A stretch of DNA of 64,000 nt from Bacteroidota bacterium (GTDB taxonomy: Bacteria; Bacteroidota; Bacteroidia; Palsa-965): contig VBWE01000016.1 of the NCBI GenBank assembly GCA_006218065.1, positions 20,959 through 84,958 of the forward strand, in the 5' to 3' direction. The notes beneath the pieces were generated by a model. The model did not search any database and was not told the DNA's origin. It worked only from the letters and a program-made list of their open reading frames with translations. A program made the translations under genes and the position numbers. Positions within the stretch are counted from its first letter, which is position 1, and every line of letters begins with the position of its first letter. Positions 1 to 64,000 of the stretch are shown piece by piece.

Positions 1-1
1 G

Positions 2-331
2 ATGGCCGCCCGCCTGATCAAAAAAGGCGCGCTGGATTTCATCAACAGCGATAACGTACCGATTACGACCACTTTTGCGCGCCGGATCACCGAACGCATC
101 AAGGCGGAACTGGCCAGGATGAAGACGCTGCACCGTGACAAGATCAGGATGTTCGCCCTTTTCGGTATTTGCGCCGCTTTCATCTTTTCCGTATTTGTTT
201 TGCTGAAAACGGCGCCCGAGGCATTGCCTCACGCGATCGTGATTTTTATTTCGGTCATCGCTTTGCTGATTTTCCTGAGAAAAGAAGATGAACCGCCGTT
301 TATCGGGAAGAATACACATGCGGGATCATGA
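2..331 (+). CDS. C-terminal part of a receiver-like protein with two membrane helices (cut by window start)
   Basis: The reading frame is open to the left edge, so the ATG at position 2 is probably internal. The first 20 residues (ARLIKKGALDFI) look like the alpha4-beta5 end of a response-regulator receiver, where an aromatic follows the conserved small residues. A basic helix follows, then two hydrophobic segments at about residues 49-68 and 76-92 and a short charged tail. A receiver ending in membrane helices would be unusual; the alternative is a small membrane protein of unknown role. The stop overlaps the next possible ATG (ATGATG at 328), and the gene reads into the receiver/kinase operon downstream, which supports a signalling role. 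Confidence 0.55.
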   Translation: MAARLIKKGALDFINSDNVPITTTFARRITERIKAELARMKTLHRDKIRMFALFGICAAFIFSVFVLLKTAPEALPHAIVIFISVIALLIFLRKEDEPPFIGKNTHAGS

Positions 332-405
332 TGTGCCCGGGTGTATATATGCAGCAGTATCAAACAAGCAGAACCCGGATAATTACCGGGAAAAAGGAGC
401 AGGTT

Positions 406-825
406 ATGAGTGGCAGAAGGGAATTTAAAATCGGCTTGCTGGAAGACAATCGCTTCTACAATAGCCTGATGAGACGGCAGATGGAACGCTACACCGATGA
501 AATAGCGGCAGAACGGGATATTGATTTCCGGATTTATGCCTACACCAGTCCGCACGATTTTCTCCGGAATATCCCGGAAGATACCAACATGGCTATCGTG
601 GATTATTACCTGGGCGAAGATGTGAACGGCATATATGTGCTGAATGCCATATTTAAAAAGTGCAGCGGCTGCAAAGTATTTATCATTTCAAATACGGGGA
701 CGATAAAAACGTCGCTGGTTACCATCCTCGAAGGCGCTTCCGGTTTTATCCTGAAAGACCGCCATGCGCTTTCCAACGCCTGTTACGCAGTGGAGGATAT
801 TATGAAATCGCAGGGCTATCTGTAA
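406..825 (+). CDS. Single-domain response regulator
   Basis: A CheY-like receiver of 139 residues with no output domain. The acidic pair is in LLEDN (E13, D14), the phospho-acceptor is D66 in AIVDYYLG, the switch Ser/Thr is S95 (IIS) and the conserved lysine is K117 (ILKDR). I chose the ATG at 406 because it is preceded by a good AAGGAG ribosome-binding site and begins directly before the receiver fold; a longer reading from 328 would add 26 residues unlike any receiver. It lies three bases upstream of a pseudo-receiver gene and in the same operon as a hybrid histidine kinase and HPt protein, so it probably takes phosphate in that relay. Confidence 0.85.
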   Translation: MSGRREFKIGLLEDNRFYNSLMRRQMERYTDEIAAERDIDFRIYAYTSPHDFLRNIPEDTNMAIVDYYLGEDVNGIYVLNAIFKKCSGCKVFIISNTGTIKTSLVTILEGASGFILKDRHALSNACYAVEDIMKSQGYL

Positions 826-828
826 AAC

Positions 829-1242
829 ATGGCACAGTTGCAGGGAACATATCATATCCTGGTAGCGGAAGACAATGCCGGTTTTCTTAACCGGATATTG
901 CTGGCCATACGCCGGGTTGCCGAAGTGAACAAAAATGCCGTTTTCGAAATCAAAATATTTCCTGCGGAGATTTCGTTATCGGAAAAGCTGCCATTTACAC
1001 CGGACGTCGTTTTCATCAGTTCGTTTTATGTCTCGGATGACGCGTTTTTCCAGGCGATCGTGAGCCAGTGTAACTGTTCTTTCGTGCTCTGCGTAAACAG
1101 CAGGAACGAGCAGGATCACCGGGAGTTCTCGAAAAAACTGAAAGAACGGTCGATACGGTTATCGCATCATATCCTGACAGAAAATTACCCGGACTCGTTA
1201 TTGTATATCTTAGTGAACGATATTTTAAGCGGACTGGAATGA
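829..1242 (+). CDS. Receiver-like protein lacking the phospho-acceptor (pseudo-receiver)
   Basis: 137 residues with the beta1 acidic pair of a receiver (LVAEDN, E14-D15) and a comparable length and hydrophobic pattern. At the place of the phospho-acceptor Asp (PDVVFIS) there is S64, and no conserved lysine is evident near the end. It is therefore likely to be a phosphorylation-independent receiver, acting as a binding partner or a sink. It starts 3 bases after the previous regulator stop and overlaps the following kinase by four bases (ATGA), so the proteins are translationally coupled. Function is inferred from fold and context only. Confidence 0.7.
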   Translation: MAQLQGTYHILVAEDNAGFLNRILLAIRRVAEVNKNAVFEIKIFPAEISLSEKLPFTPDVVFISSFYVSDDAFFQAIVSQCNCSFVLCVNSRNEQDHREFSKKLKERSIRLSHHILTENYPDSLLYILVNDILSGLE

Positions 1243-3335
1243 AAAAAATGCGCTGGTCATTTGCTTTCGAATCCCTGATGATCGTGATCATTATCATCGT
1301 GCAGGGTCTCGTGATTGTGACCGGGTATTATGCCTACCGGAAACTCAATACGGTAATTTCACACGTGCAGGTCCCGGTGAAAACCTCCGATGAACTCGTG
1401 CTGCTGCGCGGGATCATTGCCGGTTTGTCGGATACCGAACGGAATGCCAAATCGTTTTACCTCACGCGCAACGGCATGTACCTCTCCGATTATTACGAGT
1501 CGGTGGTCAGGCTGGGCGAACAGATCGACCGGCTCGATGCGATACGCTGGGAGAATAAAAAACAGCAGGCTCATGCAGACAGTATCGTGCTGCTGATTGA
1601 AGCGGAGATGCTGATTTTCAACGACCTGATTTACCTGGACAATAACGAGCATGTAACCGACGAACTGAAAACGATTTCGGAACGCATCGAAAACATACAA
1701 CCCGATACGGCTGTAACTCAACGTGCAGCGACAGGAACCACCGAACCTGCAGTGAAAAAGAAAAAAAGTTTTTTCAGCCGGGTATTCGGCAGGATAAAGA
1801 AGGAAAAGGAAGCGGAGGATTCCATCGCCGTAGCGGTTCCTGCTGTTGCCGGGAATAACCCGGTAGCGGATATCAAGAAAGATGTGAAAAAGCAGGTAGT
1901 CCGGGTGGAGCGTGTGCAGAAAGAAGAACTGCAGCGGCTGAAAAAACAGGAACTGGAACTGACGGAAAAAAATATATGGACTTCGGACCGGATACTGGCG
2001 CTGCTGAATAATATCGAGGAAATTGAAAAAGAAAAAATTGGTACCAGGAACGACCGGGCTGCCGCCAGTGCGGAAGACAGTATCCTGCTCCTGGGCGAGT
2101 TCGGCGCGCTGATCCTCGCGCTGCTGCTGGTTACCGGGATTATTACCGTCCGTTACATCTACCTGAACCGCCAGAAAAAAGCGCTGCTGCACCGGGAAAA
2201 AGAACTCGCGCAAAAACAGGCCGAAGCCAAACAGAATTTTCTCGCCCACATGAGTCATGAAATGCGGACGCCGCTCAATTCGATTATCGGTTTCCTGGAA
2301 CAGGCGCTGGAAACGGACCTGGATGAACAGCAGCGGGAGCAGATCGGCATTGCGAAAAAATCATCGGATCATTTGCTGAATGTGATCAACAATATCCTGG
2401 ACAGTTCAAAACTGGAATTCGGAAAATTCCGTTTCCAGGAAATTCCTTTTTCACCGGTTGAGGTTATCGCCGAAGTGGTGAAGTCGATGGAGATCCAGGC
2501 GAAAATCAAAAAGCTTGCCCTGGAATCCGTCATCGCCGGCGCTTTGCCCGCGCGCATCACGGGCGATCCGTTGCGCCTGAAACAGATCATCCTGAACATT
2601 CTCGGCAATGCGATAAAATATACACCGGCGGGACAGGTTAAGCTGAGCGTATGGACGGCGGAACAAAAACTGCATATCGAAGTAACCGATACCGGCTGCG
2701 GCATCCCGGAAGATAAGCTCGATACGATCTTCGGTCAGTATGAACAGGTAAACGAGAATGAGTCACAAACCGGGACAGGTCTCGGTTTATCCATTACGAA
2801 AAACCTGGTCGAGCTGCAGGGCGGAAGCATCCGTATCGAAAGCAAGCCGCAGGCAGGGACAACGGTTTCACTTTTTATTCCTTACTGCGAAGCGGAGGAA
2901 ACGGAGGAAGAAACCTGGAATGGTAAAAACGGCCGTGCATATTCCGGCATCAGCCTGGAAGGAAAACGGGTGCTGATTGCCGATGACGAGCAATTCAACC
3001 GGATGCTGCTGATGACGATCCTGAAAAAAAACGGGATACTGTTTTCAGAAGTGAAGAACGGCAAGGAAGCGCTGGAAGAATTAGAACGGAACAATTTCGA
3101 CATTATCCTGATGGATATACGGATGCCGGAAATGAACGGTATTGCGGCCACCGAGCATATCCGGAATATGAAAGACCTGAAAAAAGCGGGAATACCGATC
3201 ATCGCGCTGACGGCGGGGCTTGCTTCGGATAAGCTGGAACGCTGCCGCAAAGCGGGGATGAACGAATTTCTCGTGAAGCCGTGCCGGGAATCGGACCTGC
3301 TGGATAAAATATCGTCGCTGGTATCGCCCGGGTAA
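1239..3335 (+). CDS. Membrane hybrid sensor histidine kinase with C-terminal receiver
   Basis: 698 residues. A membrane helix at about 12-32 and a second at about 285-308 enclose a periplasmic region that is largely alpha-helical, with a charged coiled-coil stretch (about 205-262). The cytoplasmic part has HisKA (HMSHEMRTP, phospho-accepting H340), HATPase_c (N-box NILGNAIKYT, G1 box DTGCGIP, G2 GTGLGLS) and a receiver (ADDE at 581-584, D626 in MDIRMP, K680). It autophosphorylates on His and passes phosphate to its own Asp, which needs an HPt protein for onward transfer; one is encoded directly downstream. The start overlaps the preceding stop by four bases. The ligand cannot be told from sequence. 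Confidence 0.92.
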   Translation: MKKMRWSFAFESLMIVIIIIVQGLVIVTGYYAYRKLNTVISHVQVPVKTSDELVLLRGIIAGLSDTERNAKSFYLTRNGMYLSDYYESVVRLGEQIDRLDAIRWENKKQQAHADSIVLLIEAEMLIFNDLIYLDNNEHVTDELKTISERIENIQPDTAVTQRAATGTTEPAVKKKKSFFSRVFGRIKKEKEAEDSIAVAVPAVAGNNPVADIKKDVKKQVVRVERVQKEELQRLKKQELELTEKNIWTSDRILALLNNIEEIEKEKIGTRNDRAAASAEDSILLLGEFGALILALLLVTGIITVRYIYLNRQKKALLHREKELAQKQAEAKQNFLAHMSHEMRTPLNSIIGFLEQALETDLDEQQREQIGIAKKSSDHLLNVINNILDSSKLEFGKFRFQEIPFSPVEVIAEVVKSMEIQAKIKKLALESVIAGALPARITGDPLRLKQIILNILGNAIKYTPAGQVKLSVWTAEQKLHIEVTDTGCGIPEDKLDTIFGQYEQVNENESQTGTGLGLSITKNLVELQGGSIRIESKPQAGTTVSLFIPYCEAEETEEETWNGKNGRAYSGISLEGKRVLIADDEQFNRMLLMTILKKNGILFSEVKNGKEALEELERNNFDIILMDIRMPEMNGIAATEHIRNMKDLKKAGIPIIALTAGLASDKLERCRKAGMNEFLVKPCRESDLLDKISSLVSPG

Positions 3336-3357
3336 ATGAATTTTAAAACTACCGATC

Positions 3358-3720
3358 ATGATTAAGAAAGAGCATGAAAGAAAAAAGATGGATCTCCGCG
3401 AACTTCGTGAGTTGAGTTCGGGAGATGAACAGTTTTTTCACGACATGATCCGGACTTTTATCCGGACCATGCGCGAAGGATTGGTACTCATGCGCCAGGC
3501 GATGGAGCAAAGCGACTGGAACAGCGTGGCCGATCATGCCCATAAAATGCGCGGACCGTGCAGCCATCTCGGCATGGAGGATCTCTGGGAAATACTGAAT
3601 ACGATCGAAGAAAATATCACTGCTTTCAGCGACCGGAAAGAAGTTCCCGCCCTGGTAAGCCGTGCCGAAATGGAAGCGGAACTGGTGATAAAATTGCTGC
3701 AGGAAGAAACAAAAGTATAA
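3358..3720 (+). CDS. HPt phosphotransfer protein
   Basis: 120 residues of helical character with the HPt signature DHAHKMRGPCSHLG; H62 is the expected phospho-carrier and K63/G66 match the family pattern (AHKLKG). As a stand-alone HPt it should shuttle phosphate between the hybrid kinase encoded 22 bases upstream and a separate receiver, most simply the regulator at 406-825 or the sigma-54 activator at 3779-5143. ATG at 3388 (MDLRELREL) is an alternative start; the first ten residues are lysine-rich and not needed for the four-helix fold. Confidence 0.85.
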   Translation: MIKKEHERKKMDLRELRELSSGDEQFFHDMIRTFIRTMREGLVLMRQAMEQSDWNSVADHAHKMRGPCSHLGMEDLWEILNTIEENITAFSDRKEVPALVSRAEMEAELVIKLLQEETKV

Positions 3721-3778
3721 CCTGCTTTCGCCGAACCGTTTGCCCGAAATAATGTAATTTTAGCTGAAGCACAACCGT

Positions 3779-5143
3779 ATGAAAACCAAGCCGGTCTTAA
3801 TTCATATTATTGAAGATAATGAGTGGTATAACAAACTGCTGGTGCATACCGCTTCGCTGAACCCGGACTATGAAGTGAAAGGTTTTCATACGGCAAATGA
3901 TTTTCTCAGCCGGATAGACGAAGCGCCGGATATCGTTACGCTCGATTATCGCCTGCCGGATATGACCGGGGCGGAAGTGCTGACCCGGATCAAGGAGCAT
4001 AATCCGAATATCGAGGTGATCATCGTCTCGGAACAGAACGATGTAGCTACTGCGCTCGAACTGCTCAAACTCGGCGCGTACGATTATATCGTCAAGGAAA
4101 AAGATATCCGGAACAAACTGCTGCATACCATCAATAATATCGCGAAAACCGTGCACCTGAAGGAACAGGTGGTGAACCTGCAGCAGGAGGTGAAAAAGAA
4201 ATACGATTTTTCAAAATTCATCATCGGCGAAAGCGGGCAGTTGAAAAACGTGCAGGACCTCATCCTGAAAGCCATTTCTTCCAATATCAACGTGATCATT
4301 ACAGGCGAAACCGGTACGGGGAAAGAAGTCGTCGCCAAATCGATCCATTACAATTCGCCGCGCGCGAAAAAATCGTTTGTTGCGGTAAACGTGGCGGCTA
4401 TTCCTTCGGACCTGATCGAAAGCGAATTGTTCGGGCACGAGAAAGGCGCATTTACCGGCGCATCCGCCCGGCGCACCGGGAAATTCGAAGAAGCGAACGG
4501 CGGCACTATTTTTCTCGACGAGATCGGGGAGATGGATATGGCCGTGCAGGCCAAACTGCTCCGCGTTTTACAGGAACGTGAAATCTCGCGTGTAGGTGAC
4601 AACGCCCGGATCAAAATCGATTGCCGCGTCCTGGTTGCTACGCACCGGAACCTGAAAGAAGAAGTGGATAAAGGCCGGTTCCGCGAAGACCTGTACTATC
4701 GTTTATTCGGTTTGCCGATCCATCTTCCGCCTTTGCGCGAACGCGGGCACGATATCCTGCTCCTCGCCAAATATTTCGTGCAGAAGTTCTGCGAAGAGAA
4801 CAACATACCCGAAAAACCGCTGGCTGCCGATGCGGAGAAAAAATTACTGAGCTATGCTTTCCCCGGCAATGTGCGCGAATTGAAATCCGTAGCGGAACTG
4901 GCCGTGGTGATGAGTGATACGGATGATATCCGGGCCGGCGATATTAAACTTTCCTCATCCGATGTCCTCCCGGATGTGATGGCCGAAGAAGTCAGCCTGC
5001 GCGAGTATGATATCCGCATTGTGCGCATCTACCTGAAAAAATATAATAACGACGTTAAAACGGTCGCTAAAAAACTCGACATCGGACCGGCAACTATATA
5101 CCGGATGCTGAAAGAGATTCCAGGTCACGATTTGAAAGCGTAA
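3779..5143 (+). CDS. NtrC-family sigma-54-dependent response regulator
   Basis: 454 residues in the standard order. Receiver at 1-120 (IIEDN; phospho-acceptor D56 in LDYRLPD; K106 in IVKEKD). AAA+ domain at about 145-375 with Walker A GETGTGKE (176-183), the sigma-54 contact loop GAFTGA (223-228) and Walker B GGTIFLDEIG (241-250). A Fis-type helix-turn-helix lies at about 412-450 (VKTVAKKLDIGPATIYRML). All residues needed for ATPase and sigma-54 contact are present. It lies 58 bases after the HPt gene, so it is the likely transcriptional output of the upstream relay. A weak sigma-54 promoter match lies just downstream at 5223-5238. Confidence 0.95.
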   Translation: MKTKPVLIHIIEDNEWYNKLLVHTASLNPDYEVKGFHTANDFLSRIDEAPDIVTLDYRLPDMTGAEVLTRIKEHNPNIEVIIVSEQNDVATALELLKLGAYDYIVKEKDIRNKLLHTINNIAKTVHLKEQVVNLQQEVKKKYDFSKFIIGESGQLKNVQDLILKAISSNINVIITGETGTGKEVVAKSIHYNSPRAKKSFVAVNVAAIPSDLIESELFGHEKGAFTGASARRTGKFEEANGGTIFLDEIGEMDMAVQAKLLRVLQEREISRVGDNARIKIDCRVLVATHRNLKEEVDKGRFREDLYYRLFGLPIHLPPLRERGHDILLLAKYFVQKFCEENNIPEKPLAADAEKKLLSYAFPGNVRELKSVAELAVVMSDTDDIRAGDIKLSSSDVLPDVMAEEVSLREYDIRIVRIYLKKYNNDVKTVAKKLDIGPATIYRMLKEIPGHDLKA

Positions 5144-5164
5144 TTCTCAAATTGAGAATTTTTT
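5142..5164 (+). terminator. Probable intrinsic terminator after the sigma-54 activator
   Basis: A perfect 9-bp stem (5142-5150 with 5152-5160, one-base spacer) overlaps the stop codon and is followed by TTTT. It is AT-rich, so the hairpin is weak; it could alternatively be a palindromic binding site. Confidence 0.5.
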
Positions 5165-5222
5165 AATTCCCGTGTCATTTTTAGTTTATTGAAAAACAGG
5201 TAGTTAGAGTCTTGTTTTGCGC

Positions 5223-5238
5223 TGGAACAGTACTTGGT
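5223..5238 (+). promoter_or_regulatory. Possible sigma-54 (-24/-12) promoter
   Basis: TGGAAC-N5-TTGGT has the GG doublet of the -24 element and the TTG of the -12 element at the correct spacing (consensus TGGCAC-N5-TTGCW), but the -12 GC is GG here. It lies 30 bases before the ATG of a lipoprotein gene and directly downstream of a sigma-54 activator gene. The imperfect -12 keeps confidence low. Confidence 0.3.
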
Positions 5239-5267
5239 TATAGAGTATCAAACTAAACTCAATAACC

Positions 5268-6149
5268 ATGAAAACGATCGCAAAAAGTATTACCGGAATT
5301 ATTCTCGGACTTTTTCTTCTCCCGGCCTGTGACGAACCGAAACCTGTTGTAGATAAAGCGACAGCCGACTCGGCAGCAGAAGTTGCTGCAGCGCAGCTGG
5401 AAGGCAAGGACTCACTTATAACGGCTTACCTGGAAACGATCAACGAGATTGAAAATAATCTCGACCAGATTCGTGACAAGCAGGGATTGATTGTGATGGG
5501 CCCCGGCGGAAATACGGAATCCAATCTTTCCCAGAAAGAAGAAATCCTGAGAAACATTGCCATGATCAATTCGCTGCTCAGGCAGAATGAAGAAAAGATC
5601 GGCAAACTGGAAAGGCAGCTGGCTTCTTCCCGCGGAAGCAACAAAGAACTGCAGGAACTCACCAAACAATCCCGCGAACGGATTGCCGCTGCTGAAAAAG
5701 AAGTCGAAGCTTTGAAACAGGAGCTTACGCAGCAGTACTTCACCTATGGAGAATTGCAGTCGAACATGACCGCGCTGCAGTTTGCGAGCGAAGTGCTTAA
5801 GGACAACATCGCCAAACTGGACAAAGAACTTCATACCGCGTATTACACGGTGGGCACGAATAAAGAGCTGAGGAGTATGAACGTGCTTGTGAAGAACGAA
5901 GGAATCGCCCGGCTCACCAAAGCGCAGACGCTGAATGCGGATCTCAAGCGGGAATCCTTTACCGAGATCAATACGCACGAAGTGATGCAGATCGCGCTCA
6001 CCTCACCGAAAGCGAAACTGGTTACCAAACATCCGGGCGAATCGTACCGGATGGAAATGCAGAACGACGGTACGCTTTTGCTGAATATCGTTGATCCGGA
6101 CCTGTTCTGGAGCATTTCGAAGTACCTGGTTGTTGAAACGAAAGGGTAA
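5268..6149 (+). CDS. Coiled-coil lipoprotein
   Basis: 293 residues with a lipoprotein signal peptide (MKTIAKSITGIILGLFLLPAC, lipidated C21 in LPAC). The mature part begins acidic and is then a long alpha-helical coiled coil (about 45-190, rich in E/K/Q heptads), ending in a compact C-terminal region (about 200-293) with beta character. It resembles the coiled-coil lipoproteins common in Bacteroidota, whose roles are mostly unknown. It is the first gene after the sigma-54 activator and could be its target, given the near-consensus -24/-12 element upstream. Confidence 0.75.
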   Translation: MKTIAKSITGIILGLFLLPACDEPKPVVDKATADSAAEVAAAQLEGKDSLITAYLETINEIENNLDQIRDKQGLIVMGPGGNTESNLSQKEEILRNIAMINSLLRQNEEKIGKLERQLASSRGSNKELQELTKQSRERIAAAEKEVEALKQELTQQYFTYGELQSNMTALQFASEVLKDNIAKLDKELHTAYYTVGTNKELRSMNVLVKNEGIARLTKAQTLNADLKRESFTEINTHEVMQIALTSPKAKLVTKHPGESYRMEMQNDGTLLLNIVDPDLFWSISKYLVVETKG

Positions 6150-6200
6150 AACATAAAGAGCCTCTTTCAGAAAAAAAGTATTCACCAAAAACGATCCACC

Positions 6201-6929
6201 ATGAAAAAGCTTTTGTTCATCACCTGCCTGTTTTTATCGGCCGCCGGTTGCAAAAAGACGCATGAAATCATCAACAACGGCATTACACCGAACGATTTAC
6301 TGTCGAACAGGAAATATGACAAGCTCATCGTCGAAGTGCAGTATATGAGCGGATTCATACCTACGCAGGAAGCGTCTGACCGCATCAGGCAATTCCTGGA
6401 GCAGCGGTTGAACAAGTCGGGAGGTATTTATATTGTTTATACATCCATCCCGGCCGAGGGAAGAGGCGCTTACAGCGTGGAAGATATCCGGAAGATTGAA
6501 AAGGAAAACCGTACGGAGAACACGAAAGGAAATACGGCTGCCATTTACATCCTTTTCCTCGACGGTGATTATGCATACAATTCGGGTAATTCCAAAGTGC
6601 TTGGTGTTGCATATGAGAATTCTTCGGTGGCGATTTTTGAAAAAACAATCCGGGATTATTCCGGCGGAATCGGGGAACCGCAGGAATTTGCCCTGGAGGC
6701 TACCGTTGCAGATCACGAACTCGGTCATCTTTTCGGGCTGGTGAACAACGGTTCGCCGATGGAGATCAGCCACGAAGATCCCGCTCACGCACACCATTGC
6801 GATAATGCGAACTGCCTGATGAACCATACTGTGGAAACTTCGGATATCGTCGGCTTACTCGTGGGAAATACGATTCCCGCGCTCGATGCAAACTGTATCC
6901 GCGACTTGCAGCGTAACGGCGGCAAGTGA
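6201..6929 (+). CDS. Archaemetzincin-like zinc metalloprotease lipoprotein
   Basis: 242 residues with a lipobox (LSAAGC, C17). The catalytic motif HELGHLFGL (H172, E173, H176) is followed, after an insertion of about 18 residues, by HCDNANCLM (H199, C200, C205, M207). HC-x4-C-x-M is the archaemetzincin signature, which normally follows HExxHxxG almost directly; here the third zinc histidine candidate is displaced. C231 near the end could belong to the further cysteine pair. It is probably a membrane-anchored periplasmic or surface metallopeptidase. No neighbour suggests a substrate. Confidence 0.75.
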   Translation: MKKLLFITCLFLSAAGCKKTHEIINNGITPNDLLSNRKYDKLIVEVQYMSGFIPTQEASDRIRQFLEQRLNKSGGIYIVYTSIPAEGRGAYSVEDIRKIEKENRTENTKGNTAAIYILFLDGDYAYNSGNSKVLGVAYENSSVAIFEKTIRDYSGGIGEPQEFALEATVADHELGHLFGLVNNGSPMEISHEDPAHAHHCDNANCLMNHTVETSDIVGLLVGNTIPALDANCIRDLQRNGGK

Positions 6930-7036
6930 TTACAAAGGCCTCCGGGCGTTAAAACCATATAACCGGGAAGGAATCCTTCTCATCCACGCGGACTTATCTC
7001 TGAACCAGGTAAACCGCAAACCAATTCTTCCCGGTA

Positions 7037-7067
7037 ACCGGTCTGAGCAATCAGGCCGGTTTTTTTT
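7037..7067 (+). terminator. Intrinsic terminator
   Basis: A 10-bp stem (7037-7046 with 7051-7060, one mismatch, GCAA loop) is followed by a run of T. It lies 108 bases after the metalloprotease stop and is the likely end of that transcript. Confidence 0.75.
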
Positions 7068-7075
7068 GTGACGGA

Positions 7076-7226
7076 GTTGAAACTTCTGATCGTGGATGTA
7101 GGAAGCAACGGGCAACAGATGTGGAGCGAGTTGAAACTTTTGATCACGGATGTAGGAAGCAATGGACAATAGATGTGTAGTCTTTGATCGCGGATGTATG
7201 ATACAATGGACAACAGATGTGTAGTC
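7076..7226. repeat. Degenerate tandem repeat, three copies
   Basis: Copies begin at 7076 and 7130 (period 54) with the shared start GTTGAAACTT; the third, at about 7181, lacks the first ten bases. All share a GATC-nnGGATGTA core and an ACAGATGTG-like end. It is non-coding. Confidence 0.75.
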
Positions 7227-7276
7227 ATTGCGAACGAAGTATCCGGCTTACTTTAATTAGCATACCATACTAACGA

Positions 7277-7332
7277 AGTGCGGCAATCGCTTGCGAAGCG
7301 TAACGTTACGCTTCGCAAGCGATTGCCGCACT
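7277..7332. repeat. 56-bp perfect palindrome
   Basis: The two 28-base arms (7277-7304 and 7305-7332) are exact reverse complements with no spacer. The arm core GCAATCGCTTGCGAAGCG resembles REP-type sequences. It could extrude as a cruciform or act as a bidirectional RNA hairpin. Confidence 0.85.
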
Positions 7333-7463
7333 GTATAAGTGTCAATCCTGATGGATATTTAACGCGCAATACCTTATCTGCTCCTTTTGTGGTTTCGTTT
7401 GCCGGCAAAGCAGGATCTGCAGATACTTTAAATGAGCGGGAAATAAAACGAAATCTCTGCGCA

Positions 7464-7490
7464 TAAAAAAAGGGGGCATAAGCCCCCTTC
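7464..7490 (-). terminator. Intrinsic terminator of the DUF4382 gene
   Basis: Read on the minus strand, an 8-bp GC-rich stem (7470-7477 with 7482-7489, four-base loop) is followed by seven T. It lies 17 bases after the stop codon. Confidence 0.85.
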
Positions 7491-7506
7491 ATCCCAAATC
7501 TGCGGA

Positions 7507-8028
7507 TCAAAACTGCGTTACGGTTTTAATCTCAAGGTGTGGCTTTAAAGAGAAGGAACCATTCCCTTCTTCCACAACTGATTTGGCAGCGTCGAAATCA
7601 ATGACAATAACTACTTCCTTGCCCGGCTCGATCCAGGTATTTAAGTTCATCTTCAACCCGGTTTGTTGACCACTCGGAGTGGCCAGCGGGAAAACACCCC
7701 CGATGGTTTCGATCGAATTTTGTGAGCCGAGTATGAGGCGCACCTGGTTGATGTTCCCGGGTGGTATTTCTACGTTTTGCGCCAATACCGCCGTTACGTT
7801 GTTCTGCAGGTCGAGCAGATCGTAAATGCCTGCGTTGACCGGGAGTACGATCCAGGCATCCTCATGTTTGATTTCCACCGAAAGCACATCGACATTCACG
7901 CCCAGGTAATCGGCAGGAGCGTCGGTCATTTTCACCGTAAGGTGCGCGGGTTCCCCGTTTTTCCCGCAGCCTGCCAGGAGTATTGCTGACAGTGCAATTG
8001 CCGGCAGGATGATGCTGATCTTTTTCAT
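7507..8028 (-). CDS. DUF4382-domain lipoprotein
   Basis: 173 residues with a lipoprotein signal peptide (lipobox LLAGC, C21). Nearly the whole mature part matches the DUF4382 pattern known in Bacteroidota: VKMTDAPADYLGVNVDVLSVEI near the start, then YDLLDLQNN, IPPGNINQVRLIL and a C-terminal VIDFDAAKSVV. These are cell-envelope beta-sandwich proteins of unknown function. It is a single gene with its own terminator; the gene behind it ends 39 bases upstream. Confidence 0.85.
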   Translation of the reverse strand: MKKISIILPAIALSAILLAGCGKNGEPAHLTVKMTDAPADYLGVNVDVLSVEIKHEDAWIVLPVNAGIYDLLDLQNNVTAVLAQNVEIPPGNINQVRLILGSQNSIETIGGVFPLATPSGQQTGLKMNLNTWIEPGKEVVIVIDFDAAKSVVEEGNGSFSLKPHLEIKTVTQF

Positions 8029-8067
8029 GTTTATTTTTTTTATGTATGAAACAAATAGATTGTTTTT

Positions 8068-8598
8068 TCAGAAAGCGACTTTGATACCCAGCCCGGGATC
8101 GAATCCCAGGTACGCGCCGCCCGCCGTGTTCACTTCCACGAAAGGTTTGAGATCAAGACTTACAGCAAACGGGATCGGTTTGATTTTGTATTCGAGGCCG
8201 ATAATACCGTCCACACCGATCCCGAAGTCGTTGCCTGCACGGTAGAAATAATCGTAACGCCTGTCATAATAATAGTTGCGGTAATACACCCAGCCGGTTT
8301 CAGCAGCCACGTGCGCACCGCCGCCGTAATACCAGTTCAGGCCAGGCGCCCCGGCGTTTGCATGACGTTCGTATAAACCGGTAACGCTGAACCCGTACGA
8401 CCATGCGCCGGCGATAACTTCGAACGCATTGCCCGAACCGGTGAAACGTTTAAAGGTCAATCCCGATGTGCCGCCGGCGCGAATGCCAACAGCTGTTTTG
8501 TAATCGGATGATCCCGTACCGTTTGCCGTCTGCGCACCGGCGCAAAAACTGGTCAGCATAATGACAGTGATCCCGGAAAATCGATAGATCGTTTTCAT
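8068..8598 (-). CDS. Small outer-membrane beta-barrel protein
   Basis: 176 residues with a type I signal peptide ending ...CAGAQ (cleavage after about residue 23). The mature sequence alternates polar and hydrophobic residues, is rich in Gly, Tyr and Phe and ends in the aromatic VAF, as in eight-stranded outer-membrane barrels. A tyrosine-rich loop (YYRNYYYDRRYDYFYR, about 105-120) is notable. A strong AGGAGG ribosome-binding site lies 9 bases before the ATG, which is rare in this phylum. No substrate or partner can be named. Confidence 0.7.
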   Translation of the reverse strand: MKTIYRFSGITVIMLTSFCAGAQTANGTGSSDYKTAVGIRAGGTSGLTFKRFTGSGNAFEVIAGAWSYGFSVTGLYERHANAGAPGLNWYYGGGAHVAAETGWVYYRNYYYDRRYDYFYRAGNDFGIGVDGIIGLEYKIKPIPFAVSLDLKPFVEVNTAGGAYLGFDPGLGIKVAF

Positions 8599-8765
8599 GA
8601 TTTGGTCCTCCTCTTTTGGTTTGATTTATAAAAGAGCGGAATCCAATCGCTGTGCCCGAATGCAGTGTATTCAATGTGAGTAATTTACGTTTGAGGCAAG
8701 AAAGGTTTTTTCTCAAAAAGAGAAAGGCGGGATCAAAATGAAATGCGATGCCTGTTCGCAGGCCA

Positions 8766-8799
8766 AAATAAAAACGGAGAACTTTTGGTTCTCCGTTTC
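8766..8799 (-). terminator. Intrinsic terminator
   Basis: An 11-bp stem (8772-8782 with 8788-8798) with a five-base loop, followed on the minus strand by a T-rich run. It lies 22 bases after the stop of the lamin-tail T9SS protein. Confidence 0.85.
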
Positions 8800-8820
8800 A
8801 TGTATGAATTCGTTTTAAAA

Positions 8821-10344
8821 TCAGTTCCTCGTGAAGCGCAGGTTTTGAATACCGGCTTCGCTGTGGATTTGCAGGAAATAAATACCCCGCTCAAGCATAG
8901 TAATATCGATCGTTTTCCCGGAGTCGGGATTACTGATCGTGTTTACGATACGACCGGAAGCATCCATGATCGAAACGAGCGCCGCTTTTTTTCCTTCTCC
9001 GAATGTAACGGTGATTTTGTCAGTAGCCGGGTTCGGGAAAATACGTATGCTGTTGTTTGCAGAAATCACAGCAATGCCGCTGCAAACATCAATATACACA
9101 CTGTCGGTAGCCATGCCCGAGCAGTTGTTCGAATCGGTGTAGAAGTAATTGATCAGCGTCAGTCCCGGTGAAACCTGCGCGGGATCGATCTGGTTTCCGG
9201 TTACCCCGGGGCCGCTCCAGGTGCCGCCGGCAGGACTTCCGCCGCCGAGCGTGAGTACGCCGCCGTTCTGGCAGATCGTATCGGCAAGTGTAAGACTGAG
9301 CGTTACCGAAATCGGTGCCGGTTCGGTTATCGTAGCTGTGGCCGTGGTTGTGCAGCCATTGGCATCGGTTGCGGTCATGGTGTATGTGCCGGCGCTAAGT
9401 CCGCTTGCAACTGTTGTTGTGCCGCCCGAAGGAGTCCACACGATTGTATACGGATTCGTTCCGCCGAAAACAGTGGCGAGCGCAGCACCGTCGCTGCCCC
9501 CGTTACAGGTTACATCGGACGTTGTAACTGCCGCTGATTGTAAAAGGGACGGTTCGGTGATGGTTACACTGACTGTGGTGGTACTGTTGCAATCGTTGGT
9601 GATCGTGCAGGTATATGTACCTGCGGCAAGTCCGCCGGCAGTTGCTGCAGTGCCTCCCGAAGGAGCCCAGCTGTAGGTGAATGTAACTCCGCCGGTTGCC
9701 TGTACAGTTGCGCTGCCGTCGGCGCCGCCGTTGCAGGTAACGTTGACGGACGATACTACCGAACCGGTAACCGAAGGACAGCAGGGCGTCATGGTATGCG
9801 AACCGATGGACGTGAAATCATTCTGCGGAAGAACATTCCATTCCGTTTGGCTTTGTGTCCAGTTTGTTGTTCCCTGCTGGATACCGATCATGCGGACAAG
9901 CGTGAATTCGCTCGTTGCTCCGGTGCCTACGGCCCAGTTGGTTCCCGGATCGACGCCGATGATACCGATTATATCGAGGACCGTATTGGTACTCATGTTT
10001 TTCAGTGTCATGGCATCGTCGCCGTTGAAAAAGGTGATCGTGTGCAGCGTATCCGAAACCGTAAGGATGTTGGAAACCGCAGATGGATTGCCGGCAACAA
10101 AAACCGCACCGGGAGCAAGTGTTCCTACAGGCTGCAGGGAATCGCTCGGCGTCGGGGATCCGTTATTGTAACGATATAGTTTATAGTTAGCGAGATTCAC
10201 CGTTACACTGGTCGGGTTATAAAATTCAATGGCTTTGTTGTTGGACGAGCCTTCCAGGTATTCCGAAAAGAAGAGATCCGTGCACTGTGCCGAAGCGGAC
10301 ATCGCAGTTGCCGCAGAAACGAGGGTGAGTAAGAGTTTTTTCAT
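8821..10344 (-). CDS. Secreted lamin-tail-domain protein with SprB repeats and T9SS sorting domain
   Basis: 507 residues from the ATG at 10344, the start that gives a clean signal peptide (MKKLLLTLVSAATAMSASAQ). Residues 21-185 form a lamin-tail (LTD) domain (LFFSEYLEGSSNNKAIEFYN). Two SprB-type repeats follow (about 195-265 and 275-342, each with NVTCNGG/DVTCNGGSDG and AGTYT motifs), then an Ig-like segment to about 425. A T9SS type A sorting domain (IRIFPNPATDKITV at about 433, ending ...LRFTRN) closes it. It is exported through the outer membrane and probably attached to the surface; the beta modules suggest adhesion. An upstream in-frame extension to 10467 lacks any signal feature. Confidence 0.9.
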   Translation of the reverse strand: MKKLLLTLVSAATAMSASAQCTDLFFSEYLEGSSNNKAIEFYNPTSVTVNLANYKLYRYNNGSPTPSDSLQPVGTLAPGAVFVAGNPSAVSNILTVSDTLHTITFFNGDDAMTLKNMSTNTVLDIIGIIGVDPGTNWAVGTGATSEFTLVRMIGIQQGTTNWTQSQTEWNVLPQNDFTSIGSHTMTPCCPSVTGSVVSSVNVTCNGGADGSATVQATGGVTFTYSWAPSGGTAATAGGLAAGTYTCTITNDCNSTTTVSVTITEPSLLQSAAVTTSDVTCNGGSDGAALATVFGGTNPYTIVWTPSGGTTTVASGLSAGTYTMTATDANGCTTTATATITEPAPISVTLSLTLADTICQNGGVLTLGGGSPAGGTWSGPGVTGNQIDPAQVSPGLTLINYFYTDSNNCSGMATDSVYIDVCSGIAVISANNSIRIFPNPATDKITVTFGEGKKAALVSIMDASGRIVNTISNPDSGKTIDITMLERGIYFLQIHSEAGIQNLRFTRN

Positions 10345-10348
10345 GTGG

Positions 10349-10356
10349 CAAAGGTA
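10349..10356 (-). promoter_or_regulatory. Candidate Bacteroidota -7 box
   Basis: TACCTTTG on the minus strand matches TAnnTTTG. It is only four bases from the ATG at 10344, so transcription would start at or next to the start codon (a leaderless mRNA). Confidence 0.35.
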
Positions 10357-10863
10357 GAGAATACAGGTTAAGTAATCATCATCAGCCGGTAACTGAAAAT
10401 GCGTAAAATGTTGTGTTATTTTCCTGGGTAACTGTAGTGTCTTTTCGTGTGAGAAAAACCGGGCCATGCTTTTTATAGAAATAACCCGGGCGGCGATTTT
10501 CCGACCAAAAGTTATTAACGGATACTGGACTTTTATAAATGCAAATAATAATATTGTTTCATAAATAGTTGATTATAATACATGATTATGTAGTATTTAA
10601 TTTAAGTTAATGATAATTAGTTGATTGCGAATTTTTAGTGAGTCCGAATCCACATTACTGCACGAGAGGGGTGATGAAACGTTGAATATCCCGCATCACC
10701 CGGGCAGAGAAGAACAATAAGTGGCCCCCGATAGTACAGACCCGGACAGGAATCGCATGGATTTCCTGTGGCAGAAATTATTTTCACGACGAGGCAAATC
10801 GTTGTGCTGGTATTGTATTCCCCGTACGCATCACCGGTAAGTATTATTTAAAAAAAGGAGGTT

Positions 10864-10905
10864 ATGGCAAAGAGCGTAGCATGCAGCATTTATCCTCTTT
10901 CATAA
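10864..10905 (+). CDS. Possible 13-residue leader ORF
   Basis: ATG with a strong AAAGGAGG ribosome-binding site two bases upstream encodes 13 residues (MAKSVACSIYPLS). It ends 37 bases before the start of the S74/T9SS gene. Strong Shine-Dalgarno sequences are unusual in Bacteroidota, so it may be a translated leader; there is no protein-level evidence. Confidence 0.3.
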   Translation: MAKSVACSIYPLS

Positions 10906-10942
10906 AGGAGAGGAATGTTAAACCACACAAAAAGCTAAAAAC

Positions 10943-12673
10943 ATGAAAACGAAATCGACCATTATTCCTGTGCTGATTGTTGCGGGAATTATCAGTTTTG
11001 GCACTCTTTCGGGCCAGACTTACGGGAGCGGTCTGGTTACGAATAACTGCGCAACCGTTGCAGGAACAGCCGGTGCGGGAAGTACTTTCTACGGCTGCGG
11101 ATCGGGCAGCGCAATTGTGACTGCCAGCGGAATAAACAATACGTTCATCGGTGGCAGTGCCGGGCTTTCGAATACGTATGCGAGAGAAAATGTCGCTTTG
11201 GGTTTCGAAGCATTGCGCACACAATCCTATGCGAACGGCAACACGGCCTGGAATACTTATAACGTAGCGATCGGGAACCAGGCGTTATATTCAAATCAGC
11301 CGACCTCAAGTACGAACGGTTACCAGAATATCGCTGTCGGTTACCAGGCTGCTTATTCTAATACGACGGGGACTAACAATACGTTCATGGGCCACAAATC
11401 CGGTTATTCCAATACTTCGGGAGACTACGGTTTGTTCCTCGGCGAGTTGAGCGGGTACTCCAATACTACGGGGGACTACAACCATTTTATTGGCGGTGCG
11501 GCCGGCTATTATAATACGACCGGCTACTATAATACATTCACCGGCTATACTTGCGGATATAGAAATTCAACAGGCTATCATAACACGTTCATGGGACACC
11601 AGGCCGGGCACGAGAATACGACGGGGTACTCCAATTCCTATTTTGGACTCAATGCCGGTTATGCGAATACCGTGGGCATTCAGAATACCGCAATCGGTAA
11701 TTTATCGGGTGATTCGTATGCTGCCGATACCAATTGCACGTTCCTGGGATATGGAGCCGATGCAAATGCCACCGGGATGAAAAATTCGACGGCCGTCGGT
11801 TACAATACGATCGCTACGGCCAGCAACCAGGTTCGTCTCGGCGATGGTAATATCACGACGATGTTTTGTATAGGCGCTTACAACGGTACTTCGGCCAGTT
11901 CCACCAACATGGTGGTACTCAATACCGGCCAGATATGCCGCAGCACCTCCTCGGCCAGGTACAAAAAAGATATCGTTGACCTGGAAGTAAAAACGTCGAA
12001 GATTTACGAATTACGTCCGGTATCATATACGTCCACTTCTCCTTATGATAATAATATGCGACAGTTCGGACTCATCGCGGAGGAAGTGGCTAAGACGATT
12101 CCCGAACTTGCCTATTATGCGCGCGAGAAGGATGTAATTCCCGGCAGTACTTCCGAAAAACTGATCCCCGATGCCGTGCAGTATCCTTTGCTTGCCGTGT
12201 TGCTGTTGAAAGAAGTGCAGAAGCACGAGGCCGTGACCAAAGCGCAGCAGGCCGAAATAACCGAAACCAAAAAAGCGATTGAAGCGGCCCGGGAGGAAAA
12301 TGCCGCGATGAAAACGCAGCTTGCACAATTGGATAAAGCGCTGGCGCAATGCTGCCTGAATTACCAGCAAAGCGCTCCCGGCAAAGCGCCTGTTACCGGT
12401 TCGCTGAACGATGCTCCCGCGCTTGAGCAGAACGTGCCGAATCCGTTCCATGAAAATACCATCATCCGGTTTTATCTTCCTGCAACCGCACAAAGCGCCG
12501 TGTTGAAAATCTACTCGCTGGAAGGTAAAGAACTGAAAGCTTTCGGGATTTCACAAACCGGGAACGGTTCGGTCACAATCGAAGGAAACTCGATCGCTGC
12601 CGGCACTTACAACTATATGCTGATCATCGACGGAAAAGTAGTCGACTCTAAAATGATGGTGCTGTCGAAATAA
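10943..12673 (+). CDS. Secreted fibre protein: head repeats, S74 intramolecular chaperone, T9SS domain
   Basis: 576 residues. Signal peptide at 1-24. Residues 55-300 are repeats built on NTTGxYNTFxGxxAGYxN units, like the beta-prism heads of trimeric adhesins. At 333-425 is a peptidase S74 (tail-spike intramolecular chaperone) domain: SSARYKKDIVDL with the catalytic Ser at about 337 and Lys at 341-342, and FGLIAEEVAKTIPEL. A coiled coil (425-470) and a T9SS sorting domain (EQNVPNPFHENTIIRFYL at about 490 to the end) follow. S74 domains trimerise fibres and then cut themselves off; here the cut would also remove the sorting domain. It is probably a trimeric surface fibre. Confidence 0.88.
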   Translation: MKTKSTIIPVLIVAGIISFGTLSGQTYGSGLVTNNCATVAGTAGAGSTFYGCGSGSAIVTASGINNTFIGGSAGLSNTYARENVALGFEALRTQSYANGNTAWNTYNVAIGNQALYSNQPTSSTNGYQNIAVGYQAAYSNTTGTNNTFMGHKSGYSNTSGDYGLFLGELSGYSNTTGDYNHFIGGAAGYYNTTGYYNTFTGYTCGYRNSTGYHNTFMGHQAGHENTTGYSNSYFGLNAGYANTVGIQNTAIGNLSGDSYAADTNCTFLGYGADANATGMKNSTAVGYNTIATASNQVRLGDGNITTMFCIGAYNGTSASSTNMVVLNTGQICRSTSSARYKKDIVDLEVKTSKIYELRPVSYTSTSPYDNNMRQFGLIAEEVAKTIPELAYYAREKDVIPGSTSEKLIPDAVQYPLLAVLLLKEVQKHEAVTKAQQAEITETKKAIEAAREENAAMKTQLAQLDKALAQCCLNYQQSAPGKAPVTGSLNDAPALEQNVPNPFHENTIIRFYLPATAQSAVLKIYSLEGKELKAFGISQTGNGSVTIEGNSIAAGTYNYMLIIDGKVVDSKMMVLSK

Positions 12674-12722
12674 TGTTGCTCAATCACCGGGCGTTGCTTA
12701 TCAGCGAAGTGGACCCCGGGTG

Positions 12723-12763
12723 CAAAAAACGGGGACCTGCTTTTACGGGTTCCCGTTTTTTTG
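12723..12763. terminator. Bidirectional intrinsic terminator
   Basis: An imperfect stem built on AACGGG/CCCGTT is flanked by A-run and T-run on its two sides, between the convergent fibre gene and murQ. It can serve both. Confidence 0.75.
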
Positions 12764-12781
12764 ATCGGCATGGATTAAATA

Positions 12782-13591
12782 TTATTTTCCCCGGTGCGCA
12801 TCCACTGCTTTCCTTACGCTGCCGTATTTTTCGAGTAACTGCTGCGCAGCTTCGTAGCTGAGCCCCGTAGCTTCCATCACCATGCGCGTGCCGCGGTCGA
12901 TCAGTTTGTTGTTGCTCAGCTGCATATCCACCATGCGGTTTCCTTTTACGCGGCCGAGCTGAATCATGACCGTTGTGGAAATCATATTGAGTACTAATTT
13001 CTGCGCAGTTCCCGATTTCATGCGCGTGCTGCCGGTGACGAATTCCGGTCCGACTGCGACAACGACCGGGAATTTTGCCGTCCCTGCAACCGGGCTGCCC
13101 GGGTTACAGGTAATGCAGCCGGTGGCGATGCCTGCCGTATTGCAACGCTCCAGCGCACCCACCACATACGGCGTTGTGCCGGACGCAGCGATGCCGATTA
13201 CGACATCTTTTTCGCTGACGAGGTATTCCTGCAGGTCTTTCCAGCCTTGTTCTTTATCGTCTTCGGCAAATTCCACCGCTTTGCGGATCGCTTTGTCCCC
13301 GCCGGCGATCAGGCCGACCACGAGTCCGTGTTCCACGCCGTAAGTCGGCGGGCATTCGGATGCATCCACGATACCGAGCCGCCCGCTGGTGCCCGCGCCG
13401 AGGTAAAAAAGCCGTCCGCCGTTTTTCATTTTCTCCGTGATCACCTGCGTAAGCGCAACGATCTGCGGCAATGATTTCTCCACGGCGAATGCCACGGTTT
13501 TATCCTCGTTGTTGATGCCGGCGAGCAATTCAGGAATACTGAGCTGCTCCAGGTGATGGTGATTCGATTCCGATTCGGTGATACGTTCCAC
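12782..13591 (-). CDS. murQ: N-acetylmuramic acid 6-phosphate etherase
   Basis: 269 residues, the normal length for MurQ. It cleaves the lactyl ether of MurNAc-6-phosphate to give GlcNAc-6-phosphate and D-lactate in cytoplasmic recycling of cell-wall sugars. The SIS domain is clear: LFYLGAGTSGRLGIVDASECPPTYG (residues about 61-85), the ASGTTPYV phosphosugar loop, and the conserved GSTRMKSGTAQK near 189. The catalytic Glu lies in ASECPP. It begins MERITESESN, as usual for the family. No anmK, PTS or N-acetylglucosamine genes adjoin it, so recycling partners must lie elsewhere. Confidence 0.96.
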   Translation of the reverse strand: MERITESESNHHHLEQLSIPELLAGINNEDKTVAFAVEKSLPQIVALTQVITEKMKNGGRLFYLGAGTSGRLGIVDASECPPTYGVEHGLVVGLIAGGDKAIRKAVEFAEDDKEQGWKDLQEYLVSEKDVVIGIAASGTTPYVVGALERCNTAGIATGCITCNPGSPVAGTAKFPVVVAVGPEFVTGSTRMKSGTAQKLVLNMISTTVMIQLGRVKGNRMVDMQLSNNKLIDRGTRMVMEATGLSYEAAQQLLEKYGSVRKAVDAHRGK

Positions 13592-13636
13592 GGCGGTATT
13601 TTCCGTAAATATAACAAGTAGGGGCGATGTGAATAT

Positions 13637-13669
13637 AAGTAGGGGCGATGCAATGCATCGCCCCTACTT
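13637..13669. repeat. REP-like palindrome (16-bp arms, one-base loop)
   Basis: Arms 13637-13652 and 13654-13669 are exact reverse complements around A13653. An extra partial copy of the arm (AGTAGGGGCGATG) lies at 13617-13629. It sits 9 bases beyond the stop of the T9SS gene at 13678 and is related to the palindrome at 14577-14605. Confidence 0.85.
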
Positions 13670-13677
13670 GTAGTATA

Positions 13678-14412
13678 TCAATGCACCACCATCAACCTTT
13701 GTGTAAATATTTTGTCACCTGCGCGGAGCGTGTAGAAATACACACCTTCGGGAAGAACGGCCGTGCTGAAAAGATAGGTGTATGTTCCCGCCTGCAGTTC
13801 TTCATCCACCAGCGAGGCTACTTCACGGCCCACGGCGTCGAAAACTTTCAGTGACGTTTTCCCGGCCGAAGCCAGCGTAAAATGAAATTTGGTTTCGCCG
13901 GATGCCGGGTTCGGAAAGGCTGCGCCGAGTTTCGTCTCCGATTTTTGTCCCGCGATGCTGATGATGCCGCTGGCCGAAGGCGTGTAATTGATATTTCCCG
14001 AAAGCAAACCGGCGTTGTTGTTCTCGTCACTTTCAGAAATGTCACTGTTCGAATCGACCCAGATACCGAGACGGTACGTTCCCGCAGGAATGCCGGAGGT
14101 ATTGTTGATGTCGATATTCCAGTTGCTGATCGTAATACAATTGCTGCCGGATAAACTGTTCACCGCCGTGGTACCGATGATCCAGTAATTCGTGGTGGCC
14201 TGGTCGTACAGGTACATCGCCACGTCGAACTGGCCTACGCTCACGCCGTCGTTCTCGCAGGCGTCCACCGTAATGCCGGTGATGATGCCGTTGCTTCCCG
14301 GCGGGTTGTACGAATAATTGATTCCCGGGACAAGATCCTGCGCCGAAATCATTCCCGCGATACAGGTAAATGCTGCCGCAAAAAGCGGCCGGAGTAGTTT
14401 TACTTTTCTCAT
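13678..14412 (-). CDS. Secreted CARDB-like T9SS protein
   Basis: 244 residues. Signal peptide ends at ...GMISAQ (about residue 25). The middle (about 30-145) reads as a CARDB-type Ig-like domain, with the characteristic LGIWVDSNSDISESDENNNAG near its end. The last 85 residues are a T9SS sorting domain (GAAFPNPASGETKFHFTL, then AGTYTYLF, LPEGVYFYTLRAGDKIFTQRLMVVH). Small CARDB proteins of this type are surface-exported; the role is unknown. REP-like palindromes lie on both sides. Confidence 0.82.
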   Translation of the reverse strand: MRKVKLLRPLFAAAFTCIAGMISAQDLVPGINYSYNPPGSNGIITGITVDACENDGVSVGQFDVAMYLYDQATTNYWIIGTTAVNSLSGSNCITISNWNIDINNTSGIPAGTYRLGIWVDSNSDISESDENNNAGLLSGNINYTPSASGIISIAGQKSETKLGAAFPNPASGETKFHFTLASAGKTSLKVFDAVGREVASLVDEELQAGTYTYLFSTAVLPEGVYFYTLRAGDKIFTQRLMVVH

Positions 14413-14576
14413 GTTGTTTTTCTTTTTGGTTATGCCGCAAAGAACTTCAACAGTCGTGCCGTGTCAAAAAGACAAACAGGTGCCGAAGGAGTTTGATGAG
14501 AAAAGAAAGTTTTTGTTTTTGTGGAGAAGCGAGCAGGGGCGGGCCGGGTAGAGTGAGTAGTATGAGTTCATACTTC

Positions 14577-14605
14577 GTATGGGCGACGCAGTGCGTCGCC
14601 CATAC
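14577..14605. repeat. REP-like palindrome (14-bp arms, one-base loop)
   Basis: Arms 14577-14590 and 14592-14605 are exact reverse complements around G14591. The core GGGCGACGCA parallels GGGGCGATGCA of the 13637 element. It lies 17 bases beyond the stop of the E1 gene. Confidence 0.85.
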
Positions 14606-14622
14606 ATGTACCTGCTTTAAAC

Positions 14623-17046
14623 TCAGTAAATCCCCGGCCACTTCACCGGATTGGTTTCGTGCATCATGTTGTAAATCGCATCGAAAATATCTTCGGCATT
14701 CGGTTTGCTGAAGTAATCGCCGTCGGAACCGTAAGCGGGGCGGTGTTCTTTGCCGGCGAGCGTAACCGGTTCGCTGTCGAGGAATTTGTATCCGCCCTGT
14801 TCTTCGAGCACTTTGTGCAGCATGAACGCGCTGGCTCCGCCGGGAACGTCTTCGTCCATGAAAACCACGCGGTTCGTTTTCTTCAGCGATTCCACGATGC
14901 TGTGGTTCACGTCGAAAGGAAGCAGCGTCTGTACGTCGATCACTTCCACGGAAATATCGGCTTCCTGCAATTGTTTCGCGGCTTCGATGGCGATGCGCAG
15001 GGATGAGCCGTAGCTCACCAGCGTTACGTCGTTTCCTTCGCGGAGTATTTCGGGAACGCCGAGCGGCATGCAGAATTCGCCCCAGTTGGCGGGAGCGCGT
15101 TCTTTCAGCCGGTAGCTGTTCAGCGGCTCGACCACGATGGCGGGTTCGTCGCTTTTCAAAAGCGTATTGTAAAATCCTGCAGCCTGCGTCATGTTTCGCG
15201 GCACACACACATATATGCCGCGAAGCGCGTGGATGATCATGCCCATCGGCGAGCCGGAATGCCAGATGCCTTCCAGGCGATGTCCGCGCGTGCGGATGAT
15301 CACGGGCGCTTTTTGTCCGCCCATGGTACGCCACTGCAGCGTGGCGAGGTCGTCGCTCATGATCTGCAAAGCGTACAAAACGTAATCGAGGTATTGCAGT
15401 TCAGCGATCGGGCGGAGTCCGCGCATGGCTAGCCCGATCGCCTGGCCGATGATGGTAGCTTCGCGGATGCCGGTATCGAACACGCGGAGCTCGCCGTATT
15501 TTTTCTGCAGTCCTTCCAGTCCCTGGTTCACGCCGCCGATGAACCCGGAGTCTTCACCGAAAATCAAAACTTCCGGGTACTTCGCCAGGATGGCGTCGAA
15601 GTTATCGCGCAGCAGCTCGCGTCCGTCGCATTGTTTTTCTTCGGTGTACTCGGGCGCAACGGGTTTGATGTTCGCTATCGCCTGCGCAGAATGGCTGTAG
15701 AGGTATGAGCTGTAGCGGTGGAAATTACTCGCCGCATTGGTGTTCAGCCAGTCGACCAGTTTCTGCCGGGCGGGAACCTGTTCGGTGCGCACGTACCGCA
15801 AAGCGGATTTGGCAGCGCCGATGATGTCGCGGCGAACAGCGTCGGTAGTGCTGCTGAGCGTGCTGCGGACTTTCGCGATGAAGGCGCTGTTCTGGCTTTG
15901 TGCGGCCAGTTCGTCGAGCAGGGCGAGTACTTCATTCAGCTCGGTTTTCACCGGGATGAGGAAAGCGTCCCAGGCCGCGCGTCTTTCGTTGCGCACAGAT
16001 TCTTTGGCCTGCTTTTCAATTTCGTCCAGTTCTTCCGAAGTCGCTAATCCCGTGTTGCTGATCCATTCGCGCATTTTTTTGATGCAGTCGAAATCGAGTT
16101 CCCACTGTAAACGTTCTTTTGTTTTATAACGTTCGTGCGAACCGGAAGTGGAATGGCCCTGCGGCTGGCTGACTTCTTCCACGTGCACGAGTACAGGAAC
16201 GTGTTCGTCGCGGCAGATGGAAGCGGCTTTTTCGTACGCTTCGACGAGTGCGGGATAATCCCAGCCTTTTACTTTGATGATCTCGAATCCTGTTTTATCC
16301 GCTGTGCGCTGGAACCCGGAAAGAGCTTCGGAAATGCTTTCTTTCGTAGTCTGGTATTTTTTCGGAACGGAGATGCCGTAGCCGTCGTCCCACACGGACA
16401 TAAGCATGGGTACCTGCAGTACGCCGGCGGCATTCATGGTTTCCCAGAATAATCCTTCCGAAGTACTCGCGTCGCCGATGGTGCCAAATGCAATCTCGTT
16501 GCCTTTCCCTGAAAATTTCTGGTAAGGTGCGGCATGCAGGTGTTCGTTCAGCCGGTAGTGTTTGGATGCAAGCGCAAGACCGAGCAGGCGTGGCATCTGC
16601 GAGCCGGTGGGTGAAATGTCGGCGGATGAATTTTTGATTTTCGTGAGGTCCTTCCAGGTCCCGTCGTCGTTCAGGCTGCGCGTGGCGAAATGCCCGTTCA
16701 TCTGCCGTCCGCCGGAGGAAGGTTCCGCATCGAGATCGGTATGTGCATAAAGCTGTGCAAACCACTGGCGAAGCGTAAGTTCACCGATGGCCAGCATAAA
16801 AGTCTGGTCGCGGTAATAACCCGAACGGAAATCACCTGCTTTGAAAACCTTGGCCATCGCCACCTGCGCCACTTCCTTGCCGTCGCCGAAAATGCCGAAT
16901 TTGGCTTTGCCCGTCAGCACTTCCTTGCGCCCGGTGAGGCTGGCCTCGCGGCTTTCGTTCGCGATACGGTAATCGTCCAGCACGATGGCACGGTATTCCT
17001 GCCACTGTTGCGCGGCCGGGCCTTTCATCTCCGCTACATTGCTCAT
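14623..17046 (-). CDS. Fused alpha-beta E1 component of branched-chain 2-oxoacid dehydrogenase
   Basis: 807 residues joining E1-alpha (about 1-390) and E1-beta (about 470-807) in one chain, as is usual in Bacteroidota. It performs thiamine-diphosphate-dependent decarboxylation of branched-chain 2-oxoacids and transfers the acyl group to lipoyl-E2, in valine, leucine and isoleucine breakdown and branched fatty-acid priming. Evidence: the ThDP motif beginning GDASTSEG and ending DDGYGIS (about 206-240), the phosphorylation-loop-like HSTSGSHERYKTKE, and in the beta part LIFGEDSGFIGGVNQGL, GLAMRGLRPIAELQY, and the transketolase C-terminal region (LPFDVNHSIVESLKKTNRVVFMDEDVPGG). E2 and E3 are not nearby. 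A pyruvate specificity cannot be excluded. Confidence 0.93.
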   Translation of the reverse strand: MSNVAEMKGPAAQQWQEYRAIVLDDYRIANESREASLTGRKEVLTGKAKFGIFGDGKEVAQVAMAKVFKAGDFRSGYYRDQTFMLAIGELTLRQWFAQLYAHTDLDAEPSSGGRQMNGHFATRSLNDDGTWKDLTKIKNSSADISPTGSQMPRLLGLALASKHYRLNEHLHAAPYQKFSGKGNEIAFGTIGDASTSEGLFWETMNAAGVLQVPMLMSVWDDGYGISVPKKYQTTKESISEALSGFQRTADKTGFEIIKVKGWDYPALVEAYEKAASICRDEHVPVLVHVEEVSQPQGHSTSGSHERYKTKERLQWELDFDCIKKMREWISNTGLATSEELDEIEKQAKESVRNERRAAWDAFLIPVKTELNEVLALLDELAAQSQNSAFIAKVRSTLSSTTDAVRRDIIGAAKSALRYVRTEQVPARQKLVDWLNTNAASNFHRYSSYLYSHSAQAIANIKPVAPEYTEEKQCDGRELLRDNFDAILAKYPEVLIFGEDSGFIGGVNQGLEGLQKKYGELRVFDTGIREATIIGQAIGLAMRGLRPIAELQYLDYVLYALQIMSDDLATLQWRTMGGQKAPVIIRTRGHRLEGIWHSGSPMGMIIHALRGIYVCVPRNMTQAAGFYNTLLKSDEPAIVVEPLNSYRLKERAPANWGEFCMPLGVPEILREGNDVTLVSYGSSLRIAIEAAKQLQEADISVEVIDVQTLLPFDVNHSIVESLKKTNRVVFMDEDVPGGASAFMLHKVLEEQGGYKFLDSEPVTLAGKEHRPAYGSDGDYFSKPNAEDIFDAIYNMMHETNPVKWPGIY

Positions 17047-17105
17047 AAATAGACTGGTTAAACGTGTGGAAAAAGAATGAGTTCTCCAGCGCTAAAATTA
17101 AGGAT

Positions 17106-17246
17106 AATCCCGAAATACGCATTAGCGATAAAACAACCATTTTATGGTCTAATACTATCGGGATTCTCAAATCTAAACGTTAGAAACCAGTTGATTAGAA
17201 AGAATCAGCATCGAATAATTTTCTAACGTTTGATTTGGGATAATCC
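17106..17246. repeat. Dispersed structured repeat, copy A
   Basis: About 140 bases sharing the run from CGAAATACGCATTAGCGATAA to the terminal CTAACGyTTGATTTGGG with copy B at 63041-63163. It folds as two hairpins: AATCCCGA (17106-17113) with TCGGGATT (17158-17165) enclosing ACCAT/ATGGT, and 17168-17186 with 17220-17237. It lies between the divergent E1 gene and a lipoprotein gene. Confidence 0.8.
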
Positions 17247-17330
17247 GCTTTCCGAAGGAGCAAAAGACCATTTTCAGGGGGAAATAGCCGCTATTCTCTA
17301 TTTTTACGGCATACCTGATTTTATGCGACT

Positions 17331-18023
17331 ATGAGCAAGCAAATCTTTTTCGTTTTTTTTATCGCGATGATCAGCGCCTGTTCCGGCGATAAAACCGGGG
17401 AAAATACCGACAGCGCTGCAACAGAAACCAGCCACGGCATCCCGCAGGCCACTATCGGCGAAAGCCTTGTGCTGGAAGATCTCTGCACGATCAAAAGCGA
17501 AGCGGAACTGATTGAAAAATACGGGAAGGAAAACGTTACGCGCGATACGATCCCGGCCGGAGAAGGAACGTTTTATATCGGGACCAAACTTTTCCCGGGG
17601 ACTAACAAACAGGTGGAACTCAGCTGGAGCGATACGGTGAAATTTGAAAAACTGCTGTCCGCTATGATCCGCACCGGTTACGATTCGCTGCACAAACCGT
17701 TTGTAAACAACCAGTGGAAATCAAAAACCGGGATCAGGCTCGGGACAACCCTGCTCGAACTGGAACAGCTCAACGGAAAACCGTTCATTATTTTCGGTTT
17801 CGGCTGGGACTACGGCGGAATGCTGCAAAGCTGGGACAAAGGAAAACTGGAAAATGCGCAGGTGTTTGTGTCGCTTGAAAAACCCGAAGCCTGGGATTAT
17901 AAAGGAGAACTCGGAAAACTGTACGAAAAATTCCAGGGCGATTCCCAGTTCAAAACCGATAACGCGGATTTGCATAAGCTTAACCCGGTGGTGATGGAGA
18001 TTACGGTGAGTCCGGGGAAATAA
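17331..18023 (+). CDS. Lipoprotein of unknown function
   Basis: 230 residues with a short lipoprotein signal peptide (lipobox ISAC, C17). The mature part contains two repeated-looking alpha/beta units: EDLCTIKSEAELIEKYGKENVTRD (about 49-72) and TGIRLGTTLLELEQLNGKPF (about 132-151), as in small BLIP- or SmpA-like envelope modules. That comparison is tentative. Its TAA stop is the first three bases of a MITE-like element, so insertion may have set the present C-terminus. Confidence 0.65.
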   Translation: MSKQIFFVFFIAMISACSGDKTGENTDSAATETSHGIPQATIGESLVLEDLCTIKSEAELIEKYGKENVTRDTIPAGEGTFYIGTKLFPGTNKQVELSWSDTVKFEKLLSAMIRTGYDSLHKPFVNNQWKSKTGIRLGTTLLELEQLNGKPFIIFGFGWDYGGMLQSWDKGKLENAQVFVSLEKPEAWDYKGELGKLYEKFQGDSQFKTDNADLHKLNPVVMEITVSPGK

Positions 18024-18271
18024 CTCACCCCCCCGGCCCCCTCTCTCCGGGTTGGTTTTGTTTGTTTTCCAAAAATTTGTTTTTGTATCACCAACCCGCA
18101 AAGAGGGGGTGTCGTAATACATTTAATACCTGCGTCTTTGACGCAGGTATTAAATGCAGCCCGTAAATTTTTTAAGTAATGGTTCCCCCTCTTTGCGTCT
18201 TCGACGCAAAACGATCTTCCTGTTTATAAAAACATGTCGAAGACGGAGAGAGGGGGCCGGGGGGTGAGTTA
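18021..18271. mobile_element. MITE-like element with 28-bp terminal inverted repeats
   Basis: Ends 18021-18049 and 18244-18271 are reverse complements over 28 bases with one C/G indel (TAACTCACC...). Inside are nested perfect inverted repeats: 17-bp arms at 18120-18136/18140-18156, 8-bp at 18192-18199/18203-18210, CGCAAAGAGGGGG at 18099-18111 with its complement at 18186-18198, and GGGTTGG/CCAACCC. It has no coding capacity. The left end overlaps the upstream stop codon. A clear target duplication was not seen. Confidence 0.75.
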
Positions 18272-18275
18272 ACGG

Positions 18276-18308
18276 ACCACTTATAAAAGTGGGAGGGTCC
18301 GGCAGCTA
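18276..18308. repeat. 33-base repeat, copy 1
   Basis: ACCACTTATAAAAGTGGGAGG... to GGCAGCTA recurs with four differences at 20151-20182. The two copies flank the two-gene unit 18309-20079. Each can form a short hairpin around CTTATAAAAG. Confidence 0.65.
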
Positions 18309-18934
18309 TTATTTTAAACTGTCCAGCGGGTTAAAAATTGTTTTTCCGGCTGTATCCAGGATTTGAAATACCGGGGAGCCGGCAGAATCAACGGACAATA
18401 GTATCCTGGTTTTTCCCGCCGGGTCGCTCAACCTGATCGTTGCAGTTTTGTTTGAATTGCTGATCGAGACGCGTTCCTTACCTACGCTTCCTACTTTTTC
18501 AATATCGGCGCCCAGCGGCACCCGGTCTGTTATGCTGATACCGGCCTCATAATATGAACCGTCTTCGCTTTCATATTTTCCCAGGCCGATTTCCTCGGAA
18601 TTAGAGTAGTCAAATACGGTCATGGTCTGTTCACCCGACTCCACATTGACCAAAGCAATTCCACCGCACTCATTTCCTTTATCATTGTAAAATACCAGCC
18701 CGGCCGGGTGTACGCTGCGGGGATACTCTTTTCCATTCACGACAGGATTTGGAAACCTTTCAGGCCCTGATATTACAATTCTCGTTTTGTTCAGGCTGTC
18801 GACAATATTTATGCGGTTTACGTGTATTTCGTCAAAATGCTTTTCATCGGAATACTTTGAATAATACAGGTATGCAATGGCAATCAGCGAAACAGGAAAG
18901 TATATTGCGCGAAGTATTCCCAGTGTTTTTTCAT
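18309..18934 (-). CDS. Conserved Bacteroidota membrane-anchored protein, frameshifted at codon 3
   Basis: In the main frame the only usable start is a GTG at 18740 (143 residues), yet the frame stays open upstream and encodes a membrane helix plus KHFDEIHVNRINIVD, the usual beginning of a Bacteroidota family whose members also carry AGLVFYNDKGNECGG. The natural ATG at 18932-18934 is followed by six A (18926-18931) and is out of frame; with seven A it would read MKKTLGILRAIYFPVSLIAI and give 208 residues. So a one-base deletion is inferred, either real or an assembly error. It lies 17 bases downstream of the DUF5694-like gene. Function is unknown; there is one membrane helix at about residues 5-24. 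Confidence 0.65.
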
Positions 18935-18951
18935 CACAAGAGCAGGTTTGT

Positions 18952-20079
18952 TTAATTCAATTTGTCCGAAAAGGATACCAGTTTTATGTCGGGACAGGTC
19001 CTGAGATAACTTTCAAGGAAAGGTTTATGTGCAGCGCCTATCAGTACGATCATGCGCTTGCCGCGGGAAGCTGCAGCCGCTTTAAGGATATTGGAAGCGA
19101 TATTGAAATTGCGAACCTGCCAAAGCGAGTACCTGTAACGGTCAAGCCCTGACCCCATTTTTGTTTTTAAGAAAAAGCCCCACTGCGTTTGTACATCTGC
19201 AGCCTGGTATTCGGGAGAGTTCATATAGAGATAAAGCGGAAACAGGTTTTTATTTAAAGCAGCCTGGCTCATTTTTTTACTGAGTTCGGTGTAGAGTTTT
19301 GCGTTTGCGATTTCTTTATACAAAGGATGTGTTGAAATTTCAGCAGATAATTGTTCGCTGACAGGTAAAAGATTCAGGTCGTCGTAGTGGTCGTCTACCG
19401 GATACATTTTTTGAATACCCAGCATTTTTGCAAGCGGGATCGCGAGCTGGTGAATTTCATTTACAGTAGATAATTCGGCATTCAGTTTAGCGGAAATACT
19501 GTCATTAAAAACGTTGTTGTGCGTTCGTGATGCTTCCGGCAAATAGCTCCATTGGAGTAATGCCGAATAATAATCACATCCTGCAAGAAGTTCTTTAACT
19601 ATTTTCAGGCGTACATCGTCATTAAAGTTTCCGCTGTTAAGCAAGGAATCCGTTCCCGGGAAAGCCCGGGTGGAATTTCCCGCAAACAGGCCGGAGTAAA
19701 AAACAGGTTTGTCTGCAAAAGCCTGCGTTATGATTTTTGCATTTCCGTTCATCCCTGACATTTCACGAATCATCGTGGGTGGCATGCTTTCAATGCCAAT
19801 GATATCCGGCTTAAAAACGTTGAGCCTGGTAATCAATGAATCGACAAAAGAAGGTTGAAAAGAATCTGCCAGTTCGTTGAAATGCGGAGTCCCGATGACC
19901 AGGATTTCTGTTCGCTCGTCGTCTGCCAGCTGGTTATGCAATAAAGAGTCAATTGACAAGTCCGGGACCTTGTTTGCCGGCAAAGCAGTTTCACCCGGGC
20001 TGCCGTTGCACCCGGGGAAAGTTAAAAGAGACAAATAAAGCGTAACTGAAAACAGAAGTTTTGGGTACAGGTGTCTCAT
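18952..20079 (-). CDS. TraB/GumN-like (DUF5694-type) lipoprotein
   Basis: 375 residues from the ATG at 20079, which gives a lipoprotein signal peptide (MRHLYPKLLFSVTLYLSLLTFPGC, C24); an in-frame extension to 20148 adds polar residues and was rejected. Near the N-terminus EILVIGTPHFNE and KPDIIGIESMPP match the EIHVLGTxH...ExxP layout of TraB/GumN-like envelope proteins, and GKRMIVLIGAAHKPFLESYL near the end carries the second conserved GxxH. These folds may be metal-binding hydrolases, but activity is unproven. It probably forms an operon with the frameshifted gene after it. Confidence 0.72.
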   Translation of the reverse strand: MRHLYPKLLFSVTLYLSLLTFPGCNGSPGETALPANKVPDLSIDSLLHNQLADDERTEILVIGTPHFNELADSFQPSFVDSLITRLNVFKPDIIGIESMPPTMIREMSGMNGNAKIITQAFADKPVFYSGLFAGNSTRAFPGTDSLLNSGNFNDDVRLKIVKELLAGCDYYSALLQWSYLPEASRTHNNVFNDSISAKLNAELSTVNEIHQLAIPLAKMLGIQKMYPVDDHYDDLNLLPVSEQLSAEISTHPLYKEIANAKLYTELSKKMSQAALNKNLFPLYLYMNSPEYQAADVQTQWGFFLKTKMGSGLDRYRYSLWQVRNFNIASNILKAAAASRGKRMIVLIGAAHKPFLESYLRTCPDIKLVSFSDKLN

Positions 20080-20150
20080 AGCAGATCGTTTTGCTTGAGA
20101 CGACGGAGAATAGCATTTAGTTACAATCCGGGCAGAAGTGGGCCACATAG

Positions 20151-20182
20151 ACCGCTTATAAAAGGGGAGGGCCCGGCAGCTA
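20151..20182. repeat. 33-base repeat, copy 2
   Basis: ACCGCTTATAAAAGGGGAGG... to GGCAGCTA corresponds to 18276-18308. It runs directly into the terminator-like hairpin at 20169-20202. Confidence 0.65.
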
Positions 20183-20202
20183 CGAAACCGGACCCTTTTT
20201 TT
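20169..20202 (+). terminator. Orphan terminator-like hairpin
   Basis: GGGCCCGG (20169-20176) pairs with CCGGACCC (20188-20195, one mismatch) and is followed by seven T. No plus-strand gene ends nearby (the closest stop is 18023), so it may end an unseen small RNA or be part of the repeat. Confidence 0.45.
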
Positions 20203-20276
20203 ATTTGCACGAAACAGAACCCCCGTCTAACTAAAAGAACGATAACTTATCAAACTCTCAAACGCTAACAAAAAAA

Positions 20277-20648
20277 CTATATACACGATTTAATATGGCA
20301 TAACCTGGTGAATACTAATCCATTTCTTGATTTAATGCATTTCTCGTCGATTTTCCATTTGTTGCTGACAGGAAGACCAGGCTGGTAATTTTTCAGCAGA
20401 ATCGTATTGTCTTGCAATGTCCAGTTTCCCTGGATGTCAACCTTTTTTGCCGGGTTCGAATTGTCAACATAACGGAAAGTCTTGTCTTCGTTAATCGTCA
20501 GTTCAACCTGCACGGAGCCTTCGCCGGAATTATCGCAATTGCATACACCGTAAGTTCCCGTTTTGACGTTTTCCAAAGGTTGTTTTCCCTGGAAGGACAT
20601 GATGACCAGCGCTGTGGAAACTCCTAAAACAATTTTTATGTTTCTCAT
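20277..20648 (-). CDS. Small secreted protein of unknown function
   Basis: 123 residues from the ATG at 20648, with a hydrophobic signal (MRNIKIVLGVSTALVIMSFQG). The mature part reads as a single small beta-barrel: GTYGVCNCDNSGEGSVQVELTINEDKTFRYVDNS, GNWTLQDNTILLKNY and KWKIDEKC, a pattern seen in NlpE- or lipocalin-like envelope proteins where a baseline, a response and a threshold strand recur. Four cysteines (CNC, C, C) may form disulfides. An extension to 20714 lacks a signal. No operon partner. Confidence 0.6.
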   Translation of the reverse strand: MRNIKIVLGVSTALVIMSFQGKQPLENVKTGTYGVCNCDNSGEGSVQVELTINEDKTFRYVDNSNPAKKVDIQGNWTLQDNTILLKNYQPGLPVSNKWKIDEKCIKSRNGLVFTRLCHIKSCI

Positions 20649-20765
20649 TATTTTTTGTTTTAGTCCACCGAATGATTTAAACGGTTTAAGGGCAATTTCA
20701 CATATAAGACGCACGACCTTGCGCGGAAGTTACAGCCCGGATGATTTTTTTTCGAAAACGGGCTT

Positions 20766-22439
20766 TTACTTTTTGGCGCTGTCTTTTTTGCCGGACTTTT
20801 CAGGCTCAGCCAGCTCTTTCGGCAGATCATGATGGTAGTCATCATCTTCCGGCACATCCGACAGGTCGAGCCCGCTGCAGTCCACGCAGGCCAATCCCCT
20901 GGCCGTCATGATCCAGCGCCGGTCGGCCATATAGCCGTCCCAGGTATTGGAAACATTGGGTACGCCGTCCAGGATATCGCGGGTGCTTTTGTGCAGGAAA
21001 ATCACTTTGTTTTTCGGGACGCGCAGGTAAATATCTACCTGCTGCCCACGGTATTTATCGCCTTTGGCCAGTTCGAAACAGGAATTCAGGACGATGAGCG
21101 AATCTTTCTGAACGACTTTATAATGAATCCTCCGCGCGTTCTCGAAAGCCGTTTTCCGGTCGGGTCCTTCGGATGATTTGACTACGAGCAGTTCGAAACT
21201 GTCGCCTTCCGCTTCTTCGATGTGCAGGCCGGGATAGCCGAGCTTGATCGAATCTTCGCCTACTTTCCAGAGGTGCCATCCGCGCTCGTTGTACTGCCAG
21301 CGTGAATTGCCGTACCGTCCTGCGTCGTGTACAAGCATTTCGGGATCGATATTCACCTTCACGATCATCGTATCCTGTTTTGCGCCGGTGAGCGGGATGG
21401 TATTGCTCACTTCCCCGCCTTCCGCGAATTCGCTCACTGCGCTGGTGATCACCCAGATGCTGAGTACCAGTCCGGCGAGCCACAAACCGAGTGCGCTGAA
21501 GTTGATGATGTTATTCCTGTATTTCAGCTTCAGCAGGATCTGCATGCCTTTGTAGATCATCATCACGCAGGGGATGCCGAAGAAGAGCGCCGCCGCGGCA
21601 ATGGCCCAGCCGAACATGTAATCGGGAAAAATGCTGCGCACCACGTAATCAAAAGCTTCGGAGCTCACGTTGCTGATGCTGAACATGGACGTAAAAAGAC
21701 CGATCAGGAAAGCGATACCGACTACGACCATGATCCCGGCAAATAATTTTCCGAATACCCGGAACACGCCGCGGAAAAAATCGCCGATCGCGTCGCCGAA
21801 ACGGCTCTCGTTGCGCCAGCGTTCGCCCGAACCGCTCATTTTGCGTTTCAGGTTTTCGAATTCTTCTTCCACAGTGCGGCGGATATTGTTCACGTTGATG
21901 TTTTCACCGCGCATTTCCAGTTTTTCGGCGGTAGTCTGCGCTTTCGGGATGATGATCAGCAGCAGGATATAGAACAGCAGTCCTGTACCGAAAATAAAGA
22001 AGGCGATGGCGAATGCCGCACGGATCCAAACCGGGTCGATGCCGAAATAGTATCCCAGGCCGGTGCACACGCCGCCGATCACACCTTCGTCCGGGTCGCG
22101 GAAAAGCCTGCGGCGGCCGGGACCGAAAGATGTTTCCTGTTTCGGATCCTCGGTTTTTGTTTCCGTCTGCGCGTTGTCGCCGGCAAACTCTTCGGGCTCA
22201 CCCATGACTGCGATCACGTGATCGACGTCGGCCATCAGCACCACCTGTTTGCTCTGGCTGACACGCTCCTGCAGCATCTCGGCAATACGCGCCTCGATGT
22301 CGGCCATGATCTCGTCGCAGCCTTCGGAATTTTTGAAATATCCGCGGATGGTCAGCAGGTACTTGCCCAGTTTGTCGTAAGCATCTTCTTCGATGTGAAA
22401 AATAATGCCGCTGATATTGATTGTTACGGTCTTGTTCAT
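20766..22439 (-). CDS. PspC-domain multi-pass membrane protein
   Basis: 557 residues. A cytoplasmic N-terminal module (1-80: NISGIIFHIEEDAYDKLGKYL...MADIEARIAEML) typical of Bacteroidota PspC proteins is followed by a PspC domain (about 108-170: RRLFRDPDEGVIGGVCTGLGYYFGIDPVWIRAAFAI) and a hydrophobic helix. Further membrane segments are at about 230-260, 275-300 and 315-340; a large extracytoplasmic beta-rich domain (345-530) ends the chain. PspC proteins sense envelope stress. It starts 28 bases after a PadR-type repressor gene, the usual partner, which very likely controls it. Confidence 0.9.
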   Translation of the reverse strand: MNKTVTINISGIIFHIEEDAYDKLGKYLLTIRGYFKNSEGCDEIMADIEARIAEMLQERVSQSKQVVLMADVDHVIAVMGEPEEFAGDNAQTETKTEDPKQETSFGPGRRRLFRDPDEGVIGGVCTGLGYYFGIDPVWIRAAFAIAFFIFGTGLLFYILLLIIIPKAQTTAEKLEMRGENINVNNIRRTVEEEFENLKRKMSGSGERWRNESRFGDAIGDFFRGVFRVFGKLFAGIMVVVGIAFLIGLFTSMFSISNVSSEAFDYVVRSIFPDYMFGWAIAAAALFFGIPCVMMIYKGMQILLKLKYRNNIINFSALGLWLAGLVLSIWVITSAVSEFAEGGEVSNTIPLTGAKQDTMIVKVNIDPEMLVHDAGRYGNSRWQYNERGWHLWKVGEDSIKLGYPGLHIEEAEGDSFELLVVKSSEGPDRKTAFENARRIHYKVVQKDSLIVLNSCFELAKGDKYRGQQVDIYLRVPKNKVIFLHKSTRDILDGVPNVSNTWDGYMADRRWIMTARGLACVDCSGLDLSDVPEDDDYHHDLPKELAEPEKSGKKDSAKK

Positions 22440-22467
22440 TGGTATGCCGTTTTTCGGAATCGTTTTT

Positions 22468-22809
22468 TTACTGTTCTGTTTTTTTCTTTTTTGTTACCTG
22501 CCCGACAGAAGCGACAAGCTCATCCCAGGTAGATTCCAGTTCCTTCAGAAACTGCTGGCCGAGTTCTGTCAGCCGGTAATATTTGCGCGGCGGACCCGAT
22601 GTGGATTCTTCCCAGCGGTAAGTGAGCAGTCCCATGTTCTTCAACCGGGTGAGCAGCGGGTAAAGCGTTCCTTCCACCACAACCAGCCGGGCGCTTTTCA
22701 TCCGCTCGATGATCTCGGTCGGATAAGCGTCACCTTCCGAGAGGATGGACAGGATGCAAAACTCGAGTACTCCTTTCCGCATCTGCGCTTTGTTGTTTTC
22801 AATATTCAT
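22468..22809 (-). CDS. PadR-family transcriptional regulator
   Basis: 113 residues from the ATG at 22809 (MNIENNKAQMRKGVLEFCIL); this start matches the family, and an extension to 22869 would run through the promoter. The winged helix is at about 8-85 (LSEGDAYPTEIIERMK, VVVEGTLYPLLTRLKNMGLL, SGPPRKYYRLTELG), followed by a short C-terminal helix, so it is a PadR-s2 type dimer. It is co-transcribed with the PspC gene and probably represses this operon. A -33/-7 promoter lies directly upstream at 22855-22862. Confidence 0.93.
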   Translation of the reverse strand: MNIENNKAQMRKGVLEFCILSILSEGDAYPTEIIERMKSARLVVVEGTLYPLLTRLKNMGLLTYRWEESTSGPPRKYYRLTELGQQFLKELESTWDELVASVGQVTKKKKTEQ

Positions 22810-22854
22810 GTTTTCAGATAGCCTATGAGTGATTATACCATTAACTCGACATTG

Positions 22855-22862
22855 CAAAGGTA
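22855..22862 (-). promoter_or_regulatory. Bacteroidota promoter of the padR-pspC operon
   Basis: TACCTTTG on the minus strand matches TAnnTTTG, with a TTG 21 bases further upstream as -33 element. The inverted pair ATTGCA/TGCAAT spans the promoter and may be the PadR operator. Confidence 0.6.
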
Positions 22863-23037
22863 TATTCATAGGAAAGTATTATGCAATACATAGTACTAAA
22901 ATAAATCATAAAACATTGATTTTCAATGTTATTATTTTTTATGACTGGCATTTACCTTTTCTGCCTGGCCTGTTTTTTGAAAAAAATCAGGGCATCACCC
23001 GGGAAAAAGACCTTGAGAAATGTTTATACTTTCTACT

Positions 23038-23045
23038 TAGTTTTG
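23038..23045 (+). promoter_or_regulatory. Candidate -7 box for the TerC gene
   Basis: TAGTTTTG matches TAnnTTTG, 20 bases before the ATG at 23066. A TTG 22 bases upstream is a possible -33 element. Confidence 0.5.
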
Positions 23046-23065
23046 CACCTAAATCTATCCCACAT

Positions 23066-23832
23066 ATGAGTTTCCAGGAATCCCTGAACGATTTATTGAC
23101 AGTTAACGGCCTGATCAGTTTGCTTACCCTTTCGGTTCTGGAAGTGGTGCTGGGCATCGACAATATCATTTTCGTGTCCATCATCGCCGGGCGTTTGCCG
23201 AAGGAAAGGCAACGCAGCGCCTGGAATATCGGTCTTGCCGTGGCGATGATCCTGCGCGTGGGCCTGCTTTTCAGTATTACCTGGATTATGGGCATGGACA
23301 AAAATCCGCTCTTCGAAGTTTTCGAACACAGCGTAACTGTCCGCGATCTCGTTCTTTTTGCCGGCGGCGTTTTCCTCATGGTGAAAACCGTTTCTGAAAT
23401 TCACGCCAAAATCGAAGGCGAGGGTGAAGAAGAAAGCGAGGCAAGAAAAACAGTGTTTTTGCCATGGTACTGCTGCAGATCGTGCTCATCGACCTGGTTT
23501 TTTCATTCGATTCCATTCTTACCGCGGTAGGCATCAGCGACAGTCTCGCCGTGATGGTTTTCGCTGTCATCATTTCCACCGTGCTCATGATGGTTGCTTC
23601 CCGTTCAGTGGCCGATTTTATCGAGAAGCATCCTACGGTAAAAATGCTCGCGCTCGCTTTCCTGCTCATGATCTCTTTCCTGCTTATCCTGGATGCGGTG
23701 CACGTGGAAGTGCCGAAAGAATATGTGTATTGTTCGATGGCTTTTGCTTTCATCGTAGAACTGCTGAACATGCGTGTGCGGAAAAAGTCAGCGAAAAAAA
23801 CTGGGGAGAAACCGAAGGAAGAGAATAAGTAA
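23066..23832 (+). CDS. TerC-family integral membrane protein with an apparent frameshift
   Basis: The first part (from MSFQESLNDLLTVNGLI) and the second part (VLLQIVLIDLVFSFDSILTAVGIS) are the two halves of a TerC protein, lying in adjacent frames. They join at the A-run 23446-23450: one more A would give EARKNSVFAMVLLQIV without interruption and a protein of 255 residues, the normal family length. TerC proteins have about seven helices with acidic intramembrane motifs, here LGIDNIIF and FSFDSIL, and are linked to metal-ion (manganese) export and tellurite resistance. The deletion may be an assembly error, a real mutation or, less likely, programmed -1 slippage on AAAAAC. Confidence 0.8.
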
Positions 23833-23921
23833 AACGGAAAAGTTCGCAATAAAAATCGCCTCAGCTCCCGTCGAACCACTATCCTCTCCTTGGGAGAGGA
23901 AAGAGGTGAAGTCCGTAAAAC

Positions 23922-23958
23922 AAAAAAAAACGCCGGATGGAGATTCCGGCGTTTTTTT
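23922..23958. terminator. Bidirectional intrinsic terminator
   Basis: CGCCGGA (23931-23937) pairs with TCCGGCG (23945-23951), flanked by eight or more A and seven T. It separates the convergent TerC gene and the large T9SS gene. Confidence 0.9.
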
Positions 23959-23978
23959 GCGAACCGTTAAACAGCTTC

Positions 23979-26900
23979 TTAATTACCCTCTGCTAACTTA
24001 ATTACGTAAACTTCATTATTTATCTCAAGCCGCAACAAATAAAGCCCGGCGGCATAACCGTATGATTGGGCGCTGAATGAAAATTTATAAGTACCTGCTG
24101 CAAAATTGCCGTTGGCTATTGTCGCAATGCGCTCACCGAGCGTGTTGAATACTTCCAGTTTCATATCCGCATTATTCGGAACCAGCACCCGGATATTGGT
24201 TTCATCCCGGTACGGGTTCGGAAATGCGTTCAACATACCTGCTGAAGTAAGTTCCGCTGTTCCGGTAATCAGGCTGAATACCGAATCCGAAACCGCAGTA
24301 CAACCATTGGCATCGGTAATCATCACTTCGTACCAGCCCGTAGTCCCCGCAGCGTGCGACTGTCCGTTGGCTCCGCCGATCGGCTGTCCGTTCAGGTACC
24401 ACTGGTACGTTGCCGAAGCTGTGGACGTGAGCAGCAATCCGTTTGCAGTAATGACCGGTTGTGCGGGCGCCGGGTAAATCGTGATGCCGGTGGAATTCGA
24501 TGCGGCATCGGTGCATCCGTTCGCGTCCGTAACTTCCAGCGAGTAATTACCCGGCTGCGCAGGAGTATATGTGCTGCCTGTTGCGCCATTGACCGGCTGA
24601 CCGTTCAGCGTCCACTGGTAATTTAAGCCGGACGAAGTAACTGCAACCAGTTGCGTGGAATCATACGAGCAGAATGCGAGCGGACCGTTCACGCTGAACG
24701 AAGCGACCGGGTTCTGGAAAACGTTTACCGTTACCGGCGAAGATGTGGTGGTGCTGCAGCCGGTGGAATTTACAGTAACCTGTACGCTGTACACGCCGCT
24801 GCTGTCTGCCGTCCACGCCGAAGCATTCGCACCGGCTATCGGCTGGCCGTTGTTCATCCACTGGTAACTGTAACCGGGCGTGTTCGATGTGATCATCGTC
24901 AGTTGGTTGCCGTCGCAGAAACTGGTACTGCCGAGCGGTGTAATTGTGGAAACGGGAAGCGGGTTCACCGTGATCGCAATATTCGGCGAAGTCGCGGAAC
25001 ATCCGCCGGGAGTATTCACCACGATCGAATAATTTCCGGCGGTCAGCGCACTATAAGTCGGCGAAGTCGCACCAACGATATTCGTATTGTTCAGTTTCCA
25101 CTGGTACGTGTAACCCAGGCCGGTGGAAGGACTCGTCAGTACGGCCGTATCACCGGTACAAACAGCGGATGCGCTGGCGAGCGGCGAAGTAACCGGGTAG
25201 CAAAGATTTAACGGCGACGGTAAATGGTAAACATACACGCGCGTGGTTTTGTTGGTCATGACGATATTCCCGTCGGCATTCGGCGAATTGATGCCGTAAT
25301 CGTTATCGTTCACGATCGCGATCGTGCTGTCGTTGATGATCGTGATGCCTTCCGGTTTATCGTGCGAAAGATCCCAGTTGCATTCGAGCAGGTCGAGCAG
25401 CGGGGTTTTGGTTACCGGCGTTACTCCGCGTGTGATTGCCGTTGCGGCATCGGCGAGTTGCTCGAAGGTCTGGCCGCTGTAGTTTTCAGAAACGATCGGC
25501 GTAGCGGCCGAGATATTGATCTTGTAAACGTTTTTGAAATTGAACCCGTTCCGCTCGCCGTGCTCGAGTACCAGGAATTCCGTGTTGTTGATCGCTACGA
25601 AATCGCCGATCTTCCAGTCTTTGTTGCGCATGCCGCTGCTTCCGCCGATGGGCGCGTCGTGTTCGTAAGCATACATTTTCTGCGTGCCGGTATTCATATC
25701 GTACTCGATGATCCGGTGCAGGCGCGAAGCATCACTGGCCGCGGTATTCGGGTTGGCCAGCGGCGATTGTACGATCGCGTACACTTTCCCGTTCGGCGCG
25801 AATGTAACGCCTTCGAAGCCGCGGTTAGGCACCCGTTTTTTGAACATCGTATCGATGGCGATATTGTTGGCCGATACGCCGAAAGGCGTGTACCGGTTAA
25901 TCAACTCGCCGGTTGTTTTATTGTACCGCGCGAAAGTAGCGCCGTATTCTTCACTGATGTAAAGATCGTCCTGGTTTCCTTCCACGATCCCTTCCGGATC
26001 GGTGCCCCAGGCATCGGGCGAAAGAATGGTGGGATTGGTATCGCTCCAGGCCACTTCCCCTGTGCCCCCCGACCCGGGAGGGTTGGGAAGACCGGTCTGG
26101 TTGCTGCCGCCCGGACGTTTCATGTTCATCGTATTCAGTATCCGGATAGAATCATTCTGCAGTTTGATGCGGTGAATTTTCGGCGCATAGTTCGGGAAAG
26201 GAAAAAGCAAGGTTGTGCCGCTGGCGTTCGGATGCGAACCGGCATCGAGATTCGGACCACGGTCGCTGTTTACATAAAATTCCATGTTCGTTCCCGGGAT
26301 GCAGTGCAGCCCGGAGAAACCGCCTTCGTACAGATTATTTCCCTGGTAGTTCCCGATAAGCAGTGAATCGTACAGGTCATACGTATCGAGCGCAATATCG
26401 CTGCCCTGCGAAAGACCGATGTTGATCTGGTAGATGGAAATCGTTCCGCTGATCTCGTTCGCCGCGATGAGCAGGTTGCGTCCGTTCGGGCTTTGCGCTT
26501 TCGGAATAAAAAGCAAGCCTTCCGGGCCGAGATCGGCGCCCATGTTCAGCGCAGGCGTTTGCCCGAAATTGCGTGAATTGATATACTGCACATAATAAGG
26601 AGCAAGCGGGTTGGTGATATTGTAAACCATAATACCGCCTATGCGTTCGAGGCCGACGAAGGCATACATGCTGTCGCCGATCTGTGCGGTGATCACCGCT
26701 TCAGCTTCCGGTCCTTTGTCATCGCTGCGGTTCTTCTTGGTGTTGTTCGTATTGCTGCAATTGAAGTTCGTCGTGTTCGATGCCGAAGTCAGTTGTTCGA
26801 AATCGTCGCCGCTGTCAAAAACCAGCGAGCCGGCCGAATCCCATACGGAAAAAGAACGCGAGCCGAATGAATAAAGCACGTCAAAATCGCCATCATTATC

Positions 26901-27977
26901 CGTATCACCGAAACGGTTCGTGATATTGAGGCGGCCGAGATTGTTGTTGTTCTGCAAGATAGCTGCGTTCGGGAATGCCGTGGGATCAAGCACACGGGAA
27001 CTGATACGGCTGACTTCATTCAGCGCGCTGTATTCGCGCGCATCGCCTTCGTTGGCGGTAATCAGGTAAGTCTGTCCGTTGTACCTTACGGAAGTAATCG
27101 CGTCCGGCTGGTACATTCCTTTCACCGGCCAGTTCGCGATATTGATATTCCCGCTGTTCTGGTCCGATGCGTCCATACCGTTGCCGGGAATGTTGTGGTC
27201 TTTATAGCCGAGTCCTTTCAACGCAACGAACGAATTGGTTTGCAGGTTCAGGATACCGATGGCGTTTCCTTCCTGCAAAGTTACCCAGGCCGTTTGCGAA
27301 TTGGCGGCGACCGTAATGTACTCCGGTTCGAGATCCTGCGCGACAGTCGAGCCCGGACCAAAAATGCGGATACTCGGATCGAGCGGTCCGCTGTTGAAAG
27401 CCGTAAAACCTGCGGTAGTCACGTTGGCCTGTGTGAGGTTACTCACGCCGCCCGAAATATCGATGATGCTCACGCTGCCTTCCGGATCAAGCGTGTACGT
27501 ACTGTTCGGCTCGCCTTCGTTGGCTACAAGCACTTTCATCCCGTCGGGTGTAAAGCAGATCATATCGGGCAAAGCGCCTACGGTTACACTGTCGAGCAGG
27601 TTTCCGTTCGTATCGAAGAATACGGCTTTACCGGGCAATTGTTTGTTCGCGTTTTCAATGGCGGCGGCAACCACGCCGTTTTTTACCGCCACGCTGTTTG
27701 CCGCGTTTCCGAAAGGAGCGAGATCGATTGACGCCAGGAGTGTGGGTGTAAACGGGTTGGTGAGATTAATAATGTCAAGGTCACCCGTGGACGCATTAAC
27801 AGAAAATAATTTTTTGCTGGTATAATCGTAGCCTACGATTTCCGTCCCTCCCGCATCGTATGTATTGCTGGCATACCGGCCGATAAACTGCAGCGATATG
27901 GACGACTGGGCCTGGACAGCGCCGGAGATAAGAATTGCACCGGACAGGAATGCGAATGTTTTTCTTCTGATTTTCAT
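23979..27977 (-). CDS. Very large secreted choice-of-anchor I / phytase-like T9SS protein
   Basis: 1332 residues. Signal peptide to ...GAVQAQ (24). About 25-535 is a choice-of-anchor I beta-propeller (EIVGYDYTSKKLFSVNAS, LDIINLTNP, ICFTPDGMKVLVANEGEPN). About 540-940 is an esterase-like/phytase-like propeller (GFSGLHCIPGTNMEFYVNSDRG, DAWGTDPEGI, PNRGFEGVTFAP, FLVLEHGERNG). Then four Ig-like modules (about 950-1240, each with YQW followed by a proline/asparagine-rich turn) and a T9SS sorting domain (LNAFPNPYRDETNI to the end). It may be a surface phosphoesterase or binding protein; catalytic residues could not be verified. It is a single gene followed by a strong terminator. Confidence 0.85.
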   Translation of the reverse strand: MKIRRKTFAFLSGAILISGAVQAQSSISLQFIGRYASNTYDAGGTEIVGYDYTSKKLFSVNASTGDLDIINLTNPFTPTLLASIDLAPFGNAANSVAVKNGVVAAAIENANKQLPGKAVFFDTNGNLLDSVTVGALPDMICFTPDGMKVLVANEGEPNSTYTLDPEGSVSIIDISGGVSNLTQANVTTAGFTAFNSGPLDPSIRIFGPGSTVAQDLEPEYITVAANSQTAWVTLQEGNAIGILNLQTNSFVALKGLGYKDHNIPGNGMDASDQNSGNINIANWPVKGMYQPDAITSVRYNGQTYLITANEGDAREYSALNEVSRISSRVLDPTAFPNAAILQNNNNLGRLNITNRFGDTDNDGDFDVLYSFGSRSFSVWDSAGSLVFDSGDDFEQLTSASNTTNFNCSNTNNTKKNRSDDKGPEAEAVITAQIGDSMYAFVGLERIGGIMVYNITNPLAPYYVQYINSRNFGQTPALNMGADLGPEGLLFIPKAQSPNGRNLLIAANEISGTISIYQINIGLSQGSDIALDTYDLYDSLLIGNYQGNNLYEGGFSGLHCIPGTNMEFYVNSDRGPNLDAGSHPNASGTTLLFPFPNYAPKIHRIKLQNDSIRILNTMNMKRPGGSNQTGLPNPPGSGGTGEVAWSDTNPTILSPDAWGTDPEGIVEGNQDDLYISEEYGATFARYNKTTGELINRYTPFGVSANNIAIDTMFKKRVPNRGFEGVTFAPNGKVYAIVQSPLANPNTAASDASRLHRIIEYDMNTGTQKMYAYEHDAPIGGSSGMRNKDWKIGDFVAINNTEFLVLEHGERNGFNFKNVYKINISAATPIVSENYSGQTFEQLADAATAITRGVTPVTKTPLLDLLECNWDLSHDKPEGITIINDSTIAIVNDNDYGINSPNADGNIVMTNKTTRVYVYHLPSPLNLCYPVTSPLASASAVCTGDTAVLTSPSTGLGYTYQWKLNNTNIVGATSPTYSALTAGNYSIVVNTPGGCSATSPNIAITVNPLPVSTITPLGSTSFCDGNQLTMITSNTPGYSYQWMNNGQPIAGANASAWTADSSGVYSVQVTVNSTGCSTTTSSPVTVNVFQNPVASFSVNGPLAFCSYDSTQLVAVTSSGLNYQWTLNGQPVNGATGSTYTPAQPGNYSLEVTDANGCTDAASNSTGITIYPAPAQPVITANGLLLTSTASATYQWYLNGQPIGGANGQSHAAGTTGWYEVMITDANGCTAVSDSVFSLITGTAELTSAGMLNAFPNPYRDETNIRVLVPNNADMKLEVFNTLGERIATIANGNFAAGTYKFSFSAQSYGYAAGLYLLRLEINNEVYVIKLAEGN

Positions 27978-28156
27978 GTGCGATATTTTGGTCGCACAAA
28001 AATCTTTTCATTCGATTAAGTCAACGCATGAACTAAATTATGAATGCTTTATGATGATGTAAACAGGTTAAGTAAAGATTCCCGCAATTTGAATTGCTCG
28101 TCCTTCCTGTATTTCGCACAGGTTACGCCGGGAGCAAACAGGACAATGAAATACAA

Positions 28157-29098
28157 TCATTTTAATTTGACCATCTTCTTGCCATCCCACCGGTAATAAT
28201 GCGTCACGTTTTTTGTGACGGTTGATTTGAACGAACCGCTTTCCGTCAGCATAGCTTCCCCGTTTTTATCCAGCATGCTGGTCGTTTCGTATTTTTTTAT
28301 CACGATCAGTTCGGACGGTTTTGCCGCGATATCTTTAGGCACCGCATGCGTATTCAGTGTCCCGGAATGCCGGTTGAAAATATTATCCAGGTCGCCGTTC
28401 TCCACCAGCATCACTTTACCTGCGGGAAAAGTAACCGGGAGCCAGGTGGTCGTGCAGGAAATATCGCCCTGCTCGCCACCGCAAAACGAACGGCAGAGTT
28501 CGGATAATTTTCCCCCGGCATCAATAATGAAAATTTCCGTCGTGCCTCCGCCGCAGTATGCCTGTATTGCCGTAAAACGAAAAAGCATGCCCGTGTTTTT
28601 CCAGTCGAGACAACTGAGTTCCTGTACCTTGTATGTTGCTTCAAGCGGTTGGGAAATCACCAGGCTGTCCGTAAATTTTTTCTCTTTCAGATTGTATTTA
28701 TAGATCAGGAGATTATACTTGCCGTTCGGACCTATAAAATCAGGCAGCAGGTAGTATTCATTTTTGCCGGCCGGATCAGTCAATGTATGTTCAGCTACAT
28801 CAGCCTGGGCGATATAACCTGTACGCCTGTCGCGCAATTCCACCTTGTACCAGTTCCCGCCTCTTTGTAATATTTTTAGCGGCGCCCGGAAAGGCGCGTG
28901 GCACAAGAATGCGGCTGTTGTATCCGGCGCAGTAAAAATTTTTGCAGAATCCGTGAAAACAGCCGTGTTTACGAAATTCTCATAATAATCTCCCAAAAGA
29001 TCGTGCATGGACGGAAGCCGCTTGCTGTTGTCCCGGGGTTGTGCATGACAGAAAAACTGGCTGGAAGCTGCGAATAAAAACAAGATTATTTTTTTCAT
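28157..29098 (-). CDS. Secreted protein with an SH3-like module
   Basis: 313 residues. Signal peptide MKKIILFLFAASSQFFCHAQ (20). About 45-105 reads as a bacterial SH3-like domain (AKIFTAPDTTAAFLCHAPFRAPLKIL, NWYKVELRDRRTGYIAQADV), which often binds peptidoglycan or peptides. The rest is beta-rich with a cysteine-containing block (CGGGTTEIFIID, CRSFCGGEQGDISC at about 200-225). It ends with HYYRWDGKKMVKLK, a sequence style typical of periplasmic Bacteroidota proteins of unknown function. It starts 6 bases after the SanA-like gene ends on the same strand and is possibly co-transcribed with it. Confidence 0.6.
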   Translation of the reverse strand: MKKIILFLFAASSQFFCHAQPRDNSKRLPSMHDLLGDYYENFVNTAVFTDSAKIFTAPDTTAAFLCHAPFRAPLKILQRGGNWYKVELRDRRTGYIAQADVAEHTLTDPAGKNEYYLLPDFIGPNGKYNLLIYKYNLKEKKFTDSLVISQPLEATYKVQELSCLDWKNTGMLFRFTAIQAYCGGGTTEIFIIDAGGKLSELCRSFCGGEQGDISCTTTWLPVTFPAGKVMLVENGDLDNIFNRHSGTLNTHAVPKDIAAKPSELIVIKKYETTSMLDKNGEAMLTESGSFKSTVTKNVTHYYRWDGKKMVKLK

Positions 29099-29104
29099 GG
29101 CTGT

Positions 29105-29821
29105 TTAAACCGGAACGTTTATTTTTTCTCCCAAAAATTTCGGTGCGGTATGAAAAACATACAGGTCGAACACCGCTGCCACCCGTGCAAAATACTCACG
29201 CACCTGCGTTCTCCATCCGAAATTTCTGCCCACATCCTTCGCGTTGAAAGCAAGCGCATCCATCCGGTAATACGCTGCGATGAACAACGCGCGCTCGTTG
29301 TGAAACTGCTGCGAGATGATGGTTACCGAATTTTGTCCGAAAACTTTGCGGCAGCGGACTACGGAATCGAGCGTGCGGAAACCGGCGAAACCCATCGTGA
29401 TGCACGAGTCCGGAACGCCGAGCACCACGAGCGCATCCCGCATGTCGGTGGCTTCGTCGTAACCTTTGGTGTGATTATCGCCACTCACGATGATATGCCT
29501 GATCTTCCCGGCATGAAAAAGCGCCGCCGCCGCTTCGATGCGGTAGCTGAAATACGGGTTTGCCGAGTCGTTTTCCAGTTTTTTGTTCGTACCGAGCAGC
29601 AAACCGGTTGCACGCGCGGGAATACTGTCGGCATTGCTGAAAATTTTTCCTTCCGCTTTGTTCATCACCCAGCGGTGGCTGAAGTAGATCAACCCGAAAA
29701 ACAAAGTGATACAAACCAGCGTAACACTTTTCCAGCGCGCACGGTACCAGCGCCAGGTTTTGCCGGGAAGTTTGCGGAGGACCTGTTTCGTGCCAGTCAG
29801 AAATGTGCGGAGGCTATTCAT
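29105..29821 (-). CDS. SanA/YdcF-like (DUF218) membrane protein
   Basis: 238 residues from the ATG at 29821 (a TTG five codons upstream is less likely). One N-terminal membrane helix (about 28-47) anchors a periplasmic DUF218 domain: GLLLGTNKKL, PYFSYRIEAAAALFHAGKIRHIIVSGDN, DEATDMRDALVVLGVPDSCI, and VTIISQQFHNERALFIA. This is the ElyC/SanA/YdcF family; SanA in enterobacteria contributes to envelope barrier function and vancomycin resistance. No catalytic assignment is made. Confidence 0.88.
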   Translation of the reverse strand: MNSLRTFLTGTKQVLRKLPGKTWRWYRARWKSVTLVCITLFFGLIYFSHRWVMNKAEGKIFSNADSIPARATGLLLGTNKKLENDSANPYFSYRIEAAAALFHAGKIRHIIVSGDNHTKGYDEATDMRDALVVLGVPDSCITMGFAGFRTLDSVVRCRKVFGQNSVTIISQQFHNERALFIAAYYRMDALAFNAKDVGRNFGWRTQVREYFARVAAVFDLYVFHTAPKFLGEKINVPV

Positions 29822-29976
29822 GGAAAGTAAAACCAATTATAAGTAAAACCGAAACGTTCTTCTGCACGCTCTGTAATTTAAAAGCAGTCACGGCGTTTCG
29901 ATTTTATTTTATCCCAATAGTACCGCGAAAAGGAAAACGGAAGGACCGGTTTTGTGCAGTTGTATGCCTTTTCCTT

Positions 29977-30852
29977 TCAGGCGTACAATTCCATGATCAC
30001 GAAAACCGAAAAAGCGACGCTGGCGATGCCGTTGGTCGTAAAAAAGGCGAGGTTCACCCGGCTCAGGTCGGTCGGTTTCACCAGCGTGTGCTGGTACACC
30101 AGCAGCCCGCAGAAAACCAGCGCACCGAACCAGTACCACAGGGTAAATTCGGCATAATAACCCGCATAAACGATCAGTCCCGCGGAGCAGAGGTGCAGCA
30201 CACGCGAGAAAAGCAGGGCGCCTTTTTTTCCGAGCAGCACGGGAATGGAATTGAGTTTTTTCGAACGGTCGAATTCTTCATCCTGCAAAGCGTAAATAAT
30301 ATCGAAACCGCTCACCCAGGAAAGTACGGCGAATGAATAAAAAAGCGGGAGCCGGTCGAAATACCCCGTAACCGCCAGCCAGGCCCCGATGGGCGCCAGT
30401 GCCAGGCCCACGCCAAGCACCAGGTGACAAAGCGCTGTAAACCGTTTCGTATAACTGTAGCCGAGGATCACGAGCAAAGCCACCGGCGAGAGGTAAAAAC
30501 AGATCCGGTTGATGAAAAACGTAGTCGCGATAAAAAGCAGGCTGCTCACGATCACGAAAACCAGCGCGGATTTTGCACCGATAATCCCGGCCGGAATTTC
30601 ACGTACCACGGTCCGCGCATTCGCCGCATCGATATCGCGGTCGATATACCGGTTGAAGGCCATGGCTGCACTTCGCGCGAAAACCATGCAGCCGATCACC
30701 AGTCCGAAAAGTTTCCACGAAAAAACCGCCGGCGTGAATTCCACCGCGAGCAGGTAACCGATCACGGCGAAAGGCATCGCGAAAATGGTGTGACTGAATT
30801 TGACCAGCGAAAGGAAATTGGAAACCGCGCTTTTGGGGTTGGCCGTACTCAT
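29977..30852 (-). CDS. UbiA-family prenyltransferase (MqnP-like)
   Basis: 291 residues with about eight or nine membrane helices. The two Asp-rich motifs for prenyl diphosphate and Mg2+ are present: NRYIDRDIDAANART (about 66-80) and DIIYALQDEEFDRSKKLNSIP (about 185-205). The N-terminus LVKFSHTIFAMPFAVIGYLLA matches the putative 4-hydroxybenzoate polyprenyltransferase subgroup that serves menaquinone synthesis by the futalosine route (MqnP), more than ubiquinone UbiA; Bacteroidota make menaquinone. Other menaquinone genes are not in the window. Its start overlaps the stop of a small membrane protein gene by four bases. Confidence 0.88.
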   Translation of the reverse strand: MSTANPKSAVSNFLSLVKFSHTIFAMPFAVIGYLLAVEFTPAVFSWKLFGLVIGCMVFARSAAMAFNRYIDRDIDAANARTVVREIPAGIIGAKSALVFVIVSSLLFIATTFFINRICFYLSPVALLVILGYSYTKRFTALCHLVLGVGLALAPIGAWLAVTGYFDRLPLFYSFAVLSWVSGFDIIYALQDEEFDRSKKLNSIPVLLGKKGALLFSRVLHLCSAGLIVYAGYYAEFTLWYWFGALVFCGLLVYQHTLVKPTDLSRVNLAFFTTNGIASVAFSVFVIMELYA

Positions 30853-31094
30853 CGCGTGATCATAAAATAAAGCGTGAGCAGCAGCGGCGTGGAACTCAGC
30901 AGCAGGCCGATATAACCGGGATTGAAGAAACCGACCTTCACGTCGTGCCGCGTTACCAGCCCCACGTAAATGCTGGAAAGAATAAATCCCACGAGTGCGG
31001 AAATCATCCCGATGGGCGGGTAGTACAAAGCTGCAAGTACCGTAAAACCGCCGACTACCAGGCAGAGTATTCCAATGATGCGAATGTTTTTCAA
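30849..31094 (-). CDS. Small three-helix membrane protein
   Basis: 81 residues, almost entirely hydrophobic, with helices at about 5-25, 27-46 and 58-78. The overlap (ATGA) with the UbiA-like gene suggests translational coupling and perhaps a role beside the prenyltransferase. I do not recognise the family. Confidence 0.65.
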   Translation of the reverse strand: MKNIRIIGILCLVVGGFTVLAALYYPPIGMISALVGFILSSIYVGLVTRHDVKVGFFNPGYIGLLLSSTPLLLTLYFMITR

Positions 31095-31125
31095 ATCAGT
31101 AATTTTTGCTCCGGCTGCGCTGCGT

Positions 31126-33285
31126 TTATTTCAGCACGAGTTTCTGTACGGCAACAATTTCTCCTGCAGCGAGCAGGTTACAGAAATAAATCCCGTCAGC
31201 CAGTTTATCCCGGCGCAAATTTACTTCATTTTGTGCGCCCGTTATGGGAATACTTTCGAGACGCTGCCCGAGTACGTTGGTAATAACGATTTCCGTCGCG
31301 GCTTTGTTCAGGCCTTTCCAGGAAACGGTGAAAAACTCACCTGCGGGATTGGGATAAATGTTCATGGAAGCGAGCGTACTCATTTCATCATGACTGGTCA
31401 GCGGGCATCCCACCAGCGCATTGAACGCATCCACTTTGCCGTGTCCCCAGGTAATATCCGGAAGGCTGCTGCCGGTAAACCCGTCGGTGAACGAACACAT
31501 CGTGATCGCGTTTTTCACATCCCACCAGGATGCGTTCGGGTAACGCTGCAGGTAAAGCGCAGCAATACCGGCAACTACCGGCGACGATGCCGAACTTCCC
31601 GCGAAAATAAGATGGTACCCGCCGGGTGCTACGTACTGCGGAGCATTTGCAATATAATTGGCGAGGATGCTTGAATCGGCGGTGGTATGAATGTACGCGC
31701 CGGTGGCCGTAATATCCGGTTTGATACGCCCGTCGCGCGTGGGACCGATGCTCGAATTCCACATGATGTCGCCGGCGGTAACCAGTGAATCGTATGTGTA
31801 ATCACTGTTGAGTCCCGGGAAAGAATCGCGGTTCACATAGTTTCCGACAACGATCACGCGATCGGAACACTGGAAGCTGCTGACCATAGTATGCGTGGTA
31901 TCGAACGGTTTGTAATAATTGATCCGCGGGTACACGCCGGCCGACGGAAGCGCATTGGTATTCGCATCGAAACACCAGAGGTGGAATAATCCGCTGCCGG
32001 TCAGTTCGAGGCTCCAGTAATAATTGGCGATCGAATCGGGCGTGATGATATATTCCATGGAGTATGCGCTTCCCTGGATGGAGGCATGCCGCTCGGAAAT
32101 GCCCATGCGCTGGCCGCTTCCGTTGAGCAGCGTATCGTAAAAAGTACCGGGAAGGTTTTGCGCGATCGTCGTGAAGGTACTCCGGGCGCGGTCGCTGAAC
32201 GAAGGCGTATGCTGCGTAACGCCGACCGCCATTTTCGCCGCGTTGAAATTATTCGTATCCGCCCAGAGCTGGAGGTACAGCGGGCCGGAATTCGGCGCGA
32301 CGAACCAGCTCAGGTTGGTGTCGGCATTGCTCAGGTTGTACGAAAGATGAACGGGCAAATTGCCCGTATTGCCCACTGCACCAACCACGGAACGCCCGTT
32401 CTGCGCAGCCAGCAGGTTGTCGATCATGATCGCCTGCAGGTCCTGCCCGTCGTGCGAGCCGTAATAATCGCCCACGCTGGCGTTGATCACGCAGGGGCGG
32501 CCGAGCGCGGTGGCTTTGTCGAAAATGTATGCGGCGGCATCGGCTATGGCTGTGGGACTGAACTGCCCGTTGAAATCGAGCGCCACCATGATGATGTCGG
32601 ACTGCGGAGCGGCGCCGCTGTAATCGCGCACAGTGGTTGAACTGCCGTCGCCCGCGGCGATACCGGTTACCTGCGTGCCGTGACCGTAATACGCGAGATC
32701 GTCGTGTGTGCAAAGCCCGCTGTCGATTTTCGCTTTCGTCCATTCCACACCGTACGTAAACGGCGAGGGAGACGGCGGTCCCACGGTTGCGCGCTGATCC
32801 CATATATACAGGATCCGCGTTTTATTGGCGGTGTCTTTGAAATCGGGATGTTTGAAATCAACACCCGAATCGATCAGCCCGACAATCACGCCCGAACCGT
32901 CGTAGCCCTGCGGAAGCGGGGACATGCCGTTGCGCACGGGGGTAATGGTATTGATGCCTTTCATCGTATCGTTGAGCGGCTGCGTGCGGCGCTTTCCGCC
33001 TTCGGCGCGCCGGATGGCGTCTTCGGCAATAAAGTTTTCGAAAGCCGTTGCGGGAATTTCAACGGAGAAAATTTCACCGGAACCGTGCACGATCCGACCG
33101 CCGTGTTTTTTTACCGCATTTTCGATGGCCTGCGGCTGTCCTTTGACCAGCAGGCGAAGCGTATTTCCTGCTTTGGCTGCTGCTGCTGCGTCATGCTGAA
33201 GCAGCAGACTGGATTTGGACGGACCCTGCGCGAAAGAAAAACCAAACGCGAGCAGGAAAGTGAAAAGAGCGGAAAGATGTTTCAT
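31126..33285 (-). CDS. Secreted subtilisin-like serine protease with T9SS domain
   Basis: 719 residues. Signal peptide to ...GFSFAQ (20), a probable inhibitory propeptide (about 25-115), then the S8 catalytic domain with the full triad: D139 (VGLIDSGVDFKHPDF), H202 (YYGHGTQVTGIAAG) and S565 (GSSASSPVVAG; the usual GTSMAxP is GSSASSP). An inserted beta domain lies at about 310-480. The last 80 residues are a T9SS sorting domain (MNIYPNPAGEFFTVSW to AVQKLVLK). It is probably a surface or extracellular protease. A divergent secreted-protein gene starts 92 bases away. Confidence 0.94.
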   Translation of the reverse strand: MKHLSALFTFLLAFGFSFAQGPSKSSLLLQHDAAAAAKAGNTLRLLVKGQPQAIENAVKKHGGRIVHGSGEIFSVEIPATAFENFIAEDAIRRAEGGKRRTQPLNDTMKGINTITPVRNGMSPLPQGYDGSGVIVGLIDSGVDFKHPDFKDTANKTRILYIWDQRATVGPPSPSPFTYGVEWTKAKIDSGLCTHDDLAYYGHGTQVTGIAAGDGSSTTVRDYSGAAPQSDIIMVALDFNGQFSPTAIADAAAYIFDKATALGRPCVINASVGDYYGSHDGQDLQAIMIDNLLAAQNGRSVVGAVGNTGNLPVHLSYNLSNADTNLSWFVAPNSGPLYLQLWADTNNFNAAKMAVGVTQHTPSFSDRARSTFTTIAQNLPGTFYDTLLNGSGQRMGISERHASIQGSAYSMEYIITPDSIANYYWSLELTGSGLFHLWCFDANTNALPSAGVYPRINYYKPFDTTHTMVSSFQCSDRVIVVGNYVNRDSFPGLNSDYTYDSLVTAGDIMWNSSIGPTRDGRIKPDITATGAYIHTTADSSILANYIANAPQYVAPGGYHLIFAGSSASSPVVAGIAALYLQRYPNASWWDVKNAITMCSFTDGFTGSSLPDITWGHGKVDAFNALVGCPLTSHDEMSTLASMNIYPNPAGEFFTVSWKGLNKAATEIVITNVLGQRLESIPITGAQNEVNLRRDKLADGIYFCNLLAAGEIVAVQKLVLK

Positions 33286-33377
33286 ATGAACAGCGGTGTT
33301 GATGAGTGTTACCCGGACAGATGTACGTTGTTATATCTATAAAGTTCGGAAAATCTTTGCGAACTTTGAGTAACGAT

Positions 33378-34016
33378 ATGACAATTCGAAAGTTCATCCT
33401 GCCTTTTGTCCTCTTTTTGCCTTTGCTGGCGCAGGCTGCGGGCGATTCGATCGCTTACGGTTCCGGTTTTCGTTTCCGCGACGGTATTTTTCTCCGTTAC
33501 GAGCAGTTTCGCAGCAATAGCCCCGTCCCGAAAAAAAGCATCATTTCGAGTTACGATACCACGCGCCTCGATTTTGTGAAGACGATGCTCAGTTACAACA
33601 GCGTGCATTATCGTGATACAGCGAACCTCGAACAATCCGTGGGCAGCGACAAAGTATGGGGATACGCCGAAAACGGCGCAGCATATATTTATGTGAACGG
33701 GCAATTCAACCGCATTACGGTGGTGGGAAGTCTCTGCCATTTCACGGCCATGGAAACGCATTACATGTACACCGGTTCGCCCACGCCTTACGGAAGTCCG
33801 TACGGAACGCCCGTGCAGCAGCTCGTCCAGCTCATCCTCGATACGCAGACAGGAAATGTATTGCAGTTCACACCCGAGGTGATGGAGAAGCTGCTCGAGC
33901 GCGACGATGCCCTTTATAAAGAGTTCACGGCGCTGAAAAAGAAGAAAAAGAAGCAGAGCATTTTTATCTATCTGCGGAAGTACAACGAGAAGCACCCACT
34001 GAAGTTTCCCGCGTGA
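33378..34016 (+). CDS. Secreted protein of unknown function
   Basis: 212 residues from the ATG at 33378, which gives a signal peptide (MTIRKFILPFVLFLPLLAQA); an upstream ATG at 33306 lies 72 bases earlier and adds no signal feature. The mature part repeats a beta pattern with aromatic turns (GSGFRFRDGIFLRYEQF, WGYAENGAAYIYVNGQFNRIT) and ends in a lysine-rich helix (ALKKKKKKQSIFIYLRKYNEKHPLKFPA). It is divergent from the subtilase gene. I do not recognise it. Confidence 0.6.
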   Translation: MTIRKFILPFVLFLPLLAQAAGDSIAYGSGFRFRDGIFLRYEQFRSNSPVPKKSIISSYDTTRLDFVKTMLSYNSVHYRDTANLEQSVGSDKVWGYAENGAAYIYVNGQFNRITVVGSLCHFTAMETHYMYTGSPTPYGSPYGTPVQQLVQLILDTQTGNVLQFTPEVMEKLLERDDALYKEFTALKKKKKKQSIFIYLRKYNEKHPLKFPA

Positions 34017-34064
34017 TTTTTAAATGAGCCGGGAGGATTGTGTAAATTAATTGCCGGGCAGCTT

Positions 34065-34991
34065 TTACAAAGGCACTTCCAGCGAATTTCCGTTCGAGCG
34101 CACTTCGATTATTTTAACTCTTTTTTTGCAGTGGATCGGAACGACAAACCCCGGTTCAAAGAAATCTTTCATCAGTGTGGGGCGTGGCGAATCGAGAATG
34201 TACTCTTTGGGGAAACCCAGGAAATTGTTCGGGAAATTGATTTTCGAATTATGTACTTTTTTGACGAGCACGGGGATTTCTTTGATGCCGAGGGATCGTA
34301 ATGCATAAACCCGGTGAAAGCCGTTGTTGAGAATAAACCGTTTGCCGACTTTGTAAACGCTGACAGGCTGGACTCCGTAACCGACGAAAGAAATTATTGC
34401 GGCAACGGGCACGCCTCCTCCCGAATACTCGAGATCATTGTCTTCAATTTTCTTGAAATAGGAACCCAGGTAGCGCAGATCTGAATTCGGACTGCTGAAT
34501 ACATGATGATCGGGACTGTAAACGAGGTGCTTTAATTCCGACTTGTCGTTTTTAGCAGAAAGGCAGATTTCCAGGATGTTTTCGAAACCGAGGTTCCCGG
34601 CCCAGCGCTCTTGCAGCAGGTTAGTATAGTCTTCATCCATCGTGCGCTGAAGGGAAATGATCTTGTCAATTTCGACCATTGCACATTCGACTCCGTCCGG
34701 AAAAGTTTTTCGGATGGAGTTGTCGTTTAAGTATTTCTCCACCATTGAATTGTATTGAACGGGAATTTCCCGCGACAGGATAGTTTCAGGGAGATTTTCT
34801 TCTTCCTGCAGTATCCGTTTCACACGGTCCTGCAACGAATCCCACGTGGCGAGAAGTTTTCCGATGTTGGCGACTTCTTCGTCGCTGCCCTGCTGCCCGA
34901 GAAACTGGATAATTTCTACTTCTGAGGCAAATGCGATCAGCAGCAGTTGCCTGCTGAATTCTGCGGATGATATATTGGCGTTGAATTTCAT
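34065..34991 (-). CDS. ParB-like/helical protein next to the aegerolysin gene
   Basis: 308 residues, no signal peptide or membrane helix. Residues 1-150 are helical. The C-terminal half contains GYGVQPVSVYKVGKRFILNNGFHRVYALRSLGIKEIPVLVKKV (in two pieces, about 205-250), which has the layout of a ParB/Srx nuclease-like fold (backbone strand, then N-G-x-H-R, A-L-x-x-L-G). It lies 105 bases downstream of the aegerolysin-like gene on the same strand, with no terminator seen between, so they may be co-expressed. ParB-like folds also occur in toxin, sulfiredoxin and modification systems; the activity here is unknown. Confidence 0.5.
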   Translation of the reverse strand: MKFNANISSAEFSRQLLLIAFASEVEIIQFLGQQGSDEEVANIGKLLATWDSLQDRVKRILQEEENLPETILSREIPVQYNSMVEKYLNDNSIRKTFPDGVECAMVEIDKIISLQRTMDEDYTNLLQERWAGNLGFENILEICLSAKNDKSELKHLVYSPDHHVFSSPNSDLRYLGSYFKKIEDNDLEYSGGGVPVAAIISFVGYGVQPVSVYKVGKRFILNNGFHRVYALRSLGIKEIPVLVKKVHNSKINFPNNFLGFPKEYILDSPRPTLMKDFFEPGFVVPIHCKKRVKIIEVRSNGNSLEVPL

Positions 34992-35096
34992 GATTTCGTT
35001 TTTGGTTTTTAATTGGCCTTACAGGAACCGATAGCCGCCTGGAACAACTATCGGATCGCTGTAAAACCGGGTTAGTAATTATTCCGCAGCCTGGGA

Positions 35097-35519
35097 TTAA
35101 GCTTTCCGGTAAAGATCAATTTTGACCATACCGATGGCTCCGCCGTTAGTGCTGCCGCCGCTCGTCGAAGTCATATACGCATGGTTCTTGTTGGAAATTC
35201 CCCAGGTATTTGTTGGGCTTCCCCACGGGCAGGACCAGGAGAAGGTACATACACGGTTTGAATTATTCGTCTGCGCCTTTCCGTCGAATACGTCGAAGGA
35301 ACCGACTGTACCAGCCGATGCAGATTCGCGGCCACAGGAGAAAACCGAACCCGATGCATTGTTGGCAACGACTGTTTTATCAATAGTACCGGCTGAAACA
35401 GAGGTGCTTTTGCTGCCGCTGTAAAACTTTCCCCAGGAAAGCTGGGCATTCCCGATGTGGAGTGAATTTGCAAAATTAGAGGGATTCAGGTTGGCCTGGA
35501 TCCATTGTGCATAAGCCAT
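35097..35519 (-). CDS. Aegerolysin-family protein
   Basis: 140 residues from the ATG at 35519, giving MAYAQWIQANL; fungal ostreolysin and pleurotolysin A begin in the same way (AYAQW). Further matches to the family in order are SWGKFYSG (28-35), SCGRESASAGTVGSFDVFDG (61-80), CTFSWSCPWGSPTNTW (91-106), and GAIGMVKIDLYRKA at the end. Aegerolysins are small beta-sandwich proteins that bind membrane lipids such as sphingomyelin, ceramide phosphoethanolamine or cholesterol, and many act with a MACPF or other partner to form pores. No signal peptide is present, as in fungal members. No MACPF gene is visible in the window; the nearest neighbour is the ParB-like gene. Target lipid unknown. Confidence 0.85.
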   Translation of the reverse strand: MAYAQWIQANLNPSNFANSLHIGNAQLSWGKFYSGSKSTSVSAGTIDKTVVANNASGSVFSCGRESASAGTVGSFDVFDGKAQTNNSNRVCTFSWSCPWGSPTNTWGISNKNHAYMTSTSGGSTNGGAIGMVKIDLYRKA

Positions 35520-35969
35520 GATGTTTTGTTTTAAGTTATTCCTACTCATAAGGCTTTTCGGAAACCGCCCCGTTTTTTAGCGTGGGTTCTGGACTCCACT
35601 TTTTATTTTAAAAATTGTCCTGTTGTCACAGCGGGAGGTCAACCCGGTTTGACCGTTAGATGTAGTTTGAATGTTAATCCGATCAGGTACTATGCTTTGC
35701 CCTGATTTTTCGGCGCTCGTCAATTCTTCGAATATCATAGCGGCAAATTTCAGGTCATCTGCAACCCTGCGTAAGAGTATAAATCCCTGATTTGTGAAAG
35801 CAGGTATTTATACCTGTTTTGGTTTTCCAACCGGGAGAAAATATCTGATTCAGGGTTCCCCGTGATTTCCGACTGCCTGATCGTGTATTAATATTTATAG
35901 TTTTGATCCTGTACTTAAAATAAATACGGTACACTTAAAAACATTCATCCCATAATAAAAAAACAAAAC
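35520..35969. other. Intergenic region before the lipoprotein-kinase operon
   Basis: 450 bases. It holds a 6-bp hairpin near 35804-35819 (CAGGTA-TTTA-TACCTG followed by TTTT, possibly a terminator) and a -7 box (35898-35905). No gene is supported. Confidence 0.6.
35898..35905 (+). promoter_or_regulatory. Candidate -7 box for the lipoprotein-kinase operon
   Basis: TAGTTTTG matches TAnnTTTG, 64 bases before the ATG at 35970. No clear -33 element. Confidence 0.45.
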
Positions 35970-36494
35970 ATGAAAAAGACTTCGATTTTCGCCGCGGTCG
36001 CCGCTTCCGTGATGATCCTGTATTCCTGCAGCAACCAGCCCGCTGCAGTCAAACCGTCGCAATCGGCCGCTGCCGTCCCGGTCGGTGATCACGGCACAAC
36101 CGTCAGGGTTCCGCTGGATACCGCCAGGAAGAATATATACCGTTACGATACACTGAGCCAGGCCATTTTCGCGAAGTTCCCGCATCATGTCCCGATCAGG
36201 GCGTATACGATACATGCCGGCGACATGCTGGAAGCATTGGGTATGCCGGCGGCGGACTCTGCCATTTGCCAATATAAACATGCCCGGGTTTATATCGGTT
36301 TGGACTACAACTATAGCTTCAAGCTGTATTTCACACCCGTTGACAGCGCCAGTCTCGGTGGGGATAACCCGGTAGCCGGCGTCGATGTGATCCTGCAGGA
36401 TAGCCTTGGGAAATCTTATGTTCTGGACCTGAACGCGCCCTGTCCCAATACCTGTGATGTCAACAGCCCTTTATACCGCGCCGGCAAAAAGTGA
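35970..36494 (+). CDS. Lipoprotein of unknown function heading a signalling operon
   Basis: 174 residues with a lipobox (LYSC, about C20). After an Ala/Val/Pro-rich linker the region 55-165 contains a compact fold with AYTIHAGDMLEALGM and FKLYFTPVDS, VDVILQDSLGKSYVLDLNAPCPNTCD. The cysteine pair near the end may be disulfide-bonded. It overlaps the next gene by four bases (GTGA) and is the first gene of an operon with a membrane protein, a histidine kinase and a LuxR regulator, so it may be a ligand-binding or reporter lipoprotein for that system. Confidence 0.6.
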   Translation: MKKTSIFAAVAASVMILYSCSNQPAAVKPSQSAAAVPVGDHGTTVRVPLDTARKNIYRYDTLSQAIFAKFPHHVPIRAYTIHAGDMLEALGMPAADSAICQYKHARVYIGLDYNYSFKLYFTPVDSASLGGDNPVAGVDVILQDSLGKSYVLDLNAPCPNTCDVNSPLYRAGKK

Positions 36495-37141
36495 ATTATT
36501 CAAAACTCATCATCGTCGTATCGCATGTGCCGGTTTTTGCTTCGGTCATATACGCTTTGATCATATACAAACAACTGCAACACGAACTGAAAGTTTTTTT
36601 CTGGTTTCTTTTCCTTACCGGGATACTTCAGTTCGTATCGCTGCTGCTGTGGACGAAAAGCATAAATAATATGCCTTTGCTGCATGTATATGTGATAGTC
36701 AGTTTCGTTTCCCTGGCCTGGTATTATAACTCGCTCATGAAAGATTTTATTCACAGGTATGTTATAATTATTGCTGCCGGTTTGTTCTGCCTGCTGAGCC
36801 TGTTGAATTCCCTGTTCGTACAGCCTGTTTTTTCATTTAACTCGTACGCCCTTACGCTGGAAAGTGCGTTGCTGATCATTCTTTCGCTTTCGGCATACAT
36901 CCTGCTTTTGAAAAAAATCGTGGCCGAAAAGAAAAAAGGAGAAATTAAAAGCCTGAACTGGATCAATTCGGGAGTTTTTATTTATTACTCCAGCACGCTG
37001 CTTATTTTTTATTTCGGCGACCTGATTACACACAGCTATTCACGGTCTTTTAACCGTTACACCTGGGTACTGCATTCGTTTTTGTCGATAGTGATGTATA
37101 CTTGTTTTATAATCGGGTTATGGAAGCGCCAGGCGAAATGA
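36491..37141 (+). CDS. Polytopic membrane protein coupled to a histidine kinase
   Basis: 216 residues starting with GTG inside the previous stop codon. About six to seven membrane helices (6-24, 33-53, 62-80, 88-108, 120-142, 165-182, 190-212) with short loops. In this phylum such proteins often precede NarL-type kinases that lack a sensor domain, so it probably provides the sensing module. It overlaps the kinase gene by four bases. Confidence 0.7.
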   Translation: MNYSKLIIVVSHVPVFASVIYALIIYKQLQHELKVFFWFLFLTGILQFVSLLLWTKSINNMPLLHVYVIVSFVSLAWYYNSLMKDFIHRYVIIIAAGLFCLLSLLNSLFVQPVFSFNSYALTLESALLIILSLSAYILLLKKIVAEKKKGEIKSLNWINSGVFIYYSSTLLIFYFGDLITHSYSRSFNRYTWVLHSFLSIVMYTCFIIGLWKRQAK

Positions 37142-37926
37142 ATATTCTGGCCATGCTTCTGCCGCTGGCAGGGCTGGTGTTTATTATAGCCATCGGCGTT
37201 GTGCTGCTCAACCAGCAGTTCCAGAAAAATCTATACCGGCAGCAGTTGGAACAGGAAGAGCTTAAAAATGCTCACCAGCGGGAATTGCTGATCTCAAGTA
37301 TCCGGGTGCAGGAAGAAGAACGCAAACGCATCGCGCAGGATTTACACGATGAACTCGGGGCTACCTTGTCCATTGCACGGATGCACCTGGTGCAATTACA
37401 AAAAAAATCCGGCGACGAACCGGGAAATTCGTCCGCAACGCTGGATAATATCAAAAGCCTGGTTGAATACGCGATGGCCAATATGCGCAGGATCAGTCAT
37501 GAACTGATGCCCCCGCAACTGGAAGCATTCGGTCTCGTCGAAGCGCTGGATGCGGTTGCGCTCCAGGTAAACAATGCGGGCGAAATTCATATTGACGTGA
37601 ATGCTACGCCTGATTTTCCGGACCTGGACTGGCTGGTGAAATTGGGTCTTTACCGCATCAACATGGAACTGATCAACAATACGATCAAACATGCAGGAGC
37701 CGGTAATATTATAATCGACCTGGCATGCGAAGCCGGCATTGTAATCTCGGATTACAGGGATAACGGCAAAGGCCTGCCCGAAAATTTTACCGGGAAAGGC
37801 CTGGGATATAAAGGGATGGAAGGCCGGGTCGCGTCGCTGGGAGGATCGTTGGAAACCGGGAATAACCCGGAGGGCGGTTTTTTTGCCCGGATCAAAATCC
37901 CGCTTCAAATACATTCAGAGCAGTAA
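37138..37926 (+). CDS. NarL-type sensor histidine kinase
   Basis: 262 residues from the ATG at 37138 that overlaps the previous stop. One N-terminal membrane helix (3-25), a coiled coil (30-60), HisKA_3 with ERKRIAQDLHDELGATLS (phospho-accepting H70), and HATPase_c (NMELINNTIKHAGA N-box, DYRDNGKGLP G1, GKGLGYKGMEGRV G2). It has hardly any extracytoplasmic part and presumably senses through the membrane protein encoded just before. The LuxR regulator 63 bases downstream is its expected target. Confidence 0.93.
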   Translation: MNILAMLLPLAGLVFIIAIGVVLLNQQFQKNLYRQQLEQEELKNAHQRELLISSIRVQEEERKRIAQDLHDELGATLSIARMHLVQLQKKSGDEPGNSSATLDNIKSLVEYAMANMRRISHELMPPQLEAFGLVEALDAVALQVNNAGEIHIDVNATPDFPDLDWLVKLGLYRINMELINNTIKHAGAGNIIIDLACEAGIVISDYRDNGKGLPENFTGKGLGYKGMEGRVASLGGSLETGNNPEGGFFARIKIPLQIHSEQ

Positions 37927-37989
37927 CACGTTTATATTTATATGCCAGCTTCTAAGAACATCTGAAACAATTAACGAACCGGAATACAT

Positions 37990-38661
37990 ATGGCCAACCA
38001 GGTAAAAATCGGATTAGTGGAAGACCAGCTTCTTTTCCGGGAGGGCATGAAAGCGATCCTCTCCGGTTGGACGGAGTTTGACGTGATGTTCGAATCGGCC
38101 GACGGGTATTCCGTTATCGATAAACTGGAAGGAAATGTGACCCCGGATGTTATGCTGGTAGACCTTTCCCTGCCGGCGAAGGACGGAAAAGAGTTCAGCG
38201 GCCTGGATGTTACACGCGTCCTGCTTGAAAAATACCCGGAAGTGAAAATACTCATCCTGTCTGCACACGACGATGAAAACTTTATCGCACGCCTGATCGA
38301 ACAGGGCGCGCACGGTTACCTGCTTAAAGACAGCGACCCGCAGGAAGTGCATGACGCTATTGTTTCGCTGCACACGAAAGGCTCCTACATAAACGAAAAA
38401 ACCCTGAAAGCCATTCAGCGCAACATGGGTAAAAAAAGCAACAAGCCTGTCAAAGTTGTAGCGGAAATCACCCGCCGCGAAGTCGAAATCCTGCAGCTCA
38501 CCTGCCAGCAATACACAGCGGAGGAAATTGCCGAGAAGCTTTTTATCAGCGTTAAAACCGTTAACGGTCACCGGAATAACCTGCTTCAGAAAACAGGTTC
38601 GCGAAACGTAACCGGCCTCGTCATTTTTGCGATCAAAAACCAGATCGTAGAGCTGATTTGA
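37990..38661 (+). CDS. LuxR/NarL-family response regulator
   Basis: 223 residues. Receiver at 1-125 with E11/D12, phospho-acceptor D58 (MLVDLSLPAKDG) and a conserved lysine (LLKDSDP). LuxR-type helix-turn-helix at about 158-215 (EITRREVEILQLTCQQYTAEEIAEKLFISVKTVNGHRNNLLQK). Partner of the kinase immediately upstream. Confidence 0.96.
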   Translation: MANQVKIGLVEDQLLFREGMKAILSGWTEFDVMFESADGYSVIDKLEGNVTPDVMLVDLSLPAKDGKEFSGLDVTRVLLEKYPEVKILILSAHDDENFIARLIEQGAHGYLLKDSDPQEVHDAIVSLHTKGSYINEKTLKAIQRNMGKKSNKPVKVVAEITRREVEILQLTCQQYTAEEIAEKLFISVKTVNGHRNNLLQKTGSRNVTGLVIFAIKNQIVELI

Positions 38662-38674
38662 AGGAATGAAATTT

Positions 38675-38742
38675 AATTCCGAATGCCGAAGTATCCTTTT
38701 AAAGCAATGCACTTCGCCATTCGGAGTTCGGCATTCGGAATT
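38675..38742. repeat. Inverted repeat, 16-bp arms
   Basis: Arms 38675-38690 and 38727-38742 are perfect complements (core CCGAATGCCGAA) with a 36-base loop that contains further partial copies. It starts 13 bases after the LuxR regulator stop and may act as its terminator or be a REP-type element. Confidence 0.7.
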
Positions 38743-38932
38743 CGACATTATTTTTCCACAGGCATATTTTCCTGCCACTCATCATCCTACCGTCCCCGTT
38801 CGTATAATTTCAACCGGCAAGGCTGACCCGCCTGGTAACTTTACGCTATCCCTGTGCGTCTTACTGTTGTGCCCATACTGCCTCTCAAGCGGAAAGAAAG
38901 CGTATTGTTTTACATTTTAAAATTTCGTAAAA

Positions 38933-40333
38933 ATGAAAAAACTGTTACTCACTTTCGGTATGCTGTGCCCTTTCCTGGCGCCCGCAACAATACTGAATGT
39001 ACCGGGAAACTATTCCACGATCCAGGCCGCCGTGAATGCCGCGGTTGCCGGTGATACCGTGCTGGTAGAACCCGGTATGTATTTTGAAAATATCCGCTTT
39101 ACCGGGCAGGATATTTTATTGACAAGCCGGTACTACCTGAACAGTGATACTTCATTTATAAGTTCTACCATCATCAACGGCAGCCAGCCGCAGAATCCCG
39201 ATACTGCAAGCTGTATCCTCGTTACGAACGGAGAAACGAGCGACTGCGTCATCCAGGGATTCACGATCACCGGCGGCGCCGGAACGATCTGGCTCGACGT
39301 GCACGGTGCGGGAACTTTTCGTGAAGGCGGCGGCATCCTCACGGAATTCGCTTCACCCACTATCCGGTTCAACATCATCCGGGATAACCCGGTAACGGAC
39401 AACAACGGCGTGAATGCCACGGGCGGCGGCGGAATCCGCTGCGGCGACGGTGATCCGCTGATCGCGAACAACGTGATCTGCCGGAACCAGGGCGAATACG
39501 GCGCGGGTATCGTGATGAATTACTGCACCGGGAAAATCGTGAACAACCTGATCGTGAACAATACCGGCGGGCAGGCTTTTGGCGGAGCAGGCGTATGGTG
39601 CACCGGCACGAATACGATGACCGTTGTAAAACTGGTGAACAATACGATCGCGTACAACGATGCCGTCGGTTCAGGAACTTACGGCGGAAAAGGCGGAGCT
39701 GTTTTTGTGTTCTCCGTCCGCGTGGACAGTTACAACAACATCATCTGGGGAAATACACAAACGGCGGGCGGTCCATTAGCGGCGTTCATGGGCGGACAAA
39801 TTCCCGCGCGTTATTCCGACATCCAGGGAGGGTACACCGGCGTCGGCAATATCAACGTTGACCCGATGTTCAGCGATACGATGTGTTTCCATCTCGATTC
39901 GTTATCTCCCTGCGTGGATGCCGGCGACACGCTCATCACCGACCGGACGACCGACAGTATCAATCCCGCGCCGCCGGCACTGGGAACGCTGCGCAGCGAT
40001 ATGGGCTGCTACGGCGGCTTCGATGAATATGTTTTGCCTTGCTGCCCGGCTGTTTCAGGTGTCGGTATGGTAGCGTTGGAGAACAGGAAAATCTGGAGCG
40101 CTTATCCCAACCCGGCAGCAAACGGAACATTTACATTGTACAATAGTTCCGCCAAACCGGAAACGGTGACCGTGATCGTACGCGACATGCTCGGCAAAAC
40201 GGTTTTCGAAAAACGAACCACTGAAAGTAAAATCCAGGTACCTGTTTCCGCCTGGCCTGCCGGCGTTTATTCCTGGCAGGTGACCGGAAATGAAAATAGG
40301 CAGGAACAAGGAAGAGTTATGATTACCAAGTGA
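38933..40333 (+). CDS. Secreted right-handed beta-helix protein with T9SS domain
   Basis: 466 residues. Signal peptide (MKKLLLTFGMLCPFLAPA), then a pectate-lyase-like beta-helix (about 20-370) that begins with VPGNYSTIQAAVNAAVAGDTVLVEPGMYFENI, a DUF1565-type opening, and continues with coil motifs (ILVTNGETSDCVIQGFTITGG, IANNVICRNQG, IVNNLIVNNTGG, LVNNTIAYND). C-terminal T9SS sorting domain (WSAYPNPAANGTFTLYN to QGRVMITK). Such proteins bind or cleave polysaccharide; no catalytic residues can be confirmed. Confidence 0.85.
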   Translation: MKKLLLTFGMLCPFLAPATILNVPGNYSTIQAAVNAAVAGDTVLVEPGMYFENIRFTGQDILLTSRYYLNSDTSFISSTIINGSQPQNPDTASCILVTNGETSDCVIQGFTITGGAGTIWLDVHGAGTFREGGGILTEFASPTIRFNIIRDNPVTDNNGVNATGGGGIRCGDGDPLIANNVICRNQGEYGAGIVMNYCTGKIVNNLIVNNTGGQAFGGAGVWCTGTNTMTVVKLVNNTIAYNDAVGSGTYGGKGGAVFVFSVRVDSYNNIIWGNTQTAGGPLAAFMGGQIPARYSDIQGGYTGVGNINVDPMFSDTMCFHLDSLSPCVDAGDTLITDRTTDSINPAPPALGTLRSDMGCYGGFDEYVLPCCPAVSGVGMVALENRKIWSAYPNPAANGTFTLYNSSAKPETVTVIVRDMLGKTVFEKRTTESKIQVPVSAWPAGVYSWQVTGNENRQEQGRVMITK

Positions 40334-40350
40334 CAGCGAAGGAGGCTGTA

Positions 40351-40387
40351 AAAAAGAGGTTGTCTTTTCGGACAACCTCTTTTTATT
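40351..40387 (+). terminator. Intrinsic terminator
   Basis: A perfect 10-bp stem (40355-40364 with 40371-40380), loop TTTTCG, T-run after. It lies 17 bases beyond the beta-helix gene stop. Confidence 0.92.
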
Positions 40388-40446
40388 TATATCACTTTAC
40401 GTTCATTCTTTTTAACCAGGCGTCACCCTGAGCGGAGAGCATGATA

Positions 40447-40570
40447 CGCGGCTCTCTAAAAGTAAGAAGTTCGAGATGGGCGGGCGACTGAAAAGCGCAG
40501 TTTGCTCGTGTAAATGAGCATTTTCGGTCGCCCGTCCAGCGAAGAAATTCGCCGCTTTTCGAGAGACGCG
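40447..40570. repeat. Large hairpin-forming element after dnaN
   Basis: Outer arms CGCGGCTCTC (40447-40456) and GAGAGACGCG (40561-40570) pair with one mismatch; inner arms around GGGCGGGCGACTGAAAA (40478-40494) pair with 40521-40537; an inner GCTC/GAGC loop closes it. It ends two bases from the dnaN stop. The preceding CGTCACCCTGAGCGG is a motif often found in dispersed bacterial repeats. Confidence 0.65.
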
Positions 40571-40571
40571 A

Positions 40572-41693
40572 TTAGTTATTCAACATCACCGGCATCACCA
40601 GCATCAGCGTATCCTCCGCCTCGCTATCCTTGATCGCCGGGAGCAGGATGCCTGCGCGGTTGGGCGCCGACATTTCAATAACCGCTTCTTCGCTGTCGAG
40701 GTTGGTGAGCATATCGGCCAGGAAGCGGGAGTTGAAACCGATTTCCATGTCATCGCCGACGTACTGGCAGGTGAGGCGCTCGGACGCTTCGTTGGAGAAG
40801 TCGAGATCTTCTGCCGAAATATTGAGTTCGCTGCCGGCCACTTTGAGGCGGACCTGGTGCGTGGTTTTATTCGCGAAGATCGATACGCGGCGGATAGAAC
40901 CGAGTAAAGCTGCGCTGTCGATCGTCAGTTTATTCGGATTGTTTTTCGGAATAACGGCTTCGTAGTTCGGGTATTTCCCGTCGATCAGGCGGCAGACAAG
41001 TAACGTATTGCCGAAAGAGAAACGCGCGTTGGTGGTATTGTATTCGATCTTCACGCTGCCGTCAACCGAACCGAGTACGTTCTTCAGCAGGTTGAGCGGT
41101 TTCTTGGGAAGAATGAAGGAAGCCGAGCTCGTGGCTTTGATGTCGGTGCGGCGGTAACGAACTAATTTGTGCGCGTCGGTAGCGACAAAAGTGGTGCTCT
41201 CGGGCGAGAACTGCACAAACACGCCCGACATCACCGGGCGAAGTTCGTCGTTGCCCGTAGCGAAAAGTGTTTTGGTAACCGCGCGGCCGAGTATTACCGC
41301 ATCGATGTCGATAGACGTGCCGTTTTCCAGCGCAGGCGCTTTCGGAAATTCATCGCCGTTCTGGCCGGTGATTTTGTACTTACCGTAATCGGATGAAATT
41401 TCAATCGCGAAACGTTTTTTGTCAACCGAAAAAGTCAGCGGCTGTTCCGGGAAAGTCTTCAGCGTATCAATCAGCAGGCGGGCCGGTACGGCCACGTTGC
41501 CTTCGTCTTTCGATTCGATATGCACGCTCGTGGTCATCGTCGTTTCCAGGTCGGATGCGGAAACCGTCAGCGCGTTTTTATTGATCTCAAAAAGAAAATT
41601 ATCCAAAATAGGCAGGGTATTGCTCGAATTAAGCACCCCGTTCAGCATCTGTAATTGCTTGAGTAGTGTTGAGCTGGATACAATGAACTTCAT
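40572..41693 (-). CDS. dnaN: DNA polymerase III beta sliding clamp
   Basis: 373 residues, normal length, three tandem clamp domains. Conserved segments include MKFIVSSSTLLKQLQMLNGVL, NTLPILDNFLFEI, TFVATDAHKLVRYRR (TDGHRL-like motif of domain II), DGKYPNYEAVIP, and the C-terminal LMLVMPVMLNN that forms part of the protein-binding pocket. It forms a dimeric ring that tethers polymerases to DNA. It does not adjoin dnaA, so this is not the origin region; neighbouring DUF4340, gldG and gldF follow an arrangement I recall from other gliding Bacteroidota. It has its own promoter with a palindrome over the start site. Confidence 0.98.
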   Translation of the reverse strand: MKFIVSSSTLLKQLQMLNGVLNSSNTLPILDNFLFEINKNALTVSASDLETTMTTSVHIESKDEGNVAVPARLLIDTLKTFPEQPLTFSVDKKRFAIEISSDYGKYKITGQNGDEFPKAPALENGTSIDIDAVILGRAVTKTLFATGNDELRPVMSGVFVQFSPESTTFVATDAHKLVRYRRTDIKATSSASFILPKKPLNLLKNVLGSVDGSVKIEYNTTNARFSFGNTLLVCRLIDGKYPNYEAVIPKNNPNKLTIDSAALLGSIRRVSIFANKTTHQVRLKVAGSELNISAEDLDFSNEASERLTCQYVGDDMEIGFNSRFLADMLTNLDSEEAVIEMSAPNRAGILLPAIKDSEAEDTLMLVMPVMLNN

Positions 41694-41710
41694 AGTCAGG
41701 TTGTTGGCTT

Positions 41711-41726
41711 TTTGTTAGCTAACAAA
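41711..41726. promoter_or_regulatory. 16-bp perfect palindrome at the dnaN promoter
   Basis: TTTGTTAGCTAACAAA overlaps the start-site side of the -7 box. This placement fits a repressor operator. Confidence 0.45.
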
Positions 41727-41730
41727 GATA
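41723..41730 (-). promoter_or_regulatory. Candidate -7 box of dnaN
   Basis: TATCTTTG on the minus strand matches TAnnTTTG, 29 bases before the ATG. Confidence 0.55.
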
Positions 41731-41828
41731 GCCCTTTTGATTCCCCTCGATCCCCGACTTTTGAACTATTTTTTAACAGCAATACAGTGGATTAAGTTCC
41801 TGATACTTAGGTACAACCTGCTTCGCTG

Positions 41829-41849
41829 GTCGACGACTCAGTCGTCGAC
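41829..41849. repeat. Short palindrome (10-bp arms, one-base loop)
   Basis: GTCGACGACT and AGTCGTCGAC around C41839, partly extended outward by TCGCTG/CAGCGA. It resembles the other near-loopless palindromes of the window. Confidence 0.75.
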
Positions 41850-41889
41850 TAGCAGCGACTGAGGTTCACGAGACTAAGGTTCAAGAGGC

Positions 41890-42966
41890 TTATTCCCCTT
41901 TAGTTTTCGGCTCTTTATTGCCCGCGGGCTGCTTTTTGGTCTCCGCCAGGAAATACTCCGGCATTTGCAGCAGTTTCCCGAAAACATAATACTGCACCAG
42001 TACAAAATCCTTGTCGTTTATCAGCGCATACATCCGGTCGGGATCGATGTAAATTTTTTGCGTCGTGTCGCGCGATTCGCCGTCGCCCTGCTTGAGGAAT
42101 AATTTGACGGTGGTTACCTGGTTCTTCGTATCGGTGAGTTTAATGATATGCGCAGGCCCGGATTTTATCACCGAATCTTTTTTCGCAGCCTGTATCTTGT
42201 CCTCGATCGCTTCAAAACCGACCGCTCCGTAGTACGTAATGTATTGCTTGGCCCGGATCGTGTCGAAGGGAAGCGGTGCGCCGCTGTTACTTTCGAGTGT
42301 AAAAGAATACGCATTGATTAAGTTGAGCTGGAATCCCGGCACCTGCGGTTTAAGATGCTCCACGCGGATGGATTTTATTTCCGGCGGAGTATAACGGAAA
42401 ACAGTCCGGTCGCGCCAGTCCGACTCACTGGTAAAAAAACGCGTGGTGAGATACCCGTTGAAGCCGGGAATTTCCATGATAAAAGGCGCTTCGGCGTTTT
42501 CTTCCGTTTCCGGGTCCGAAAGCAGCATATAGGTTCCGAGCTGGTCCTGCGTATCGCTGCCCACGTAATACATGCGCACGCGGTTTTCGCCCTGGTAAAT
42601 TTCCACTTTGGTGGCGCCGGTGATCATCCATTTGAGAATGGTTTCACGCGCTTTCACCCCGACCGGGCTTTTTACCGCGACGCTGTGTATAGTAGTGAGC
42701 AGGGTTTTCATGGCATCGGGGCGGGCGGTGAATTTCTGATTCACGGTCCAGCTTCCCGCGCCTTCATCCCTGCGCAATACGACTTTCTTTCCTGCTTTGT
42801 CGGAAATAATCACGCGCGTGACGGCTGCGGTATCGGTAACCGCAAAATTCATCTGGTCCTTATCGAGCGTACCTTTTTGTTTTCCTTTCTGCGAGAGCAA
42901 CCAGATACTCGGAATGCCGACTGCGATCAGCAGGGCGAAAATAATAAGCGACTTGTTCTTTTTCAT
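41890..42966 (-). CDS. DUF4340-domain protein
   Basis: 358 residues with one N-terminal membrane helix (about 5-26), then a large extracytoplasmic region. LDKDQMNFAVTDTAAVTRVIISDKAGKKVVLRRDEGAGSWTVNQKFTARPDAMKTLL (in parts, 34-90) matches the DUF4340 opening. DUF4340 proteins are regularly encoded next to GldG-type ABC components, as here, and are thought to act with them in the periplasm. Its own -7 box lies upstream. The C-terminus is Lys/Glu-rich and disordered. Confidence 0.82.
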   Translation of the reverse strand: MKKNKSLIIFALLIAVGIPSIWLLSQKGKQKGTLDKDQMNFAVTDTAAVTRVIISDKAGKKVVLRRDEGAGSWTVNQKFTARPDAMKTLLTTIHSVAVKSPVGVKARETILKWMITGATKVEIYQGENRVRMYYVGSDTQDQLGTYMLLSDPETEENAEAPFIMEIPGFNGYLTTRFFTSESDWRDRTVFRYTPPEIKSIRVEHLKPQVPGFQLNLINAYSFTLESNSGAPLPFDTIRAKQYITYYGAVGFEAIEDKIQAAKKDSVIKSGPAHIIKLTDTKNQVTTVKLFLKQGDGESRDTTQKIYIDPDRMYALINDKDFVLVQYYVFGKLLQMPEYFLAETKKQPAGNKEPKTKGE

Positions 42967-42996
42967 AACCGGATCATTCCCAAACGGGAAACGTCA

Positions 42997-43004
42997 CAAA
43001 TTTA
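42997..43004 (-). promoter_or_regulatory. Candidate -7 box of the DUF4340 gene
   Basis: TAAATTTG on the minus strand matches TAnnTTTG, 30 bases before the ATG at 42966. Confidence 0.45.
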
Positions 43005-43149
43005 GGGGATGTTGGCGATAGTATCGGCGAAGATAATTGTTCCGGTAATGCTGCAAGTAAATTAAAAAATGCGCTTTACCGTACCTGCTGTTCGTAAAAG
43101 GACGACCCCGCTTTATATCCGGTCGAAAATACCGGCCAACTGTAAACGT

Positions 43150-44901
43150 TTAGGCAGCCGTGGTTTTTCGCCCGTATTTCCGGCGGCGGACATAAAACGC
43201 GATGATGCCGAAGAAAATGATGATGCCCACCGGCAGCAGGTTGTTGAACAGTTGCAGGTTGAGCCGCGATGCCGCCACTTTTTTCTTGTCGAGCAGGCGC
43301 ATGGAAAGTTCGCGCGAGCGCAGGCTCATCATGCCTTCATCGTCGCAGAGGTAATTCATGCAGTTCAGCAGCAGTTCCTTGTTCGCGAAAGTGTATTCCG
43401 AAAGCCGGTCGTAGCCCATCGACTCCATAATACCGTTTCGGTAATTGTTCGCCACGATTTCCCCGTCGCCGAAAATGATCATCGCCGTTTCCTTGCTTTT
43501 TTCCTTGAACCCGATCTCGCGGCTGGACGCGATTTTCGGCGGGATGCGGTTTTTGAAAGCCGACTCGAAATTACCTTCGAGCAGTACGGCCATCGGTAGT
43601 CCCGACTTGTCGAACATCCGTTCGTTCACCTGCATGAATGCTGTGCGCAGGTCGATGCGGGCGGGCGATTTAACGATGCGGGAATATTTCGAGCTGCGGA
43701 GCAGGATCGTTTTCCGGATGCCGGCTTTCGTTTCCAGCGTATCCACCGTCCCGGCATAATTGAATTTGAGCAGGTCGAGTCCTTTTACGATCGGGTGCTT
43801 GTCGGTAGGCTGCACCAGCGGCCAGTACACCCAGTTCCGCGGTTCAATCTGCGGCTGTGCCCCGGGCGGCGCCATGTTGATGGGAATATACTGGCACTGC
43901 ATATCCAGCACCAGGTCGTTGTTCACCCGCGCGCCGTAACGGAACAAAAGATCGTCCACATCCGTGGAATCGTTCAGTCCCATGGTCGAGCCGCGCTGCG
44001 CGAGACTGTCATAATTGATTTCCATCGGCTCGAGCAGCCAGAGCACTTTGCCGCCGTACATAATAAACTGGTCGATGATGAACTTGTCTTTTTCATCGAT
44101 TCTTTCCAGCGGGCGGGCGAAAATGATCGCGTCGTATTTGTTGCGGATCTGGTCGGCTTTCTGGATCGTATCGCGGAGCGCGTTCAGCTGGCCGCCAATC
44201 TGCTGGTAGCTTACCGTATAATATTCGCGGAGCGCTTTCGCAAAATCGGCCGTATATAACGAATCGAGTTCGCCGTGTCCCTGGATAAAGGCTACTTTCT
44301 GCTTGCGGTTCATCTGCAGTTTGCGGATGGCATTGGTCAGCTCGTATTCCAGTTTTTCCACGGCCTTGTTCACATCGGTGGGAATAACCTGGTCGGTCGG
44401 TGTAAAATAAAGCTGTATCGGTGTTTCCTGCGTCCTGTAAATCGCGAGCGCGCCGGGGAAAAATTTCTGCCGCGTTACACCGCCTCCTTCGTCGGCGGTC
44501 AGCCGCGGGTTGATGAAACGCAGTCCCTTTTTTTCCAGTTGGTTGTAAAGCGCTTCGCGCTGTTTCCGGTCCTTGTTGTCCGACGGGTCGATGAACTCGT
44601 ACTGCACATTGTCGCCTGCATACGCGCGGAACTCGTCGAGCATGATGCGCACTTCATCACGCAGGTGTTTCAGGTCGCCCGCTCCCTGCGGGAAATCAGC
44701 GTCGAGGTACACTTTGAAATACACCACGTCGTCGAGATCTTCCAGCATCCTGCGCGTGCCTTCCGAAAGGGTGTAGCGTTTTTCAGCGGTCAGGTCGAAG
44801 CGCGTGAAAAGGAAAGACGAAAGCACGTTAAGCATTATAACGATGATCACCCCGGCCAGGAGGCGGAGTAAATCTCTTCGTTTATTTGTGCTTTTGCTCA
44901 T
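43150..44901 (-). CDS. gldG: Gliding-motility ABC transporter substrate-binding-type subunit GldG
   Basis: 583 residues from the ATG at 44901 (an in-frame GTG at 44916 is weaker). N-terminal membrane helix (about 15-35), then LFTRFDLTAEKRYTLSEGTRRML, the typical GldG beginning, a large periplasmic part with an ABC_transp_aux fold (VAFIQGHGELDSLY, KYDAIIFARPLERIDEKDKFIIDQFIMYGGKVLWLLEPM) and a C-terminal membrane helix (about 552-572) ending in Arg/Lys. With GldF it forms the membrane part of the Gld ABC complex needed for gliding in Flavobacterium. It begins 8 bases after the gldF stop. Confidence 0.95.
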   Translation of the reverse strand: MSKSTNKRRDLLRLLAGVIIVIMLNVLSSFLFTRFDLTAEKRYTLSEGTRRMLEDLDDVVYFKVYLDADFPQGAGDLKHLRDEVRIMLDEFRAYAGDNVQYEFIDPSDNKDRKQREALYNQLEKKGLRFINPRLTADEGGGVTRQKFFPGALAIYRTQETPIQLYFTPTDQVIPTDVNKAVEKLEYELTNAIRKLQMNRKQKVAFIQGHGELDSLYTADFAKALREYYTVSYQQIGGQLNALRDTIQKADQIRNKYDAIIFARPLERIDEKDKFIIDQFIMYGGKVLWLLEPMEINYDSLAQRGSTMGLNDSTDVDDLLFRYGARVNNDLVLDMQCQYIPINMAPPGAQPQIEPRNWVYWPLVQPTDKHPIVKGLDLLKFNYAGTVDTLETKAGIRKTILLRSSKYSRIVKSPARIDLRTAFMQVNERMFDKSGLPMAVLLEGNFESAFKNRIPPKIASSREIGFKEKSKETAMIIFGDGEIVANNYRNGIMESMGYDRLSEYTFANKELLLNCMNYLCDDEGMMSLRSRELSMRLLDKKKVAASRLNLQLFNNLLPVGIIIFFGIIAFYVRRRKYGRKTTAA

Positions 44902-44909
44902 ACTTTCTG

Positions 44910-45641
44910 TTACCACTTCCTGCTTTCCAGTACCGTCCGTGTTCCCACGATAAACAAGGCGTTGAAACTGATGAAATAAATAAGATCGCGCGTATCGATC
45001 GCACCGCGGCTCATCGATTCGTAATGTTCGGAAATGCCCAGCGCCTGGATAAACGTGTCGGCTTTCCCGAAAAGTGAAAGTGAACTGATGCTTTCGAAAC
45101 CGATATAGCAGAAAAAGCAGAGCGCAAGCGCAATGATGAACGAAACGATCTGGTTATCGGTGAGCGATGACGCGAATACGCCGATGGCGGCGAACGAAGA
45201 TCCCAGGAAAAGCAGCCCGATATACGAACCCCAGGTCCCGCCGCTGTCGATATTGCCCACCGGGTTGCCCAGTTTGTGAACCGAATAATAATACACGAGC
45301 GTGGGTACCAGCGAAAAAAGCACGAGCACGAGCGCGGCGAAGTATTTGGCCAGGATGATCTGCAGGTCGGTGAGCGGGCGGGTGAGCAGCAATTCGATGG
45401 TGCCGGTTCTTTTTTCTTCGGCGAACGAACGCATGGTGATGGCCGGGATGAGCAGGAGGAAAACCCAGGGGCCGAGATCGAAAAGCGAACTCAGCGTGGA
45501 ATACCCGCCGTCGAGCACGTTTGTCGGTCCGCGGAGGATCCACATGAAAAGCCCGATAGCCAGCAGGAATACCACAATCACGATGTACCCGATCAGGGAA
45601 CTGAGGAAACTGCGTATTTCTTTTATAAAGAGTGCGTACAT
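44910..45641 (-). CDS. gldF: Gliding-motility ABC transporter permease GldF
   Basis: 243 residues with six membrane helices. ABC-2 type permease features: SSLIGYIVIVVFLLAIGLFMW near the start and PAITMRSFAEEKRTGTIELLLTRPLTDLQIILAKY, which is the conserved cytoplasmic coupling segment. The sequence LDGGYSTLSSLFDLGPWVFL is typical for GldF. It is first gene of the gldF-gldG unit with its own -7 box. The ATPase gldA is not adjacent, as in Flavobacterium. Confidence 0.95.
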   Translation of the reverse strand: MYALFIKEIRSFLSSLIGYIVIVVFLLAIGLFMWILRGPTNVLDGGYSTLSSLFDLGPWVFLLLIPAITMRSFAEEKRTGTIELLLTRPLTDLQIILAKYFAALVLVLFSLVPTLVYYYSVHKLGNPVGNIDSGGTWGSYIGLLFLGSSFAAIGVFASSLTDNQIVSFIIALALCFFCYIGFESISSLSLFGKADTFIQALGISEHYESMSRGAIDTRDLIYFISFNALFIVGTRTVLESRKW

Positions 45642-45660
45642 AATGCGCGGCTGGCGAGGC

Positions 45661-45668
45661 CAAAATTA
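45661..45668 (-). promoter_or_regulatory. Candidate -7 box of gldF-gldG
   Basis: TAATTTTG on the minus strand matches TAnnTTTG, 19 bases before the gldF ATG. Confidence 0.5.
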
Positions 45669-45814
45669 ACATTTTTTGAACGGGGCGATGTTGTGGAACC
45701 GAGGGCAATCAGGCATCATTATTCACAACAGCCTTTTAATAACGGAACTTGCGGCTGGGAATTATGCCTGTTGGCATGGTTTTTTACGAAATTGCATTCC
45801 ACCAACCGAAAATT

Positions 45815-46414
45815 ATGACCTACATATCCACCAACAACGACCAGCCGGGCATTGTTACCCTGCTTTTCTACAAACCTTCCACCGGCCGCGCGCTCTCCAG
45901 CCTGGCGCATACGCTCCTGCACGGACCTTCGCCGCTCACCAGCAGCGAACGCGAACTTATCGCTTCGTACGTTTCCTGGCTCAACAACTGCCCTTTCTGC
46001 CACCAGTCGCACGGCGGCGCAGCCATTTGCCACGATGGCGCCAATGAAGCCATTATCGAAGCGTATAAACAAAGCATCGATAAAGCGCCGGTCAGTCCCA
46101 AAATGAAAGCCCTGCTCGCCATCGCCGGTAAAGTGCAGAAAAGCGGGAAGGAGGTACTGCCAGCCGATATCGAAACCGCCAGGAAAGCCGGCGCCTCCGA
46201 CGAAGAGATTCACGATGGAGTACTCATCGCCGCCGCGTTCTGTATGTACAACCGTTATGTTGACGGGCTGAATACCCCCATGCCCGAAGATCCTTCCGAT
46301 TTCGCCGACATGGGCAAGCGCCTGGCCAAAAACGGCTACCGCTATCCGAATTTCATCGTCCGGAAATTCATCATTCCCTGGATTGAAAAACGGAAAAAAG
46401 CGAAGCGGAAATAA
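45815..46414 (+). CDS. AhpD-like / carboxymuconolactone decarboxylase-family protein
   Basis: 199 residues from the ATG at 45815 (MTYISTNNDQPGIVTLL); an ATG at 45749 adds an unconserved leader. All-helical AhpD fold with the redox motif NNCPFCHQSHGG (C-x2-C-x3-H; about 70-81), the hallmark of peroxidase-related AhpD enzymes, preceded by LTSSERELIASYVSWLN. The C-terminal part has SDEEIHDGVLIAAAFCMYNRYVDGLNTP, usual for this subfamily. It probably reduces peroxides or is a reductase partner. It is a single gene, divergent from gldF. Confidence 0.88.
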   Translation: MTYISTNNDQPGIVTLLFYKPSTGRALSSLAHTLLHGPSPLTSSERELIASYVSWLNNCPFCHQSHGGAAICHDGANEAIIEAYKQSIDKAPVSPKMKALLAIAGKVQKSGKEVLPADIETARKAGASDEEIHDGVLIAAAFCMYNRYVDGLNTPMPEDPSDFADMGKRLAKNGYRYPNFIVRKFIIPWIEKRKKAKRK

Positions 46415-46415
46415 C

Positions 46416-46597
46416 CATTTTCGATTGCCGATTTTGGATTTGCGATTTCGCGCAAACCTTCCCGCCTCTTTAAATGTAATTAGCGTCTTCGCGGTGAAGT
46501 TTGTATTCTGCTTTTTACCGCGCTAACATATTCTGCCAATCTCCAATCGCAAATCGGTAATCCAAAATCGCAAATCCAAAATCGGCAATCGAAAATG
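46416..46597. repeat. 33-bp perfect inverted repeat between the AhpD-like gene and lysC
   Basis: Arms 46416-46448 and 46565-46597 are exact complements (core GATTGCCGATTTTGGATTTGC). The inner part before the right arm contains further partial copies (CAATCGCAAATCGG). The right arm ends three bases before the lysC -7 box. Confidence 0.85.
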
Positions 46598-46599
46598 AG

Positions 46600-46607
46600 T
46601 AGCTTTG
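46600..46607 (+). promoter_or_regulatory. Candidate -7 box of lysC-lysA
   Basis: TAGCTTTG matches TAnnTTTG, 23 bases before the ATG at 46631. Its position argues against the in-frame ATG at 46595 as translation start. Confidence 0.55.
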
Positions 46608-46630
46608 CCCGGTTTTATTCCTATTCCAAC

Positions 46631-47947
46631 ATGCTCGTTTTAAAATTCGGAGGAACTTCGGTTGGCTCCGCGCAGCGCATGCAGGCGCTGGTTAAACTTA
46701 CGGTGGACGATCGTCCGAAGATCGTGGTACTCTCGGCCATGTCCGGGACTACGAACAGCCTCGTGGAAATTGCGAACGCGCTTTACGCCAAAGAAAACGA
46801 TAAAGCAAAATCGCTCATCGATGCGCTGGAAAAAAAATACCGCGGCGTGATCGAAGAACTCTATACTACCGATGCGGGAAAACAAAAAGGCCACGAGCTT
46901 ATCGATTCGCATTTCAACTACCTGCGCAGCTTTACGCTCGACCTGTTCACGGCCAATGAAGAAAAAGCGGTACTTGCCCAGGGCGAACTGCTTAGTACGG
47001 CCATGTATCATTATTTCCTCGCGGAAAAAGGAACGAAGTCCGTACTGCTGCCCGCGCCCGATTTCATGCGCATCGACGAAAACGAAGAACCCGATCTCGC
47101 GTACATCGAATCGCACCTGCGGAAAGAACTGGAAAAACATCCCGGCGAAATACTCTTTATAACGCAGGGCTATATCTGCCGGAATGCCTTCGGCGAGATC
47201 GATAACCTGAAACGGGGCGGCAGCGATTATACCGCCACGCTCATCGGCGCCGCACTGCAGTCGCCCGAAATACAGATATGGACGGATATCGACGGGATGC
47301 ACAACAATGACCCGCGCGTAGTGGACAAAACGTTTCCCGTTACGGAATTGTCTTTCGAAGAAGCGGCCGAGCTCGCGTACTTCGGCGCGAAAATCCTGCA
47401 TCCCACCTGCGTGCTTCCCGCGCAGAAAAGAAAAGTGCCGGTTCGCCTGCTCAATACCATGCAGCCCGAAGCCAAAGGAACCGTTATCCGCGAAAATATT
47501 TCCGACGACCGCATTACCGCCGTCGCCGCGAAAGACGGGATCACGGCTATCAAAATAAAGTCGGGACGCATGCTGCTCGCTTACGGTTTCCTGCGTTCGG
47601 TTTTCGAAGTGTTCGAACGCTACAGAACACCGATCGACATGATCACCACTTCCGAAGTCGCCGTTTCGCTCACGATCGACAACCCGAAACACCTCGATGC
47701 GATCGTCGAAGAACTGAATGCGTTCGGTTCGGTGGAAGTGGACCGCGACCAGGCCATTCTCTGCATCGTGGGCCGTTTTGGCGCGGAGAAGCAGGGATAC
47801 GCTTCGCGTGTGTTCGATGCCCTGAAAGAAATTCCCATCCGCATGATCTCGTACGGCGGAAGCGAACACAATATTTCCATCCTGGTGGAAACGAAAAGAA
47901 AAAACGATGCGCTCAAAGCGCTGAATAAAGGTTTGTTCAATCTCTGA
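46631..47947 (+). CDS. lysC: Aspartate kinase
   Basis: 438 residues from the ATG at 46631 (MLVLKFGGTSVGS), the family start; a longer reading from 46595 begins upstream of the promoter box and adds 12 unconserved residues. The kinase domain (1-285) has KFGGTSVGS, VVLSAMSGTTNSL, GGSDYTATLIGAAL and WTDIDGMHNNDPRVV; tandem ACT domains (about 295-438) bind the feedback effector (AVAAKDGITAIKIKSGRM, EVAVSLTIDN). It phosphorylates L-aspartate, the first step to lysine, threonine and methionine. It is monofunctional and coupled to lysA four bases downstream, so lysine or diaminopimelate is the main product served. Confidence 0.97.
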   Translation: MLVLKFGGTSVGSAQRMQALVKLTVDDRPKIVVLSAMSGTTNSLVEIANALYAKENDKAKSLIDALEKKYRGVIEELYTTDAGKQKGHELIDSHFNYLRSFTLDLFTANEEKAVLAQGELLSTAMYHYFLAEKGTKSVLLPAPDFMRIDENEEPDLAYIESHLRKELEKHPGEILFITQGYICRNAFGEIDNLKRGGSDYTATLIGAALQSPEIQIWTDIDGMHNNDPRVVDKTFPVTELSFEEAAELAYFGAKILHPTCVLPAQKRKVPVRLLNTMQPEAKGTVIRENISDDRITAVAAKDGITAIKIKSGRMLLAYGFLRSVFEVFERYRTPIDMITTSEVAVSLTIDNPKHLDAIVEELNAFGSVEVDRDQAILCIVGRFGAEKQGYASRVFDALKEIPIRMISYGGSEHNISILVETKRKNDALKALNKGLFNL

Positions 47948-47951
47948 TCCG

Positions 47952-49076
47952 ATGTTCAGCAACCAGACAGTCGAAAAATTCAGCAGCCTGCGCACGCCGT
48001 TCTATTATTATGACACGCCGGTGCTGCGCCACACGCTCGATGCGCTGAAAAAAGCGGCTTCGAAACATGATTTTCATGTGCACTACGCGATGAAAGCGAA
48101 TACCAACGACGTGCTGCTGGATATCATCCGGTCGAACGGGCTGGGTGCGGATTGTGTGAGCGGCAACGAAGTGAAACGGGCGCTGGAATGCGGTTTCGCT
48201 GCGCACGACGTTGTTTTTGCCGGCGTGGGGAAAAGCGACGAAGAGATCATGTACGCGCTGCAGCACGATATCCTCTGCTTCAACTGCGAATCGCTCCAGG
48301 AAATGGAAGTGATCGACGGGCTGGCCAAAAGCATGAACAAAAAAACGCGTATCGCCATCCGCATCAACCCGAACGTGAATGCCAATACGCATCATCTCTG
48401 GGAACTCGAAACGGTGGTGGCTGCGCTGAAGCAACTGACTTCGCTCGAACTCATCGGGCTGCATTTTCATATCGGTTCGCAGATCACGGATTTATCCGCG
48501 TTCAAATCGCTTTGCCTGCGCGTGAACGAAATACAGGAATGGTTCGTCAGCCGCAAGATCGCGCTGACACATATTAACGTGGGCGGCGGCCTCGGGGTGG
48601 ACTACCACCAGCCCGATACGCATACCATCCCGGATTTCGAATCGTATTTCAACATCTTCGCGCAGTTCCTGGAACGCCGCCGGGGACAGCAGGTGCATTT
48701 CGAACTGGGGCGTGCGGTAATTGCGCAGTGCGGTTCGCTCATTTCACGTGTGCTTTATGTGAAAAAAGGAATCCGCACGGATTTCACCATCCTCGACGCA
48801 GGCATGACGGAACTGATCCGCCCGGCTTTGTACCAGTCGTATCACAAAATCGAAAACATTTCTCCCCGCATCCCGAAGGACGCGCCGATGCAGCGCTACG
48901 ATGTAGTCGGTCCCATCTGCGAATCGTCCGATTGTTTCGGCAAAGCCGTCGATCTCCCCGAAACCCGGCGCGGCGACCTTGTGGCCATACGTACCGCAGG
49001 AGCTTACGGTGAAGTGATGATGTCGCAATACAATCTGCGCGACAGGGCAGGAGTGCATTATTCCGATACCTTATAA
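47952..49076 (+). CDS. lysA: Diaminopimelate decarboxylase
   Basis: 374 residues, shorter than the roughly 400 of many LysA proteins. Fold type III PLP enzyme: the PLP lysine is in HYAMKANTN (about 43-51), the phosphate-binding glycines in INVGGGLGVDYH (about 208-219), and the C-terminal substrate residues in GPICESSDCFG (CESxD motif, about 315-325) and GAYGEVMMSQYNLR. It decarboxylates meso-diaminopimelate to L-lysine. It lies in an operon with lysC. Confidence 0.96.
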   Translation: MFSNQTVEKFSSLRTPFYYYDTPVLRHTLDALKKAASKHDFHVHYAMKANTNDVLLDIIRSNGLGADCVSGNEVKRALECGFAAHDVVFAGVGKSDEEIMYALQHDILCFNCESLQEMEVIDGLAKSMNKKTRIAIRINPNVNANTHHLWELETVVAALKQLTSLELIGLHFHIGSQITDLSAFKSLCLRVNEIQEWFVSRKIALTHINVGGGLGVDYHQPDTHTIPDFESYFNIFAQFLERRRGQQVHFELGRAVIAQCGSLISRVLYVKKGIRTDFTILDAGMTELIRPALYQSYHKIENISPRIPKDAPMQRYDVVGPICESSDCFGKAVDLPETRRGDLVAIRTAGAYGEVMMSQYNLRDRAGVHYSDTL

Positions 49077-49439
49077 AGAATAGGCGCAGATTATCGCGAA
49101 GTCCATCTGTGTTATCCCGACCTTATTAAAGAATAGCCGCAGATTTCGCTGATTTGCGCAGATTATCGCGGAGTCCATCTGTATTCCCCGAATTATTCTC
49201 TCCGGGGGCATACATATGCTCTTTCCCAGGTATAGCCTGCTGTGCCCGGCGCCTGTAACCCTTTTATTAAACCGGTGCAGCCGGAACCTCCTGCGGGGGA
49301 ATTTCATTTTCCCGAAAAATCTTACATGTGCAAAGCGAAGAAAGTTTTGGGGTTTTCATTCCATCGCGGGTAGCGGAGATTTGTGCCATACAAAACAGGA
49401 AACCAAAAACACAAAACCACTTACTTAAAAACACGCACC
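49077..49439. other. Intergenic region with direct repeats
   Basis: 363 bases. Two imperfect direct repeats (49084-49127 and 49155-49196; shared GCGCAGATTATCGCG and GTCCATCTGT) occupy the first third. The rest holds the motif AATCTTACAT (49318-49327) and a leader ending AAAAACACGCACCA. No gene is supported. Confidence 0.7.
49084..49196. repeat. Imperfect direct repeat downstream of lysA
   Basis: Copies at 49084-49127 and 49155-49196 share GCGCAGATTATCGCG, GTCCATCTGT and the closing CCCCGA-like / TTATT segment. The interval contains an extra partial unit (GCAGATTTCGCTGATTT). Confidence 0.7.
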
Positions 49440-50069
49440 ATGAAAACCCAGATCACAGCTTTACCCGAAAAAGCTTTACAGAACCAGGTCATAAGTATGC
49501 GCCTCTTGATGGTTATTATCGGCCTGCTTATCGGTTATACCGTTTCAGCGCAGGGCCGTTTCGGCCTGTCGGTTCACAGCACCATCAGCGGAAACGGTTT
49601 CGGCAGCGCATATACTCCTTCCGTATATGGCGGCTTCGGAAAATTTACGCTTGCCTGCGGACCGATGATCCAGAAACGCGGAGGGAACCTGGCGGGTATG
49701 CATCTTTCGGCCGAGGCCCTGCTTTGCACCAGCATCAGCGGACGCCTGCGTTTGTCGGCATATTATGATGCGGCCGCTTACAACCAGGCCGTGCTTGGCC
49801 GGAACATGCTCGCGATCGAACAGCAGATCAGCCCGGAATATGCCGAAAATCTCAGCACACTTTCTTTTCACGGCGGTGAACAACACGGCGGTTTCCTGCT
49901 CGATATTAAAATGTTCGGACCCCTTGGTATGCAGTTTGCCGCCGGGTTTGGCCATTATTTCACAGAAGGAAACAACACGTCGGTACGCATGGAATACCGC
50001 GAAGCCAACGATATCAGCCTCCAACTGAAAGCCGGTTTGCAGGTTCGCCTTGCCGGGAATAACAACTAA
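49440..50069 (+). CDS. Outer-membrane beta-barrel-like protein
   Basis: 209 residues from the ATG at 49440. A polar N-terminal stretch of about 20 residues precedes a signal-type helix (MRLLMVIIGLLIGYTVSAQ, to about residue 38). The mature part alternates hydrophobic and polar residues with glycine-aromatic turns (SAYTPSVYGGFGKFTLACGP, GPLGMQFAAGFGHYF) and ends LQVRLAGNNN. It is probably a small porin-like barrel. It heads a series of signalling genes on the same strand. Function unknown. Confidence 0.6.
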   Translation: MKTQITALPEKALQNQVISMRLLMVIIGLLIGYTVSAQGRFGLSVHSTISGNGFGSAYTPSVYGGFGKFTLACGPMIQKRGGNLAGMHLSAEALLCTSISGRLRLSAYYDAAAYNQAVLGRNMLAIEQQISPEYAENLSTLSFHGGEQHGGFLLDIKMFGPLGMQFAAGFGHYFTEGNNTSVRMEYREANDISLQLKAGLQVRLAGNNN

Positions 50070-50113
50070 AATCAGCTGCACTACATACACATAAATAAAA
50101 AACACGCACCAAA

Positions 50114-50551
50114 ATGAACACCAAACCTCTTGCCCTCTTACTGTCCGAGCGCGAAATCGACTGCAAGATCGATCGCCGGAATATCATTGAGAGCGGATTT
50201 GCCGATGAAATAAACACCTTCAGCAATTGCCAGGATGCTTTCGAATTTCTCCTGTCGAGCGCCGTTATGGATACGGATTGCCCGATCGTTATCTTCGTTG
50301 ATGTGAAGAAAACGGATGAAAACAAACACGCCTGCATCGATGATTTCCAGCAGATCCCGCTTTGGGTCCGCGACAGGATCAGCATCGTTCTGCTGGTTGA
50401 CGAACTGCGGGTATTCCTCGATTCACGCTTCCGTTCCTGCAAATCAGTCGTGGCTTCTTTCATCAAACCGCTTATCCGGTCGAACCTGGATCAGCTCCGG
50501 AGGCTTTTGCCGGATACCATGCCTGTTTACAGCCGGGTATCTGATCTGTAA
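50114..50551 (+). CDS. Degenerate receiver-like protein
   Basis: 145 residues laid out like a CheY receiver. The acidic pair of beta1 is replaced by LLSEREID, but an Asp (D63 in IVIFVDVKK) is at the phospho-acceptor place, followed by IVLLVDE and the conserved lysine context ASFIKPL (K118). It is likely a divergent single-domain regulator that may bind Mg2+ poorly. It shares a near-identical 14-base leader (AAAAACACGCACCA) with the preceding gene and is followed by a normal receiver at 50632. Confidence 0.6.
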   Translation: MNTKPLALLLSEREIDCKIDRRNIIESGFADEINTFSNCQDAFEFLLSSAVMDTDCPIVIFVDVKKTDENKHACIDDFQQIPLWVRDRISIVLLVDELRVFLDSRFRSCKSVVASFIKPLIRSNLDQLRRLLPDTMPVYSRVSDL

Positions 50552-50631
50552 AATATCCCGTGATTATTTAGCAATACGGTAAAAAACATATAATTTAGGA
50601 CTGTGTTTTCACCCGATACCCAGAAAAATAG

Positions 50632-51051
50632 ATGCGAACCAAAAGCAAAACCAGAAACAAGCACGCTTCCGTGATGCTGATCGATGATAATGAGATCGAC
50701 AATTTCATTAATGAGAAAATGATCGAAGGATGTGCTTTTGCCGATACTGTTTACGTACATACCGGCGGCCGGAGCGGGCTTGAGTTTTTGCAAAACGTGG
50801 CACGGATCGAGTCGGCAGGGCCGGAACTTATTCCCGGTGTCATTTTCCTGGATATCAACATGCCGATGATGGATGGGTTCCAGTTTCTCGACGAGTTCGA
50901 CAAACTGCCCGAAAAAATCAAATCGTCCACCAAAATAGTAATACTCACTACGTCAATCAACCCGGTTGACCTGGAAAGCGCCGAGAAGAACAAGCAGGTG
51001 GTGGCATTTATGAATAAACCGCTTACCCGCGAGCACCTCGACTCGCTGTAG
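50632..51051 (+). CDS. Single-domain response regulator
   Basis: 139 residues with all receiver landmarks: MLIDDNEID (D18, D19), phospho-acceptor D74 (IFLDINMPMMDG), T-x-S (LTTS) and the conserved lysine in MNKPL. No output domain, so it should act by protein contact, probably with one of the PAS kinases encoded at 52.6-59 kb. Its last 29 bases overlap the convergent gene at 51023. Confidence 0.88.
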   Translation: MRTKSKTRNKHASVMLIDDNEIDNFINEKMIEGCAFADTVYVHTGGRSGLEFLQNVARIESAGPELIPGVIFLDINMPMMDGFQFLDEFDKLPEKIKSSTKIVILTTSINPVDLESAEKNKQVVAFMNKPLTREHLDSL

Positions 51052-52498
51052 GATCTGATTTAACTCCCAGGGAAAGTTTTTTGATGAACGTGTCGTCCAT
51101 CCGCACGTAACCCAGCATCCTTTTATTGCCGTTGTTCAGCAGCAGGAAACGGTCGCGCATCCCGCGCAGTTTTTCTTCCACGCCTTTCGATTCGGAGTTC
51201 ATCTGCAGGCGCAGCATCTTGACGAAAATACCGGCCTGCTCGTATTCCCCGCTCTTGTTCAGTTCGGTTAGTTTGCGCGAAACACTCCGGAGAAGCAGGT
51301 CAGCCTGTTCGTACCGGTTGCACATGCAGCAGCAAAGCGCCTGCAGCAGTTTCAGCTCGATTTCGGTATGCGTATAGTTTTTCAGCCCGGCTTCGTTCAG
51401 CGCCTGGTTCAGGATACGTGTGCTTTCGAGGTAACGGCCGGCGTAAAAATGACGCATAGTATGATGAATAGCAACGAAACAGTAAGCAGCCAGTTCTTCG
51501 GGACTGGTTTCGAAATGGAGCGCCTGCTCTTCCGATTCCAGTTCATCCAGCCTGTCCTGTTTGGACAAAAACTCGAGCCGTGAAATCAGGAAATGCGCGG
51601 CAAAGCAGGTGTGCGAATGGAGCAGGAAGGTATTCGCTTTCGGGCTGATCTTGTCAAAATAAGGTGTGGCACTTTTCGAAAGCCCGAGCCCGTGGTAATA
51701 TTCAAAAGCAAGGAAAGACGCCGTATCGCGCAGGTAATAGTAACGTTCGTCGCGGGTATGATTGTCGAAGGTTTCGAAAAGAATGTCGAGCATCTCTTCC
51801 ACGGGAAGATCTTCTTTGATCGCTTCGGGTGTTTTTACAAAAAGCGCGAAGGAAATGTCGGCGATGTATTGCGTTACGAGCAGGTGATGCGACTGGTAAA
51901 GCCGGCACACATTCCGGATTTCTTTTTTCGTGAGCCAGAGCACCTGGGCCTGGTCCGGGTTGCGCGAAAGCGAATACTCTTCCAGGGTTTTGCAATACGA
52001 AGCCAGCAGGCTTTCCGCTTTGTCGAGCGCCAGGGTATAGGCTACATGCTTATTGTAAAGCTGGGTGTACTCGTAATATTTGGGCGAATGCAGGTGCAGC
52101 TTTTTGAGCGCATTGTACACGGCGGTCAGTTCATTCGGCATATCGTGCTCCAGCAATTCCTGCTCCAGTTTCGTGAGCATGGCTACGGCAAGATCGCGGT
52201 GTGTTTCGTGCAGCAGTTTATGGATATTGGCCACGTTGCGCAGCATCTCCATACGCGGATGCGGCGTAGCTTTCAAAAGCTGCGTCTGGATCTTGTCGAA
52301 AAGCCGTGATTTGAGCGTGTAGAAAGCGCTCTGGTTGATTCCCAGCTGCCCGTGAATCTCATCTTCGGTCAATTCACTTTCCCGGTAAAGCCGGAGCAGG
52401 GTGGAGAATTTTTCCGCTTTGTTTTGCTGAAGATCGTCGACGATCTGGCTGTAATCGGCCGCATTCAGCTGCAGGATGACGTTGTGTAGTTTCAACAT
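51023..52498 (-). CDS. HTH plus helical-repeat protein of unknown function
   Basis: 491 residues, all helical. Residues about 40-75 look like a sigma-like or simple helix-turn-helix (ELTEDEIHGQLGINQSAFYTLKSRLFDKIQTQLL). The remainder is built of TPR-like paired helices (e.g. AIHHTMRHFYAGRYLESTRILNQAL, LQALCCCMCNRYEQADLLLRSV). This is the layout of TPR-containing regulators in Bacteroidota, but I cannot name the family. It lies divergent to nothing and convergent with a receiver gene, and directly beyond the kinase operon. Confidence 0.6.
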   Translation of the reverse strand: MLKLHNVILQLNAADYSQIVDDLQQNKAEKFSTLLRLYRESELTEDEIHGQLGINQSAFYTLKSRLFDKIQTQLLKATPHPRMEMLRNVANIHKLLHETHRDLAVAMLTKLEQELLEHDMPNELTAVYNALKKLHLHSPKYYEYTQLYNKHVAYTLALDKAESLLASYCKTLEEYSLSRNPDQAQVLWLTKKEIRNVCRLYQSHHLLVTQYIADISFALFVKTPEAIKEDLPVEEMLDILFETFDNHTRDERYYYLRDTASFLAFEYYHGLGLSKSATPYFDKISPKANTFLLHSHTCFAAHFLISRLEFLSKQDRLDELESEEQALHFETSPEELAAYCFVAIHHTMRHFYAGRYLESTRILNQALNEAGLKNYTHTEIELKLLQALCCCMCNRYEQADLLLRSVSRKLTELNKSGEYEQAGIFVKMLRLQMNSESKGVEEKLRGMRDRFLLLNNGNKRMLGYVRMDDTFIKKLSLGVKSDPTASRGARG

Positions 52499-52620
52499 AA
52501 ACTCATAGCTTAATGAATGTTAAGCATGCATTGGTCTCATTTCCAATCGTAACGGGGGGATTGGTTTTTGAAACGGAGTTTAGCTTTTACTCACTTATTT
52601 ATACTTGCGCATAAACAAGT

Positions 52621-54105
52621 TTATCTTCCTTCACCTGATGTTTCAAAGTTAATAATTTCTATTGAGAAATCCGTCCCCTCGTTCACTACGGATTGTACTT
52701 TTATGGTTCCATTCAGAACGTCGAGCGCTTCTTTCACGATATACAGGCCCAGTCCCGAGCCGTCGGAATTGCTGGTTCCCCGGTAAAACATATCGAATAT
52801 CGAAGGCTGTTCCTGCGGACTGATGCCTTCCCCGTTGTCGGATACGCGGATGAAGGCTTTGTCCGGGCCTGTGCTGACTTCCACGCGTACAAAAGGACGG
52901 CTGTTCTGCTCGCGCTGGTATTTGATGGCATTGGCCACCAGGTTGTTCACGATAATCTCGAGCCTTTCCCGGTCGCAGTAAAAATCGGTTTCGCAGCGGA
53001 AATCGGTCTGGAATTCGATTTTCCCGGAACGGTCCATGTACCGGTGCTGGCCGATGGCATTGTTCACAAGATCCCGGAAATCGATCTTTTCCGATTTCAC
53101 AGGCAACCTCGAATTGCGCGAGTATTGCACGATTTTAAGAATCGTACGGTCGAGCTTGCGGATACTCAGTTCCATCTTGTCGAGGTAATCGCTGTTCTCC
53201 GGTGTCATTTTGTTCATCCGGAAAAGACCGATCAGGCCCAGCACCGAAGAAAGGGGTGAGCGCAGGTCGTGCGAAACACTATAAACAAACCGGTCGAGCT
53301 CGGCATTGGTTTTCTTCAGTTCCGCATTCTGTTCCAGCAGCAGGCGTTCGGCGTTTTTGCGGGCGGTGATGTCCTGCGAGATGCCGATCAGCCCGGAAAT
53401 CCTGTTCCTGGTGTCGTAATTGTAGCAGACTTTCAGTTCCACCATGATGATGGTGCCGTCTTTGCAGCGCCGGTAGGTTTCGGTAATAAACTCTTTCCCG
53501 TTTTCGAGCGCATCGATGATGGAGAGGTGATCGGTGCCATCCTGCTCATCCAGCTGGATCGTATTGATATTGCCGCCCAGCATTTCTTCCCGTGTATAAC
53601 CGAAAACAACTTCCGAGCCTTTGTTCCAGTAAACGATTTTCCCGTTCATGTCGCATACGATCACGCTGTCGGCGATATTGCCCAGGATATTCGCCTGGAA
53701 ACGCGCGTTGGCCTGCGCTTCCTTCCGCTCGACGCTGAACCGGATGGTTTTGGCCAACTGGCGTTCGTTGAATTCGCCCTTCACCAGGTAATCCTGCGCG
53801 CCGAGGTTGAGTGCTTCGAAAGCGGTGGACGTATTGGAAATACCCGAAAGTACGATGACCGGAACTTCAGACAGGAAAACCTGGGCCTGGCTCAGGGTTT
53901 CGAGCCCGTTGGTCGCACCGAGAAACAGGTCGAGCAGGGCGACGGTGAATTTTTTTTCCGATACGAGCTGCCGCGCTTCTTCGATATTTTTCGCGAGGGT
54001 CGTTGTTCCGATGGCAAGACCGGATTCTTCGAGACTGCTGCAAATCAGTATGTAGTCTCCGGGATTGTCTTCAACGATCAGGATATCCAGCTTCTGGTCA
54101 AGCAT
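52621..54105 (-). CDS. Receiver-PAS-histidine kinase
   Basis: 494 residues: receiver at 1-125 (VEDN 11-14, phospho-acceptor D59 in LLDLFLG), PAS at about 135-250 (IVYWNKGSEVVFGYTREEMLG), HisKA with FVYSVSHDLRSPLSSVLG (H279) and HATPase_c (NNLVANAIKYQRE, DNGEGISPQEQ, DGSGLGLYIVKEAL). Soluble. It is last gene of the operon 58991-52621; the Rcp1-like regulator gene ends 5 bases before its start. It may relay between the receiver proteins of this region. Confidence 0.93.
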   Translation of the reverse strand: MLDQKLDILIVEDNPGDYILICSSLEESGLAIGTTTLAKNIEEARQLVSEKKFTVALLDLFLGATNGLETLSQAQVFLSEVPVIVLSGISNTSTAFEALNLGAQDYLVKGEFNERQLAKTIRFSVERKEAQANARFQANILGNIADSVIVCDMNGKIVYWNKGSEVVFGYTREEMLGGNINTIQLDEQDGTDHLSIIDALENGKEFITETYRRCKDGTIIMVELKVCYNYDTRNRISGLIGISQDITARKNAERLLLEQNAELKKTNAELDRFVYSVSHDLRSPLSSVLGLIGLFRMNKMTPENSDYLDKMELSIRKLDRTILKIVQYSRNSRLPVKSEKIDFRDLVNNAIGQHRYMDRSGKIEFQTDFRCETDFYCDRERLEIIVNNLVANAIKYQREQNSRPFVRVEVSTGPDKAFIRVSDNGEGISPQEQPSIFDMFYRGTSNSDGSGLGLYIVKEALDVLNGTIKVQSVVNEGTDFSIEIINFETSGEGR

Positions 54106-54109
54106 GTGT

Positions 54110-54544
54110 TTATTTGATTACCGGTAGTGAAACAATATGGATCCAGAAATGCTCGATCGCGCGCAATACCTGCATGAATTTTTCGAGGCCGACCGGCTTG
54201 GTGATATAGCAGTTGGCGTGATTGCTGTACGATTCCAGGATGTCTTTTTCCGATGATGAAGTCGTGAGCATCACGACCGGGATGTTTTTCAGATCCGGCG
54301 TTTTTTTGATGATGGACAATACTTCTTTGCCGTCCATTTTCGGGAGATTGATGTCCAGCAGGATCAGGTCGGGCATGGGCTCGTCCTGCTGGCCGTTTTT
54401 CCTGCTGAGCAGCAGGTCGATCGCTTCAGCGCCGTCGCGCGCGATGGTCACCTTGTTCCGGATTTTACCTTCTTTCAGGGCCTCGAGCGTGAGTACGATA
54501 TCGCCTTCGTTGTCCTCAACAAGCAGGATATGTATTTCTTTCAT
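54110..54544 (-). CDS. Rcp1-like single-domain response regulator
   Basis: 144 residues. Receiver with VEDNEGD (E10, D11), phospho-acceptor D64 (LILLDINLPKMDG) and K (YITKPV). The EGD-x-x-L-T motif and long loop before D64 are those of phytochrome-associated Rcp1 regulators. It lies between PAS kinase genes and is their probable target. Confidence 0.93.
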   Translation of the reverse strand: MKEIHILLVEDNEGDIVLTLEALKEGKIRNKVTIARDGAEAIDLLLSRKNGQQDEPMPDLILLDINLPKMDGKEVLSIIKKTPDLKNIPVVMLTTSSSEKDILESYSNHANCYITKPVGLEKFMQVLRAIEHFWIHIVSLPVIK

Positions 54545-54567
54545 GCAGTTATTTTTTGATGGTGGAT

Positions 54568-56670
54568 TTATGAAAGTTGCGGTTCCATGAATTTCGGAAT
54601 CGTGAATTTGAAAACACTGCCGTTGCCCAGCCGGGGTTCGCAGGATATTTTGCCGCGGTGAATCCGCGCGATCTTGCTGCAGGTGGCCAGGCCCAGGCCG
54701 CTGCCTCTTTTCGATCCGCCGATCCGGGTGAACGGTTCGAATATCCGTTTGTTCTGATCAGTCGGTACGCCGGTTCCGTTGTCCTCTACCTGGAACTGCC
54801 ATTCCGATTCTCCTTCGGAAAAACCTACGGTGATTTCCGGCGGAACGCCTTCGCGATGGTACTTGATGGCATTTTCGAGCAGGTTCTGCAGCAGGCGTTC
54901 CAGTTCCGCAGCGTAACCGCTTATAACCGGGAGCTTCCCGCTTGCCGTAATTTTTGCACCGGATTCTTCGATGCTCCGGTACAGGTTCATCCTCACATTG
55001 TCGAGCAATTTATCCATATCCACCTGCCGGATCGATTCGCCTGAGCGGCCGGTCCGCGAATAAAGCAGCAGGTGCTGGATAAGCGTGCTCATCCTTTTGG
55101 AACCGTCGATGGCGAAATGGATGAACTCTTTTCCCTGCGCGTCGATCAGATCGCCGTATCTTTTTTCGAGCAGTGTGAGAAAACCGCTGACCATCCGGAG
55201 CGGCTCCTGCAGATCATGCGAAGTGGCATAGGCGAACTGCTCCAGCTCACCGTAAGCCGCTTTTACTTTTTCTTCCGCCTGTTTGCGTTCCGAAATATCA
55301 GCCGCCACCTGGATATGGCAAAGCGTTTTTTGTTTTCCGTTCTGCATCGATGTGGTCCGTGCTTCCAGTACCGTTTCCGATTTGTCTTTCCGTATAGCGA
55401 CAAGTTCGCCGGTAGCCGGTACATTTTCCCAGGTTTCCCCGGAAGTTTGTGCCTGGACGGGTTCGAAAAGATGGTTGGTTTTTTTGCCGGACATCTCGTG
55501 CGCCGTATAACCGAAAATCCGCTCGGCACCCTTGTTCCAGTAAATCACGCGTCCCTGGCTGTTTGTAGCGATTACGCTTTCGTTCAGTTCGTCGAGGATG
55601 GCGGCCTGGAACTGCAGTTCGTGTTCCAGCAGTTTTTGTTCCGTGATATCGCGCGTCTCGGACTGGAAACCGGTAAGCCGGCCACGATCGAAGAAAGGGC
55701 GCGTGAGTGTTTCAACCCATACGTAGTAATCATTCTTGTGCTTCAGCCGGAATTCGAGCGGACTGAAATACCGGCCTTCGGAAATAGATCTGTAGGAACC
55801 GAACATGTTTTTGTGGTCGTCCGGGTGGCAGAAATGAAGCGGGGACATGCCCAGCAGTTCTTCCGGCTGGTACCCCAGCAATTCGGTAATGGAAGGGGAG
55901 ATATACGTATAGCAGCCTTTTTCATCGTGTATGCTCACGATGTCGCGCATATTTTCGGCAACCATCCGGAATCTTTTTTCACTTTCCCGCAGTTTTTCCC
56001 GGGCCTGCATGTCGGCATTGATATTGCGCAGGTTGATGATGACTGAATTTATTTCCGGGACATGCAGCAGGTTCCTGCCGATCGTTTCGATGCAGTGATA
56101 GGTGCCGTCGCTGTGCCGGATCATTATAACATCCCGTACCTCGGAGGATGGTTCCTGGAAAAGCCGGGATATATGCGCCTGTACTTTGGAAAGGTCGTCG
56201 GGATGGACATGCCCGGTGAGGTCGGCGCTCATCTGCTCTTTCTCATAACCAAGCACATTTTTGATGGATGCGGAAGTGAAAAATATTTCTTCCTTCCTGT
56301 TCATCAGTATAAATGCATCGCTGCTTTGCTCGAATGCCGCCATGAAACATTGTTTCTGCCGCAGGAGTTTCAGCTCGACCGATTTCTCCTGCTGGCGCCG
56401 AAGGCTGAAGAACGTGATCACCAGTGTGCCGAGTATGGTTCCGATGGAAATGATGGACCAGGTATCGCTGTAGCTGTTGAATTCTTCGAGCTGCCGGATG
56501 GCTTGTATCGTGTCCGTTTTTTTACCGGTGAGCACGAGGCTGGCTATGCTCATGCGTAATTTCTGCCTTTCCACGGAAGCGTATACCATCAATATCGAAC
56601 CCGCGGCTATCAGCAGGCCGGTCAATAACAATAAAGCGTACTTCGCATTTTTCCGCATCATGGCTTTCAT
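54568..56670 (-). CDS. Membrane PAS-domain sensor histidine kinase
   Basis: 700 residues. Two membrane helices (about 10-32 and 71-92), with the short extracytoplasmic segment between. Three PAS/PAC units follow (about 105-225, 230-345, 352-465). HisKA has LEQFAYATSHDLQEPLRMVSG (H485), the type found in bacteriophytochrome-like kinases, and HATPase_c ends with FEPFTRIGGSKRGSGLGLATC. The start overlaps the preceding kinase stop by four bases, so the two are made together. The signal is probably small-molecule or redox through PAS; no cofactor residue can be named. Confidence 0.93.
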   Translation of the reverse strand: MKAMMRKNAKYALLLLTGLLIAAGSILMVYASVERQKLRMSIASLVLTGKKTDTIQAIRQLEEFNSYSDTWSIISIGTILGTLVITFFSLRRQQEKSVELKLLRQKQCFMAAFEQSSDAFILMNRKEEIFFTSASIKNVLGYEKEQMSADLTGHVHPDDLSKVQAHISRLFQEPSSEVRDVIMIRHSDGTYHCIETIGRNLLHVPEINSVIINLRNINADMQAREKLRESEKRFRMVAENMRDIVSIHDEKGCYTYISPSITELLGYQPEELLGMSPLHFCHPDDHKNMFGSYRSISEGRYFSPLEFRLKHKNDYYVWVETLTRPFFDRGRLTGFQSETRDITEQKLLEHELQFQAAILDELNESVIATNSQGRVIYWNKGAERIFGYTAHEMSGKKTNHLFEPVQAQTSGETWENVPATGELVAIRKDKSETVLEARTTSMQNGKQKTLCHIQVAADISERKQAEEKVKAAYGELEQFAYATSHDLQEPLRMVSGFLTLLEKRYGDLIDAQGKEFIHFAIDGSKRMSTLIQHLLLYSRTGRSGESIRQVDMDKLLDNVRMNLYRSIEESGAKITASGKLPVISGYAAELERLLQNLLENAIKYHREGVPPEITVGFSEGESEWQFQVEDNGTGVPTDQNKRIFEPFTRIGGSKRGSGLGLATCSKIARIHRGKISCEPRLGNGSVFKFTIPKFMEPQLS

Positions 56671-58991
56671 CGCTGTTTCCTGATTTTAAAGTAAAATGTG
56701 CTGCCCTTTCCCGGTTCGGATTCCACGCGGATATGTCCGCCATGATGCTCGACGATGGATTTGCAGATGGTAAGGCCGATACCGGTTCCGGAATATTCGT
56801 TCTTGTTATGCAGGCGCTGGAAAATCACGAAGATCTTTTCAAAATACCGGGAATCGATCCCGATCCCGTTATCCGATACGGCAAACTGCCAGGAATCGTT
56901 TTGATCCGTGCACGAAATACCGATCACCGGTGCTCTGCTGCTCCGGTATTTGAGCGCGTTGCTGACCAGGTTCTGGAAAAGCTGGAACATCTGGCTTTTG
57001 TTCGCGCTGACAACCGGCAGTTCACCGGTTGTAATTACTGCGCCGCATTCTTCGATCCGTTGTCCCAGGGCGGAAAGCACCCCCGCAACCGTTTCATTAA
57101 GCGGGCAGAGCTGGAAATCCCGGTTGCTCGAACGGACGCGTGAATACTCGAGCAGGTCGAGGATCAGTCTTTTCATACGATCGGCGCCTTCCACGGCAAA
57201 ACGGATATACTGGCGCGCATCTTCGTCGAGCCGGTCGCCGTATTTTTTTTCAAGAAGCTGGATGAAACTCGAAATCATGCGAAGCGGTTCCTGCAGATCG
57301 TGCGAAGCCACGTAGGCAAATTGCTCCAGGTCGCTGTTCGAACGGGAAAGTTCATCGGCCCGTTTATGCAGGCTGCTGTTCAATTCACGCAGTTTGTTTT
57401 CCTGTTCTTTCTGCAGCGTGATATCCTGCATGGAACCGATCATGCGCGTGGGCCTGCCGTTTTTATCGCAGATCAGGTAACCGCGGTCGTACACTTTGAC
57501 ATATTCGCCCGAGTGTTTGCGGAAATTATACTCCGCTTCCCAGTTCCCCGACGAAGCGTTGGTAATTACCTCGCGTACACTGGTCATTACCTTCTCCCGG
57601 TCGTCCGGGTGAATATTTTCCGTCCAGGATTGAACATTGTTAAAACCGTTGTCGTATGGATGCCCGTATTGTTTGAAAAATCCTTCTCCCCAGTAAAGTT
57701 CATCCGTAACCAGGTTCCAGTCCCAGATCACGTCGGAGGTAGCTTTGGCGACAATGTCGTACCGTTCCTTGGCCTCCTTCAGCAACTGGTCGCCCAGTTT
57801 CTGCGAGGTGATTTCGCGAAAAAAAACAGCAAGCCCGTTTTTCACCGGGTAGGCCTGGGTATCGTATGTTCTCCCGGTTTTGGCATTATGATGCTGGAAC
57901 CGGAGCGGTTTGCTTTCCCTTGCCGCTTCTTCGTACTTGCTGAATAAATCCGGTTCCCGCACTTCGCTGAAAACCTTCCGGATATCCCGGCCAAGCACTT
58001 TTTCTTTCGGAATATTGGTCAGCAGCCTGGCCATCCTGTTCCAGTAAGTAACCACCCAGTTGTCGTCGACGGTAAAAAAACCTTCCCGGATCTTTTCGAG
58101 CGTTCCGGTGAGTTGTTCGATAACCTGTTTTTCAGGATCCTGTGCCCGCGTGATCGCGGAAATATCAGTAGCCGTGACACATACGTATTCGGTCGTTTTT
58201 TTTTCGGACAGGATCGGGCGGAATACGATATCGAGGTAAAAGGGAGATTCGTTTTTATTTTCGTAACGCATCTGCAGGGAAACATGTTCTCCTTTAAATG
58301 CCCTGCGTATCTGCGGAAGGAATTTATCCAGCGTTTTTTTTCCGGCGATCTCCAGCAGTGAAGCTCCCGGCCTCAGGCTCACGCCTTCGGCCAGGTATGA
58401 AAGCGCCACGGCATTGGGATTGAAAGAAGTGAGCCGCATTTTCCGGTCGATCAGCGCAAAAGAAATATCAGCGCTTTCGAGCACACGCCGCAGCATGCGT
58501 TCCGGAACTTCGGCCTCGGCCAGGAATACCGGGATGTTTGAAGCGGATTTTTTCTCCGTGTTTTTTCCTGCGCGCTTGCTGCTGGTGGTAAAAGAAAGCA
58601 CCTGCAGCGCTTCGTACTTTTTCAGTGCGACGGGTGTGCGCTGAATATGCAGGTGAAGCCCGGTTTTATTTTTATTCCCGAAAACCACTTTTTTGTTTTC
58701 CGTGATGCAGGAAATGATCTTGTTGTTTTTCTTTTTCCCGAGAAACGATCCGAAGAAACGCCCGACCTCTTTTCCTGCCAGGGCCGCCTGCTTTTCTTTG
58801 AAAAAATGACAGAACAAAGCGTTGGCGTAGATGATCCTGTTTTGGGTATCGAGGATACATCCCGGGCCGGGCATGGCGTCAGCGAATGCGATTGAAAACC
58901 GGTTTGCGGAACTTCGTGTTGCCGGCGGACTGCTTTTTTGTTCTGTGGACTCTTTCGGAGTTCGGGTAAAGGAAGCCTTTTTCTTCTCCAT
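56667..58991 (-). CDS. Multi-PAS sensor histidine kinase (cytoplasmic)
   Basis: 774 residues from the ATG at 58991 (MEKKKASFTRTPK); an in-frame extension to 59105 crosses the probable leader. No membrane helix. Four PAS-like units (about 35-130, 165-280, 290-395, 405-525), HisKA with LEQFAYVASHDLQEPLRMISS (H564) and HATPase_c with FQNLVSNALKYRSSRAP, DNGIGIDSRYFEKIF and YSGTGIGLTIC. It is first gene of a four-gene operon with a second PAS kinase, an Rcp1-like regulator and a receiver-PAS kinase. Confidence 0.92.
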   Translation of the reverse strand: MEKKKASFTRTPKESTEQKSSPPATRSSANRFSIAFADAMPGPGCILDTQNRIIYANALFCHFFKEKQAALAGKEVGRFFGSFLGKKKNNKIISCITENKKVVFGNKNKTGLHLHIQRTPVALKKYEALQVLSFTTSSKRAGKNTEKKSASNIPVFLAEAEVPERMLRRVLESADISFALIDRKMRLTSFNPNAVALSYLAEGVSLRPGASLLEIAGKKTLDKFLPQIRRAFKGEHVSLQMRYENKNESPFYLDIVFRPILSEKKTTEYVCVTATDISAITRAQDPEKQVIEQLTGTLEKIREGFFTVDDNWVVTYWNRMARLLTNIPKEKVLGRDIRKVFSEVREPDLFSKYEEAARESKPLRFQHHNAKTGRTYDTQAYPVKNGLAVFFREITSQKLGDQLLKEAKERYDIVAKATSDVIWDWNLVTDELYWGEGFFKQYGHPYDNGFNNVQSWTENIHPDDREKVMTSVREVITNASSGNWEAEYNFRKHSGEYVKVYDRGYLICDKNGRPTRMIGSMQDITLQKEQENKLRELNSSLHKRADELSRSNSDLEQFAYVASHDLQEPLRMISSFIQLLEKKYGDRLDEDARQYIRFAVEGADRMKRLILDLLEYSRVRSSNRDFQLCPLNETVAGVLSALGQRIEECGAVITTGELPVVSANKSQMFQLFQNLVSNALKYRSSRAPVIGISCTDQNDSWQFAVSDNGIGIDSRYFEKIFVIFQRLHNKNEYSGTGIGLTICKSIVEHHGGHIRVESEPGKGSTFYFKIRKQR

Positions 58992-59376
58992 ATTGCCTGC
59001 TGTCTGAACCGGTTTTGACCATATCACCCGGCGGATGAAAGGTAAACGGGTTAGGGAAAACAAAAAGCGAAAATGAACGTCGAATCTTACATCAGCGATT
59101 GACAAAGTAAAAAACAGCTGTATTGTCTTCTCTTTGTTTTTGAGCGACTTACAAAAAAGGTTGCACTGGCTAAAGGGAATAAAACTTAAATTTTTTAAGA
59201 AATCTTACATCATCGCCTCGTTTCAAAATTAACGGGCGGACAATTCAGCGTTTTAAAACCGCCGTTTATCCGAAAAAAAATCCTTTTGACCAGTCCCTTG
59301 TCCCCCACGAATTGATTTTCAGTAAACTTGCCCCGTCCGAAACGGTAAATCACCGCGAAAGACGCACGAAAAAGCT
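58992..59376. other. Divergent regulatory region between the kinase operon and the M1 peptidase
   Basis: 385 bases. The 12-base word AATCTTACATCA occurs twice (59083-59094 and 59201-59212). A -7 box candidate for the minus strand (TAATTTTG, 59224-59231) would give a leader of over 220 bases. No gene is supported. Confidence 0.6.
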
Positions 59377-61827
59377 ATGAAAAGAACAAGTATTTCCGCT
59401 TTGCTGGCGATCCTCTCAATCGCCGCATCAGCACAGTTCGTCGGTAATACCGGCGGCACGGATAAAACACGAACGTATATCGACGATGCTGCCTGGGTTC
59501 CGCGCGAGCATAACGTCGATTTCCTGCACATGCGCCTCGAACTGTCTTTCGAGCCGCAGAAAGCCCTTGTGACCGGTAAAGTAACGCACCGGTTCACACC
59601 GCTTCGCCAGGAAGTGGATTCGGTCTGGCTCGATGGGCCGGGAATTACGATCAAAACATGCACGGTAAACGGTAAAGCGTCGAAATTCCGCACCGAGAAA
59701 AACGGGCTGTGGATTTTTCCTTCCGCCGGCCTGGTCTGGGGAGAACGCGACAGCATGACGCTGGAATACACGGCCAACCCGCGCCGCGGACTTTATTTCA
59801 TCGGCTGGGACGATCCGAACAATCTTTCGCGCAAGCAGATCTGGAGCCAGGGACAGGGCATCGATAACCGCAACTGGATCCCGATGTACGACGAAATGAA
59901 CGATAAAATGACCACCGAACTGATCGTTACTTTCGACGATGATTATAAAGTGCTTTCGAACGGGGTCAAACTCAAAGAAAAAGCGAACAGGGAAGGCACA
60001 AAAACCTGGCATTACCGGATGAACAAACCGCATGCGCCTTACCTCATCATGCTGGGTATCGGCATATATGACGTGAAGGAAACCAAATCGGCATCCGGCG
60101 TCCCGGTCAATCTCTGGTACTATCCCGAATGGAAAGACCGCGTGGAAACCACGTATAAAAGCAGCGAGAAAATGATCGATTTCTTCGAAAAGGAAATCGG
60201 CGTGAAATATCCCTGGGAAAGTTATTCCATGATTCCCGTGCAGGATTTTATGTACGGTGCGATGGAAAATACCACGGCTACCGTTTTCGGTGATTTTCTT
60301 TTTGTCGACCAGGGAAGCAACTGGGACCGTTCTTTTCTCGGCGTAAACGCACACGAACTCGCACACCAGTGGTTCGGCGATTATGTAACGGCCCGCTGCG
60401 ATGCGCACCACTGGCTGCAGGAAAGTTTCGCGACTTATTATAACCAGATGTACGAACGCGAAGAATACGGCATGGATTATTTCGACTGGGCGCGCCGCGA
60501 AGCGCAGAACAATGCCGTGAACGAAACGCTGAAAAACCTGCTGCCTGTCGCGCACAGCGAATCAGGCTCGGTTCGTCACTATCCCAAAGGAGCGTTCGTG
60601 CTCAACATGCTGAAGTACGTGCTCGGCGGCCGCGAAGTTTATAATAAGGTCATTAAACATTATCTCGAAAAACATCCGTACCAGGCCGTCGATTCCGAAG
60701 ACCTGCTCGAGTCGGTACACGAAGTAACCGGCATGTCGCTCGACTGGTTCTGGGAACAGTGGGTGTACCGCGGCGGTGAACCGGCTTACAACGTTTCGGT
60801 TACGGATATGACCGACAACCGCGGAGTGCAGATGACGCGCTTCAACGTGGAGCAGACGCATAAAACGAACGATGTCGTGGGACTTTTCCGCATGCCGATC
60901 TGGTTCGAGGTACATTATGCCGACGGGACTGCCGACCGTAAAATGGCCTGGATCGCGAATAAAAACGAAGAAGTGAATATCATCAACGCTTCCGGCAAAA
61001 AGATCGACTACGTGCTTTTCGATCCGAACAACGAAATTCTGAAAACAGTTACGTTCGAAAAGCCCTGGGCATGGAACAAAATGCAGGCGATGAAGGCGAA
61101 AAACATGCTCGACCGTTACGATGCGATCGTAGCCATGCGCAACATGTCCCCGGCGCAGAAGCGTGACGTACTGCTCCAGGCGTACGACCATGAAAAATTC
61201 CAGGCCGTTAAAGGAGAAATCATACGCCAGCTCATCGGCGATACCGATCCGGCCAGCCGTTCCATGATCCGCAGCGCCATTTCAGGAACTGATGCGAACG
61301 TACATAAACATGTACTCGTCAACACACCGGCAATCATCCCGGCCGATCTTGCCAAAGATTATGAAAAACTGCTGGGTTCTCCTTCGTATGAAGCGGTAAC
61401 CATGGCCCTGGAAAAACTCTGTTTCAGTTTCCCCGCATCTGCCCCGCAATACCTCGACCAGGTGAAAAACACGGTCGGCGCTACAGGCAGGCTGGTTGAA
61501 ATCAGGCGACTGGAAATTGCCGCAAGCCTGCAGGGCGATAAAAACGCGCCGGCGAAGCTCGTGGAATACAGCAGCAATTCGTACGAATTCAGAACCCGCG
61601 TGAATGCCATGCAGGCATTGAAACGGCTGGATTATTTCGATAACAGCCTGCTGAAGAACCTGCTGAATGCCTGCGTAAGTTCGAACGGCAGGCTTGCCGG
61701 GCCGGCAAACGACCTGCTGCGCTATTTCTATGAACAGACCCGCTACCGGAAAACGATCCGCGACCATGTGGATAAAAACGAATGGCCCGAATGGCAGAAA
61801 GAGATCATAAATAAAACGCTGAATTGA
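59377..61827 (+). CDS. M1-family zinc aminopeptidase, secreted
   Basis: 816 residues. Signal peptide MKRTSISALLAILSIAASAQ (20). The M1 domain has GAMENTTATV (294-303) and HELAHQWFGDYV with E349 in LQESFATYY (H326, E327, H330, E349), giving the zinc site and general base. The C-terminal 300 residues are HEAT-like repeats. It removes N-terminal residues from peptides in the periplasm or outside, in line with the proteolytic, protein-degrading character of this genome (see also the subtilase at 31126). No T9SS tail is visible. A weak hairpin follows the stop. Confidence 0.95.
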   Translation: MKRTSISALLAILSIAASAQFVGNTGGTDKTRTYIDDAAWVPREHNVDFLHMRLELSFEPQKALVTGKVTHRFTPLRQEVDSVWLDGPGITIKTCTVNGKASKFRTEKNGLWIFPSAGLVWGERDSMTLEYTANPRRGLYFIGWDDPNNLSRKQIWSQGQGIDNRNWIPMYDEMNDKMTTELIVTFDDDYKVLSNGVKLKEKANREGTKTWHYRMNKPHAPYLIMLGIGIYDVKETKSASGVPVNLWYYPEWKDRVETTYKSSEKMIDFFEKEIGVKYPWESYSMIPVQDFMYGAMENTTATVFGDFLFVDQGSNWDRSFLGVNAHELAHQWFGDYVTARCDAHHWLQESFATYYNQMYEREEYGMDYFDWARREAQNNAVNETLKNLLPVAHSESGSVRHYPKGAFVLNMLKYVLGGREVYNKVIKHYLEKHPYQAVDSEDLLESVHEVTGMSLDWFWEQWVYRGGEPAYNVSVTDMTDNRGVQMTRFNVEQTHKTNDVVGLFRMPIWFEVHYADGTADRKMAWIANKNEEVNIINASGKKIDYVLFDPNNEILKTVTFEKPWAWNKMQAMKAKNMLDRYDAIVAMRNMSPAQKRDVLLQAYDHEKFQAVKGEIIRQLIGDTDPASRSMIRSAISGTDANVHKHVLVNTPAIIPADLAKDYEKLLGSPSYEAVTMALEKLCFSFPASAPQYLDQVKNTVGATGRLVEIRRLEIAASLQGDKNAPAKLVEYSSNSYEFRTRVNAMQALKRLDYFDNSLLKNLLNACVSSNGRLAGPANDLLRYFYEQTRYRKTIRDHVDKNEWPEWQKEIINKTLN

Positions 61828-61833
61828 TGGAAT

Positions 61834-61855
61834 CCCATTATATAATGGGCTTTTC
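61834..61855 (+). terminator. Weak terminator-like palindrome
   Basis: CCCATTATATAATGGG (61834-61849) is a perfect palindrome followed by CTTTTC. It begins seven bases after the M1 peptidase stop; the T-run is short. Confidence 0.4.
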
Positions 61856-61880
61856 AGCGGTTAAATTCCAAAAAAACAAT

Positions 61881-61888
61881 TAAATTTG
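61881..61888 (+). promoter_or_regulatory. Candidate -7 box of the first paralogous T9SS gene
   Basis: TAAATTTG matches TAnnTTTG, 25 bases before the ATG at 61914. Confidence 0.5.
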
Positions 61889-61913
61889 TTATTAATAATT
61901 CTAACCAACTACT

Positions 61914-62957
61914 ATGATGAAAAAGCTACTCTTTACGTCAGCTATGCTGGCAACCCTCGGTGCTTCTGCCCAGAACGACACCCTTCTTTTTTCTGATTTT
62001 AATACTGATCCTTCGGTTTACATGCAGATCGGCGTTGCGCCTCCCGGAAACTCGGGCGACCAGAGCTGGTACAGTTATGACCTGGATCAACTGCCTGACG
62101 GATCGGGCGGAAGCCGTCCCGGCGAATGGTTCTGGGTACAGGCTTATGCTCCTTCGGATACACTGACTCAGCAAGGCACTATGGGAGCAAACTCCTGGAC
62201 CAACGACCCGGTGAACAAAGTAGAAAACTACCTCGTTACCAGCGCCATCCAGATTGTTGATGCCAATGCTACGCTTTACTGGAAGTCGGCCCCGCGCCAG
62301 ACTCCGCGATACTGCGATGGTTATTTTGTAACCGTTTCCACAACCATCAACGATGTATCCAGCTTTACGGATACGCTTTTCAGAGCCAGTGAATTTGCTT
62401 CGCTCGACAACCAGAACCTGCCGAACGACTACGCTTCATATACTTTTGTTCCGACTCCGACCGGCAACCCGCTGGCGCCGTTTGTTCACGGTATCGACCT
62501 GACTTATACCGAGTATAACCCGGCTTCCGACTCTTCACGCCTCTACGGTGTGCTGCGTCCTTTCAGCGTAAGCCTCGCCCAGTATGCCGGCCAGACGATC
62601 TACATCTGCTTCCTGCACAACGAAATCGACGACAACCTGATCTCGATCGATGATGTTCGCGTCATGGGAACTGCTCCGAACGGCATCGCAGAAAACAACA
62701 ACGTATTCGAATTCGACGTTTACCCGAACCCGTCTTCGGACATGATCACTGTGAAGTATGATCTTCCGTCTGCTTCGGATGTGGTGTTCAGCATCTACGA
62801 CGTAACCGGCAAACTGGTGCGCAGTGAAAACTTCGGACAACAGGCTTCCGGCCTGCAGACACAGCAGGTTTCGATCAGCGAACTTGCTGCCGGCGTTTAC
62901 CAGGCACGTGTGCAGACAACTGCAGGAACTGTAAACAGCCGCATTGTAAAAAACTAA
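61914..62957 (+). CDS. Secreted choice-of-anchor J-like T9SS protein
   Basis: 347 residues. Signal peptide MMKKLLFTSAMLATLGASAQ (20). Residues 21-255 form a beta-sandwich with LFSDFNTDPSVYMQIG, YLVTSAIQIVDANATLYWKSAP and YAGQTIYICFLHNEIDDNLISIDDVRV, the last being the typical end of choice-of-anchor J (MAM-like) domains. T9SS sorting domain at about 268-347 (FDVYPNPSSDMITVKYDL to VNSRIVKN). It has its own promoter and a terminator at 62977. It is about 80 percent similar over most of its length to the gene at 63246, so the two arose by tandem duplication. Confidence 0.88.
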   Translation: MMKKLLFTSAMLATLGASAQNDTLLFSDFNTDPSVYMQIGVAPPGNSGDQSWYSYDLDQLPDGSGGSRPGEWFWVQAYAPSDTLTQQGTMGANSWTNDPVNKVENYLVTSAIQIVDANATLYWKSAPRQTPRYCDGYFVTVSTTINDVSSFTDTLFRASEFASLDNQNLPNDYASYTFVPTPTGNPLAPFVHGIDLTYTEYNPASDSSRLYGVLRPFSVSLAQYAGQTIYICFLHNEIDDNLISIDDVRVMGTAPNGIAENNNVFEFDVYPNPSSDMITVKYDLPSASDVVFSIYDVTGKLVRSENFGQQASGLQTQQVSISELAAGVYQARVQTTAGTVNSRIVKN

Positions 62958-62976
62958 GCGTTTTTCTATAATATGA

Positions 62977-63010
62977 AAAGCCCCCCGGTTTTAACCGGGG
63001 GGCTTTTTTG
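62977..63010 (+). terminator. Intrinsic terminator
   Basis: A GC-rich stem built on CCCCCCGGTT (62982-62991) and AACCGGGGG (62994-63002) with a short loop and one-base slip, then TTTTTT. It lies 20 bases after the stop of the first paralogue. Confidence 0.88.
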
Positions 63011-63040
63011 TGCCTTGCCGGGCGCCCGGAACTGTTGACT

Positions 63041-63163
63041 CCGAAATACGCATTAGCGATAAAACAAACCATGTATGGTCTAATGCTATCGGTCCGAAGG
63101 ACTCTCAAATCCAAGCGGTAGAAAAAATAAAATACCTGGTAATTATCTAACGCTTGATTTGGG
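63041..63163. repeat. Dispersed structured repeat, copy B
   Basis: Shares about 120 bases with copy A at 17106-17246. Hairpins: GCATTAG/CTAATGC enclosing ACCAT/ATGGT, a separate GTCC-GAA-GGAC, and CAAATC...AAGCGGTAGA (63106-63122) with 63146-63161. It lies between the paralogous T9SS genes. Confidence 0.8.
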
Positions 63164-63216
63164 TTGATTGCTGAGATACGGCGGGAATTTTCCTGCCGCT
63201 GTTTGACTAAAAGCCC

Positions 63217-63224
63217 TACTTTTG
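63217..63224 (+). promoter_or_regulatory. Candidate -7 box of the second paralogous T9SS gene
   Basis: TACTTTTG matches TAnnTTTG, 21 bases before the ATG at 63246. Confidence 0.55.
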
Positions 63225-63245
63225 CAGACAATCCAAATCGAAACA

Positions 63246-64000
63246 ATGATGAAAAAGCTACTTTTTGTGCCGGCTATGCTGGCTACCCTCGGTGCTTCTG
63301 CACAGAATGACACCCTTCTTTTCTCGGATTTCAATACCGATCCTTCTGTTTACATGCAGATCGGCATTTCTCCTCCCGGAAACTCGAACGATCAAAGCTG
63401 GTACAGCTATGATGTGGACCAACTGCCTGACGGTTCGCCGAGCGGTCGTCCCGGCGAATGGTTCTGGACGCAGGCGTATGCTCCTTCGGATACACTTACT
63501 GCGCAAGGCGTAATGGGTTCCAATTCCTGGACAAACGACGGTGTGAACCGGGTGGAAAATTACCTCGTTACCGCTGCAGTTCAGATTGTAGATAACCAGG
63601 CTACGCTGCACTGGAAATCGGCTCCTTACCAGACTCCGCGTTACCTCGACGGGTACAAAGTACTCGTTTCCACAACGATCAATGATGTGTCGAGCTTCAG
63701 CGATACGCTTTTTGTAGCCGGCGAATACGCTTCGCTCGACAACGGTAACCTGCCGAACAGCTATGGCTCGTACACCTTCGATCCGGCTGCGACCGTGAAC
63801 CCGATGGCTCCTTTCATTCATGGTATGGACGGCACGTACACGGAATTCGATCCTACTTCGGATTCTTCGCGCCTGCTCGGTGTACTTCGCCCGCTGACGG
63901 TAAGCCTCGCGCAGTATGCCGGCCAGACGATCTACATCTGCTTCCTGCACAACGATATCGACGACAACCTGATCTCGGTTGATGACGTACTCGTGCTCGG
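63246..64000 (+). CDS. Second choice-of-anchor J-like secreted protein (cut by window end)
   Basis: 251 residues are visible before the window stops. Signal peptide MMKKLLFVPAMLATLGASAQ. The mature part is collinear with the gene at 61914: LFSDFNTDPSVYMQIG, SYDVDQLPDGS, GEWFWTQAYAPSDTLTAQG, LAQYAGQTIYICFLHNDIDDNLISVDDVLVLG. A T9SS domain is expected beyond the edge. It is separated from the first copy by a terminator, structured repeat B and its own promoter. Confidence 0.88.
   Translation, partial: MMKKLLFVPAMLATLGASAQNDTLLFSDFNTDPSVYMQIGISPPGNSNDQSWYSYDVDQLPDGSPSGRPGEWFWTQAYAPSDTLTAQGVMGSNSWTNDGVNRVENYLVTAAVQIVDNQATLHWKSAPYQTPRYLDGYKVLVSTTINDVSSFSDTLFVAGEYASLDNGNLPNSYGSYTFDPAATVNPMAPFIHGMDGTYTEFDPTSDSSRLLGVLRPLTVSLAQYAGQTIYICFLHNDIDDNLISVDDVLVL

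Follow-up and report, generated by a model that had tools for sequence, protein, structure and literature searches.

The window, by which we mean the whole stretch of 64,000 nucleotides that was analysed, comes from a likely Bacteroidota genome and carries at 35097..35519 an aegerolysin gene, of a family familiar chiefly from oyster mushrooms. The initial annotation gave these coordinates and a protein of 140 residues, both of which were reproduced here, and left out the strand: read on the plus strand the interval contains three stops, and on the minus strand it is open for 140 residues. The motifs it had named are all found in the minus-strand translation (MAYAQW, SWGKFY, CGRESASAGTVGSFDVFD, CPWGSPTNTW, and GAIGMVKIDL). 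It was correct as to the aegerolysin and overlooked that this gene likely forms a two-gene unit with a gene for a ParB/sulfiredoxin-like protein. The locus is organized as follows:

33306..34016, plus strand: convergent neighbour with a weak DUF6563 match, final gene of the block conserved among relatives, synteny being lost beyond it
34065..34991, minus strand: ParB/sulfiredoxin-like protein of 308 aa, likely second gene of the unit, invariant G-x-H-R at residues 224-227
34992..35096, minus strand: intergenic gap of 105 bases between two genes on the same strand (sequence and terminator scan)
35097..35519, minus strand: aegerolysin gene, 140 aa, ATG at 35519, N terminus MAYAQW
35970..36494, plus strand: divergent neighbour, a short possible lipoprotein (by eye) with sub-threshold profile matches only

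Assignment of the product of 35097..35519 to the aegerolysin family is settled. The Pfam profile PF06355 matched the 140-aa protein with an E value of 2.1e-32 (112.4 bits against a cut-off of 22, profile positions 1-130 of 131), far above the cut-off and far beyond chance, and pleurotolysin A (4oeb) matched it with an E value of 6.2e-26. Structure prediction, the second check proposed in the initial annotation, returned the aegerolysin beta-sandwich. An in-frame ATG at 35549, 30 bases upstream, represents an alternative start; the N terminus begins at MAYAQW in 8 of 12 aligned relatives, including the two nearest, and is longer in 4. At an E value of 0.001 the window gene is the only aegerolysin match in the host genome. 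T9SS sorting tails were found in all three window proteins tested, which, like the Cytophagia relatives, agrees with an origin in Bacteroidota.

The aegerolysin gene lies directly upstream of the ParB-like gene, both on the minus strand, and the pair is bounded by the convergent gene (33306..34016) and the divergent gene (35970..36494). A minus-strand scan of the gap at 34992..35096 revealed no terminator-like sites, and promoter-like sites were at chance level. The two genes are likely a unit and may be co-transcribed. Each protein has a near relative in one Cytophagia bacterium MAG (P0003 and P0017; longest contig 24,260 bases in both entries), and the 'lgn' collection supplies the second one (P0002 for the aegerolysin, P0016 for the ParB-like protein). 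The relatives of the aegerolysin are 69% and 66% identical to the window protein and 85% identical to each other; for the ParB-like protein the corresponding values are 81%, 78%, and 88%. In sequence identity to the closest relatives the two proteins run in parallel, adjacency being read in the window, and the pair has likely been inherited together. The fork between P0002 and P0003 on the aegerolysin tree has mixed support (97/34). Defence-system models gave no match to the three proteins tried, and we found no description of an aegerolysin/ParB-like gene pair in the literature, including the available portions of PMC3710099 and PMC9502095.

We also examined the flanks of the pair in related genomes. 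On the left side, synteny with four relatives includes the gene that ends at 34016 and is lost between 34016 and 34065. A protease gene and the DUF6563-like gene adjoin in four of the five relatives having the flanking gene (the fifth, G001, was left out). Within approximately 7 kb beyond the DUF6563-like gene in four relatives, there were no matches to window positions 34065 to 46414; what flanks the pair on the right in the window is therefore missing there as well, and insertion of the pair alone is unsupported. The next long gene past the break resembles, by eye, an ABC-F ATPase gene in three of the four relatives and is absent from that place in the window.

The 308-aa protein may adopt a ParB/sulfiredoxin-like fold, to judge from its predicted structure. 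It has the GxxR motif in common with ParB, Noc, sulfiredoxin, and SbnI/SerK, the fold family covered by PMC12704722, but differs from them in carrying an extra N-terminal helical part and in falling short of the ParB_N cut-off of Pfam (13.7 bits against 26.3; TIGR00180 gave 15 against 58.45). The GxxR phosphate-contact motif takes the form G-F/V-H-R in all 35 rows of the alignment and NG-Y/H-HR in all four plasmid homologues, and the protein is predicted to bind nucleotide; ParB/sulfiredoxin-fold proteins are reported to bind several (PMC12704722).

Four Alphaproteobacterial plasmid records contain homologues of the ParB-like protein at 21-25% identity, each with an HlyD adaptor and a peptidase-domain ABC transporter annotated beside it:

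L021:3965-8417, L022:1619-5871, L023:3593-8441, and L026:4730-9539: ParB/sulfiredoxin-like protein with HlyD and peptidase-domain ABC exporter

The C39, membrane, and ATPase domains of the Paracoccus transporter were confirmed by profile. On three of the four plasmids there is a short gene with a double-glycine-like leader ending in GAG or GAGG, a reading made by eye against the leader consensus. This gene lies directly upstream in Methylobacterium and Rhodobacter; in Blastomonas it lies downstream of an oxygenase gene, with the exporter on the opposite strand, and the Paracoccus ORF at the corresponding place has no such leader. Profile searches with the three small proteins, two of which are rich in Lys/Arg/Ser, gave no match, and the plasmid loci possibly represent an unnamed peptide-product class. 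The family of the 308-aa protein stands apart from the known ParB/sulfiredoxin proteins in being linked to an aegerolysin or to peptide exporters; in the main text of PMC12704722 the words 'bacteriocin', 'RiPP', 'export', and 'peptide' have 0 occurrences each. Near the window pair there is neither a peptide gene nor an exporter of the plasmid type, and a loose double-glycine pattern run over the whole window picked out four small ORFs, none near the pair. No homologues of the ParB-like protein were confirmed in viral contigs.

A profile search (best 120 of 319 matches) lists aegerolysins in Flavobacterium, Chryseobacterium, Lunatimonas, Microscillaceae, Vibrio, Photobacterium, Clostridium, and fungi. 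Because several of these are Bacteroidota, an aegerolysin in this phylum was already known by annotation, a point missed where the family had been described as one of fungi and scattered bacteria; the new element at this locus is the ParB/sulfiredoxin-like partner. Around the host both genes are rare. An aegerolysin is found in 1 of 12 genomes of the host's family (5 of the 12 being less than 90% complete) and in 2 of 395 genomes drawn from the class, the second being G297. The ParB-like protein occurs in the host genome only among 59 relatives, and likewise among 296 genomes of the phylum; it was found in none of eight other aegerolysin-bearing genomes. On a tree of 125 rows and 134 columns (frame-broken or short P0013 and P0014 left out), for which the columns are few and the bootstrap had not settled, the window aegerolysin and its two nearest relatives form one group with 100/100 support, the stem of which measures 0.8 changes per column, set apart from the Flavobacterium/Chryseobacterium/Lunatimonas group and from Flammeovirga. 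Searching plasmids and phages with the aegerolysin (P0001) gave no match at an E value of 1e-5. Five aegerolysin relatives come from viral contigs, and the protein of three of these is identical to that of the Chromobacterium loci. The aegerolysin genes of Chromobacterium sphagni (L003, L004), of L014-L018 from the viral collection, and of further contigs in that collection are probably prophage-borne; in L003, L004, and L014-L016 they follow long phage-tail-like ORFs (by eye).

Several bacteria pair an aegerolysin gene with a following partner gene on the same strand, an arrangement common to the window:

L008:4359-7022: aegerolysin and 737-aa partner, Chryseobacterium
L010:10001-12685: aegerolysin and ~735-aa partner, Brenneria
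L024:2555-5231: aegerolysin and 737-aa partner, genome of the window's class (G297)

AfIP-1A/1B of Alcaligenes is likewise reported as an aegerolysin-partner pair (PMC5465095). The Chryseobacterium and Brenneria partners are of 734-737 aa, whereas that of the window is of 308 aa and ParB/sulfiredoxin-like, and the window aegerolysin lies in a different clade from theirs. The Brenneria partner gave a sub-threshold MACPF match (20.1 bits).

We compared the membrane-contact residues in 123 sequences, comprising 14 including the window's own and 109 new ones among the profile-search matches listed (best 120 of 319). By ostreolysin numbering, W6 is kept in 121, W28 in 114, W96 in 122, and N101 in all 123; the window protein has all four. 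Window Trp99 corresponds to ostreolysin 96 and RahU 94, and window Trp29 to ostreolysin 28, taken as RahU 29. The Pseudomonas aeruginosa protein RahU is reported to require Trp29 and Trp94 to bind CPE membranes (PMC7985367), and these membrane-contact Trp residues are kept in the window protein; the comparison with RahU is by residues, the ParB-like neighbour being noted for the window gene. Ostreolysin A and pleurotolysin A of Pleurotus have Glu69 and Lys99, whereas the window protein has Ala and Pro, and unlike theirs no MACPF gene adjoins. Position 69 is Ser in 110 of the 123 sequences, Ala in 10 (the window protein among them), and Val, Leu, and Glu in one each, so that the missing Glu69 is general among the compared sequences and no special feature of the window protein; 116 of the sequences have K99. 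Glu69 is reported to limit binding by ostreolysin A6 to cholesterol-complexed sphingolipid, and the E69A variant to dispense with cholesterol in binding membranes that contain CPE or sphingomyelin (PMC9905591). From its Ala at position 69, the window aegerolysin is predicted not to require cholesterol for membrane binding, and we infer that its lipid target would be sphingolipid-type membranes of other organisms.

The initial annotation had presumed that the host makes sphingolipids itself. The host genome (99.98% complete) was searched for alpha-oxoamine synthases with TIGR01825; there are three, none over its cut-off. The first is a glycine C-acetyltransferase (686.1 bits against 493) and the second is BioF-like (342.8, below the cut-off of 426.45). 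The third (L039:1447-2688, contig C32) passed no NCBIfam cut-off, scoring 295.1 as glycine C-acetyltransferase (cut-off 460) and 290.4 as serine palmitoyltransferase (cut-off 640); against structures it scored 600 bits with cysteate-C-fatty acyltransferase 28eh and 223 with serine palmitoyltransferase 3a2b, and resembles the enzyme for the first step of sulfonolipid synthesis. In an alignment with 7u7h, taken here as the SulA structure, it has Lys at the position of Alistipes SulA Lys281 (position counted by hand from Lys251). PMC9304779 gives Ala for serine palmitoyltransferase at the place of Lys281 and describes sulfonolipids as sulfur analogues of ceramide-1-phosphate. Sulfonolipid synthesis is thus predicted for the host. 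None of the three synthases passes the serine palmitoyltransferase cut-off, so the presumption is not supported for this genome and self-recognition through sphingolipids is unlikely; the predicted host lipids fit an aegerolysin aimed at other organisms.

Our preferred reading, which we advance tentatively, is that the aegerolysin and ParB/sulfiredoxin-like genes are likely a two-gene unit making a lipid-recognition protein against foreign sphingolipid-type membranes, independent of cholesterol. As a hypothetical mechanism, the aegerolysin would be synthesized in the cytoplasm, no leader being evident by eye, and might be released by lysis or another route; it would then recognize sphingolipid-type membranes of other organisms without need of cholesterol. 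The ParB/sulfiredoxin-like protein may be a nucleotide-binding helper in the making, modification, or export of the aegerolysin, an analogy drawn from distant relatives of the helper whose genes neighbour those for small peptides and peptidase-type exporters. A broader proposal, which we regard as doubtful, would make the ParB/sulfiredoxin-fold family NTP-driven maturation or export factors, serving double-glycine peptides in Alphaproteobacteria and a whole aegerolysin here, with the pair a new lipid-recognizing antagonism system that a bacterium making sulfonolipids would direct at neighbours or grazers that bear sphingolipids.

The aegerolysin could instead need no partner: set free by lysis, it would act against bacteria or predators, and the ParB-like gene would be a co-transferred passenger such as a regulator. 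Of four bacteria tested with a viral aegerolysin by itself, one is reported to have been killed (PMC12163727), the ParB-type protein VirB can regulate genes (PMC10770331), and relatives in Chromobacterium lie in prophage-like settings (by eye). The ParB-like protein, however, is better conserved than the aegerolysin (78-81% against 66-69%), and so is unlike decaying cargo, and Pfam recognizes no DNA-binding domain in it; we consider this alternative rather unlikely. Lower still we place a binary pore-former with an unlinked partner, in which the aegerolysin would dock and recruit a MACPF protein in the manner of pleurotolysin A/B. A larger partner protein acts together with those aegerolysins that have been studied in fungi and in some bacteria (PMC9505663). 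The initial annotation's statement that no MACPF partner is visible at the locus is right, the adjacent genes having been read and profile-scanned: neither a MACPF gene nor a ~735-aa partner gene was found beside the aegerolysin. The genome search that it proposed gave one weak match on another contig (L002:919-2649, contig C14), an ORF of 576 aa scoring 21 bits, 22.5 with frame neighbours, and 19.2 as a whole protein, against a cut-off of 21.5. Its YGTHY stretch resembles the MACPF signature, but the match is at threshold and the protein has no sequence similarity to solved pore-formers. A search of the host genome, run without a positive control, found no homologue of the 737-aa Chryseobacterium partner. 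It is improbable, finally, that the aegerolysin is a housekeeping or developmental protein that binds sulfonolipids of the host itself, membrane remodelling being one conceivable setting. The cysteate acyltransferase-like enzyme, the resemblance of sulfonolipids to ceramide-1-phosphate (PMC9304779), and Pro in place of Lys at position 99 would be consistent with such a role, but the gene was not found in the other 11 family members searched (5 less than 90% complete), and the function is thus not a core one.

The known roles of bacterial aegerolysins rest largely on pore-forming partners. The window locus offers a different and smaller partner, the identities of which track those of the aegerolysin, in a host with predicted sulfonolipids. 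It makes two ideas testable: that aegerolysins of bacteria discriminate between foreign sphingolipids and the lipids of their own cell, and that ParB/sulfiredoxin-fold proteins help to produce or export secreted proteins and peptides. Elsewhere in the host genome (L037:1456-3323, contig C60), an ORF of 141 aa carrying a C39 peptidase domain adjoins one for a thiopeptide-type bacteriocin biosynthesis protein (TIGR03891, 199.5 bits), which suggests a peptide-product cluster at that separate locus.
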